Shown piece by piece: positions 1-40,400 of a stretch of DNA of 40,400 nt. A program made the position numbers and the translations under genes. This DNA comes from a virus: positions 1 through 40,400 of IMG/VR virus record IMGVR_UViG_3300030419_000990. One strand, given 5' to 3'. The notes below the pieces were generated by a model that was not told the DNA's origin, searched no databases, and was given only the letters and a program-made list of their open reading frames with translations. How positions within the stretch are numbered: the stretch's first letter is position 1; each line of letters starts with the position of its first letter.

Positions 1-17
1 ACTTGCATAGTTAATTT

Positions 18-56
18 TGGTGGGGAGAGGAAGTATATTCTTCTTCCCATCATTTT
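18..56 (+). terminator. Terminator-like hairpin after the upstream (probable capsid) gene
   Basis: Positions 18-30 pair with 40-52 over 13 consecutive positions (three are G-T wobbles) around a 9-base loop, and TTTTC follows at 53-57. In T7 a terminator sits between the capsid gene and the tail tubular A gene; the next gene here is tail-tube A-like, so the position matches. One frame ends in a TAG at 8-10, which may be the last codon of the gene off the left edge. Termination is inferred from structure only. Confidence 0.6.
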
Positions 57-73
57 CTCATATAGGATAACAG

Positions 74-1009
74 ATGGCAAATACCTTTTTAATATATACT
101 AACGATGTTCTTGCTAAGATGAATGAAGTACAATTAACTTCTTCTGATTTTAGTAGTTCTCGTGGTATTCAAACACAAGCTAAAAATGCTGTAAATCAAG
201 CGATTAGATATATTAATCAAAAAGAGTTTGCTTGGCCTTTTAATGCAGCAGAAGCTTCAAAAACATTAACTGCAGGAATTACAAGATATTCATTGCCTTC
301 TAATACAAAACATGTAGATTATGCTTCTTTTAGAATTAAAAAAAGTGATACATTAGGAAATGCTTCACAACATTTATCGGTATTAAATTACCATGAATAT
401 GTAGACAGACATATAAATCAAGAAGATGAAGTAGTTAGTACCGCATTAAATGGTTCTCATACTGATTCTGTTACAACTATAACAGTAGATTCGACTACAG
501 GATTTGATTCTACTGGCACAATTGTTGTAGGTACAGAAGAGATTACATATACAGGAACTAGTTCCACTACCTTTACAGGAGCTACAAGAGGAGCAGGAGG
601 AACAACTGCTGCTGCTCATTCAGATGATGATACTGTAACACAATTTGATGGTGGAAGTATTCCTTCCCATGTAATTCGTACTCCTGATAATGGCTATGGT
701 TTATTTCCATATCCAGATAAAGCATACACATTAGCATTTGATTATTATACACATCCTAGTTCTGATTTAGATGCTCATGGTGATACAACTACTATTCCAG
801 ATAGGTTTAAACATGTAATTGTAGATGGGGCAGTATCTTATGTATATTTATACAGAAGTGAAGTACCTTTATATGAAAGAAGTTTTGCATTATTTAATGA
901 GGGTATAAAACACATGCAAACACTTTTAATAAATAGATTTGATTACGTGCGAAGTACTTACATACCTCGTTCAACTAATTCTGCATATACCACCTCTTCA
1001 TCATTTTAG
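74..1009 (+). CDS. Tail tubular protein A-like head-tail adaptor
   Basis: The 311-residue protein starts with a helical segment (about 1-55, containing EFAWPF) and a short beta region (TRYSLP). This resembles the gp11/tail tubular A adaptors that join the portal to the tail nozzle in podoviruses. Residues about 120-190 form a Thr/Gly-rich beta insert (TGFDSTGTIVVGTEEITYTG), a module common in marine phage structural proteins that looks like an inserted surface domain. The C-terminal part returns to the adaptor-like fold. It is the first gene after the hairpin at 18-56, and the tail-tube B-like gene lies 1.9 kb downstream with small structural genes between. The size is larger than T7 gp11 (about 196 residues), which the insert would account for. 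The family call rests on pattern and position. Confidence 0.6.
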   Translation: MANTFLIYTNDVLAKMNEVQLTSSDFSSSRGIQTQAKNAVNQAIRYINQKEFAWPFNAAEASKTLTAGITRYSLPSNTKHVDYASFRIKKSDTLGNASQHLSVLNYHEYVDRHINQEDEVVSTALNGSHTDSVTTITVDSTTGFDSTGTIVVGTEEITYTGTSSTTFTGATRGAGGTTAAAHSDDDTVTQFDGGSIPSHVIRTPDNGYGLFPYPDKAYTLAFDYYTHPSSDLDAHGDTTTIPDRFKHVIVDGAVSYVYLYRSEVPLYERSFALFNEGIKHMQTLLINRFDYVRSTYIPRSTNSAYTTSSSF

Positions 1010-1030
1010 TTATAAAGAAAGGAAAATAAA

Positions 1031-1330
1031 ATGACGCAAATACCTCAAGGTAATAATATGTTTTGGGATGTGCAGTCTGTAATTACTGTAGGTTCTAGTG
1101 CAGCCCAAACAAATGTTTCAAATTATAATGTAGCTACAATGCATTTAAATGGAGAAGCTTACGTTAATTTTAGTAGCTCAAGTACTGCTGCAGTAAGTAC
1201 AGCAAATGATATTAAATTAGCTGCAGGTCTTCACTCATTAACTGTTCCAAAACAAGTAGGAAATAATCAATATTTAAATTACGCTCGTGTTGGTGGTACG
1301 GATGTAACTATGCGTCTAGTATTATCGTAA
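1031..1330 (+). CDS. Small putative structural protein
   Basis: I do not recognise a family. The 99 residues are rich in Ser, Ala, Val and Asn, have no charged clusters or membrane segment, and read as an all-beta protein. The start follows AAAGGAAAATAAA. It sits between the adaptor and a pair of duplicated beta-rich proteins, so a minor virion, decoration or tail role is likely by position only. Confidence 0.6.
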   Translation: MTQIPQGNNMFWDVQSVITVGSSAAQTNVSNYNVATMHLNGEAYVNFSSSSTAAVSTANDIKLAAGLHSLTVPKQVGNNQYLNYARVGGTDVTMRLVLS

Positions 1331-1340
1331 GGAGAATAGA

Positions 1341-1826
1341 ATGGGAATTTTATCAGGACTTATAAGTGAAAATGTTGATAGGCATACTCAAGATATTGTA
1401 ACTCTTACTGCAACAGCTTCAATAACTACAGCAGATCATTCAGGAAGAACACTTCTGATGGGTGAGGTAGGTGGTGATGCTGCTGCTACTTTTACACTTC
1501 CAGCAGCCACAGGAACAGGAAGTGTTTTTAGATTTGTTGTTTCTGTAATTAATACTTCAAACTACTTAATTAAAGTAGCAGACGCAACAGATACTATAGA
1601 TGGTCAAATTGTAATTACTGATGCAGATGGAACAGACGCTGCTTCATTTGTAACTGCTGCTACTTCAGATACCATCACACTCAATGGCACAACTACCGGT
1701 GGGGGTGCTATTGGTGACTATGTTGAATTGATAGATATAGCATCTAACCAATATGCAGTAAGTGGCATGGTAACATGTGCTGCTGGTTCAAATATTGCAA
1801 CTATGTTTAGTGCTACTGTATCATAA
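1341..1826 (+). CDS. Beta-rich structural protein, first copy of a tandem pair
   Basis: The 161-residue protein shares most of its length with the next gene: both contain LMGEVGGDA, TFTLPAATG, IKVADATDTIDG and end in FSATVS. The lack of charged clusters and the Thr/Ala/Gly richness suggest a beta-sandwich or beta-helix tail or capsid decoration protein. The LPAATG block also looks like the C-terminal part of phage fibre proteins (compare the last 100 residues of the 1035-residue fibre downstream). It begins after AAGGAGAATAGA, a good ribosome binding site. The exact role is unknown; a distal tail or decoration part is the best guess from position. Confidence 0.6.
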   Translation: MGILSGLISENVDRHTQDIVTLTATASITTADHSGRTLLMGEVGGDAAATFTLPAATGTGSVFRFVVSVINTSNYLIKVADATDTIDGQIVITDADGTDAASFVTAATSDTITLNGTTTGGGAIGDYVELIDIASNQYAVSGMVTCAAGSNIATMFSATVS

Positions 1827-1864
1827 TATATGTACATTAATCTTAGCTAAGAAAGGAATATAAA

Positions 1865-2461
1865 ATGGCAAGTTTTAAATTGACACAGGGTATATCTCGT
1901 GTCCCTGAAGATGTCTTTGTCGAAGATGGCATGACTGTAACTTCAGGAGGTTTAACAGTTACTGCTGGTGGTGTTACAGTTACTGCAGGAACAACTACTC
2001 TTGGAGGATCACTTGTTCGTGATCTTGTAACGCTTACTGCAGATACTACTATTACACAAGCAGATCATGCAGGACGTATTTTGCTTATGGGTGAAGTAGG
2101 CGGTGATGCTTCTGCTACCTTTACTCTTCCAGCAGCTACTGGCTCTGGTGATGAATACAAATTTATTGTATCTGTTGTCAATACCTCTAACTATGTAATT
2201 AAAGTTGCAGACGCTACTGATACCATTGATGGTTCAGTGGTTGTGACAAATGATAGTTCAGCAGGTGGTACAGCTTCGTTAATCTCATGGCCTACTGTAG
2301 CTGCTTCAGATACTATTACACTTGATGGTACAACTACTGGTGGTGCTCAAATAGGAGATTATGTTCTCTTAACAGATATTGCTACAAACCAGTATACAGT
2401 TAGTGGATTGCTTAATGCATCTGGAACTGAAGCTACACCATTTAGTGCTACTGTATCCTAA
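1865..2461 (+). CDS. Beta-rich structural protein, second copy of a tandem pair
   Basis: This 198-residue paralogue of the preceding gene differs mainly at the N-terminus. Residues about 20-50 hold a three-step repeat (VTSGGLTV, VTAGGVTV, VTAGTTTL) typical of trimeric fibre shafts or beta-solenoids. The rest follows the shared core with LMGEVGGDA and ATDTIDG. The short shaft plus shared head suggests a small fibre or spike. The stop codon overlaps the ATG of the Cys-rich peptide by one base (TAATG), so the two are probably translated together. Confidence 0.6.
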   Translation: MASFKLTQGISRVPEDVFVEDGMTVTSGGLTVTAGGVTVTAGTTTLGGSLVRDLVTLTADTTITQADHAGRILLMGEVGGDASATFTLPAATGSGDEYKFIVSVVNTSNYVIKVADATDTIDGSVVVTNDSSAGGTASLISWPTVAASDTITLDGTTTGGAQIGDYVLLTDIATNQYTVSGLLNASGTEATPFSATVS

Positions 2462-2580
2462 TGAACGATAATAACGCTGTTGCTGCAAAATGCGGTAATA
2501 AAAATTGCAAATGTGAGGATTGTAAATGTTCTCAAGAGGATTCTTGTGACTGTAAAGAAGGGTCAAATGAATGGCGATAA
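2461..2580 (+). CDS. Metallothionein-like 39-residue Cys-rich peptide
   Basis: The ATG at 2461 overlaps the stop of the gene before (TAATG) and the reading frame ends at 2580, ten bases into the next gene. The 39 residues contain seven cysteines at 11, 16, 18, 21, 23, 29 and 31, giving C-x4-C-x-C-x2-C-x-C-x5-C-x-C, with Lys, Asp and Glu between and no aromatic residue except Trp38. Repeated C-x-C motifs in a tiny soluble peptide are the signature of metallothioneins, which bind Zn, Cd or Cu as thiolate clusters. Its place inside the late structural operon suggests it is made with virion parts. It could be a virion component, a metal buffer during late infection, or a disulfide-stabilised peptide. 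Metal binding is inferred, not shown. Confidence 0.7.
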   Translation: MNDNNAVAAKCGNKNCKCEDCKCSQEDSCDCKEGSNEWR

Positions 2581-2912
2581 GACTAAAAAATGCAGCAGCA
2601 GCATTATCTAGTACTAACCTTACTTCAATATATACTTGTCCTTCTAATTTTACAGCAAGAATAAAAGAAGCATGGGTAACAAATGTAGATGGATCAAGTG
2701 CAGCTAACATAACTTTAAAATGGACAGATACTTCTGCAAGTGCTACGTATGATTTACTTAGCACTTTTAGCGTAGCTGCAGATAATTATTTACAACTTTC
2801 TGATACAAATATTATATTAGAAGCAGGAGATATTTTTAAAGCACAAGCTTCTGCTGCAGATGATCTTACTGTATCTTTATTTATTGAAGAAGAACTTAAT
2901 GTTACAGGATAA
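2571..2912 (+). CDS. Small putative structural protein
   Basis: The 113-residue beta-rich protein begins MAIRLKNAAAALSS and carries IYTCPSNFTARI, a pattern I associate with small phage proteins encoded near tail genes. No enzyme motif is visible. The start lies inside the end of the metallothionein-like gene in another frame, so expression is probably coupled. A decoration or tail-accessory role is likely by position. Confidence 0.6.
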   Translation: MAIRLKNAAAALSSTNLTSIYTCPSNFTARIKEAWVTNVDGSSAANITLKWTDTSASATYDLLSTFSVAADNYLQLSDTNIILEAGDIFKAQASAADDLTVSLFIEEELNVTG

Positions 2913-2918
2913 ATTTTA

Positions 2919-4427
2919 ATGCCCGATACTTCAGCTATATCTCCAGTTACAGTTTCTTTAGGAGGAGGTCTTATTTTAGATAAAGATGACTTTTCTATTC
3001 CTCCGGGAGCAGCAGTAACTTTACAAAACTTTGAACCAAGTATAAAGGGAGGTTATAGAAGACTTACTGGAAGTAGTAAGTTTGATAGCAACCAAGTTAA
3101 TGGCACAAGTCCAATTTTAGGAGTTAAGGTATTTAATAGTGGAGTATTAGCAACTTCAGGAAATTTGGTTAAATTTAGTACAGGAAGCGGTTGGTCTTCA
3201 AGTATTGCTACAAGAACTTCTGCTGGACGTTACAAATTTGACGATTTTAACTTTACAAATGCTCAAAAAATAGTAATGGTAGATGATGTAAATCAAGCTG
3301 CTACATATGATGGCACTACATATACTTTACTAAGTAGCACTGGTGCTCCTGCTGATCCATCTTCTGTAGCCGTATTTAGAGAACACATATTTTTTGCAGG
3401 TATGAGTAGTAATCCACAAGAAATTGTTTTTACTGCTCCTTTTCTTGAAAATGATTTTACTACTGCAAATGGAGCAGGATCTATAAAAGTTGATACAAGC
3501 ATTGTAGAATTAAAAGTATTTAGAGATGCTTTATTTATTTTTGGTAAAGACAAAATATATAGACTTACAGGAACAAGCGTAGCAGATTGGCAAGTAGTTC
3601 CTGTAACACGAACATTGGGGTGTGCTGATGGATTTTCTGTTCAAGAAATAGGTGGAGATCTTTTGTTTTTATCTCCTGATGGATTAAGAACAATTGCTGC
3701 TACAGCTAGAATTGGTGACGTAGAGTTAGGCACTGTATCTAAACCAATACAACCAAGAATTGAAGATATTGGATTTGATAATATTTCTTCTGTTATTGTT
3801 AGAGGAAAAAGTCAATACAGATTATTTTACCCAAAAACAGGAGGAACTGTAGAAAATAGTAATGGTATTCTTGCTACATTAAAAAGAACACAAGAGGGAA
3901 ATATTGGATTTGAATATGCAGATATAGTAGGAATAAAACCTTCTTCTATGGATTCTGGATTTATTAGTAATACAGAGTATATTATTGAAGGAGGATATGA
4001 TGGGTATGTGCGTAGGCAAGAAAGTGGTGATACTTTTGATGGATCAAATGTTATAGCTGTATATCGTTCTCCTGATTTATCTCTTGGAGACACTGGCATA
4101 AGAAAGCTTATGCAACGAGTTATTTTAAATTATGAAGTTGAAGGAACTATAGCGGCAGAACTTAGAGTTAGATATGATTCAGATGATAGAGATGTGCCTC
4201 AACCTGCAAAATTTGACATTACTTCTCCCGGAGGAATAGCAATTTTTGGTAGTTCTTCTTCTACATATAATAATGCAACATATGGATCAAGTGGTGCTCC
4301 TATATTTAGACGAGCTATAGAAGGGTCAGGTTTTTTAATTGCTGTTAAACTAAATCATAATAGTTCTAATAATCCTTTTACTTTACATTCATATCAATTA
4401 GAGTTTACAACTGGAGGACGTAGATAA
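2919..4427 (+). CDS. Tail tubular protein B-like nozzle protein
   Basis: The 502-residue protein opens with a line typical of podoviral nozzle proteins (GGLILDKDDFSIPPGAA, then LQNFEPSIKGGYRR). It continues with beta-propeller-like blades, including FREHIFFAG, LFIFGKDKIYRLTG and LLFLSPDGLRTIAAT. This is the usual layout of the gp12 or P22 gp10-like tail tube that extends from the adaptor. T7 gp12 is 794 residues, but the shorter versions in marine podoviruses are near this length. It ends in TAATG, overlapping the fibre gene that would attach to it. Good family call, with no structural check possible here. Confidence 0.65.
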   Translation: MPDTSAISPVTVSLGGGLILDKDDFSIPPGAAVTLQNFEPSIKGGYRRLTGSSKFDSNQVNGTSPILGVKVFNSGVLATSGNLVKFSTGSGWSSSIATRTSAGRYKFDDFNFTNAQKIVMVDDVNQAATYDGTTYTLLSSTGAPADPSSVAVFREHIFFAGMSSNPQEIVFTAPFLENDFTTANGAGSIKVDTSIVELKVFRDALFIFGKDKIYRLTGTSVADWQVVPVTRTLGCADGFSVQEIGGDLLFLSPDGLRTIAATARIGDVELGTVSKPIQPRIEDIGFDNISSVIVRGKSQYRLFYPKTGGTVENSNGILATLKRTQEGNIGFEYADIVGIKPSSMDSGFISNTEYIIEGGYDGYVRRQESGDTFDGSNVIAVYRSPDLSLGDTGIRKLMQRVILNYEVEGTIAAELRVRYDSDDRDVPQPAKFDITSPGGIAIFGSSSSTYNNATYGSSGAPIFRRAIEGSGFLIAVKLNHNSSNNPFTLHSYQLEFTTGGRR

Positions 4428-7400
4428 TGGGTTCAACGTATACAAGACAAAGTAGCACAGAAATTGTAGATGGAGAGGTTATTCAAGCATCAGATTTTAA
4501 TAATGAGTTTGAACAACTTGTATCTGCTTTTGCTGTATCTACTGGACATAGCCATGATGGGACAACTGCTGAAGGTGGTCCTGTAACCAAACTTTTAGGT
4601 ACGGCTATTACGATAGGAGATGGCACTGCTGGAACAGATATTGCAGTAACTTTTGATGGTGAAACAAGTGATGGTGTTTTAACTTGGATGGAAGATGAAG
4701 ACCATTTTAAATTTTCTGATGATGTAGTAATAGACAGCACTAAAAGACTGTATTTAAATGATGAAGGTGGAGAATATATTTACGGTGACGGAACAGATTT
4801 ATACTTAGTATCTGGTGCAGACATTAATATACCTGCAAACATAGGTATGACCTTTGGTGATGATGGTGAAAAAATAGAGGGTGATGGCACAGACTTAACC
4901 ATTAGTGGTAATAACATTAATCTTACTGCTACGGCTGATGTAAATATACCTTCTGGCGTAGGAGTAACTTTTGCTACAACTGAAAAAATAGAATCTGATG
5001 GAACTGATTTATCTATTACTGTAGGTAGTGGTGGAGATATTAATATTCCTGCTGATATTGGTGTAACTTTTGGTGATGATGGTGAAAAGATAGAAGGTGA
5101 CGGAACTGATTTAACTATAACTGGTAATAACATTAATCTTACTGCTACAGCAGATGTAGTAATTCCTGCTGATGTAGGCATTACTTTTGGCTCTGGTGAA
5201 AAAATAGAAGGTGATAGTACTGATCTAACAGTAACTTCTGGAGCAGATATTAATTTAACAGCTACAAGTGATGTAAACATTCCTTCTGGAGTAGGCGTAA
5301 CTTTTGGTGATGACGGTGAAAAGATAGAAGGCGATGGAACAAATTTAACTATTGAAACTTCAAATAATGTTACAATTGATGCTGCAGCAGATATTATTCT
5401 TGATGCAGGTGGAGCAGATGTAACATTGAAAGATGATGGAACTACTTTTGGAAGCTTGACAAACAGTAGTGGTGAGCTTGTAATTAAGTCTGGTTCTACA
5501 CCTACTACTGCATTAACATTTAGTGGTGCTAATGTAACTGGTGCAGGTACATATACTGGTGGTGGCACAATGACTACTGGTGGTAATATTGTGATACCTG
5601 ATGGGGGTAATATAGGATCAGCTTCTGATACAGATGCTATCTCTATTGCTTCTACTGGTGTAGTAACTTTTTCTCAAAGTCCAGTATTTCCTGATGGTGG
5701 TGTTCCTCTTGATGATCTAGACATAGATGGTGCTACAGATATTGGTGCAGACTTAACTACTTCTGATTTAATTATCGTAGATGATGGAGCAGGTGGAACT
5801 AATAGAAAAGCTGCTTTGTCTAGAATTAATACTTTAGTCCAAACTGCTGGTGGGTTTCCTTTAACTGCATTAGACATTGATGGAGGCACTGATATAGGTG
5901 AAGCCATAGTTGATGCTGATTTATTTATTATTGATAATGGAGCAGGTGGAACTAATAGAAAAGTTGAAGCTTCTAGAATTAAAACTTATATAGGTTCAGA
6001 TTTTTCTAATCCAGCTTCTGCAGATGGAGATTCTCTTGGTACATCATCTTTAGAGTGGAGTGATTTATATCTTGCTGATGGAGGTGTAATTTACTTTGGT
6101 AATGATCAAGAGATTACACTTACACATGCTGCTGATGATGGACTTGTTCTTAAACATGTAGGTACAGGAGATGGTAAAGAACCTTCTCTTACTTTTCAAG
6201 CAGGTGACAATGATATTGCAGTTAATGATGTGCTTGGTTCTATTTTCTTTCAAGCACCAGATGAAGGAGCAGGAACAGATGCTGTATTAGTTGCTGCTGG
6301 TATCGAAGCGGTATCAGAAGGAAACTTTGCAGCAGACAATAACGCTACAAAATTAAGTTTTAAAACGGCTGCTAGTGAAGCTGCCTCTGAAAAAATGTCT
6401 TTAAGTTCTGCAGGGTTACTTACAGTTGCAGATGATATAGTATTTAAAGATGGTGGAACTATTGGTGTATCTTCAGCTACGGATGCAATGACAGTTTCTT
6501 CAGGAGGTATTGTAACTTTTAAAGATGATATTATTATAAAAGATGGTGGCACAATAGGTTCTGCTTCTGCTACTGGTGCGATGACAGTAGCATCTACTGG
6601 TATAGTTACATTTGTAGACGATATCTTAATTAAAGACGGTGGCACAATAGGTTCAGCCTCTTCTACTAGTGCTATAACGGTAGCTTCTACTGGCATAGTA
6701 ACATTTGTCGATGACATTTTAATTAAAGATGGTGGAACAATAGGTTCTGCATCTTCTACTGGAGCAATAACTGTAGCCTCTACTGGTATTGTTACTTTTG
6801 TCGATGACATTTTAATTAAAGATGGTGGTACAATAGGTTCAGCTTCTTCTACTGGAGCAATAACAATAGCTTCTACTGGCATAGTAACATTTGTAGATGA
6901 TATAGTTATAAAAGATGCAGGAACAATTGGTAGTGCTAGTGATACAGATGCTATCTCTATATCTTCTGGAGGTGTAGTTAATATATCTGCTACTACAGCA
7001 AATACAAATGCATCTGATGGAGCATTAACAGTAGCAGGAGGAGCAGGTATAGCTGCTGATTTATCTGTAGGAGATGATCTAAGACTTATTTCAGATAGTG
7101 CTGTATTAAATTTTGGTGCAGATTCTGATGTTACCTTAACTCATGCTGCTGATGCAAGTCTTACTTTAGCTGGATCTACAGCAGCACAACTTATAATGTC
7201 TACAGGTTCTATACTACCTAATACAAATACTGATACCTCTAATTCAGGAAGTGTAACTTTAGATTTTAAAACATACCAAAACCATGTATTAACATTTACA
7301 GGCAACGTAACTTTAGCAAATCCAACTACAGAAACAGCAGGGCAAAGTGGAATTATAGTTTGTATTCAAGATGGCACTGGATCTCGTACTTTAAGTTTAG

Positions 7401-7534
7401 GCACTGACTACGAAACTGCTGGAGGGGCTGGTATAACTTTAAGTACAGCAGCTAATGCTGTAGATGTAATACCTTATTTTGTTAAGGCTAGTGGAAGTGT
7501 CCAACTTGGGGCCGTACAGAAAGCATTTTCATAA
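4427..7534 (+). CDS. Long repeat-containing tail fibre
   Basis: The 1035-residue protein has an N-terminal block (about 1-60) with GHSHDGTT, a motif common near the base of marine phage fibres. A first repeat region (about 140-310) has units containing KIEGDGTDLT and VxIPxxVGxTFG. A middle part has two copies of a DDLDIDGATDIG/ALDIDGGTDIG motif followed by DDGAGGTNRKA-like text. A second region (about 668-855) holds six 31-residue units built on IKDGGTIGSAS. The last 100 residues (DFKTYQNHVLTF onward) resemble a fibre tip or trimerisation head. Such regular Gly/Thr/Asp repeats form beta-solenoid or triple-beta shafts in fibres that touch the host surface. Several antisense open frames inside it are by-products of the repeats. 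Confidence 0.75.
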   Translation: MGSTYTRQSSTEIVDGEVIQASDFNNEFEQLVSAFAVSTGHSHDGTTAEGGPVTKLLGTAITIGDGTAGTDIAVTFDGETSDGVLTWMEDEDHFKFSDDVVIDSTKRLYLNDEGGEYIYGDGTDLYLVSGADINIPANIGMTFGDDGEKIEGDGTDLTISGNNINLTATADVNIPSGVGVTFATTEKIESDGTDLSITVGSGGDINIPADIGVTFGDDGEKIEGDGTDLTITGNNINLTATADVVIPADVGITFGSGEKIEGDSTDLTVTSGADINLTATSDVNIPSGVGVTFGDDGEKIEGDGTNLTIETSNNVTIDAAADIILDAGGADVTLKDDGTTFGSLTNSSGELVIKSGSTPTTALTFSGANVTGAGTYTGGGTMTTGGNIVIPDGGNIGSASDTDAISIASTGVVTFSQSPVFPDGGVPLDDLDIDGATDIGADLTTSDLIIVDDGAGGTNRKAALSRINTLVQTAGGFPLTALDIDGGTDIGEAIVDADLFIIDNGAGGTNRKVEASRIKTYIGSDFSNPASADGDSLGTSSLEWSDLYLADGGVIYFGNDQEITLTHAADDGLVLKHVGTGDGKEPSLTFQAGDNDIAVNDVLGSIFFQAPDEGAGTDAVLVAAGIEAVSEGNFAADNNATKLSFKTAASEAASEKMSLSSAGLLTVADDIVFKDGGTIGVSSATDAMTVSSGGIVTFKDDIIIKDGGTIGSASATGAMTVASTGIVTFVDDILIKDGGTIGSASSTSAITVASTGIVTFVDDILIKDGGTIGSASSTGAITVASTGIVTFVDDILIKDGGTIGSASSTGAITIASTGIVTFVDDIVIKDAGTIGSASDTDAISISSGGVVNISATTANTNASDGALTVAGGAGIAADLSVGDDLRLISDSAVLNFGADSDVTLTHAADASLTLAGSTAAQLIMSTGSILPNTNTDTSNSGSVTLDFKTYQNHVLTFTGNVTLANPTTETAGQSGIIVCIQDGTGSRTLSLGTDYETAGGAGITLSTAANAVDVIPYFVKASGSVQLGAVQKAFS
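4849..5350 (+). repeat. Imperfect fibre-shaft repeats, first array
   Basis: Five imperfect units begin near 4849, 4970, 5067, 5186 and 5301, each encoding a variant of TFGDDGEKIEGDGTDLT followed by an INLTATADVNIP-like stretch. Unit length varies (about 32-40 codons), so the array is older or more diverged than the second one. Confidence 0.75.
6431..6988 (+). repeat. Six tandem 93-bp units in the tail fibre gene
   Basis: Units start at 6431, 6524, 6617, 6710, 6803 and 6896, an exact 93-base period that keeps frame (31 residues each). The middle four are nearly identical at the DNA level, the outer two are more diverged, and a related single unit lies near 5582-5680. This pattern points to recent expansion by recombination or slippage, so shaft length may vary between related phages. 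Confidence 0.9.
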
Positions 7535-9828
7535 TGGTAGCTAATGAACAATGGTTCGCTGCACCTGATACTACTTATGAGGTAGATCAGTCTATTCTTT
7601 TTAATGATGACGATTCAGCACAGCTATCAAAAACGTATTCAAGTGCTGGTGATCGTAAAACAGCATCTATCTCAATGTGGATTAAACGTGGAAATATATC
7701 TGCAACAATGGATTTGTTTGGTGTTAATTCTAGTAATTTAGATACAATTAGATTTAATTCAAATGACACTTTGATGATTAGAGTAGGTAATTCTGACAGT
7801 ACTACAGGTAGAGTATTTCGTGATGTTAGTGCATGGGGGCATTTATTTATTGTTAGAGATACAACGCAAGGAACAGCTTCAAATCGTTTGAAGGCGTGGT
7901 GGAACAATGAGGCACTTACTTTTGCTTCGTATAATGTGCCAAGTCAAAATACCGATACAGCATTTATGAACGCTGACATTCATAGAATAGGAACAGAAGG
8001 TGGAGGAAGCAGTCAGTTTTTTGACGGATATTTAGCAGAAATTCATGTTGTTGATGGAACAGCAAAATCAGCTACAGATTTTGGAGAATACAGTAGTACT
8101 ACAGGTCAATGGATTCCAAAAGAATATACAGGTGCTCATGGTGACAATGGCTTTCACATAGATGGTAGAGATAGTTCTGACTTAGGAGATGATGAATCTG
8201 GAGAAGGTAACGATTATGCAGCAAGTAATTTAGCAGCAGCAGATCAAATTTCTAATGATACTCCAACAAAAAATGCTGCTATTATGAACCATCTAGATCA
8301 GAACGGAACTGGAAATATTGCAACATTTTCACAAGGTAACACAAAAATTGTAACTAGTTCCAATGACGCATTAGTTGGTGCAAGCATACCTGTTTTAGAA
8401 GATGGATGTTATTGGGAAGCAAAAGTTACAAGTGCTGGAACTGAAATGTTTGGTTTGTGGGTTGCTAGTACAACACCTCTTAGAGCAGCATCAACATCCT
8501 CACCTCATTCTGATGATGCAAGTTGTGTTCTAAGAATTGATGAACCAGCATTTTATAATGAAGGTAGTGCTACAAGTTATACTGCTGGAACAATTAGTAA
8601 TGATGACGTTTTACAATTAGCTTATAAAAACGGCAAACTTTGGTATGGAAGAAATAACACTTACGAAAAATCAGGAGATCCTGCAGGAGACTCTGGTGAA
8701 TTTTTTACTATTGCAAACTCAAGTTCAAAAGTTATTATTCCTGTATTTGGAAGAAGTGGTGGAACAAACGTAACGTATGAGGTTCGTTTTCGATCTGAAG
8801 AATGGTCTTATGATGCTCCTACTGGATTTAACGAGTTAAATACTACTTCAATTGATGATTCATCTGTAGTTGATTCATCTGAATATTTTCAAACAACTAT
8901 ATATACAGGAGATGGGTCTACACAAGCTGTTACGCATGATGGAAATAGTAATCTACAACCAGATTTAACTTGGATTAAAAATAGAGATGCTACTGATAGT
9001 CATATTTTAACAGACTCAGTTAGAGGGGTAACAAAAGTTATTTCAGCAGATGCAAATAGTGCTCAAGCAACTGATGCTGATACTTTAACTACTTTTGGTT
9101 CAGATGGTTTTACTGTTGGAGCAGATGATAAAGTAAATACAAATACGGAAAAGTATGTTTCTTGGAACTGGAAAGAATCAGCTACCTCTGGATTTGACAT
9201 AGTTTCATACACAGGTAATGCTACGGCAAGAACTATTTCTCATTCTCTAGGTGCTGTTCCTCAAGTAATGATGGTTAAAAATTTAGCAGATTCAGATAAT
9301 TGGTGTGTGTATCATGCTTCAATGGCAAGCGATCCACAAACAGATTATTTAAGCTTAAATACAAATAGTAACATAACGGATGACAATACGGTTTGGAATG
9401 ATACAGCACCTACGAGTTCTGTATTTACAGTTGGCACAAGTAGTTTAACAAATGGTAACACTGAAGCCATGATTGCATATTTGTTTACAGAAGTAGCTGG
9501 ATTTAGTCGTTTTGGAAAATTTATTGGAAACGGTAACGATAATGGTCCTTTTGTTCACACAGGACATTCTCCATCTTTTATTATTATTAAAGAACTTGCC
9601 AGTGAAGATTGGGTAATTTATGATACAAAAAGAAATCCACAAAATGTTAGTCAATCAGCTTTACGTGTTGATACTAGTGCAGTAGAGTTTACAGATAGTT
9701 CAAGAGCTATAGACATTTTGAGCAATGGTTTTAAACTAAGAACATCTAATGCTACAATAAATTCATCAGGCACTTTTATTTTTATGAGTTGGGCAGATAC
9801 GCCTTTTAAATCAGCTATTGCGAGGTAA
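7534..9828 (+). CDS. Second tail fibre or receptor-binding protein with LamG-like domain
   Basis: In this 764-residue protein, residues about 20-180 read like a LamG/concanavalin A-type lectin domain (ASISMWIKRGN near the start, FDGYLAEIHVVDG near the end). Residues about 270-425 look like a second beta-sandwich, possibly SPRY-like (CYWEAKV, LQLAYKNGKLWYGRNN). Residues about 455-764 hold two copies of a module (TTIYTGDGSTQAVTH, later DIVSYTGNATARTISH) that I associate with marine phage fibre C-termini (DUF7483-like, from memory). Lectin-like domains suggest glycan binding. It overlaps the previous fibre by one base (TAATG) and is followed by a likely fibre-assembly gene. The domain borders are approximate. 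Confidence 0.65.
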   Translation: MVANEQWFAAPDTTYEVDQSILFNDDDSAQLSKTYSSAGDRKTASISMWIKRGNISATMDLFGVNSSNLDTIRFNSNDTLMIRVGNSDSTTGRVFRDVSAWGHLFIVRDTTQGTASNRLKAWWNNEALTFASYNVPSQNTDTAFMNADIHRIGTEGGGSSQFFDGYLAEIHVVDGTAKSATDFGEYSSTTGQWIPKEYTGAHGDNGFHIDGRDSSDLGDDESGEGNDYAASNLAAADQISNDTPTKNAAIMNHLDQNGTGNIATFSQGNTKIVTSSNDALVGASIPVLEDGCYWEAKVTSAGTEMFGLWVASTTPLRAASTSSPHSDDASCVLRIDEPAFYNEGSATSYTAGTISNDDVLQLAYKNGKLWYGRNNTYEKSGDPAGDSGEFFTIANSSSKVIIPVFGRSGGTNVTYEVRFRSEEWSYDAPTGFNELNTTSIDDSSVVDSSEYFQTTIYTGDGSTQAVTHDGNSNLQPDLTWIKNRDATDSHILTDSVRGVTKVISADANSAQATDADTLTTFGSDGFTVGADDKVNTNTEKYVSWNWKESATSGFDIVSYTGNATARTISHSLGAVPQVMMVKNLADSDNWCVYHASMASDPQTDYLSLNTNSNITDDNTVWNDTAPTSSVFTVGTSSLTNGNTEAMIAYLFTEVAGFSRFGKFIGNGNDNGPFVHTGHSPSFIIIKELASEDWVIYDTKRNPQNVSQSALRVDTSAVEFTDSSRAIDILSNGFKLRTSNATINSSGTFIFMSWADTPFKSAIAR

Positions 9829-9832
9829 TTAA

Positions 9833-10396
9833 ATGTGGAAATACAAAAATAAAACTATTAAAGTGGGAAGATCCTTCAAAGATGATGATGGAGTTATTCA
9901 TCCACCTAACTGGAACATATGGTCTGCTGAAGAAAAAAAGGCTATGCAAATAACTGAAGTTGTAGAAGAAACTCCTCCTGATTCACGTTTGTATACTTGG
10001 TCAATGAACGCAGATGGTAGTATTAATAAAAAAGCTAAAAGTTTAACAGACGTTAATGTAGTTGATGATGATGGAGAAGCAGTTTTAGATTCTGATGGTA
10101 ATCAGTTAGTTACTCTTGGCATTAGAAGTAATCTAAAAAATGAAATTAAAAGACAACAGTATGCATTGCTTTCTGTAACAGATTGGGTAGTTATACGAAA
10201 AGCAGATAATGGAACTGCTATTCCAAGTAGCATACAAACATATAGAAACAATGTTCGTAGTAAAGCTACCGAAATGGAAACAGCAATTGACAATGCTGCC
10301 AATGTAGATGCCGTAGCTGATCTTTTTGTTTCTTATGATGCAGGAGGAAATAAGTCTGGAATACTTTATGATTGGCCTGATGATCCAAATGCTTAA
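9833..10396 (+). CDS. Possible tail fibre assembly protein
   Basis: The 187-residue protein directly follows the receptor-binding gene. It contains KNEIKRQQYALLSVTDWVVI, a helix-then-WVV pattern seen in tail-fibre assembly and DUF4376-type proteins, which often include a line like 'R..LL..tDW..'. The N-terminus (KVGRSFKDDDGVIHPPNW) resembles small fibre-attached domains. Tail fibre assembly proteins act as chaperones for fibre tips. The call depends on position and this short motif. Confidence 0.45.
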   Translation: MWKYKNKTIKVGRSFKDDDGVIHPPNWNIWSAEEKKAMQITEVVEETPPDSRLYTWSMNADGSINKKAKSLTDVNVVDDDGEAVLDSDGNQLVTLGIRSNLKNEIKRQQYALLSVTDWVVIRKADNGTAIPSSIQTYRNNVRSKATEMETAIDNAANVDAVADLFVSYDAGGNKSGILYDWPDDPNA

Positions 10397-10429
10397 TAAA
10401 ACGCAACACATATATAGGGGCAATTACTA

Positions 10430-10684
10430 ATGGTGATGGAGTTATGGGTTGGAATAATTTTAATGTTTGGCTCTCCAGAAAGCGAATATGCAAATTCAAT
10501 TCATTCAATAAGTAGTCCACCTTTTGCTACTATACAACTATGTCAAAAATCATTACATAAGGAAGGCATGGAAATTTATTTTAAAAGACTTGCTCCTCAA
10601 GGTTGGGTTTTAAGAAGTCTCTATTGCATCCCTCTGTTAGAAGGTTTTGAAATACCTTTAACAGGAAAATCAGCTAAAAAATAA
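10430..10684 (+). CDS. Small protein with hydrophobic N-terminus, unknown
   Basis: The 84 residues start with a hydrophobic stretch (about 4-14, ELWVGIILMFG) that could be a short signal peptide or anchor. The remainder is mixed, with two cysteines (38 and 65) and a basic end. I do not recognise it. The start is preceded by AGGGG at a reasonable distance. It lies between the fibre genes and the internal-protein genes; a membrane or virion role is possible but unsupported. Confidence 0.5.
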   Translation: MVMELWVGIILMFGSPESEYANSIHSISSPPFATIQLCQKSLHKEGMEIYFKRLAPQGWVLRSLYCIPLLEGFEIPLTGKSAKK

Positions 10685-10724
10685 AATAATATACGCACTT
10701 GGAGAACTTTTATAGGAATACAAT

Positions 10725-10883
10725 ATGTCAAATCAAGAAGTAAATCCACAAACTTTTATTAGTGTGTTAATTGAGCAAAGAAATGAAGCACTTAATAAAC
10801 TTGCTAGTTCTGCATCATATGTCATAGAACTTGAACAAAAATTACAAGAACTTCAAAAGGTTAATGAAAATGAAGATGATTAA
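10725..10883 (+). CDS. 52-residue coiled-coil protein
   Basis: The ATG at 10725 follows a GGAATACAAT leader, and the frame closes at 10883, just before the Gln-rich internal protein gene. Residues about 14-45 (LIEQRNEALNKLA, then IELEQKLQELQ) have a clear heptad pattern of a parallel coiled coil, followed by an acidic end (NENEDD). Similar short coiled-coil proteins occur near tail and internal-protein genes in marine phages; the function is unknown. Confidence 0.65.
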   Translation: MSNQEVNPQTFISVLIEQRNEALNKLASSASYVIELEQKLQELQKVNENEDD

Positions 10884-10905
10884 AATAGGATAGGAAAAAA
10901 ATAAT

Positions 10906-12993
10906 ATGGTAGGTTATAATCAAGATAGATTGACAGAAAAAGCGAGAGAGCTTGGTTATGCAGGAGATATGAAGAATTTTCCAGCATTTCTAGAGCAAAA
11001 TCCTATGTTAGCACAAAGGTATCTTCAAGAGCAAGAACAACTTAAATTTCAAACAGGGGGCTTTGTTCCTAATATAGAACAACAATCAACTCCAGCAGGA
11101 CAAAAGTTTACATTTAATAATCAAGTTTTTGATAGTCTTGCACAAGCACAAACTGCTCAAAATACATTTGTACAACAGCAACAGCCTCAACAACCTTCGC
11201 CAACTGTTACTAGTGAACCAACTGTTGCAGAAACTCCTGTTCAACAAGCACCAACTACTGTAAGTCCTGCAGAAGAGGTATTAGCAACTACACAACAAAG
11301 AGTTTTAAATCCTGCTCTACCTGTAGGTACTCAATTTCAAGCAGCAACAACTCCATTTGAACAGGCACAAACTATTGACCCAACTACAGGACAGGTTGTA
11401 GGAGATTTAAGTGTCGCACAAGCTTCTCAAGTTACTCCTGCTCAAACTCAATTACCCACTGCTACACAAGCTGCACAAGTAACGGCTGCTCAAGCTGCAC
11501 CTGCTGTAGCTCAAGCTGGAGCACAAGCACAACAACTTGCTGCACCTACACAAACTATAGAAGCTCAACAACAAGCACAGACACAAGTAGCTAATCTACA
11601 AGCTGCTCAACAAGCTCAAGCTACACAAGTTCAAGCACCTGCTGATAGAGCATTGCAAGCAGCAGAACAAATTTCTGGACCTGATCAACAGGCAGTACAA
11701 GCTGCAGCATTTATAGAACCTTCTGTACAAGCTGCTCAAGCTAATCCAAGTTTAGCTGCTACCGTTCAAGGACAATTAGCAATACTATCTGAACAATTTG
11801 CACAAGGAGAAGTACCTTTTTGGGCTTCAGGTGCTGTACGTGCAGCTACAGAAAAACTTTCACAAAGAGGGTTAGGTGCAAGTAGCATGGCAGGACAAGC
11901 TATTGTGCAAGCTGCTTTAGAGGCTGCCTTACCAATAGCTCAAGCAGATGCAAGAACAGTAGCTGCTTTTGAAGCACAAAATTTGACAAATAGACAACAA
12001 TCTGCTATGATTACAGGACAGTATCGAGCACAGTTTTTAAACCAAGAATTTGATCAAGCATTTCAAACTCGTGTAAGAAATGCAGCTATTGTATCAGATA
12101 TTGCAAATAGAAACTTTACTGCAGACCAACAAATAGCTTTAGAAAATGCAAAGTTTGCACAAACTGTAGATTTATCTAATCTAAGTAATGATCAAGCTCT
12201 TGTAATGGCAAACGCTGCAGCATTAGCTAATCTTGATATTTCTAATTTAAACAATAGACAACAATCTGCTGTACAAAATGCACAAAACTTTTTGCAGTTA
12301 GATATGTCTAATTTAAGTAATGCACAACAAGCTGCTGTATTAAATTCACAACAACAGGTGCAAAGTCTTTTAACAGATGCTGCAGCAGAAAATACTGCAA
12401 GACAAATTAATGCTACTAATCAACAACAAACAGATCAGTTTTTTGCTAATCTTATTTCCACCATAGGACAACAAAATACAGCACAAGCTAATGCCACAAA
12501 TCAATTTAATGCAGGACAAGTAAATGCTTTAAATAGATTTAATTCAGAACTAGCTAATCAAAGAGATCAATTTAATGCACGTAATCAATTAGCAATTCAG
12601 CAAAGTAATGCAATATGGCGTAGAGAAATTGCTACTGCAGATACAGCAGCGTTAAACTTTCAAAACCAATTTAATGCTCAGAACTTACTTGATCTTAGTA
12701 ATGAATCATATGACAATCTTTGGCAAGAGTATAGAGATGTTTTAGAATTTGCTTTTACTGGAGCACAAAATGAGGCAGATAGATTAAACCTTCTTCAACT
12801 TGCATCAATTAATAATAAAGCCGCATTAGATCTTAGAGAATTTGCAGAGGATAGACAAGATGTAAGGGCTATTGGAGGATTTCTTGATAATGTATTTGGT
12901 GGTGCTCTTCAAAATGTAGCTTCAGAGGCTTTAGGTGGTGTAGGTACATCAATAGCTAGTGGTGTAGGAGGCTTTCTCAAAGAATTATTTTAA
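10906..12993 (+). CDS. Gln/Ala-rich putative internal (ejection) protein
   Basis: The 695-residue protein is strongly enriched in Gln, Ala and Asn. Residues about 60-270 are low-complexity Ala-Gln-Thr-Val sequence, probably disordered or a long helix. Residues about 350-560 are a chain of helical repeats, clearest as three 22-residue units beginning DLSNLSN, DISNLNN and DMSNLSN, with QQ or DQ at the same place. The C-terminus (about 665-695) has a hydrophobic Gly-rich segment (LGGVGTSIASGVGGF), able to touch a membrane. Long helical, membrane-active proteins of this kind form the internal core or ejection channel of podoviruses (functional analogues of T7 gp14-16). That role is inferred from composition and from the two large proteins downstream. 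Confidence 0.55.
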   Translation: MVGYNQDRLTEKARELGYAGDMKNFPAFLEQNPMLAQRYLQEQEQLKFQTGGFVPNIEQQSTPAGQKFTFNNQVFDSLAQAQTAQNTFVQQQQPQQPSPTVTSEPTVAETPVQQAPTTVSPAEEVLATTQQRVLNPALPVGTQFQAATTPFEQAQTIDPTTGQVVGDLSVAQASQVTPAQTQLPTATQAAQVTAAQAAPAVAQAGAQAQQLAAPTQTIEAQQQAQTQVANLQAAQQAQATQVQAPADRALQAAEQISGPDQQAVQAAAFIEPSVQAAQANPSLAATVQGQLAILSEQFAQGEVPFWASGAVRAATEKLSQRGLGASSMAGQAIVQAALEAALPIAQADARTVAAFEAQNLTNRQQSAMITGQYRAQFLNQEFDQAFQTRVRNAAIVSDIANRNFTADQQIALENAKFAQTVDLSNLSNDQALVMANAAALANLDISNLNNRQQSAVQNAQNFLQLDMSNLSNAQQAAVLNSQQQVQSLLTDAAAENTARQINATNQQQTDQFFANLISTIGQQNTAQANATNQFNAGQVNALNRFNSELANQRDQFNARNQLAIQQSNAIWRREIATADTAALNFQNQFNAQNLLDLSNESYDNLWQEYRDVLEFAFTGAQNEADRLNLLQLASINNKAALDLREFAEDRQDVRAIGGFLDNVFGGALQNVASEALGGVGTSIASGVGGFLKELF

Positions 12994-13018
12994 TTTTTAA
13001 AGTAACAAGGAGTATATA

Positions 13019-13387
13019 ATGTCATTAAGTTTATCTAGAAATACGTTATCAAAGGTAAGAGAACGTGGTTTAAGCGAGTATATAACGCTAAGAGAGGATA
13101 TAGCTCTTAAAGATCCATTGGGAGAAGTACCTGCACAAAAAGCTGCTGCTTCTAAAATAACTAAAAGAATGTCTGCGTTAATGTCTAGACCAACTGCATC
13201 AAAACAGAAACAACAAAAAGAACAATTTCGAGAAGCTTTAGGCATTGGAAGTAAAACACAGTATAGAGGAAAGCCCTTATCTCCATCTGAACAATTATCT
13301 AGAAAAATGATTACTATAATACGTGCATTACAAGATAAACAAAAACGAATGATAGAGGCAACTAAATCACAAGGAGATATTGCGTAA
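13019..13387 (+). CDS. Basic helical protein, unknown
   Basis: The 122-residue protein is Lys/Arg-rich and mostly helical, with a Gln/Lys stretch (ASKQKQQKEQF) and no known motif. It begins after AAGGAGTATATA, a strong ribosome binding site, and its stop overlaps the next ATG. Its place between two internal-protein genes suggests a virion or assembly role. Confidence 0.6.
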   Translation: MSLSLSRNTLSKVRERGLSEYITLREDIALKDPLGEVPAQKAAASKITKRMSALMSRPTASKQKQQKEQFREALGIGSKTQYRGKPLSPSEQLSRKMITIIRALQDKQKRMIEATKSQGDIA

Positions 13388-13893
13388 TGTTAGACTTTGA
13401 ATCAGCTAAATTTTCTGCTCCTATTCCCGGCATGTCTTTAACTACAGAGCCAAAGGCTCGTGCATGGGAAAGTCCTGCAAAATATGCAGACCCTGAAGAG
13501 GCTCTTAATTATTATATAAATAAACTAGGTTCTCCTGAAATATTAAATAGAATGGCAGATATTCTTGAAACAAAATTTCCTGCTGCTGATCTTGTAGATA
13601 GTTTAATTTTAGGTGGAATACTAAAAGGTATACATAGTATTGATGTAGGCATAATTATATCTCCTGCCTTACTTATTTTTGTTGTAGGCATGGGAAACAT
13701 GATGGAGGTAGATGTAGTAACAGGAATGGAAGAACCTGATGCTCCAGATGAAGGAATGTTGCGTATGGCTGCTGAACAAGAAGTAGAAGAGGACATAGAA
13801 GGACAAAAAGAACTAGCTGAAATTGTAGATCAAGCTATACAAGAAATGCAATCAGGGATTATGTCTAAACCGCTAGATGAAGGAGAAGTGTAA
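13387..13893 (+). CDS. Acidic protein with a hydrophobic stretch, unknown
   Basis: In this 168-residue protein a hydrophobic stretch at about 74-100 (LILGGILKGI, then VGIIISPALLIFVVGMGNMM) could be a membrane segment, followed by a strongly acidic C-terminal half with many Glu and Asp. It overlaps both neighbours by one base (TAATG), so it is tightly coupled to the internal-protein genes. It may be a virion membrane-contact protein. I do not recognise a family. Confidence 0.55.
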   Translation: MLDFESAKFSAPIPGMSLTTEPKARAWESPAKYADPEEALNYYINKLGSPEILNRMADILETKFPAADLVDSLILGGILKGIHSIDVGIIISPALLIFVVGMGNMMEVDVVTGMEEPDAPDEGMLRMAAEQEVEEDIEGQKELAEIVDQAIQEMQSGIMSKPLDEGEV

Positions 13894-16346
13894 TGGGGTG
13901 GTTGTTAGGAGTTGCAGGAGGTGCTGCTGAAAGTTTTACAAAAAGAGTAGATCAAGAACGTGCTGAACTTGCTTTGCAAGAGCGAGATATGCTTAATACC
14001 ATGCTTCCAATTGCATTAGAGAATAGAAAAGAAAGACAAAATCAACGTAAAAGATTAAAAGAACAATATAATTTATTAACAGGCATTGTTTCTGAGGATG
14101 TAGCCCAAGATATTATGCGTAACGGAGATGAGTTTACAAAAAAATTTATATCAAAAATTGGAGATATGGAAAGAGAAACTGGAAAAGATATTACAGAAGC
14201 AGATTTAATTGAGTCTGGTGCTATACAACGTCAAATGGAAGTTTTTCCAACTGGTATGAAAACAGTAACAATGGATCAAGGTGATGTAGGGGCAACATAT
14301 GATGTAAAAGGGAGAGCAGCACCGAAGCCAGTTGGTTATAGAAAAGCAGGAGCAACTTTTGATCAATTTATGGAAGAAATAATGGGTACTTTTAAAGATA
14401 CTAATGTTGATACAGATAAAGTTAAAGAAGGTATACTTTTAAGTTTTGGAAAAGTTCCCGGACACGAAAAAGCTTTAACAAACTCTGTACATAGAAAATT
14501 AGCTGCTACTCTTGGTGTTGATTCAAATGAAGTTTCCTCTTTAGTTTCAGGCGAATATGATTATACTGATGTCCCATTTTCAAGAGATGAACAATTTAGA
14601 CCAACTGTAAAAATGCCTTTTGTTAGAGATAAAGAATATTATGATACACAAACTGCTAGACTACAGTTTGAAGCAATAGAAAGAGCAAATAATTTAAAAA
14701 CAACCATTACAGTTGATGGAAAAGAAATGCAAGTTACGTTTCAAGAGGCTGTAGATATAATTGGTTTTCAAAAAGCAAAACTTGAATTTGAAAGACTTAA
14801 AAAGGCCTTGATAACTACAAAAGGTCAATCTGAAGCCATAAAACGAGTTTCCACTAATGATGCACTAAAAAGACCTTTATCTGCAATAGCAGATATACTA
14901 GGAGGAACTTACACTATTAATCCTGTCACTCAAGAAGGAAATTTTACCTATAAAGGAGAAATCAGAGCATCTAAATTAAAAGATATATCTCTTAGGGCTG
15001 AAGGAATTTTACGAAATCATTATTTTAATACCGTTGTAGATAACCCACAGTTTGAAGCTAATCAACAGTTTGCATCTGCGGCAGATTTAAATAATGTAGA
15101 TTTTTTAAGAAAGGTAATACTAAGTGCAGCAAACTCTTTAGACCCTAGCGGATTTTTAGTTGCCAATTTAACAGGTGAAAAATTTGATGAAGATCATCCG
15201 CATAGTCTAGGTGTAAACAGTTTTGCTATATCGGATAAACAATCTTTCCAAAGGCAAAACGATATAATATCACAACAAGGCAGAGGATATTACAATCCAC
15301 AACCGTATGCAAAAAGATCAAGTGAAGATACCGAATGGGAAGATGTATACAGTAGAGACTTTACACTAAAAATAAAAACAGGTTTGAGAACTAAGGATAT
15401 AACTAAACGTGTTGGAGAGGCAAACGAATATCAAGATGTTGTTATTGGACAGTTAGAAACATTTTTAGGAAGAACTTTTAGTGAGAAAGATGAGGAACGT
15501 ATTAGAGAGCATCTTAACTTTGGAGGTATTTTACAAGATCGAAAAATGCCTTTTGTTAGAAAATTAGAAGCTATGGAAGAAAACGTAGAAAGCTTGCCTA
15601 AATTGTTTCCACCTTCTACAGGAATTGAAACTAAAAATGAAGTTAAGAACCAAGAAGTTGAAGTTATTGAAACTGGAACTGAAACTAACCAAGTAGAAAC
15701 TGACCAAACTGGAACTAACCAAGTAGATAGTATAACAGTTATAAGTAGAGGGGAAAAGTTTAGGTGGTTTGGACGAGTAGATGGTGATAGACCAGTAGGA
15801 CAGGGTTACTTTATAACAAAGGACGGAACGAAGTCCGAGGGACAAGTAGATGAGAAAGGTAATCCTACAGGACCATTTAGTGTTACACTGCCAAATGGAG
15901 AGGCAGCGGGAATTTTTCCCCATGAACCTTCAAAAGAGTCTAGTATGTATAAAGAAACGAAAGAATCTTACAATATATTAAACAAGGAAAAGGGATTAGT
16001 AGGAGGTATGGCACTTGGGTTTGACAAATATTCTGCTAAAGGTAAAACTGATGACCAAGAAAACAAAATTGCATCCGATGTAAAAGCTTTTAGAAAAGAA
16101 TTAAATGAAGTTTATAAAGAATACGAAGAAGGTAAAATTACTAAAGAAAACTTTGAGAAAGAAGCTATACGTATAGGTAACAGTGTTATTAGCTACGTAG
16201 AACCTTTATTTACAGAGCCGTTTACTCCAGAAGGAGAGCCTATATCGGGTAGCTTTAAAAAAGGTGGTGTAATACATGAAGAGTTTATAAACGGGGTAAA
16301 TGCCTTTATGGAACGCTTTAATTTAGACCAAAGCAAGGAAGACTAA
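13893..16346 (+). CDS. Putative internal virion protein with MORN-like patch
   Basis: The 817-residue protein is mostly charged and helical. Residues about 20-60 are rich in Arg, Gln and Glu (coiled coil). Residues about 590-610 contain a Thr/Glu/Gln/Asn stretch (repeats of ETGTE/TNQVETDQTG type), probably a flexible linker. Residues about 620-675 read as two to three MORN-like beta-hairpins (WFGRVDGDRPVGQGYF, then EGQVDEKGNPTGPFSVTLPNG), a motif that commonly binds membranes or proteins. No transglycosylase motif is visible. Size and position next to the 1181-residue protein suggest an ejection protein. Confidence 0.5.
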   Translation: MGWLLGVAGGAAESFTKRVDQERAELALQERDMLNTMLPIALENRKERQNQRKRLKEQYNLLTGIVSEDVAQDIMRNGDEFTKKFISKIGDMERETGKDITEADLIESGAIQRQMEVFPTGMKTVTMDQGDVGATYDVKGRAAPKPVGYRKAGATFDQFMEEIMGTFKDTNVDTDKVKEGILLSFGKVPGHEKALTNSVHRKLAATLGVDSNEVSSLVSGEYDYTDVPFSRDEQFRPTVKMPFVRDKEYYDTQTARLQFEAIERANNLKTTITVDGKEMQVTFQEAVDIIGFQKAKLEFERLKKALITTKGQSEAIKRVSTNDALKRPLSAIADILGGTYTINPVTQEGNFTYKGEIRASKLKDISLRAEGILRNHYFNTVVDNPQFEANQQFASAADLNNVDFLRKVILSAANSLDPSGFLVANLTGEKFDEDHPHSLGVNSFAISDKQSFQRQNDIISQQGRGYYNPQPYAKRSSEDTEWEDVYSRDFTLKIKTGLRTKDITKRVGEANEYQDVVIGQLETFLGRTFSEKDEERIREHLNFGGILQDRKMPFVRKLEAMEENVESLPKLFPPSTGIETKNEVKNQEVEVIETGTETNQVETDQTGTNQVDSITVISRGEKFRWFGRVDGDRPVGQGYFITKDGTKSEGQVDEKGNPTGPFSVTLPNGEAAGIFPHEPSKESSMYKETKESYNILNKEKGLVGGMALGFDKYSAKGKTDDQENKIASDVKAFRKELNEVYKEYEEGKITKENFEKEAIRIGNSVISYVEPLFTEPFTPEGEPISGSFKKGGVIHEEFINGVNAFMERFNLDQSKED

Positions 16347-19300
16347 ATGGCTTTTAAATTAACTACAGATCTTAAATTACCACAAGACGTTAAGGCTCAA
16401 ACAGAGGAAGTTTTTTCTGTTAACCAAGAAAATGTATCTGATTATTTACGTGCTGAAGAATTACGAAAGGAAGACCTAGTTAACAATAAACAATGGTTAA
16501 AACAAGCAAGAATTTTCTTAACGGATAGGGACGGAGATCCAGATTATTTAAATGCTTCTAATGAGGATATATTTGATGAATTTATGAACCATTTCCGTTA
16601 TCAAGATACCAATGAAGTTACTGCTGTAAAAGATTTACAATACGTGCAAGATTTAGCAGAAGCAAGTAAAAACACAGACAATCCAAACATAGCAGAATCA
16701 GCACGAGAAAAACTATCTGCTATGCGTGATATGACAATAGCTTATGATAAAATGACAGGAGAATCAGGATCTCTTGATTTCTTTTTAGACTATGGTGGTA
16801 GTTTACTAAGAGCACCTTCTACTTATTTAGGGCTACTAACAGGAGGAGCAGGTAAAGCTGGTGCAATTGCAGGACAACAAGCCATAAAATTTGGTATTAA
16901 AAGAGCATTATCGGCAGCACTAAAAGGTTCTATTGCTCCTGTAGCTATAGAAGGAACAGCAGGAGCAATACAAGGTGGTGCTCAACAAAAAACTAGAGAA
17001 GAAATGGGACTACCAAGTGACGTTGAGTTAGGTGCAGCATTAGGATTTTTCTCTGCTGCTGTTCCTTCTGGTTTGCTTAGTACTGGATTAGGTGTTCTAA
17101 GATATAGAGGGGGATATAAAGCTGGAGAAATAGCAAGAGAAGGAATAGAAGCTAAAGCAGCTAGACTAGCAGAGGCTGAAAGTCTAACAAAGACAACCTT
17201 ACGTAAAAAAGCTAAACAGGCAGGATTTTTTAGAGGTATGCTTAAAGAGGTTGTAGAGGAAGCAGAAAAGCAACCAGCAAAAGGTAAAGTAAAGAAAGAT
17301 AAATTAGAAGCTTTGCCTGAAGATAAAGTAAAAAAAGGCACTAAAATTAAAAAGAAAATATCTCCTACAGGATATCTTGCTGGACTTGAAGAAAAAACAG
17401 TAGATCGTATTATTGCAGCTAGTATTGAAATAGCAGATCGTATAGGATGGAAAACTGTAGCTGATCCTAAGGACAGAATTACTATGGCAATTGCAAGGTC
17501 TATCGAACTTGCAGACATACTAGAGCAAGAGGCTAAACTTGCTTCAAAAGAATTTGGTGGAGTTGGGCGAACTTTAGGATTAGGAGATGCTGTATCAAAA
17601 GCTAAAGACGTAATACCGTTACCCAGAAAAGAACTAATAAAAATTGCAGAAAAGTATAATTTAACTCCAGATGAACTTGCTATGGTATTTATATCAGATG
17701 CTTCTGACGCAGGACGTGTGTTAGGAAAATTAAGTGGGTTAAAGAGAAAACTTACTCCAGATGAAATAAAAATAGCAAAAAATGCTAAAAAAAATCATAA
17801 GAAGTTAATGGAAAATTTGAGTATAGTATCTCCTGAAATGGCAAAAGTTTTGGATGAGCAACTTGCATCAGTAGGAAAAGTAGGACAAAAAAGTTGGGAA
17901 GTTTTTAAAAATGTAGACATACTGCGTAGAGGTTTGATGGTTGTACAACCTAAAACTACAGTAAGAAACTTAATGAACGCTGGAATAAGAGCACCAATAT
18001 ACATGTTAGATCATGGTTTCAATGATTTACTACAAAATGGAAGACTTACTGGATTTAAAAGTGCTTTAAAGCTTCCAAAAGATTTTCTTTCAAGAGGAGA
18101 TGCAGAATCATTAGCTCTTATATTTCAAGAGGGCAACCCTTTAACATACCAAAGAGTATTTAGGGAAGCAATGGATTTAAATGAAGAGTTAGGAGCAGGT
18201 AGTGGATTTGCTAGATTAGGTAGAAAAATAAATGTTCTTAATACTATGTTAGACAATGGTATTAAAAAAACAATATTTTTAAATGAAATACGTACTGCCA
18301 TTGGTGGACAAGATGCACTTAATGCATATATGAAAGGACAGGGAGGAGCAGAAAAAAATTTAGACTTTAACGATTGGTTTAGATTAAATCCAGAGCTTGC
18401 AGCTAAAGCTATGGACGAAGCATTGTCTTTCACATATCAAAAAGGATTTAAAAAAGGCACTTTGGGAGGTATAATTACTCAATTGAGTTCTAATCCTATA
18501 TTTACTGCTTTCGTACCATTTCCAAGATTTTTAGTCAATCAAACACAGTTTATGTATGAACATGCACCGCTTCTTAGTTTTGCTGGAGCAGGAATACAAA
18601 AAATAAGAGGTAAACCTCTTGGTATAAACATGAGAGAACGCTTCGTAAAACAAGCTACAGGATCACTTTTTCTTTATGGGGCTTTACAAGTTAGGGCTAT
18701 GCAAGGTCCAGACACACCTTGGAACTATATCAAAGACCAAAGTACAGGTATGCTTTATGATATAACTGCTTTACTTGGTCCATTTGCACCATACTTTTTT
18801 ACTGCAGATTTTATACTAAGAGCTAATAAAGGTGCTCTAACAGAAAATGTTCCAATTATGTCACAAGAAATGCAAAATAAATATGAAAAAACAAATTGGG
18901 ATACCATAAATTGGAGAGAGGTGAGTAAAGCTTTTACAGGTATGCAAATTAAAGGTGGTATAGATACAGGATTTGTTGTTCTAGATGAACTTTTTACTGA
19001 GTTAGCAGGATTGGGAGAAGAAGATATAGATAGTAAAGCATTAAAAATAATGACCAAATTTGGTGCTAACTACACAAGAACTTTTACTATTCCTGTAGGA
19101 GTATTTAAAGACTTAGATGCTACATTTGATCCTGACGCTAGAAAAATAATGGACACTGATTCAGTAGATTTATTGGGGTTGTTTGCTAGAAAGGCTTTAG
19201 CTGGACTTCCTGAAACAAAAGCAATAGCAAATTTTGAAACATATTTAGGAATAAAACCTGATTTTTCAGAGGCTTTAAGAAGTGCAAGAGCAGAGGGAGA

Positions 19301-19892
19301 ACAAGAACAGGATTTATTATTCATACCTACAGGGTCTGGTGAAGAAGGGGCTGTAGAGAGAAAAGTTCCTCTAAGTGCCAGTTTCTTAGGTGCTACGGCA
19401 AGACAACCTTTTAATCTAATTGAAAAAGAATTAAATAGACTAAATAAACCTTACTACTGGTATTATGGCAAAGATAAAAATATACTTGCAGATAGAATAA
19501 TGAAAAAAAATATGGGAGAACTGTCGGATCAATTTGGTCCAGCACTTATTAATAGTTCAATATATCAAAACGCTGGTCCAAGAACACAAGTTTTATATTT
19601 AGGAAATTTAAAATCTAGCCTTAGAAAAATGTCAATGGACATTACAAGAAGCCAACTTGCTACTGTAAAATTAACTCCAGAAGATGAAAAAGAAGTTAAA
19701 AAGGTAATTACAAGAACACCTACAGAGGCAGATAGAAAGAAATTTCAACAGCTTACTCGTGATGAACGAAACGCAGCTAGAGAAGCATGGAAAAGATCCT
19801 ATCCTAATTTACCTTCTTTAGACGATAGTAAAGCGTACTTATGGGCAATAGGTTTTATAGAAACTCAAAGACCCATAGGTAAGGCAGACTAA
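16347..19892 (+). CDS. Very large putative ejection (internal core) protein
   Basis: In this 1181-residue protein residues about 150-250 are Gly/Ala-rich and hydrophobic (YLGLLTGGAGKAGAIAG, then ALGFFSAAVPSGLLSTGLGV), as expected of a membrane-inserting segment. A Lys-rich stretch follows (about 285-350). The middle and C-terminal parts are helical with further hydrophobic patches (about 780-830). Podoviral gp16-like proteins of 1,000-1,400 residues enter the cell envelope at infection and form the DNA channel. I see no lytic transglycosylase active site at the N-terminus, unlike T7 gp16. It starts one base after the stop of the gene before. The ejection role is inferred. Confidence 0.55.
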   Translation: MAFKLTTDLKLPQDVKAQTEEVFSVNQENVSDYLRAEELRKEDLVNNKQWLKQARIFLTDRDGDPDYLNASNEDIFDEFMNHFRYQDTNEVTAVKDLQYVQDLAEASKNTDNPNIAESAREKLSAMRDMTIAYDKMTGESGSLDFFLDYGGSLLRAPSTYLGLLTGGAGKAGAIAGQQAIKFGIKRALSAALKGSIAPVAIEGTAGAIQGGAQQKTREEMGLPSDVELGAALGFFSAAVPSGLLSTGLGVLRYRGGYKAGEIAREGIEAKAARLAEAESLTKTTLRKKAKQAGFFRGMLKEVVEEAEKQPAKGKVKKDKLEALPEDKVKKGTKIKKKISPTGYLAGLEEKTVDRIIAASIEIADRIGWKTVADPKDRITMAIARSIELADILEQEAKLASKEFGGVGRTLGLGDAVSKAKDVIPLPRKELIKIAEKYNLTPDELAMVFISDASDAGRVLGKLSGLKRKLTPDEIKIAKNAKKNHKKLMENLSIVSPEMAKVLDEQLASVGKVGQKSWEVFKNVDILRRGLMVVQPKTTVRNLMNAGIRAPIYMLDHGFNDLLQNGRLTGFKSALKLPKDFLSRGDAESLALIFQEGNPLTYQRVFREAMDLNEELGAGSGFARLGRKINVLNTMLDNGIKKTIFLNEIRTAIGGQDALNAYMKGQGGAEKNLDFNDWFRLNPELAAKAMDEALSFTYQKGFKKGTLGGIITQLSSNPIFTAFVPFPRFLVNQTQFMYEHAPLLSFAGAGIQKIRGKPLGINMRERFVKQATGSLFLYGALQVRAMQGPDTPWNYIKDQSTGMLYDITALLGPFAPYFFTADFILRANKGALTENVPIMSQEMQNKYEKTNWDTINWREVSKAFTGMQIKGGIDTGFVVLDELFTELAGLGEEDIDSKALKIMTKFGANYTRTFTIPVGVFKDLDATFDPDARKIMDTDSVDLLGLFARKALAGLPETKAIANFETYLGIKPDFSEALRSARAEGEQEQDLLFIPTGSGEEGAVERKVPLSASFLGATARQPFNLIEKELNRLNKPYYWYYGKDKNILADRIMKKNMGELSDQFGPALINSSIYQNAGPRTQVLYLGNLKSSLRKMSMDITRSQLATVKLTPEDEKEVKKVITRTPTEADRKKFQQLTRDERNAAREAWKRSYPNLPSLDDSKAYLWAIGFIETQRPIGKAD

Positions 19893-19896
19893 GCAT

Positions 19897-20280
19897 ATGA
19901 CAACTGCTTCATTAATAAAGCTATTTGAAACTGTAGGTATTCCTGTAGTAGCTGCTGCTGCTGCAGGTTATGCTCTATGGTGGCTTATTAAATGGATTAC
20001 CAGTAATTTAAAAAATGAATTAAGAGAACAACACGATGAAATAGATGAAGAGATGAGAGACACAAGGGAAACTCTTTCTAAGCAAATAAAAGATTTAAAT
20101 GTAATCATCATACGACTTATTGACAGAGTGCGTGTGTTAGAAATAAATTTCATAGAGCATGATGAAACTGTAAGAGCATTATACGGATTAAAGAGGCAGG
20201 ATAGAAAAAAGCCCCGACACGAAATGGTGGAGGAGCTTAAAGAACAAATAAAAGATGCAGGTAGATTAAATGGAGATTAG
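19897..20280 (+). CDS. Holin-like or spanin-like small membrane protein
   Basis: The 127-residue protein has one N-terminal membrane segment (about 10-34, IPVVAAAAAGYALWWLIKWI) followed by a long charged coiled coil (about 38-85) and a polar end. This topology fits single-span holin-like proteins and also small envelope-spanning or tape-like proteins. In T7 a holin (17.5) also lies after the fibre genes, and a SleB-type hydrolase is encoded elsewhere in this window, so a lysis role is plausible. No holin family motif is visible. Confidence 0.5.
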   Translation: MTTASLIKLFETVGIPVVAAAAAGYALWWLIKWITSNLKNELREQHDEIDEEMRDTRETLSKQIKDLNVIIIRLIDRVRVLEINFIEHDETVRALYGLKRQDRKKPRHEMVEELKEQIKDAGRLNGD

Positions 20281-20282
20281 AA

Positions 20283-20576
20283 ATGCCAAAGCGTAAAAAA
20301 AGCAATATGAAAGGATTAACCATAAAGGGTGGACACAAACGCCCTACTAAAGCAGGTGCAGGTTTAACTGCAAAGGGTGTAGCTAAATACAGAAGACAAA
20401 ATCCCGGAAGTAAACTTAAAACTGCTGTAACAGGTAAAGTAAAACCCGGAAGCAAAGCAGCTAAACGTAGAAAAAGCTACTGTGCAAGATCTGCAGGACA
20501 AATGAAAAAATTTCCTAAAGCTGCCAAGAATCCAAACAGTAGACTAAGACAAGCAAGAAAAAGATGGAAATGTTAA
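20283..20576 (+). CDS. Small very basic protein, DUF6321-like
   Basis: The 97-residue protein is extremely rich in Lys and Arg, with conserved-looking lines GLTIKGGHKRPTKAG, KYRRQNPGSKLKTAV, PGSKAAKRRKSYCARSAGQM and NSRLRQARKRWKC. I recognise this pattern as a well-conserved family in marine phages and bacteria (DUF6321 from memory). The charge suggests nucleic acid binding, such as DNA compaction or a packaging accessory, but no function is established. It is the last plus-strand gene; its end overlaps the end of the convergent minus-strand gene by four bases. Confidence 0.65.
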   Translation: MPKRKKSNMKGLTIKGGHKRPTKAGAGLTAKGVAKYRRQNPGSKLKTAVTGKVKPGSKAAKRRKSYCARSAGQMKKFPKAAKNPNSRLRQARKRWKC

Positions 20577-20917
20577 AATTTATCTTTATTAATGTAATCA
20601 GGTAATATCTTTTGTATTTCTCTTCTGTGTCTTTTACTATCAACTATAATTTTAAAAGCTCTTATTACAGCAGAGGAAGTTGTAAATTTAAACCAAAAAG
20701 GAAATATTGCATGGACTAATCCTAATGCACAACACAATAATAATTTTAAACTATTCATAAAAGCATCCCTCCCATGACACCAATACGTTTGTGGGTTATC
20801 TGTATCTCTAATATGACTAGTGAATAGTCTTAACAAGGAAGGGTTTTTGTATCCTTCCTTTTTTTGTTGCCATTTTTTGACTTCTTTTGTCATATTTTTC
20901 TCAAGGTTATCTGGCAT
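20573..20917 (-). CDS. Small membrane protein, DUF6356-like
   Basis: The 114-residue protein has a basic N-terminus, then HIRDTDNPQTYWCHGRDA and one hydrophobic segment (about 55-80, LKLLLCCALGLVHAIFPFWF), then a basic helix. The line LVHAIFPFxF after a membrane helix is typical of DUF6356, a family of unknown function (assignment from memory). It is the last gene of the minus-strand operon and overlaps the RMF-like gene by 11 bases. The late-operon terminator lies inside its coding sequence on the opposite strand. Confidence 0.6.
   Translation of the reverse strand: MPDNLEKNMTKEVKKWQQKKEGYKNPSLLRLFTSHIRDTDNPQTYWCHGRDAFMNSLKLLLCCALGLVHAIFPFWFKFTTSSAVIRAFKIIVDSKRHRREIQKILPDYINKDKF
20834..20864 (+). 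terminator. Intrinsic terminator of the late operon
   Basis: AAGGAAGG at 20834-20841 pairs with CCTTCCTT at 20852-20859 around a 10-base loop, and the T run spans 20858-20864. This is a textbook plus-strand Rho-independent terminator about 260 bases past the last late gene. It lies inside the opposite-strand gene 20573-20917. The minus-strand reading has no T run after the stem, so it should act in one direction only. Confidence 0.8.
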
Positions 20918-21080
20918 TTATTTGTCCTAAGTTTTCAAAGTAGGCTTTGTTAAATCCTCGTTCCCATTCTTTATAAAAAGAACTACCTTGCTTGTATGGA
21001 TTAATTATTCGTCCACGCTTAAACGCACGATATCCTTTATCATGTTGAATACGAAGAGGAGGATGACGTTCTTTACTCAT
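20907..21080 (-). CDS. RMF/CrpP-like small protein
   Basis: The 57-residue protein contains GYRAFKRGR (16-24), INPYKQG (26-32) and FYKEWERGFNKAY (35-47). This is the pattern of ribosome modulation factor and the related Rmf/CrpP fold: a GY..A..GR helix, an NPY turn, then a W..G(W/F)..A helix. RMF binds 30S subunits and drives 100S hibernation dimers in stationary cells. The start overlaps the RNR stop (ATGA, 21077-21080) and its end overlaps the next gene by 11 bases, so it is translated from the RNR message. Whether it binds ribosomes, another RNA or a host protein is not visible. Confidence 0.65.
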   Translation of the reverse strand: MSKERHPPLRIQHDKGYRAFKRGRIINPYKQGSSFYKEWERGFNKAYFENLGQINAR

Positions 21081-23017
21081 GCTGTTTCTCCCTTAAATGA
21101 AGTAATGTCTACTAATTCACAAACTCCTGCAGTACAAGAAAGCTCTTGTGTTCCTGTAGTTGTGTCTTCTTTTTCTATCTCAGATAGTTTAGACCAATCA
21201 ATATCTTTTGGCATCTGTTTCACCAACGAATTATACTCTGTTTGATCTACATCTTGATATGGGGCTTGCTTGTAAGAGTGATCTGTGTGTGGTAAAAATG
21301 ATACACCAGACAAGTAATTAAAATTATCCCAACACCAAGCTCCTACACTTACCCATTCTTTTTCTTTGACAGATATAGTAACTGATGGTTTATGTTCACA
21401 CCAATGTTCTGCATAAGTTTTCCATAACTTTAATTGCTCTATAGCTGATAGGTCATTTCTACAAATTGCGTTTTTAGGAGACTTCATTGGAAATGAAAAT
21501 ACCGTAGTAGTATCTATATTTAAATGATCTGCTTCATGTGGAACACCTACACTTATCATCAACTGTGTCAATGGATCTTTATTATCTGCTCTAACAGTAC
21601 GTATATAATGCGGATTGTGTCTTGCATGAATACCACTGGAACTATCTACAAGTTGACTAACTGTACCTGAAGGTTTAACACAAGTAATAGCTGTAGATTG
21701 TGGTATTCCCAACTTTTTAGCCCATTCTTTATTTGTTTCTACAGCTACATTACGTAAATACTCTAGTGTATTTGGTAGCTTTTCTGTTGTTCCATTGAGT
21801 AATTCGCAGTCCATTATACCAGTTAATGATACACCTAACAACCTTTCTTCTTCTGTATTGTTAATCCACCGTTTTCTTAAATACCCAAAGTTAGTAAGGG
21901 TAGATTGAATAGTTCCAAGTATAGTAGCTAATTTTATTTTATTTCTAAGTGTGGTTTTTGTGTCACCATTTCTACATACAACTTCTGTTAAATTGCAGAA
22001 TTGATTTGGTCTTAGTATTATTTCTGAACAAGGGTTTGTTCCAAAATCTACATCTGCATTTCTTCTTCCGTTTTGTGCAGCTTTAATCTGTGCTGACTGT
22101 CTGTTAAACATTCCTCTCTCACCTGATTTACTTTCATAAAGAGAATACCATTCTTTCATAAAGGTAGCTGTATCTGGTGGATCTGTATAGACAGCAGAGT
22201 TATTAGCCAGTGACCTTTCTGGATTCGTTTCCCACCACTGTCCTTTCTTTGCTGATCTTAGTCTATCATCTGAAACATTAGAAAGAGATATCAATGCAGA
22301 CCTTCTTACGCCACCAACAACTACCACTTCACCTGTCTTACAGACAATATCATGGCACTCTAATGAAGTAAGTTTTCTTCCACTAGCTTCTTTAAACTTA
22401 GTAATAGTAAAATCAAATAGATCAACTAAGGGTTGTGGTCCTGAAGCTCTACCTCCAAAGGTCTTTAACCTTGCTCCTGAAGGACGTATTTTATTTACGT
22501 TTATCTTTGGTATGCGACATGTATACAGATATGAAATCAAATCTCTAAACGCTCTTGCCCATCCTTCTTTTGAGTCTGCTACAGAAATTACATCTTCTGT
22601 ATGCTCAAACTCTCGATCAGGTATTGTAGGTAAACTATTTATGTATTGTCTTTCAACAGAAAATCCTACTCCTGTTCCGTTCATTAAAATATAAAGAACT
22701 TCATCAAAAGCTTTAGGATTATCAATAGGAATGTATGAACAGTTATAGCCAGCTATGTGCTCTCTATCTAAAGCAGGACCAGCAGTCATCATAGCTCTCA
22801 TGCTAGGCATAATATTTAAAGATACAATGCCTCCCTTTATTTGTTTCCACATACTATCATCAATAGAAACTTCTAAAACCTGTTCTGTATGATACTTAAA
22901 ATAATTTATAAGTCTGCTTACAGTCTCTTCCCAAGTCTCCCTTCTGTTGTCTTCTTCTATCCAACGAGCATATCTTGAAAGAGCAATGAATCTTTGGTAG
23001 TCATTCATATAGTTCAT
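21077..23017 (-). CDS. nrdJ: Class II (B12-dependent) ribonucleoside-triphosphate reductase
   Basis: This enzyme makes deoxynucleotides for phage DNA synthesis, using adenosylcobalamin to start the radical. The 646-residue protein fits the monomeric class II type (Lactobacillus leichmannii RTPR, 739 residues). The landmarks line up: Cys93 (GYNCSY), the thiyl-radical Cys330 in NPCSE, and Cys341 in FCNL, 11 residues on, as between C408 and C419 in RTPR. A C-x4-C redox pair lies at 628/633 near the C-terminus, as C731/C736 in RTPR. No gene for a small subunit or activase is nearby, as expected. Reduction of the C-terminal pair would need host thioredoxin. It heads a small group with the RMF-like gene. 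Confidence 0.93.
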   Translation of the reverse strand: MNYMNDYQRFIALSRYARWIEEDNRRETWEETVSRLINYFKYHTEQVLEVSIDDSMWKQIKGGIVSLNIMPSMRAMMTAGPALDREHIAGYNCSYIPIDNPKAFDEVLYILMNGTGVGFSVERQYINSLPTIPDREFEHTEDVISVADSKEGWARAFRDLISYLYTCRIPKINVNKIRPSGARLKTFGGRASGPQPLVDLFDFTITKFKEASGRKLTSLECHDIVCKTGEVVVVGGVRRSALISLSNVSDDRLRSAKKGQWWETNPERSLANNSAVYTDPPDTATFMKEWYSLYESKSGERGMFNRQSAQIKAAQNGRRNADVDFGTNPCSEIILRPNQFCNLTEVVCRNGDTKTTLRNKIKLATILGTIQSTLTNFGYLRKRWINNTEEERLLGVSLTGIMDCELLNGTTEKLPNTLEYLRNVAVETNKEWAKKLGIPQSTAITCVKPSGTVSQLVDSSSGIHARHNPHYIRTVRADNKDPLTQLMISVGVPHEADHLNIDTTTVFSFPMKSPKNAICRNDLSAIEQLKLWKTYAEHWCEHKPSVTISVKEKEWVSVGAWCWDNFNYLSGVSFLPHTDHSYKQAPYQDVDQTEYNSLVKQMPKDIDWSKLSEIEKEDTTTGTQELSCTAGVCELVDITSFKGETA

Positions 23018-23186
23018 ATTTAGGTACTCCAGTGCATTTTACTTTTAGGTTAAGAACTCTAGTTCCTTCTAAATTTTCTAATAGTTCATGTAACATTTCT
23101 GTTAGTTCAATCGTAGGATCACCATCTACAGGCATCATAAACTCACCATCCTCAATTTCTAAAAATATGTTAACTCTAGCTTTCAT
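23001..23186 (-). CDS. Small hypothetical protein
   Basis: The 61-residue acidic protein (MKARVNIFLEIEDGEF start) has a mixed beta-alpha pattern and no known motif. It overlaps the start of RNR by 17 bases and the end of the DUF3310 gene by 11, a tight coupling suggesting a real gene of the nucleotide-metabolism group. Confidence 0.6.
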   Translation of the reverse strand: MKARVNIFLEIEDGEFMMPVDGDPTIELTEMLHELLENLEGTRVLNLKVKCTGVPKYELYE

Positions 23187-23460
23187 TGTTTGTAACTACT
23201 TCTTTTAATAATCTATTTAAATACCACTCAGCCTTTTGTAAGTCTTCATCTTTGTTTTTATATGTTTCTCTCCACGTATACTTTACCACATTTCCCTTAC
23301 AATAGCCACGAAATTCTTCGTCTGTTAAAGCTGCTCGTATAGCTTGTATACACTCTATGCCATGTTTGTTATAGTGTGGTGGATTATTGACCATATCTTC
23401 ACTTTTTTCTTTAACTTTTTGCATTGCTTCTCTAGCTAATATGTAATCATCACTTGGCAT
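23176..23460 (-). CDS. DUF3310 protein
   Basis: The 94-residue protein holds the DUF3310 pattern at about 24-86: VNNPPHYNKHGIECIQAI, F..YCKGNVVKYTWR, then EDLQKAEWYLNRLL. This small helical family is widespread in phages and often annotated as nucleotide kinase-like; its biochemical role is not settled. It lies between endonuclease I and RNR, consistent with DNA or nucleotide metabolism. Its start overlaps the stop of the preceding gene by one base. Confidence 0.85.
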   Translation of the reverse strand: MPSDDYILAREAMQKVKEKSEDMVNNPPHYNKHGIECIQAIRAALTDEEFRGYCKGNVVKYTWRETYKNKDEDLQKAEWYLNRLLKEVVTNNES

Positions 23461-23828
23461 TAGGCATTTCCTTCCGTATCACTGTCAAATTTTAATTGTA
23501 TAACATTTCCCTTTGTTATTTTTTCTTGATATTCTACTATATCCATATGTTCTAGTTCAATGGGGCTAACTTCTGCATACTCATTTATTACGTATCGTAT
23601 AAAGGCATTTTCATTTAAAGCAGGAACGGTAGCAACCAATAAAGAACAAAGTTGTTCCATAGTAGTCATTTCCTGTTTACTTAACAATGACTTAGACAGG
23701 TCTGCAAAAAGTTGAATTTGTATTTCTCCTGTCCATCCTGTGCTTTCTTCATATTCTTCGTCTGCATCTGCCATGACAGGTTTTAACACAATAACAAAAT
23801 CATTTTTATTTATCTGATTAAATCGCAT
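23460..23828 (-). CDS. Hypothetical protein
   Basis: This 122-residue acidic protein starts at an ATG inside the end of endonuclease I, preceded by AGGG five bases upstream; a GTG two codons earlier is an alternative start. The pattern (FVIVLKPVMADADEEYEESTGW, then helices) suggests a small soluble domain. I do not recognise it. Coupling to endonuclease I on one side and DUF3310 on the other suggests a DNA-metabolism role. Confidence 0.6.
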   Translation of the reverse strand: MRFNQINKNDFVIVLKPVMADADEEYEESTGWTGEIQIQLFADLSKSLLSKQEMTTMEQLCSLLVATVPALNENAFIRYVINEYAEVSPIELEHMDIVEYQEKITKGNVIQLKFDSDTEGNA

Positions 23829-24291
23829 TGTCACCCTGCCTCTCTTCTACAGTTACTATTTTTGGTGGCATAAATTTTATCTTTTCATTCATCCACGTTA
23901 AAGGTATAATCCTATCATAAAACAATATATCATTTTTATCACACCACATTCCATAAGTTGTATTTGAACCTTTTCTAATTTTTCTTTTACTGTTTTCAAA
24001 AACAATTCTAACATCTAGTTTTGGGTGTTGTTTTTTAACCTGTGCATGTTTCTTTCTGTCTGCTACAGACCAAAAGCCTTTTACTTCTATTATTATACCA
24101 TTGTCTAAAACAAAATCTGGTGTGTAAGAACGTATAGCAAAATCAATCCATTTTATTTTTACAGTTTCATATCGTATTTTGTTGTTAGCTTTTTCTATTT
24201 GCTTTGCTACTTTTTCTTCTAAACCAGATCTAAACCCACTTGCTCTAGCTTTTTTGTATCCTTTTTTATTATACTTTGACTTTTGAACCAT
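23818..24291 (-). CDS. Endonuclease I, Holliday junction resolvase (T7 gp3-like)
   Basis: The 157-residue protein matches T7 endonuclease I (149 residues) along its length. GLEEKVAKQIE (23-33) has the first catalytic Glu, YTPDFVLDNGIIIEVKG (56-72) holds Asp59, Glu69 and Lys71, and DRKKHAQVKKQHP and RIVFENS follow as in T7. It resolves branched DNA before packaging and helps break down host DNA. I chose the start at 24291 because the T7 similarity begins just after it; the longer frame adds an unrelated hydrophobic stretch read from the preceding gene. It overlaps that gene by 23 bases. Confidence 0.9.
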   Translation of the reverse strand: MVQKSKYNKKGYKKARASGFRSGLEEKVAKQIEKANNKIRYETVKIKWIDFAIRSYTPDFVLDNGIIIEVKGFWSVADRKKHAQVKKQHPKLDVRIVFENSKRKIRKGSNTTYGMWCDKNDILFYDRIIPLTWMNEKIKFMPPKIVTVEERQGDNAI

Positions 24292-24778
24292 TATGGATAA
24301 TACCTTCCTCATTAAATGACAAAGAAGAAATAGGAAGATTATAACAATTAGCTCTAACAGTAAAGTTATTACTTGGGTCATGCTGACCTTTTGTTAAATA
24401 TGTAGCCTCTTCATAATATTTATCTCTATCTTTTACACCAAGAAACCACCCTTTAGATTGATCATCTAAAACCCTTACAAAAGCAAAATAATCACACTCT
24501 TGTTTTTTAGTTAGGTCTGCTACACTACATTCATAGTTTAATTTTGGAGCAACAGAAGTTTTCTTTGTCTTAACATCTATCTTTTTATTGGATACAATTA
24601 AATCATAATCTCTTGTGTTATTCTCTTCTCCTCCTAAAACTTTTCTAGCTATTTCTTCACCAAGAAAACCAAACACATTTCCCTTTCCACGAGTAATGCT
24701 TTTATATAGCACTCCCATTTCTTTTGCTTTTTTGTGTGCTTTATTTCTCATGTTGTTTGTGATAACTATTTCCATCAT
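24269..24778 (-). CDS. Putative PD-(D/E)XK nuclease
   Basis: The 169-residue protein has the minimal nuclease core: helix Glu41/Glu42 in FLGEEIARKVLG, Asp59 in YDLIV, and Asp68-Val-Lys70 in KKIDVKTKK. This spacing matches restriction-endonuclease-like folds. It might be a nicking or restriction-type enzyme, perhaps linked to the methyltransferase encoded at 31.9-33.0 kb, or a processing nuclease. It lies between the Cas4-like nuclease and endonuclease I. The fold call is fair; the substrate is unknown. Confidence 0.6.
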   Translation of the reverse strand: MMEIVITNNMRNKAHKKAKEMGVLYKSITRGKGNVFGFLGEEIARKVLGGEENNTRDYDLIVSNKKIDVKTKKTSVAPKLNYECSVADLTKKQECDYFAFVRVLDDQSKGWFLGVKDRDKYYEEATYLTKGQHDPSNNFTVRANCYNLPISSLSFNEEGIIHNGSKVKV

Positions 24779-24798
24779 GGCACAGACATCCTTTTTTG

Positions 24799-25668
24799 TT
24801 AAAAGTTTTCTTTGTTATAAGATTTTTCTTCTTTGTTTATGTAATATACCATAGGCTTTTCTTTAGCTTTGCTTACTTTAGATTGTTCTCTGGACAGTGC
24901 CTTTCCCCAACAAGTATATCTGAAATCACAAAACTGACACTCTTTATTAAGAACATATCTTCCACTTGGTTTTCCTCTGTATGTCTCCTCAATAGGGTTA
25001 TAACAGCGTTTAAATTTATTTTCTTTTAGTGTATTTACGGTATCTTCTAAGTTTTTAATTACTGCATCTGTATCACTTGTATACTTTATATATTTAAACT
25101 CTCCTGAAGAATGATTGATAACCCACCATCCTCCAGCTTCAACACCTTTGCCTTTTGCATATATAGCAAGTTGTCCTATGTAGCCAAAGCTATCATTCTT
25201 TTCTATACTATTTCCTGATACCCATTTGTTTCTATAGCTCCAAGGACTAGCAGATTTAATATCATCTACTTTATTATCTACGATAAGATCATACTCTCCA
25301 CTAATTGTCTCTCCAGCAATTTTTACCTGTACTTTTTCTGGTTCTCCATATTTTACACCAGCTTCAGTTAATGCACCTTTGAAGACAGCTTCAGTTATAT
25401 CTCCTATCAACATTCTAAGTAAAAAATTTGTGCCACGAGCTACTGCCTTCTCTGGCTTGTTTTTCATAAACCAAAGTTGGCAAGTAGCTCTACCAATGTT
25501 GCTGGCTCTTAGTCTGAACTTCCTGTTGTCTTTATCGTCAAACTGTTTAGCTACAGCTTGTTCTACATGTTTCATTATTTTATTTCTAGTGGTTTTTGAC
25601 ATTCCTTTAGACCCACTAATAACTTTACTGAAATAGTCATGCACCATAAATTCAACAGGATGTTCCAC
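24799..25668 (-). CDS. Cas4/RecB-like exonuclease with Fe-S cluster site
   Basis: The 289-residue protein has PD-(D/E)XK motifs in order: Asp127 (EYDLIV), Asp136-Ile-Lys138, then Gln166-x3-Tyr170 (GYIGQLAIY), the QxxxY signature of the RecB family. Cys63 at the N-terminus and Cys244, Cys247 and Cys253 at the C-terminus (CQFC, then YTCW) match the split four-Cys 4Fe-4S site of Cas4 and AddB. It probably resects DNA ends, filling the role of T7 gp6 exonuclease. It starts with GTG: GAGGAG lies upstream, and the preceding gene ends just before. No CRISPR array or cas1/cas2 is present, so this is a phage exonuclease rather than an adaptation gene. Confidence 0.8.
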   Translation of the reverse strand: MEHPVEFMVHDYFSKVISGSKGMSKTTRNKIMKHVEQAVAKQFDDKDNRKFRLRASNIGRATCQLWFMKNKPEKAVARGTNFLLRMLIGDITEAVFKGALTEAGVKYGEPEKVQVKIAGETISGEYDLIVDNKVDDIKSASPWSYRNKWVSGNSIEKNDSFGYIGQLAIYAKGKGVEAGGWWVINHSSGEFKYIKYTSDTDAVIKNLEDTVNTLKENKFKRCYNPIEETYRGKPSGRYVLNKECQFCDFRYTCWGKALSREQSKVSKAKEKPMVYYINKEEKSYNKENF

Positions 25669-25669
25669 T

Positions 25670-26584
25670 TTACAACTCCTCTGTTACAGTTATAAATTCA
25701 TCTATAACATCATCTTCTGCTTGAGAATAACCAGAACCATTTGACTTTTCCTCATAGCGTGATTTTATCCAACTGTTTTGACCGTCAACCCAATCTACAA
25801 AGCTACGGAAAATATCTTGATCTTCCTCTTTGATGCTAATCTTGTTGGATAAATCTACAGAAACAATAGGTGAATATAACATGTTTCCATTAGTCATGGG
25901 ATTGCCCTCTGTGGTAATGGTCATAGAATGTTCTGGCAATAATCTCTTTGCAGAGAAGTATTGTTCCACTGCTTCTCCCATAGATTTGAAGGCATCCTTA
26001 TTATTAACTTCCCATATAACTGGAATGTTAATAGGTTCACCAGAAGACTCTCCCTTCTCGTTCAATACCTCATTTGAAGAAGCTACGCCAAATAAAGCAC
26101 GTACTCTTTTAACTGAAGAGATTAATCTGCGAGTAGATTCTGGTAAAGCTTTCCAATCCTTAATGTATCCAGAAGGTCTACCACAATTAAAACCACCATC
26201 CGAATCCATGTGGTCAGAGTTATTAAAGTTATCTTGTGTAGAAAATACTGTCTTAATAAACTTACCCTTACGTCCTGCTTCATCTGGCTGTGTAAAGGGA
26301 ACCCAACGAACATACCTAAACCGTTGAAGAAATGGACGAAATGTGATTCCTTCTGAATAATGTATGTTACCATTGCTATCAGTTAATGCAAATGTTCCTC
26401 CGGGAACAACTTCCATTTGTCGCTTCTTTCCTTTAGTAGACACAGTATCCATAATAGGTCTATGCTCAATCTTCATTCGGGGAAGAGCAACATTAGTATC
26501 TGACTTTGACGGCTTACCCATGCCCATAGCACTAGCCATTAGGTCATAGTTATCTGTATTAATTGTCGCTAACTCTGTGTTCAT
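25670..26584 (-). CDS. Putative single-stranded DNA-binding protein
   Basis: I do not recognise a firm family for this 304-residue protein. Its position (between polymerase and exonuclease, first gene of its own promoter) and its acidic C-terminal tail (AEDDVIDEFITVTEEL) match phage SSB proteins such as T7 gp2.5, whose acidic tail docks on polymerase and helicase. The middle has beta-rich and aromatic stretches (FRPFLQRFRYVRWVPF) suited to an OB-like or DNA-binding fold. A promoter lies 34-61 bases upstream, suggesting high expression, as an SSB needs. A recombination mediator is an alternative. Confidence 0.5.
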   Translation of the reverse strand: MNTELATINTDNYDLMASAMGMGKPSKSDTNVALPRMKIEHRPIMDTVSTKGKKRQMEVVPGGTFALTDSNGNIHYSEGITFRPFLQRFRYVRWVPFTQPDEAGRKGKFIKTVFSTQDNFNNSDHMDSDGGFNCGRPSGYIKDWKALPESTRRLISSVKRVRALFGVASSNEVLNEKGESSGEPINIPVIWEVNNKDAFKSMGEAVEQYFSAKRLLPEHSMTITTEGNPMTNGNMLYSPIVSVDLSNKISIKEEDQDIFRSFVDWVDGQNSWIKSRYEEKSNGSGYSQAEDDVIDEFITVTEEL

Positions 26585-26617
26585 AAAAATTTTCCTTTCA
26601 TGTTAAAGAAGTTGACC

Positions 26618-26645
26618 ATTATACACTAAAATAAAAATTTGTCAA
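26618..26645 (-). promoter_or_regulatory. Sigma70-type promoter before the SSB-like gene
   Basis: On the minus strand TTGACA (26645-26640) and TATAAT (26623-26618) are both perfect consensus hexamers, spaced 16 bases. The leader of about 30 bases ends with AAAGGA before the ATG at 26584. The promoter overlaps the end of the polymerase gene by four bases. It would drive the SSB-like protein, the nucleases and the RNR group using host RNA polymerase. Confidence 0.85.
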
Positions 26646-28687
26646 CGATATTCTACTACTTCCATCCAATTATCTCCTATCTTACATTCCATAGACAAAG
26701 GGACATCAAACTGCATTGCAAATTTTAAATTTAATACAGTCTGTAGCTTCTTTTCTACCCTTTGTATACAGCTTTTTACCCTTTCTTCTTCGTTAGGGTA
26801 TACATCAATAACTACACTATCATGTACACTGTTTACAATCATACTTCTAAGCACATCCTTCTGTAATTCCTCTTCTACCAGCAGTAACGTCATTTGCACA
26901 ATGTCTGTAGATACAGATTGCACAGGGTAATTCTTTACAGCAGTAAAGTATGTAATGCCCCCATTGCTCCTACGTTTAGCATTAGGAAAAGCGAACTGTC
27001 TTCCTGTAGGAGTCGTTACCATACCAGTAGACATAACTTCATTGGCTAAATCTGTGTGCCAAGCACCTATGCCATCATATTTTTTTATGAATTGCTTGTA
27101 GTATGTTTCCTCTGCAGTAGTTTTTCCATACCCTGTAGCACCAAACAATGGAGCGAAGGTATGTTCTTTAGCTTCTTGTCTAGAAGTTTGTTGTCCTGCA
27201 TCTGATATTACCTTGGCAGTATAACTATGAACATCAAAACCAGTATTTATTTCATCTTTGGCTATGTTGTCCTGCCCTAAAAAAGCAGCCGTTCTAAACT
27301 CAAGTTGAGCAAAGTCTGCCTCTATAATTTTTCCACCTTTCCAACGTGACTTAAAAACTTTTTTAATTGGAAAAGTATTTCCCCTTGGCATATTTTGTAA
27401 GTTAGGAGAATCAGAAGCTAACCTTCCTGTTGATGTTCTATGTTGCACTAATCTAACGTGCAACTTACCGTCATTCTTCATATAAGTTTCTATGCCATCC
27501 ACAAAAGAAGATAGATAGGTATCTAATGCAGATAATCTACGAACTTTATGTAAAAAGTCTTGTGCTTTAGTCATGTTTCTACGTTTAGCTACCGTTTCCA
27601 GAAGCTCTAGATTTGTTTTACTTGTACTAAAGCCATGATTAGATACCCAACTTGCAGTTGGAGCAGAGAATTTAAGTCCTGCTATACGTTTTTGGGGTAA
27701 ATATAAAATGCCTTTAGCATCACATACTTTACATAATCGTTTTGCTTTTCCTATAGTGCCATCTTTCTTTCTAACTAAATTAAATCCTTTACCAAAACAA
27801 TCAGAGCACTGTATCGCCTTTGTTTTATACACAAGACTACTCTTGTTTCTAACCTCTTTATCAAAATCTTTTTTCTGCATATACTTTGGAAAGCATGAAG
27901 ACCAATTAGATTTGTCGTTAGGTTTTCTACTGTATATTAACATACTCAATTGTTCTGGAGAGGATAGATTTATAGGTGTATCTCCCATTAACTCTATCAC
28001 TTGAGCATTTAAGCTTTGCTGTATATCAGCTTGCTCTTTTTTGAATTGCTTTTTAACTATGTTTAGAGCTTCCTTGTCTACCGAGAAGCCCCTTGAATAT
28101 ATCTTAGCTAACAATACGCATAGCTCATTTGTAAGTAATGTTATAGGTTCTAAAGAAGAATATTCTTTTGTATATAATTTTTTTCTTAACCTATCTGCCA
28201 ACTCCTGTGTAGCTTTTACGTCAGCTAAACAATATTCTTCTAGCTCATCTCCATCTATATTATCCACAGATATTCCAGCTTTGAGTTGCTCCTTCATTAA
28301 ATCCATCTTTTGGTTTTCAAGATCGTATCTTTCTGCTATAGCCTGTAGAGACAAGGGTTGTTTCTGTGCTCTTTGAAATAAATATTCTACTAACATGGTA
28401 TCAAAAACTGGTTTATCGTATTTAAATCCACAGTCCCACAACCACGTTAATTCATGTTGTGCATTATGGCAAATTATAACAGCAGCCTCATCAAGTTGAG
28501 ATTGAAGTTTTTCCTTTGCGTTCTCAGTACTGTGGGTGCTATGATTAAACCAAAAAGAAGACTCCTCCCCTGTATCTTTCTTTGTACATACAAGAACAAG
28601 TTTATTATCTGGTGTGAATGGATCAAGTAATATTTTACCAGATGGTAAACGAGTAATTGTATTCTCTATATCCACTGTAAGTTTCAT
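26642..28687 (-). CDS. Family A DNA polymerase with 3'-5' exonuclease and DnaJ-like zinc insert
   Basis: This is the replicative T7-like polymerase, 681 residues. The exonuclease domain has Asp6/Glu8 (VDIENT), HNAQHEL (74-80) and Tyr152/Asp156 (EYCLADVKA). Polymerase motif A is DFAQLEFR (458-465), motif B is RQEAKEHTFAPLFG (503-516), and motif C is VHDSVVID (621-628). Between the exonuclease and palm, residues 294-329 carry CSDCFGKGF and CKVCDAKGI (Cys294, 297, 319, 322), half of a DnaJ central zinc domain. I know this insert from phage HMO-2011. Phe511 aligns with E. coli Phe762, a residue associated with virulent phages in marine surveys. Motif C has Ser where most family members have Glu (HDS, not HDE). 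Confidence 0.93.
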   Translation of the reverse strand: MKLTVDIENTITRLPSGKILLDPFTPDNKLVLVCTKKDTGEESSFWFNHSTHSTENAKEKLQSQLDEAAVIICHNAQHELTWLWDCGFKYDKPVFDTMLVEYLFQRAQKQPLSLQAIAERYDLENQKMDLMKEQLKAGISVDNIDGDELEEYCLADVKATQELADRLRKKLYTKEYSSLEPITLLTNELCVLLAKIYSRGFSVDKEALNIVKKQFKKEQADIQQSLNAQVIELMGDTPINLSSPEQLSMLIYSRKPNDKSNWSSCFPKYMQKKDFDKEVRNKSSLVYKTKAIQCSDCFGKGFNLVRKKDGTIGKAKRLCKVCDAKGILYLPQKRIAGLKFSAPTASWVSNHGFSTSKTNLELLETVAKRRNMTKAQDFLHKVRRLSALDTYLSSFVDGIETYMKNDGKLHVRLVQHRTSTGRLASDSPNLQNMPRGNTFPIKKVFKSRWKGGKIIEADFAQLEFRTAAFLGQDNIAKDEINTGFDVHSYTAKVISDAGQQTSRQEAKEHTFAPLFGATGYGKTTAEETYYKQFIKKYDGIGAWHTDLANEVMSTGMVTTPTGRQFAFPNAKRRSNGGITYFTAVKNYPVQSVSTDIVQMTLLLVEEELQKDVLRSMIVNSVHDSVVIDVYPNEEERVKSCIQRVEKKLQTVLNLKFAMQFDVPLSMECKIGDNWMEVVEYR

Positions 28688-28696
28688 GTTACTCTC

Positions 28697-29923
28697 CTAC
28701 GCTGTATAGGTAGCTGTCTCTGGATCAAACATAGTTACAACCCTACCATGTTTTCCAGTAAGTTTGTTCTTTAATACAAGCCAGTGTCTTTCTGCACTGT
28801 CTTCTTCCTGTTGTCCTTCAACCATTGGTGTTTTAGTAATACAGAACAACACATCTGCTTCAGATGCTTTTCCTGTTCTGCTTCCTTCAAGCATAGACAT
28901 ATCTACAAACACTTTACCTTCTGCGTCAGCAGATAGTTGCGACATAGCCAATATAACACAACCATATTGTTTTGCTATAATACGCAAACGTATGTAGGTA
29001 GCTTTTAGTTTCTCATGGTGGGCTGTGTATGCACCCTCTGGCTGAAATTTATCTGCCATGTCAGCTATGAGAATGTCTGGTTTGTATGCCTTAACTGCTC
29101 TCTCCATCCTATCTAAATCCCACCCTGTAGCATCAGCTACATGAAGATTATCTTTTATAGGACTAAACATTGTTTCTGCTTTTGCTTTATCTTTAACTAT
29201 TTCTCTTATTGTCATGTTGCAAGCTGCAGTAAGATACCTTGCAGATACTCTATTGGTAGCCTCTTCATTTGCAAGCACCATAACCTTTGCCCCTTGATGA
29301 AGAAATCCACCCTTACCTGCACATAAAAAAGCATGGCTACTTGTTTTGCCTGTGTTGGGTCTAGCTGCTCCTACAATCAGTTGACCTCCATTAACTCCGG
29401 GAACTAACTGTGCAACAGAGGGAATATTTATCTTCCACTTAAACTCCAACTCATTTTTCTTGAGAAGTTCGTCTATATCCATATTTTCAAAAGTAACCTT
29501 CAGTGAAGGCATAAAATCTTCTTCTCGTCTGTCAATAAATTCCAACACTTTATGTAACGAAGTGATCTCACCATTGGACATCTTGAAAGCCATGTCTACA
29601 AGTTCATTTGCTGCATCTTCTCTGTTTAGTTCTCTTAATACATCTTGTGCTACATCATGGTTCAATTCTGAACTGTCATGCATCTTTCTGAACAGCACAT
29701 TATACATATCCTTTTGTGCTGTCGTTAAAGTTTGATTCAAAGAAAAGAATAATGCTTCTACATCTGCTACAGAAATATCATTTTCATATTCTACCATTGC
29801 TTGGTCTATAGTAGATTTAATATTTCTTGTTTCTTTGCTTCTAAATATTCTTTCCTTTGCTATACTCTTATTGTTCTCATAGAAGTTACGAGAAATGAGT
29901 GTCCGTAACAGTGCTAATTCCAT
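28697..29923 (-). CDS. DnaB-family replicative helicase (T7 gp4 C-terminal type)
   Basis: The 408-residue protein unwinds DNA ahead of the polymerase as a hexamer. Walker A is GAARPNTGKT (185-194) with Lys193, and Walker B is DILIADMAD near 283-291. ILAMSQLSADAEGK and EGSRTGKASEADVLF match the H3/H4 region of DnaB/RecA-type helicases. The N-terminal 150 residues are helical with no zinc site, because the primase is a separate gene just upstream; the start overlaps that gene's stop by one base (TAATG). The gap to the polymerase gene is 9 bases. Confidence 0.88.
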   Translation of the reverse strand: MELALLRTLISRNFYENNKSIAKERIFRSKETRNIKSTIDQAMVEYENDISVADVEALFFSLNQTLTTAQKDMYNVLFRKMHDSSELNHDVAQDVLRELNREDAANELVDMAFKMSNGEITSLHKVLEFIDRREEDFMPSLKVTFENMDIDELLKKNELEFKWKINIPSVAQLVPGVNGGQLIVGAARPNTGKTSSHAFLCAGKGGFLHQGAKVMVLANEEATNRVSARYLTAACNMTIREIVKDKAKAETMFSPIKDNLHVADATGWDLDRMERAVKAYKPDILIADMADKFQPEGAYTAHHEKLKATYIRLRIIAKQYGCVILAMSQLSADAEGKVFVDMSMLEGSRTGKASEADVLFCITKTPMVEGQQEEDSAERHWLVLKNKLTGKHGRVVTMFDPETATYTA

Positions 29924-30720
29924 TATATATTCCTTCCGTTCAGCATTTCAATTTTTTCCTTGAGTCCACTTATATCATGTTTCTTTCTATATTTCAAGTC
30001 ATCTTCTAGTTTAAACGAAAATATTTTTGCGTTCAAGTAAGAACTTAGTTGGCGTTTAAGTTCTAAACTTTTGTTGTTAGCATCAGGATCTAACGCAATG
30101 ATTATTGTATCTACATCTTCAAGTTGTTCACAGTACGAAGTTAAAAAAGTAGTTCCAAGTAAAGCAAACCCTACACAACCATCAAAAGCTTGAGACACAA
30201 CAGTTGCAGAGATGCAGTCCTCTACTATAATAGCTATATTACCATCACCAACACTATAACCATACCCACTAGCACCATACCTTTTCCATTTAGGCGAAAC
30301 TTTAGAGTTTGTAACCCTACCTACAGCATCTACAACTTTATAGTCGTGTGTTATAGGAAAAACTATTCTGTTCTCCTTCAAATCGTAATACATATTTAAT
30401 ATATCTAGGTTCAATCCATACCTACAAGAAAACTTCTCAAATGTTGGACTGTTTTTTGTGCTATCAACAGCAGGTATAATGTGTGTAGGCATATCAAAGT
30501 TGCTTGATACAGTAGCTTCATTACTTTTTAAATCATTAACAGATACTTTTTGTTTTGTTGTTCCAGATAATGAACACCCTGCTTTGTAACAATTATACAA
30601 CAGTTTTCCAACGCTTCTGGTAGAAGTAAAAGTGTTTTTGCCACCACACTTAGGACAGTTTCCCCTGTAACTTTCATCTAAGGACAAACCTAGTGTATCT
30701 ATGTATTTAACTATGTCCAT
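29923..30720 (-). CDS. TOPRIM primase with N-terminal zinc ribbon
   Basis: The 265-residue protein makes RNA primers for the lagging strand. It has a zinc ribbon (Cys22, Cys25, Cys44, Cys49; CPKCGG and CYKAGC), then a linker and a TOPRIM core with Glu167 (IIVEDCISA) and Asp211-Pro-Asp213 (IIALDPDAN). It corresponds to the N-terminal half of T7 gp4; here primase and helicase are split into adjacent coupled genes. It starts within the last codons of the integrase gene (10-base overlap). Confidence 0.88.
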   Translation of the reverse strand: MDIVKYIDTLGLSLDESYRGNCPKCGGKNTFTSTRSVGKLLYNCYKAGCSLSGTTKQKVSVNDLKSNEATVSSNFDMPTHIIPAVDSTKNSPTFEKFSCRYGLNLDILNMYYDLKENRIVFPITHDYKVVDAVGRVTNSKVSPKWKRYGASGYGYSVGDGNIAIIVEDCISATVVSQAFDGCVGFALLGTTFLTSYCEQLEDVDTIIIALDPDANNKSLELKRQLSSYLNAKIFSFKLEDDLKYRKKHDISGLKEKIEMLNGRNI

Positions 30721-31652
30721 TCTTCATCATCCATTGTAAAGTTTCTCTTCTCTGCAGCATTACGTGCTTGGTGTGTGCTAATACATACATAAGGCATCAA
30801 ACTTTCTCTACTTTTGTGTCCACTGTATGCCATGATCTCTGTATCTGTAGCTCCATGATTTGCCAAGTCAGTTAAAACTGTTCGTCTTATGTCTCGTAGT
30901 TGAAGGCTCTTAGGTAGCTCTGCTTCATTCATTATGGTTCTAAAAGTTCTAGATATATTTTGTTCCGTATAAGGTTCTAGCTTGTAGGGATTAGGCACTA
31001 CCCAATTTTGAAACCCATAGTCTTCCTTTTGCTCAACAAGCATACGCACAAGACTATCTGATAAAGGTATTCCCGGTATTCTTTCCTTTGTTTTCTGTAT
31101 TACCTCTCGTGTATAGAGTTTATCTGTAAAGTTGTAGTTATCCCATTCTGACATTCTTATGTCTTCGATACGTTGCCCCAACTCCACATTAATTCTTACT
31201 AGAAGTCCAATGTTTCTCCACTTGTTGACACTAAATGCTACTTTAAGAAACGTATTAAAGTGTTCAGGCAACCAAACATTATTTCTTGGTGCAACTTTTG
31301 ATCTTTCAACAAATCCCCAAGGATTTTTATCAAGTAAGTCATACTTCATTAATACATTCCATGCTCTTGTAACAATCTGTATGGTATAGTTTGCAAAACG
31401 TATGCCATCTGAGCTTGAAGATACACTTTCTATTAATGCCCAATAGATCTGCTGACACTTAGCTACATTCAATTTACTTATGGGAATATCCCCTGCTATC
31501 GTGCCATCATCTAGTGGTGTAGCTATTAATCTACGAAGTTGGTAGTCATACTGTGTTCTAGTTTTTTCATTTGAGATCTTTTTCTTAAACTCAAGTGTTT
31601 TTAAATACTTAGAAACAGCATCCTCTACAGTTCCCTTTTTATTTAAGTTCAT
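30711..31652 (-). CDS. int: Tyrosine recombinase (integrase)
   Basis: The 313-residue protein has an N-terminal SAM-like helical domain and a catalytic domain with Arg161 (ELGQRIEDI), Arg253-Asp-Ile-Arg256 (LRDIRRT, the H-x-x-R box with Arg in the His place, a known variant), His279 (SGHKS) and the nucleophile Tyr288 (LMPYV). I chose the start at 31652, which gives an ATGA overlap with the gene before; a longer version would overlap that gene by 55 bases. It is embedded in the replication operon, not next to a repressor. I found no tRNA or clear attachment site nearby. It may serve integration, or resolution of genome multimers. Confidence 0.88.
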   Translation of the reverse strand: MNLNKKGTVEDAVSKYLKTLEFKKKISNEKTRTQYDYQLRRLIATPLDDGTIAGDIPISKLNVAKCQQIYWALIESVSSSSDGIRFANYTIQIVTRAWNVLMKYDLLDKNPWGFVERSKVAPRNNVWLPEHFNTFLKVAFSVNKWRNIGLLVRINVELGQRIEDIRMSEWDNYNFTDKLYTREVIQKTKERIPGIPLSDSLVRMLVEQKEDYGFQNWVVPNPYKLEPYTEQNISRTFRTIMNEAELPKSLQLRDIRRTVLTDLANHGATDTEIMAYSGHKSRESLMPYVCISTHQARNAAEKRNFTMDDEEWT

Positions 31653-31942
31653 AATAATCCTGTCTCCAATCTTGCTGACTCTGACATGTGTTCTACTGAC
31701 CAAGGTGGATCAAACGTAACCTCTACCTCACATTCTTTTATACCCTCAACATTAAGTGCTGCTTGTTTCACTCTCTCAGGTATTACTTCTGCCTCTGGAC
31801 ACCACATAGTAGTCAATGTCATTAGAATAAAACAACTAGCATCGTGTATTTTTATATCATAGATCAACCCTAATTCATAGACATCTACAGGTATCTCTGG
31901 ATCAAATACTGTCTTAATTTGTTGTATGATTTTATCCTTCAT
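31649..31942 (-). CDS. DUF59/MIP18-family Fe-S assembly-like protein (SufT/PaaD-like)
   Basis: The 97-residue single-domain protein has the family landmarks: FDPEIPVDVYELGLIYDI (13-30), MTLTTMWCPEAEV (41-53) with the conserved Cys48, and a final VEVTFDPPWS (73-82). Members such as SufT, PaaD and the eukaryotic MIP18/CIAO2 help mature Fe-S proteins; the conserved Cys is needed in several. A phage copy would be an auxiliary metabolic gene. The start overlaps the methyltransferase stop, and its stop overlaps the integrase ATG (ATGA). The Cas4-like nuclease at 24.8-25.7 kb is a possible client. Family call firm, client unknown. Confidence 0.9.
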   Translation of the reverse strand: MKDKIIQQIKTVFDPEIPVDVYELGLIYDIKIHDASCFILMTLTTMWCPEAEVIPERVKQAALNVEGIKECEVEVTFDPPWSVEHMSESARLETGLL

Positions 31943-33036
31943 AACAATCTTCCCTGTTCAGGAAATTTTTCTTTCATAACATAGTTCCCTATTCTATCAT
32001 TAGCCATTTTTACGTAGCTTGAATTAAGTTCTATTAGTGTGCAGTTTCTATCGTTTCTATCAGCTACTATTGCTGTAGTTCCTGCTCCACCAAAAGGATC
32101 TAACACATGTCCATCTTTAGGACATCCTGCAAGTATGCAGGGTTCAATAAGATCAGGTGGGTAGGTAGCAAAGTGTGCTTCTTTGTATGGCTTGGGAGAT
32201 ACACTCCATACTGATCGTTTATTTCTTTTGTCATAGTTGTTTGTTTTCAACCCCTTCATCTTAGAACGTCCGGGAGTATTATTTAGTTTTGTAATGTCCC
32301 TGTTTCTGTTTGAGTTATCTTTTGTTACGGTAGGTTCTTTGATAGCTTCATTGTCATAGTAATACTTCTTGTTCTTACTGAGTAGGAATATATACTCATG
32401 TGCTTTCGTGCATCTATCTCTTACGCTCTCAGGCATAGGGTTAGGCTTGTGCCAGATAATATCCTGTCTGAGATACCATCCATCTGCCTGTAGTGCAAAA
32501 GCTACACGCCAAGGTATACCTACCAAATCTTTTGGCTTCAATCCTAAAGGCACAACGCTACTGTGAGCATGTTCCATGTGGTGGTGTTTCTTGTTCAAAG
32601 AACTAGATGGACCTTTGCCACTACCACTGTAACTATCCCCTAAGTTTAACCAAAGTGTGCCATCATCACGCAATACTCGTTTAACTTCACGAAAAACTTT
32701 AACCATATTCGCTACATATTCTTCTGGTGTTTGTTCTAGTCCTAGCTGTTGGTCTTTGCGTTCTGCTCCACACTTAGGGCAGGTAGTTTTGTAGATAGCA
32801 TCTCCAACCACAGCACCTTGATCGCTCATAGATTTGTGACCAGTGATTGTTTCTACCGTCTTACCTATCTTTGTAGTTCGTTTATGGGAACAATCAGGAT
32901 CACCACCAACCCATGTGCCTGTCTGATAATCTCTCAACCCCCAATAAGGTGGAGAAGTTACACATGTATTAAAAGTATTTGCGTCAAGAGTTTTTAATAC
33001 GCTTGTGCAATCTCCTGTTTTTATTTCAGTAGCCAT
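31939..33036 (-). CDS. Site-specific DNA methyltransferase (beta class, N4-C or N6-A)
   Basis: The 365-residue protein has TSPPYWGLRDY (27-37, motif IV) ahead of DPFGGAGTTA near 320 (AdoMet-binding motif I), the order of beta-class amino-methyltransferases. The SPPY form is usual for N4-cytosine enzymes but also occurs in N6-adenine ones. A zinc-ribbon-like insert (DCSH, then CPKCGAE) lies at about 48-95. The start at 33036 is chosen because GGAGGG lies just upstream; an earlier in-frame ATG falls inside the gene before. It could shield phage DNA from host restriction or mark it for the phage's own nuclease. No clear cognate restriction gene is adjacent. Confidence 0.88.
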   Translation of the reverse strand: MATEIKTGDCTSVLKTLDANTFNTCVTSPPYWGLRDYQTGTWVGGDPDCSHKRTTKIGKTVETITGHKSMSDQGAVVGDAIYKTTCPKCGAERKDQQLGLEQTPEEYVANMVKVFREVKRVLRDDGTLWLNLGDSYSGSGKGPSSSLNKKHHHMEHAHSSVVPLGLKPKDLVGIPWRVAFALQADGWYLRQDIIWHKPNPMPESVRDRCTKAHEYIFLLSKNKKYYYDNEAIKEPTVTKDNSNRNRDITKLNNTPGRSKMKGLKTNNYDKRNKRSVWSVSPKPYKEAHFATYPPDLIEPCILAGCPKDGHVLDPFGGAGTTAIVADRNDRNCTLIELNSSYVKMANDRIGNYVMKEKFPEQGRLL

Positions 33037-33037
33037 A

Positions 33038-33409
33038 TTACTCCCTCCATTTAACATGTTTAACTTTGTATTCTTGGTTTTGTCCATAAAAAAGATCTAG
33101 CCATGTTCCTGTTCTAAGGTAGGCTTCCATGTTTAATACATATGCATTTAGAATATTATACCTGTTGTTTAACTTTTTATCATACTTTACTCTCAACTGT
33201 CTGCGTAAACTGTCTCGTTCCTCTTTGTTTACATTTATCCAATGCTTAACCTTTTTGAGAGATACAGGATGTGTATCTGGTAGCTCTCTTACAGATTCAT
33301 GTATACTTAAATTTTTAGAGGGTGCTTTTGCTGCTCTTGCTTTAGCTAAATTTTGAGTAGCCTTTTCTCTTTGTTCCTCAGTTAATGGCTTACGCATTTT
33401 CTTTACCAT
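33038..33409 (-). CDS. Hypothetical basic protein
   Basis: This 123-residue Lys/Arg-rich helical protein contains EEQREKATQNLAKARAAK near the start and Tyr-rich text near the end (YNILNAYVLNMEAYLR). The start pattern recalls small helical phage proteins of the terminase-small or DNA-binding kind, but I cannot assign it. CAGGAGAG precedes the ATG. It follows the hairpin at 33428-33484 and is one base from the methyltransferase. Confidence 0.55.
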   Translation of the reverse strand: MVKKMRKPLTEEQREKATQNLAKARAAKAPSKNLSIHESVRELPDTHPVSLKKVKHWINVNKEERDSLRRQLRVKYDKKLNNRYNILNAYVLNMEAYLRTGTWLDLFYGQNQEYKVKHVKWRE

Positions 33410-33427
33410 GACACTCTCCTGTGTTGT

Positions 33428-33484
33428 AAAAATAAAAGGCAGTAAGCATCAGGGGGAGAACAAACCCTAACACTCACTGCCTTT
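33428..33484 (-). terminator. Terminator-like hairpin after the DUF932 gene, possible attenuator
   Basis: On the minus strand positions 33484-33473 pair with 33446-33435 (12 base pairs, one G-T wobble; AAAGGCAGTGAG and its partner), followed by TATTTTTA. The large loop contains AGGG and CCCT, which can form a smaller stem on top. It sits between the DUF932 gene and the next gene with no clear new promoter after it, so it may be a partial terminator or attenuator controlling methyltransferase, integrase and replication genes. Confidence 0.65.
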
Positions 33485-33503
33485 GAGTAAGACAAGATAT
33501 ATA

Positions 33504-34430
33504 TTATGCAGCTACTAACTGCTCAAAGTCATCATAACGTATGATCTTTTTAAAGTTCGAGCCACGCACTAAAGCTTGAACTTCTTGCTCTTGTCTTAAC
33601 GCACGATCACCGTATTCTGCCCCTCGCAAGCTATCCCGATCAACGTGTGTTCCGTAATGAGTAAGCGAATTGTATAAAGCATACCCATTGTTACCTATCC
33701 TGTTGGAGTAGGTATCCCATAAGCCCATCATAAAGTTGAGCATTTTCTTATTTACTGCCTTTTCTGTTTTAGTTTTCCTTACACATAAATTCTTGGACAG
33801 AAATGTTTGTGTATCATCTCTAGATACAGGCACTTTTCTCATGTGATTAAACAAATGCCCATCTTCTATCAACACTTCTGGCCATCTAGAGGCAATCTTA
33901 CCTAGCTTTTCTGGTTCAGCCATAACAGTGTGCTTAAATGATACAGAAGTATTTTCTGCAATACGAGTTTGCCCATTCAAGCAAGATAGCCTACGAAGAA
34001 AAGCAGATACATCATACTTGACAGATCCATCCACACTATCCTTAACACGCATTGCCAATGAAGTAGGTTCACCAATAGCTTCTTCAAAGTTGTATGCCTT
34101 CAGTTCTATATCTGCATACATACGTGCATTGTTACGACTAGTTACAAACTTAACTTTTGCATCTGATAAATCCAGATCAGACATCTTCAGTCCCTCTACC
34201 AATGAATCCCATAAGTCACTGTATGGTCGAGGAGTATATCGTGACTTCACAATACCCAAAACCTCATTGGTATCTGAGTTTACAATCTTTTGTCCCAACT
34301 GCGTAGATATTGCTGATCCTGCATGTTCAATAGGACGTAGTTCTGGTGTAAACTTTAATGCATCTGGCAACTCAAATACGTTCTGAGAAGAGGAAGCATG
34401 TGCTATCAGTTCGTTATCTGTGTAATACAT
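33504..34430 (-). CDS. DUF932 phage/plasmid-like protein
   Basis: The 308-residue protein matches the DUF932 pattern: NVFELPDALKF region, GIVKSRYTPRPYSDLW, then RNNARMYADIEL and a C-terminal helical part. Proteins of this family are common on phages and plasmids, often near single-strand annealing or replication genes, with no settled function. It has its own promoter (34462-34490) and a hairpin after it, so it may be expressed at a higher level than its neighbours. AAAAAGGAGA precedes the ATG. Confidence 0.82.
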   Translation of the reverse strand: MYYTDNELIAHASSSQNVFELPDALKFTPELRPIEHAGSAISTQLGQKIVNSDTNEVLGIVKSRYTPRPYSDLWDSLVEGLKMSDLDLSDAKVKFVTSRNNARMYADIELKAYNFEEAIGEPTSLAMRVKDSVDGSVKYDVSAFLRRLSCLNGQTRIAENTSVSFKHTVMAEPEKLGKIASRWPEVLIEDGHLFNHMRKVPVSRDDTQTFLSKNLCVRKTKTEKAVNKKMLNFMMGLWDTYSNRIGNNGYALYNSLTHYGTHVDRDSLRGAEYGDRALRQEQEVQALVRGSNFKKIIRYDDFEQLVAA

Positions 34431-34461
34431 AATATGTTGTCTCCTTTTTAATGTTAAAAAT

Positions 34462-34490
34462 ATACTATCAAACTTTTATTCATTTGTCAA
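34462..34490 (-). promoter_or_regulatory. Sigma70-type promoter for the DUF932 gene
   Basis: On the minus strand TTGACA (34490-34485) lies 17 bases from TAGTAT (34467-34462), preceded by TGA so it reads as an extended -10. It follows directly after the stop of the cell wall hydrolase. The leader shares TTTTTAACAT and AAAAGGA text with the promoter leader near 26600. Confidence 0.75.
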
Positions 34491-34497
34491 CATCTTT

Positions 34498-35052
34498 CTA
34501 CTTTAAATATGTATGCCCATCCATTTTAGCAGTAACAACCATATTTTTTGCCCAACTTGGATTAGCTTTTTTATGGGCGTAGTAATGAGTTGCACCATCA
34601 ACCCTGTCCTCACCAAATCCCATATATACAATATATGCAGCAAGTATACTGTCCTCCCATCCATCTAAATTGTTTATTGAATCACTTCTACCATCACAAT
34701 ACCAACTAAACTGACATCTGTTGCGTACAGGATAGTATTTTCTCTCATGTGCTTCAAGGGTAGGGTCTTTCTTAGTCTTCCAACTTTCCCTAATTGGTCC
34801 TTGTGTAATCACCTCACAGATTGTATCTGGATAACGATCACTAAAGGCACGATTAATTACAACTTGTGAAGTAGCTATTTTCTCATCAAAAGATTCTCCT
34901 CTTGCCTCATGGTATGCGTTTACAGCTAAACAATAAAACTCTCCCTCTACATCTACAGCAGAATATGCGTAACCCTCCGGCTCCATTGGGTAAGCTATAC
35001 CTGAAAGTATCTGTAACATAAGGGAAAATGCAGGTAAAGAAATATCAAACAT
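34498..35052 (-). CDS. Cell wall hydrolase, SleB/Hydrolase_2 type (endolysin)
   Basis: The 184-residue protein has the SleB-type lytic domain: CLAVNAYHEARGES (41-54) with the likely catalytic Glu49, then ATSQVVINRAFS and a distal CQFSWYCDG. A short hydrophobic N-terminus (about 5-22) may be a signal or signal-anchor. It would cut peptidoglycan at lysis. It is in the minus-strand early/middle arm, as T7 lysozyme is, rather than with the late genes; the holin-like gene is at 19.9 kb. Its start overlaps the preceding 55-residue basic protein by eight bases. Confidence 0.8.
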   Translation of the reverse strand: MFDISLPAFSLMLQILSGIAYPMEPEGYAYSAVDVEGEFYCLAVNAYHEARGESFDEKIATSQVVINRAFSDRYPDTICEVITQGPIRESWKTKKDPTLEAHERKYYPVRNRCQFSWYCDGRSDSINNLDGWEDSILAAYIVYMGFGEDRVDGATHYYAHKKANPSWAKNMVVTAKMDGHTYLK

Positions 35053-35212
35053 AATACCCCCTTGCCTTTTGTTTTCTTCTTTGCTTACGTTCTTTTGTCA
35101 TTTTCTTGTCCTTTTTCTTACGAGTAATTCTATCCCTCTTACGAGAGTTTTCTATAGCTTCACTGTTTTTTACTTCTCCTCGTGAAAATAAACTTATATC
35201 ACGAATCTTCAT
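35045..35212 (-). CDS. Small very basic protein
   Basis: The 55-residue protein has about 20 Lys or Arg residues, mostly in the second half (RKRDRITRKKKDKK and RKQRRKQKAR), with no other motif. A perfect AGGAGG precedes the ATG at 35212. It is the first gene after the promoter and operator-like region at 35282-35334 and is coupled to the hydrolase gene. It could bind nucleic acid or be an early host-takeover peptide. Confidence 0.65.
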   Translation of the reverse strand: MKIRDISLFSRGEVKNSEAIENSRKRDRITRKKKDKKMTKERKQRRKQKARGYYV

Positions 35213-35281
35213 TTTAATTACCTCCTGAATTAACTGGTATCAGTATGGGTAAGACATGTAGTTAAACATAATGTTGTAACT

Positions 35282-35334
35282 GTTTAATTTAATGTATTAA
35301 ACTATACAATATCATATTTTTTACTGTCTGTCAA
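35282..35334 (-). promoter_or_regulatory. Sigma70-type promoter with operator-like inverted repeat
   Basis: On the minus strand TTGACA (35334-35329) lies 17 bases from TATTGT (35311-35306) with TGA before it, an extended -10. At the expected transcription start GTTTAAT (35302-35296 read down) is repeated inverted as ATTAAAC (35288-35282), with seven bases between. Such a dyad over the start point is a typical repressor site. The leader to the ATG at 35212 is about 90 bases; nothing else is seen in this 120-base gap. Confidence 0.7.
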
Positions 35335-35335
35335 A

Positions 35336-35515
35336 TTATTCCTGTGGATAATTTTCTTTTAATATTTTATCCATTGTCATTTTGTCCCACCCCATACCTA
35401 CAAGGCTGTTTAATAATTGTTTATAATTAATAGCTCCGTATTCATACTTTTGAATAAGTTGTGCTACTTTTCTTCGTTCAAATTCATCTTTACCTATGAT
35501 TACTGTTTCATTCAT
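35336..35515 (-). CDS. Small helical protein
   Basis: This 59-residue protein (MNETVIIGKDEFERRKVAQL start; ends NYPQE) is mostly helical, with a GINY-like middle and GMGWDK. It overlaps the gene before by eight bases. Its stop lies just upstream of the promoter at 35306-35334. Unknown function. Confidence 0.6.
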   Translation of the reverse strand: MNETVIIGKDEFERRKVAQLIQKYEYGAINYKQLLNSLVGMGWDKMTMDKILKENYPQE

Positions 35516-35708
35516 ACGTTACTCCGTCTGTCCAGTTCCAAATCTCTGCTTGTTGTCGTAACCAATCATTGATTACTTCGATAGTTACATCTGTAATATC
35601 ACGAGCTTCTGTGTCCGTAATAATTTCAACTGCGATATCTTCTGGTAACTGAACGTAGTATTCAATTTGAAATTGGTAAGGGTTGTATTCCCCACTACGC
35701 TTGTGCAT
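35508..35708 (-). CDS. Small acidic hypothetical protein
   Basis: The 66 residues hold a beta pattern (FQIEYYVQLPEDIAVEI) then a helix ending with several Trp. Acidic overall. It starts after GGCAGGATAG and is translationally coupled to the next gene. I do not recognise it. Confidence 0.6.
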   Translation of the reverse strand: MHKRSGEYNPYQFQIEYYVQLPEDIAVEIITDTEARDITDVTIEVINDWLRQQAEIWNWTDGVTYE

Positions 35709-35712
35709 AACA

Positions 35713-35919
35713 CTATCCTGCCTTTCTCAAACGCTTCACATTAAAAACTGGTTGAACACTTTCACCAAAGGATTTTGCTATGTTGCCTACATAAAAATAG
35801 GCACTAGACTTTCTCCAGTGAACACCAATACTTTGTTTACCTTTTGAAAATCCATAACGATTTATCTTTACTCTAGCTTTTTCTGATCCAAATAGTCCTG
35901 TTTTGTTCATCACTAACAT
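35713..35919 (-). CDS. Small basic hypothetical protein
   Basis: The 68 residues are basic and beta-rich (KARVKINRYGF, IGVHWRKSSAYFYVG). AAAGGAGAAAG precedes the ATG. No known family; possibly a small nucleic-acid-binding or host-interacting protein. Confidence 0.55.
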   Translation of the reverse strand: MLVMNKTGLFGSEKARVKINRYGFSKGKQSIGVHWRKSSAYFYVGNIAKSFGESVQPVFNVKRLRKAG

Positions 35920-35981
35920 GTTCTTTCTCCTTTTCTAGGTTCTAAGTTTAGTTTTATAGTAATTAGTTTATTCGAGCATCT

Positions 35982-36245
35982 CTATAAAGCTCCCATGTTA
36001 CCAAATTTACTGTCAAGGTGTCCCTCAAAAACTGCCTCCACTTCGTGCATTACTATTATGTTATTAAGCTCATAGTCAATCACCTCTGTATCTAAATCTT
36101 CTGCATCGACAAGAGCTTGTAACAACTCTTCCCAAAGAGGTGAAGCTATATGTTGGTGGACTTCAAAATCTAATTCAATCCATGTGACAAACATGGTATC
36201 TTCAAAGTCAGGCTTCCACACCACTGTATATTTATTTTTAGCCAT
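35982..36245 (-). CDS. Small acidic hypothetical protein
   Basis: This 87-residue, strongly acidic protein (EDLDTEVIDYELN) starts after TAGGAGGGAAAG and overlaps the previous gene by eight bases. The first 20 residues look like a beta strand pair with FEDTMFVTWIEL. No family recognised. The 62 bases after it (35920-35981) hold only the leader of the next gene. Confidence 0.6.
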   Translation of the reverse strand: MAKNKYTVVWKPDFEDTMFVTWIELDFEVHQHIASPLWEELLQALVDAEDLDTEVIDYELNNIIVMHEVEAVFEGHLDSKFGNMGAL

Positions 36246-36447
36246 TGTCTTTCCCTCCTAGTTGTTCTACTTCTACTACTTCCTGTAATTCTTCTACTTC
36301 TACTACTTCATAGATTTCTCTACCTTCATCACCTACGTGATAAACATCACCTTCAGTATACCTTTCTTCTGCCTCTGCTTTATTTTCTGCTTTTACTTCC
36401 CATGTTTCATAAAGAACAACTTTAGTAGTAACGAGATAGGTTTTCAT
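36238..36447 (-). CDS. Small acidic protein with 9-residue tandem repeat
   Basis: This 69-residue protein starts at the ATG that overlaps the stop of the gene before (ATGA, 36444-36447); a longer frame to 36495 would run far into that gene. The first half is a beta pattern (MKTYLVTTKVVLYETWEV). The second half is acidic and includes EVVEVEELQ followed directly by EVVEVEQLG. Function unknown. Confidence 0.6.
   Translation of the reverse strand: MKTYLVTTKVVLYETWEVKAENKAEAEERYTEGDVYHVGDEGREIYEVVEVEELQEVVEVEQLGGKDNG
36265..36309 (-). repeat. 27-base tandem repeat in a small gene
   Basis: The same 18 bases occur at 36265-36282 and 36292-36309, a 27-base period that keeps frame and encodes the EVVEVE repeat. 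A recent in-frame duplication is the simplest explanation. Confidence 0.85.
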
Positions 36448-36938
36448 TGTTGCATCCCTCCCTGATACCATGCAGGTATCTTTGTGTTTTTCCATTTAGC
36501 CATATAAGATTTTTCTTTAATGTAATAATTTCTATACCCTATTATAGCATCAGTATCATCTTTGCAATAGTCAGGCATACATTGTGGTGGTTGAGTAAAC
36601 TCTCCCTCTGTAATATTTTTAGGAAGAATACGCAACCCTGCCACAATACCAGAAGATTCTGTCTTGTGAACTCTTTGATACCTCACTGTATACTCTTTAC
36701 ATAGATTGTCAAGTAAACTCCACAACCACCTGTAATTACTTGTATTTTCTCTAGCCCATACTGCACTAGGATGATTGACATGAGTCTTTTTGTAACAAGC
36801 AACTTCAGGTTCACCATCTAATACATGATGGGCTGTAGATAGCAGTTGTGCATACTCCAATATCATTTTAACTGCATGTTTATCACAATGCATAGTTGCA
36901 CATACATCAGTATCAGGATGTAAGTAAAATATATTCAT
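36444..36938 (-). CDS. Conserved phage protein of unknown function (CDKH motif)
   Basis: The 164-residue protein has CDKHAVKMILEYAQLLSTAH (18-37), then HVNHPSAVWARENTSNYRWL, a later EYTVRYQRVHKTE, and a C-terminal YRNYYIKEKSYMAKWK. I recognise this arrangement as a conserved phage family whose His/Cys/Trp pattern suggests an enzyme. Some relatives may carry repair-related names, but I cannot support one here. It begins after AAGGAGATCAAGG. Conserved His19-His22 region residues would be the first candidates for an active site. Confidence 0.65.
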   Translation of the reverse strand: MNIFYLHPDTDVCATMHCDKHAVKMILEYAQLLSTAHHVLDGEPEVACYKKTHVNHPSAVWARENTSNYRWLWSLLDNLCKEYTVRYQRVHKTESSGIVAGLRILPKNITEGEFTQPPQCMPDYCKDDTDAIIGYRNYYIKEKSYMAKWKNTKIPAWYQGGMQQ

Positions 36939-36950
36939 TCCTTGATCTCC

Positions 36951-37145
36951 TTAAAATCTAAACATTGCATTTTCACAAGCATCCTCAAACCCCCACTCAT
37001 CCGTTGTATTGACTGCCCAAGAGTTACAGGCAGGGCAAGACTCTTGCAGTGTTGGTGCAACCCAATGATGGTCACAGTTTCGACAATCATAGCCAACGTA
37101 ATAGGTTACTTTTCCATTTTCATCAATAAATTTTTTCTTAGCCAT
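36951..37145 (-). CDS. Zinc-ribbon protein
   Basis: This 64-residue protein has Cys21-x2-Cys24 (CRNC) and Cys37-x2-Cys40 (CPAC), a classic four-Cys zinc ribbon, between an N-terminal basic start and an acidic end with two more Cys. Such small ribbons in phages often bind host RNA polymerase or nucleic acid. Here the partner is unknown. Confidence 0.7.
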   Translation of the reverse strand: MAKKKFIDENGKVTYYVGYDCRNCDHHWVAPTLQESCPACNSWAVNTTDEWGFEDACENAMFRF

Positions 37146-37146
37146 T

Positions 37147-37362
37147 TTAGTTATCCTTTAGTTTATCCAGTGCGTCATTAATATTATTTCGTATCTCTCT
37201 AAGTTCTTCTGGTAGCACCCACTCTCCTCTACCTGCTGTTATAGCATCTATAAGTTTGTTTACGTTGTCTCTCACTTCATTGACTAATTCTTCATTACTT
37301 ATTTTAGCTTCTCCCTCCTGATTGTCAAGAGTAGATAGCTGGTCTTTAATTGCTGATACCAT
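37147..37362 (-). CDS. Small helical protein; a fragment of a paralogue lies nearby
   Basis: The 71-residue helical protein ends EIRNNINDALDKLKDN. A closely related C-terminal end (RNNINEALTKLRIA) is encoded at about 37763-37808 without the rest of the gene, so a paralogue once existed there. It overlaps the previous gene by one base (TAATG). Role unknown. Confidence 0.6.
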   Translation of the reverse strand: MVSAIKDQLSTLDNQEGEAKISNEELVNEVRDNVNKLIDAITAGRGEWVLPEELREIRNNINDALDKLKDN

Positions 37363-37565
37363 TACGTTTCTCCTTCATTGTAATCAGTTAAAATAATATC
37401 AATTTCATCTTCATCTGCATGGTTCATATAATAGTCCATTCTTTCCTCAATGAAATGATCTTTCAAATCATTAAGGGACATATCTTCTGCTGTTTTTATT
37501 AATACTTTTTCTACTTCATCATAAAGTTCTTCATTAGATAAGCTAATGATATCTTTCCTAACCAT
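37362..37565 (-). CDS. Small acidic helical protein
   Basis: These 67 residues (MVRKDIISLS start) are helical and strongly acidic at the end (DEDEIDIILTDYNEGET). I chose the ATG at 37565 because GGAG precedes it and it follows the stop of the gene before; an ATG five codons earlier is possible. Acidic small early proteins may mimic DNA, but nothing specific shows that here. Confidence 0.6.
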   Translation of the reverse strand: MVRKDIISLSNEELYDEVEKVLIKTAEDMSLNDLKDHFIEERMDYYMNHADEDEIDIILTDYNEGET

Positions 37566-37566
37566 T

Positions 37567-37740
37567 TTACTTTTCTCCATCTAAATTTACGTCAATCATT
37601 TTACCACTATCACTATGTATAACCTTAAAAAACAACGCCTCACTTTCTTTATCTTGCATAATAGATAATGCCTCTTTAGCTGCGTCAGTTGGATTATCTT
37701 CATCTATGTCAATTTCCCAACAAACTAAATAACTAGTCAT
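37567..37740 (-). CDS. Small hypothetical protein
   Basis: The 57-residue protein runs from the ATG at 37740 (leader AAAGGATTAAAAA) to 37567. The pattern (TSYLVCWEIDID, then TDAAKEALSIM, then ALFFKVIHSDSG) is beta-helix-beta, a small alpha/beta domain; the initial VCWEIDIDxxxPxxAA line occurs in small phage proteins I have seen, without known function. Confidence 0.65.
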   Translation of the reverse strand: MTSYLVCWEIDIDEDNPTDAAKEALSIMQDKESEALFFKVIHSDSGKMIDVNLDGEK

Positions 37741-37748
37741 TTTTTAAT

Positions 37749-37808
37749 CCTTTCTTTCATATCTACGCAATGCGTAGTTTGGTTAATGCTTCATTAATAT
37801 TATTTCGT
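37749..37808 (-). repeat. Repeat A: leader, dyad and fossil gene end
   Basis: This gap holds a perfect palindrome, CTACGCA-A-TGCGTAG (37763-37777). The 21 bases at 37749-37769 are identical to 37997-38017. The 18 bases at 37791-37808 are identical to 37175-37192, the end of a neighbouring gene. Read on the minus strand it encodes the C-terminal end of a lost paralogue of the gene 37147-37362, whose final codons form the dyad. Confidence 0.85.
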
Positions 37809-37988
37809 GTAGAACACGTCCTTGTCTATGACTCTTAAAAAATGGTCAATGTGCATATCCCCTAATTTAATTTTTTTATCTTTAGATTTAGAGAAATAAT
37901 ACAGATCATTTAGAGTTTCGCAGGTATCTCCAGCAATCGCTCTGTTATCAATCGCACTTTGTATCTTTACTATTTGATCTAAAGTCAT
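37800..37988 (-). CDS. Small hypothetical protein with a recombined 3' end
   Basis: The 62-residue basic protein (MTLDQIVKIQSAID start) has no known motif. Its last codons and TAA stop lie within the stretch shared with the end of gene 37147-37362, so its C-terminus appears to have been created when a paralogous gene was cut off by recombination. The start follows the duplicated leader with AAAGGA. Confidence 0.6.
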   Translation of the reverse strand: MTLDQIVKIQSAIDNRAIAGDTCETLNDLYYFSKSKDKKIKLGDMHIDHFLRVIDKDVFYTK

Positions 37989-37996
37989 TTTACTTT

Positions 37997-38025
37997 CCTT
38001 TCTTTCATATCTACGCAGTTGCGTA
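37997..38025 (-). repeat. Repeat B: duplicated leader with TACGCA/TGCGTA dyad
   Basis: The first 21 bases match Repeat A exactly. The dyad TACGCA-GT-TGCGTA is at 38012-38025. It lies directly after the stop of the gene 38032-38775 and before the ATG of the 62-residue gene, and includes the ribosome-binding AAAGGA of that gene. Confidence 0.85.
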
Positions 38026-38031
38026 TTTAGG

Positions 38032-38775
38032 TTATTGTTTCATTCTTCCTAAGTCACTTCTATCCATTACCTCACCATGAGCAGCTATTCTCACAAAAGC
38101 TGCATTAATAGTGGGTATTTGTTCGGGTAGTAATGGTTCACTCGCAAATAGTATAGAGTTTTTCTTAAATGCAGGAACACACGTTTTTCTAAATGTCTTT
38201 AACATATTCATAGAGTAACATGCCTTACAAATATTTTTAGGATTAGCCACTTTCTTGCCGTAACTTTTTACCTTCTCTACTATAGTTGTAACTCCATTAC
38301 CTTTTGTGTAACACAACATACAGTCTATACACTTTTGCCCTGTGCAATTTTGTAACTCTACGTGCTTGTCCTCTGGCACATTATTAAATGTCCTGTCAAA
38401 ATACTCTGGTGGTTCTTTCATAATCGCCCCCACCAAGGGATTAGAGTATATCATTATAAGATTATCTGGTTTTTCATTACTATCAAAATATCTTTTTACA
38501 AAATCTTTTCTCTTTGTCCACATAGCAAAAGTGCAATGAGGGTTATGCTTTATAACTTTCATTAAGTTATCTAAATGTTGATAGCCATAATCTTTAGGTA
38601 TAACAGACTCCCCCTTCTTTATGCCTAAAGCCTGTTGCCTACAAAAAGAGTTTGCAGTGGTATCAAAATTTATTGCCTTGAAGCCAAGTAACTTGCCCGA
38701 CATATTAGACAATTTGATACGCCATGTTGCCCTATCCAGTGCGGTATTGTTTAGCAACATATCTATACTAGTCAT
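38032..38775 (-). CDS. Cys-rich protein related to phage Gp88-type proteins, segments apparently reordered
   Basis: In this 247-residue protein residues 27-46 read GKLLGFKAINFDTTANSFCR, and residues 68-112 contain HLDNLMKVIKHNPHCTFAMWTKR and PDNLIMIYSNP. Residues 144-155 hold a Cys cluster (Cys144, 149, 152, 155). Residues 183-190 are CKACYSMN, and 227-237 are FVRIAAHGEVM. These are the motifs of the Gp88-like phage family. In that family the CYA-type Cys motif comes first, the RxHxxG motif second and the F-x-x-(Y/W)-T-(K/R) motif last. Here the last block precedes the other two. Cys and His suggest metal or Fe-S binding; function unknown. Family call moderate. Confidence 0.55.
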   Translation of the reverse strand: MTSIDMLLNNTALDRATWRIKLSNMSGKLLGFKAINFDTTANSFCRQQALGIKKGESVIPKDYGYQHLDNLMKVIKHNPHCTFAMWTKRKDFVKRYFDSNEKPDNLIMIYSNPLVGAIMKEPPEYFDRTFNNVPEDKHVELQNCTGQKCIDCMLCYTKGNGVTTIVEKVKSYGKKVANPKNICKACYSMNMLKTFRKTCVPAFKKNSILFASEPLLPEQIPTINAAFVRIAAHGEVMDRSDLGRMKQ

Positions 38776-38806
38776 GTTTAGTCCTCCTGTTATTGTGTAA
38801 AAGTAT

Positions 38807-38908
38807 CTATAATTTCTGCATCTTCATCCAACATGCACAGCACCAATATTTCAAAAAATTTGTTACTACTGCTGTATCTCCACATACGTTACATTTGTGT
38901 TTGTGCAT
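38807..38908 (-). CDS. 33-residue zinc-finger peptide
   Basis: The ATG at 38908 follows AAAAAGGACTTGACAA. The peptide has Cys6-x2-Cys9 (CNVCGD) and Cys23, Cys24 and Cys26 (WCCACW), enough for one four-Cys zinc site, with aromatic and basic residues around. Probably a small nucleic-acid- or protein-binding knuckle. Short, so the call depends on the Cys pattern and ribosome binding site. Confidence 0.55.
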   Translation of the reverse strand: MHKHKCNVCGDTAVVTNFLKYWCCACWMKMQKL

Positions 38909-38922
38909 TTGTCAAGTCCTTT

Positions 38923-38976
38923 TTATGGTAAAAATACAATTAATAATAATTCAATAAGTATACTTGTTAATTCCAT
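38923..38976 (-). CDS. 17-residue hydrophobic peptide
   Basis: The ATG at 38976 follows the shared leader GAGAGGACTGAAC. The peptide MELTSILIELLLIVFLP is one hydrophobic helix. Its leader is as good as those of its neighbours, but at 17 codons it could also be a leader peptide or chance. Confidence 0.35.
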   Translation of the reverse strand: MELTSILIELLLIVFLP

Positions 38977-38978
38977 GT

Positions 38979-39266
38979 TCAGTCCTCTCTATCATTTGTA
39001 AAACAAAAGTCCAAATAGTTCTTGTCTGTTATGTCCGTGCTTATGAGTTCCCACTCCACACCAAGTTGATTGTAACTGTTATCTTTTTCTCCTAGTGGTA
39101 GTTGCTTCACTGCCAACTCTATTGCTTCGCTAAAACTATCCACATCTGTAATTCTAATGGTGTGTTCGTAATCATTTATTTCTCGCCTAGAACATGTCCT
39201 AAAATAGAATGTCCACAGTAAACCCCTATCATTACTCTCGTAAGGATTAGTCCATGCAATACTCAT
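38979..39266 (-). CDS. Hypothetical protein
   Basis: The 95-residue acidic protein (MSIAWTNPYESNDRG start) has a beta-helix-beta pattern with LLWTFYFRTC and SFSEAIELAVKQL. It begins after the repeated leader AGAGGACTGAACA. No family recognised. Confidence 0.6.
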   Translation of the reverse strand: MSIAWTNPYESNDRGLLWTFYFRTCSRREINDYEHTIRITDVDSFSEAIELAVKQLPLGEKDNSYNQLGVEWELISTDITDKNYLDFCFTNDRED

Positions 39267-39279
39267 TGTTCAGTCCTCT

Positions 39280-39546
39280 CTATATTATCTTTTTCCTCTC
39301 TTCAACTGTAGCTAAGTCTACTTGTTTTTTAGCTTTTCTTAATAATCTCATAAGGGTATTTAAATCTCCATCATGCCTACCAATAACGTCAATATCACCA
39401 TTTTTCCAACGTATCCCCACCTCCTCACAGGCAAAAGTAACATATGAATGTCGCACTATACTAATTTGAACGCCCTTATACATTACATATACAAAATTCA
39501 TACCGTTGTCTGGATGTTCATCTTTTGGTTCTATGTAGGTATTCAT
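39280..39546 (-). CDS. Hypothetical protein; flanks are duplicated at 40.1-40.4 kb
   Basis: In this 88-residue protein, VYVMYKGVQISIVRHSYVTF and RWKNGDIDVIGRH suggest a beta-rich domain, and a basic helix (LMRLLRKAKKQ) closes it. Its first 24 bases (two mismatches) and a 29-base stretch near its end occur again around the gene 40067-40378, showing that the two descend from one duplicated locus. Leader GAAGGGACTGAACA. Confidence 0.65.
   Translation of the reverse strand: MNTYIEPKDEHPDNGMNFVYVMYKGVQISIVRHSYVTFACEEVGIRWKNGDIDVIGRHDGDLNTLMRLLRKAKKQVDLATVEERKKII
39322..39350 (-). repeat. 29-base repeat shared with 40060-40088 (copy 1)
   Basis: This 29-base stretch encodes the RLLRKAKKQ helix of gene 39280-39546. 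The identical 29 bases occur at 40060-40088, where they are read in another frame and end the gene 40067-40378. Confidence 0.95.
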
Positions 39547-39566
39547 TGTTCAGTCCCTTCGTTTCT

Positions 39567-39695
39567 TTATATTATATTTAAAAAGTGTAGATGTAATAAA
39601 ATAAAACTTAAAAATAAACTAAGTATAACGGAAATCATTGCATAATCGGGCAAGGTGAAAATTTTGGTTTTTCTACATTGTGTTCTTTTACGCAT
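39567..39695 (-). CDS. 42-residue single-span membrane peptide
   Basis: The ATG at 39695 follows AATGGAGTATTTAAA. A basic N-terminus (MRKRTQCRKTK) precedes a hydrophobic helix (about 20-42) with many Leu, Ile and Phe. Positive-inside topology predicts a cytoplasmic N-terminus. Possible small membrane effector; unknown. Confidence 0.5.
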   Translation of the reverse strand: MRKRTQCRKTKIFTLPDYAMISVILSLFLSFILLHLHFLNII

Positions 39696-39712
39696 TTTAA
39701 ATACTCCATTCT

Positions 39713-39784
39713 TTATATACAAAAATATGTCAATACTAACACAGTTATGATTATAACTCCTAGTTTATCTATTGTGCTAATCAT
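39713..39784 (-). CDS. 23-residue membrane peptide
   Basis: The ATG at 39784 follows a good GGAGGG. The peptide (MISTIDKLGVIIITVLVLTY start) is mostly one hydrophobic span. It lies between the dyad at 39801 and the 42-residue membrane peptide. Short, so moderate support. Confidence 0.4.
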   Translation of the reverse strand: MISTIDKLGVIIITVLVLTYFCI

Positions 39785-39800
39785 TGTCTAACCCTCCTAT

Positions 39801-39816
39801 ATACGCAACTGCGTAT
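39801..39816 (-). repeat. Repeat C: ATACGCA/TGCGTAT dyad
   Basis: ATACGCA-AC-TGCGTAT is a perfect dyad with 7-base arms, placed immediately after the stop of the gene before, like copy B. With copies A and B it makes three such dyads in 2 kb, always between small genes. Confidence 0.85.
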
Positions 39817-40029
39817 TTACGCTTTCATCCAAAAGTTTATACTACCATCAGGATTCAATACTGCTCTTTTACATATGCCATTGCCATTATGTCTACGTTT
39901 ATTTGACGTAATCCTATCTGGAGATTTAGCCGTTCTATTCTTAACATTACCGTTCCAATCACGGGGATAATATTTATGATGCTCTATCATTCTGGCTATG
40001 GTAGCACCATTTGTTGGCATATTTCTCAT
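39817..40029 (-). CDS. Small basic hypothetical protein
   Basis: The 70-residue basic protein starts at the ATG at 40029, after AGAAAGGAATATATACATT. An upstream in-frame extension belongs to the duplicated tail of another gene and is probably not translated here. Contains KYYPRDWNGNVKNRTAKSPDR and ends LNPDGSINFWMKA. No known family. Confidence 0.55.
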   Translation of the reverse strand: MRNMPTNGATIARMIEHHKYYPRDWNGNVKNRTAKSPDRITSNKRRHNGNGICKRAVLNPDGSINFWMKA

Positions 40030-40059
40030 AATGTATATATTCCTTTCTATATTATCTTT

Positions 40060-40088
40060 TTGTTTTTTAGCTTTTCTTAATAATCTCA
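40060..40088 (-). repeat. 29-base repeat shared with 39322-39350 (copy 2)
   Basis: Identical to the stretch at 39322-39350. Here it is read in a different frame and supplies the stop of the coiled-coil gene; the same sequence in its original frame forms an untranslated remnant before the gene 39817-40029. Confidence 0.95.
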
Positions 40089-40378
40089 CATTCAATAACT
40101 TTTAGAACGGCTTTTATCCGACTTAAGGCGGCGGATGGTGCTGGCGGCTCAATCTCAAGTGCATCAATCGCGTCTGAGAGCAGCGGAGCAATTCGCTTAC
40201 TAAGAAGAACACGATGTCCTGCTTTCATATTTGTTAGGTCATGCCCCCAATGGTGCCGCTCATTTTCGAGCTGCGTTTGAACATTCTGGAGTTCGGCTTC
40301 TTTTTCGTCCAATTGAGATCTTAAAGTGGCAATCTCATCACATAAAGACTCAATTTTTGGTTTTGTGTAGGTATTCAT
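40067..40378 (-). CDS. Coiled-coil protein on a G+C-rich insert
   Basis: In this 103-residue protein residues about 9-45 form a coiled coil (IESLCDEIATLRSQLDEKEAEL), then a polar middle and a helix-rich end. The first 24 bases resemble the start of gene 39280-39546, and the last codons fall in the repeated 29 bases, but in another frame. Between them the base composition is unlike the rest: 33 of 60 bases at 40141-40200 are G or C, against 17 of 60 at 39601-39660. This looks like a foreign segment that replaced the middle of a duplicated gene. Function unknown. Confidence 0.6.
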   Translation of the reverse strand: MNTYTKPKIESLCDEIATLRSQLDEKEAELQNVQTQLENERHHWGHDLTNMKAGHRVLLSKRIAPLLSDAIDALEIEPPAPSAALSRIKAVLKVIECEIIKKS

Positions 40379-40400
40379 ATTGTTTTTATCCTATTAGTGT

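Follow-up and report, generated by a model that had tools for sequence, protein, structure and literature searches.

The ORF at 2461–2580 is probably a real phage gene that encodes a micro-metallothionein, a peptide that would be made late and would bind thiophilic metal. Based on its sequence and that of its relatives, we put the probability of this reading at about 0.77. The window analyzed here is a 40.4-kb virus record (positions 1–40,400 of IMGVR_UViG_3300030419_000990), and we consider it to derive from an HMO-2011-type phage, as its DNA polymerase is nearest to those of Roseobacter phages CRP-345 and CRP-1 and Puniceispirillum phage HMO-2011 (53–56% identity). That polymerase has a DnaJ-type Cys-rich insertion, which we take to be a hallmark of HMO-2011 (Table 1). 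The genes around the ORF form a tail/structural module, based on their PHROG matches, among them tail protein and virion structural protein. The upstream neighbor adjoins another gene (1341–1826) with a similar protein sequence, apparently the result of a tandem duplication. The modeled fold of the downstream neighbor resembles phage tail-needle knobs and cement proteins, among others.

Table 1. Features of the window discussed in the text.
Feature	Position	Strand	Remarks
Upstream neighbor, 198 aa, Gly/Ala/Thr-rich	1865..2461	+	No Pfam or PHROG match
TAATG stop/start overlap with upstream gene	2459..2463	+	From the sequence; arrangement also in most relatives
Micro-metallothionein-like ORF, 39 aa, 7 Cys	2461..2580	+	ATG start; stop at 2578-2580
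Cys module C11-C31, C-x4-C-x-C-x2-C-x-C-x5-C-x-C	2491..2553	+	Common to other viral and bacterial peptides
AGAAGGG, likely Shine-Dalgarno of downstream gene (ATG 2571)	2556..2562	+	Inside the K-E-G codons of the peptide
Downstream neighbor, 113 aa, all-beta, phrog_1276 (function unknown)	2571..2912	+	AlphaFold2 pLDDT 89
Family A DNA polymerase with DnaJ-type Cys-rich insertion	26642-28687	-	Insertion is a weak DnaJ-like match

The product of the ORF, MNDNNAVAAKCGNKNCKCEDCKCSQEDSCDCKEGSNEWR, has Cys at residues 11, 16, 18, 21, 23, 29, and 31. These account for 18% of its 39 residues, above the ~15% Cys that, together with a low mass, characterizes metallothioneins. Aromatic residues are absent from the Cys module, and the one Trp (position 38) sits in the tail, within the overlap with the next gene. 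A sequence-only reading of this DNA had described a 39-residue frame with seven Cys overlapping both neighbors, and we confirmed this arrangement: the start codon shares the TAATG with the upstream stop, and the frame overlaps the downstream ATG (2571) by 10 nt. Inspection of the sequence revealed no evident Shine-Dalgarno proper to the ORF and, because of this and the TAATG overlap, we infer that the peptide would be translated by termination-reinitiation off the upstream gene. The sequence that probably acts as the downstream Shine-Dalgarno lies within the peptide's codons, and GAAGG/AAGGG is retained among the variants found at the same slot in related phages (described below). The conservation of E33-G34 may reflect that signal, and these two residues were excluded from the evidence for the peptide because of this overlap.

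Cysteine is scarce in the rest of the structural module, where the other main proteins have 7 Cys in 6,353 residues (0.11%), versus 7 in 39 in this peptide. In dinucleotide shuffles of 2431–2620, a sense ORF of at least 30 aa with at least seven Cys arose in 14 of 20,000 sequences, and in only 1 of 20,000 when at least three C-x-C were also required; 60 shuffles of the whole window produced zero ORFs of this kind. Among ORFs of the real window with an ATG start, this is the only one to pass the Cys/C-x-C filter. A looser filter yields Cys-rich antisense frames (e.g., 44 aa with nine Cys and a TTG start, opposite a Gln/Ala-rich gene at 11452–11586 on the minus strand), and for this reason the Cys pattern alone is no proof, whereas its conservation is. 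That the ORF arose by chance is ruled out by its conserved frame and Cys, by selection on its Cys codons and by the shuffles. An antisense gene opposite the ORF was rejected because the reverse-strand frame that was translated contains a stop; a longer minus-strand ORF (2369–2764), read in a different frame, extends across the site. An RNA element was likewise rejected, as the window has no Rfam match and the folding energy is ordinary (z = -0.9), so that RNA folding does not explain the conservation of the ORF.

Using the downstream protein as query, we obtained 47 IMG/VR loci. The peptide was present in all 19 loci (L002–L018, L042, L043) with a downstream protein at least 87% identical and with upstream sequence, and also in L054, where the downstream protein is 80.5% identical. 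These 20 contigs encode, at the same slot, ten distinct variants besides that of the window, with lengths of 30–44 aa and 6–10 Cys (15–23%). Their cores differ in length by a single in-frame module of 15 nt, a five-residue C-x-C unit that has been gained or lost. Across the variants C11, C16, C18, and C31 are invariant, and C23 and C29 nearly so. The sequence-only reading had proposed a check of the seven Cys in relatives, naming loss of the frame, loss of the Cys and a dN/dS near one as outcomes that would count against it. The frame and the Cys core are retained in all ten variants and none of those outcomes was observed, yet individual Cys have been lost, with C to Y occurring three times and one C-x-C module coming and going. 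In L012 and L015–L018, the genes matching ~1031–2460 are absent, and a peptide with a shorter N-terminus still follows the preceding gene in an open frame.

Relatives with a downstream protein at 73–82% identity (L019–L041) lack the Cys-rich peptide; what occupies their slot is a basic peptide (MPLTKKGKKIKASMKK...) or else a short leader that includes the inverted repeat TGCTCA...TGAGCA. Because of this alternative content, genes seem to be exchanged at the slot between the homologs of 1865–2461 and 2571–2912. The isolates HMO-2011, CRP-345, CRP-1, and HTVC008M were scanned in part and had no similar ORF in the stretches covered, only chance Cys-rich frames. Searches of an annotated phage collection by tblastn, run with low-complexity filtering that may mask such a peptide, gave no credible match.

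To describe selection on the slot peptides, substitutions were counted by parsimony on a tree built from the downstream region. The Cys codons had 12 inferred events, eight of them synonymous (TGC/TGT) and four replacements (three C to Y, one W/C), where 74–88% replacement is expected under neutrality. The corresponding omega is ~0.07–0.17 (p = 1e-5 to 3e-3 for kappa 1–6). In the remaining codons omega is 0.6–1.0, nearly neutral, and the pooled pN/pS of the peptide is 0.42. The Cys columns are under purifying selection, and the non-Cys codons are nearly unconstrained.

Similar peptides are also encoded by other viruses. DNA patterns built on the motif matched 19, at least 120, and 19 viral stretches, and at least 147 loci were retrieved, with a few low-complexity false matches in the raw list. 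Among the matches listed, 119 loci had a Met-initiated ORF of no more than 62 aa with at least 13% Cys; ~8 of these were from the slot of the window, and ~110 were small Cys-rich ORFs of 19–62 aa in other viral contigs. Again among the matches listed, 107 of 114 upstream neighbors and 88 of 96 downstream ones shared the strand of the ORF, at median gaps of 26 and 39 nt, respectively. We consider the matches to be genes because they are small open frames, mostly on the strand of the adjoining phage genes and fitting into the intervals between them, and many are preceded by a Shine-Dalgarno-like stretch (identified with a simple pattern). Examples are MCNNPECKCENCTCDPCECSSENPCGCEVDDEQVAPV, MCNNENCKCENCNCESCECSEESPCGCE, and MCNNPNCKCEDCKCGECNCEDCTSDTCQCK. 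The family consensus, MCNNPxCxCENCTCxPCxCxxENPCGC, partly mirrors our search patterns, as such searches select for the motif.

The neighbors of the viral members include genes of tail assembly chaperone, PAAR, baseplate, head closure, portal, and PhoH families, and also of ribonucleotide reductase (nrdB-type) and NifU-like families, and this variety indicates that several phage groups carry the peptides. In two phage contigs (L162:4430-5627 and L166:2395-3458) the ORF is a few hundred bases from a gene for a NifU/IscU-type Fe-S scaffold. In two viral contigs (L252, L296) the form is longer and seems to carry a signal peptide (MKKKIILITLSAVAALHFGLVATGTCLNPKCTCDPCRC...), which suggests an exported version. 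One viral match (L139) was discarded as a Cys-rich stretch within a larger, different protein. In an alignment of viral members that included the window peptide, C2, N4, C7, C9, C12, C14, and C25 were invariant, and the window peptide has the C-x-N-x-x-C-x-C-x2-C-x-C core and C-terminal C-x-C that define the family. Its seven-Cys form looks like the nine-Cys form of the family minus one five-residue C-x-C module. A profile built from members outside the slot scored the HMO-type slot peptides above Cys-preserving shuffles (0–8 of 500 reached the score). Eight viral members tested had zero Pfam or PHROG matches.

When bacterial genomes were scanned with the alignment of the peptides, the single match was in an alphaproteobacterial MAG (L130), which encodes MSKCNNPNCKCENCQCGDNCQCGKECRCGENCTCGKDCKCTKEKKCNPKCKCGKK. 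That gene is followed by one for a PF02583 metal-sensitive repressor (E = 9e-27), whose nearest NCBIfam model, below its cut-off, is RicR. A profile of such proteins (42–61 aa, ~11–19 Cys) matched 74 of 153 genomes of the same alphaproteobacterial order. A CsoR-family frame was nearby in 22 of the 25 loci examined (L130–L136, L140–L158), mostly just downstream on the same strand, a count based on a sequence motif, the L130 copy being the one compared with Pfam. At L135, a predicted cation-efflux-like protein is encoded downstream. The bacterial proteins have no Pfam or NCBIfam match above cut-off, and the best solved match of their profile is a weak one to the cadmium-metallothionein 6qk5 (E = 4e-4).

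The window peptide and one bacterial protein have 13 identities over 23 aligned columns. When the bacterial profile was applied to ten slot peptides, they mostly scored above Cys-preserving shuffles (0–5 of 500 reached the score), the exception being L002 (27 of 500, default scoring); since the slot peptides are kin to one another, these are not ten independent tests. A viral profile that included the slot members found the bacterial protein at E = 2e-4, and a narrow phage profile failed to reach the bacterial proteins. The viral and bacterial peptides are likely homologous based on these sequence comparisons, a link that is suggestive because short Cys-rich sequences align easily. No gene for a metal-sensing repressor was seen beside the phage ORF, and a plasmid search returned no similar peptide.

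The interpretation proposed from the sequence is supported in part. Its metallothionein-like character is borne out by the conserved frame and Cys, by the many similar viral peptides, and by the look-alikes that bacteria encode beside CsoR-type repressors; that the peptide might buffer metal in late infection, deliver it, or be packaged is a conjecture. Curated models do not speak for a metallothionein: the window peptide had no Pfam match at E <= 1, no curated metallothionein model matched, and NCBIfam returned only an unrelated sub-threshold match. Also against a micro-metallothionein are the number of Cys, which is not fixed (6–10), and the C-terminal conservation, which overlaps the downstream ribosome-binding site. 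We hypothesize that the apo-peptide is short and mostly unstructured, and that its clustered C-x-C thiolates would enclose a few thiophilic metal ions as a small cluster. The peptide would be translated from late structural mRNA, coupled to the upstream gene, and may buffer Cu(I), Zn(II), or Cd(II) lost by host proteins in the infected cell; alternatively, it could be a metal reserve for the phage's own zinc-using enzymes. The bacterial look-alikes beside a CsoR-type repressor point to candidate metals, of which copper is our first guess by analogy with the RicR-like neighbor, with Zn or Cd also candidates.

It is unlikely that the product, instead of buffering metal, is a small structural peptide of the zinc-knuckle or cross-link type that binds zinc or forms disulfides and is assembled together with virion proteins. 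Such a role would fit the location of the ORF in the tail module and the many other viral members that adjoin structural genes, but the core has no His ligands, the number of C-x-C modules varies, and AlphaFold2 returned no fold for the peptide (pLDDT 51). Members are also found near nrdB-, NifU-, and PhoH-type genes, so a virion role is not general. Clearly less probable is that the frame is retained mainly for translation, as a coupling spacer with the downstream Shine-Dalgarno, and that the Cys are incidental. The conserved GAAGG/AAGGG and overlapping start, and the almost free evolution of non-Cys codons, are what a spacer would predict; however, the constraint falls on the Cys codons, the slot of relatives lacking the peptide is filled by a plain leader or something else, and unrelated phages encode similar peptides, many of which have a Shine-Dalgarno-like stretch of their own.

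We give slightly less credence still to a redox or host-directed peptide, either a thiol buffer or one that takes metal away from a regulator or metalloprotein of the host, for which metal binding would be the means and not the end. The viral relatives next to a NifU/IscU-type scaffold (L162, L166) and the association of the bacterial look-alikes with metal regulators are consistent with this, but there is no direct evidence for a target, and the NifU association has come up in a single phage group.

A broader reading is that several unrelated phage groups share a common, unannotated metallothionein family of 19–62 residues, exchanged with or drawn from CsoR-regulated bacterial ones, which would control free copper or zinc in infection or carry metal in the virion. 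We consider this an even bet. Such a family, widespread, made up of very small proteins and absent from Pfam and PHROGs, would turn metal handling into an aspect of phage infection that can be tested. Our literature search, limited to open-access full text, found no description of a phage-encoded metallothionein.

In metallothioneins, which are textbook metal-binding proteins, d10 metals are bound by thiolates grouped in C-x-C motifs, with nine Cys enough for three divalent ions. Like metallothioneins generally (e.g., Pfam Metallothio_5, PF02067, and 6qk5), the phage peptide is very small and Cys-rich (up to ~37% Cys in its viral relatives), has repeated C-x-C and has no predicted fold in the absence of metal; the bacterial look-alikes match these proteins weakly. 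The phage members differ in their size (19–62 aa), in being phage-encoded, and in having no Pfam metallothionein model match, and the one Trp of the window peptide is unusual. The likeness to SmtA/BmtA-type proteins (PF02069) and MymT is that of bacterial-type intracellular metal-thiolate peptides, although the phage peptide has no PF02069 match and, unlike the SmtA/BmtA type, no His in its Cys core. Its Cys spacing presumably differs from that of both. Mycobacterial MymT is tied to a CsoR-family copper repressor. The CsoR-linked alphaproteobacterial proteins have an N-terminal C-N-N-P-x-C-x-C-E-N-C-x-C with the same spacing as in the phage peptide, and differ from it in being longer (42–61 aa), in having ~11–19 Cys and in having a repressor nearby.
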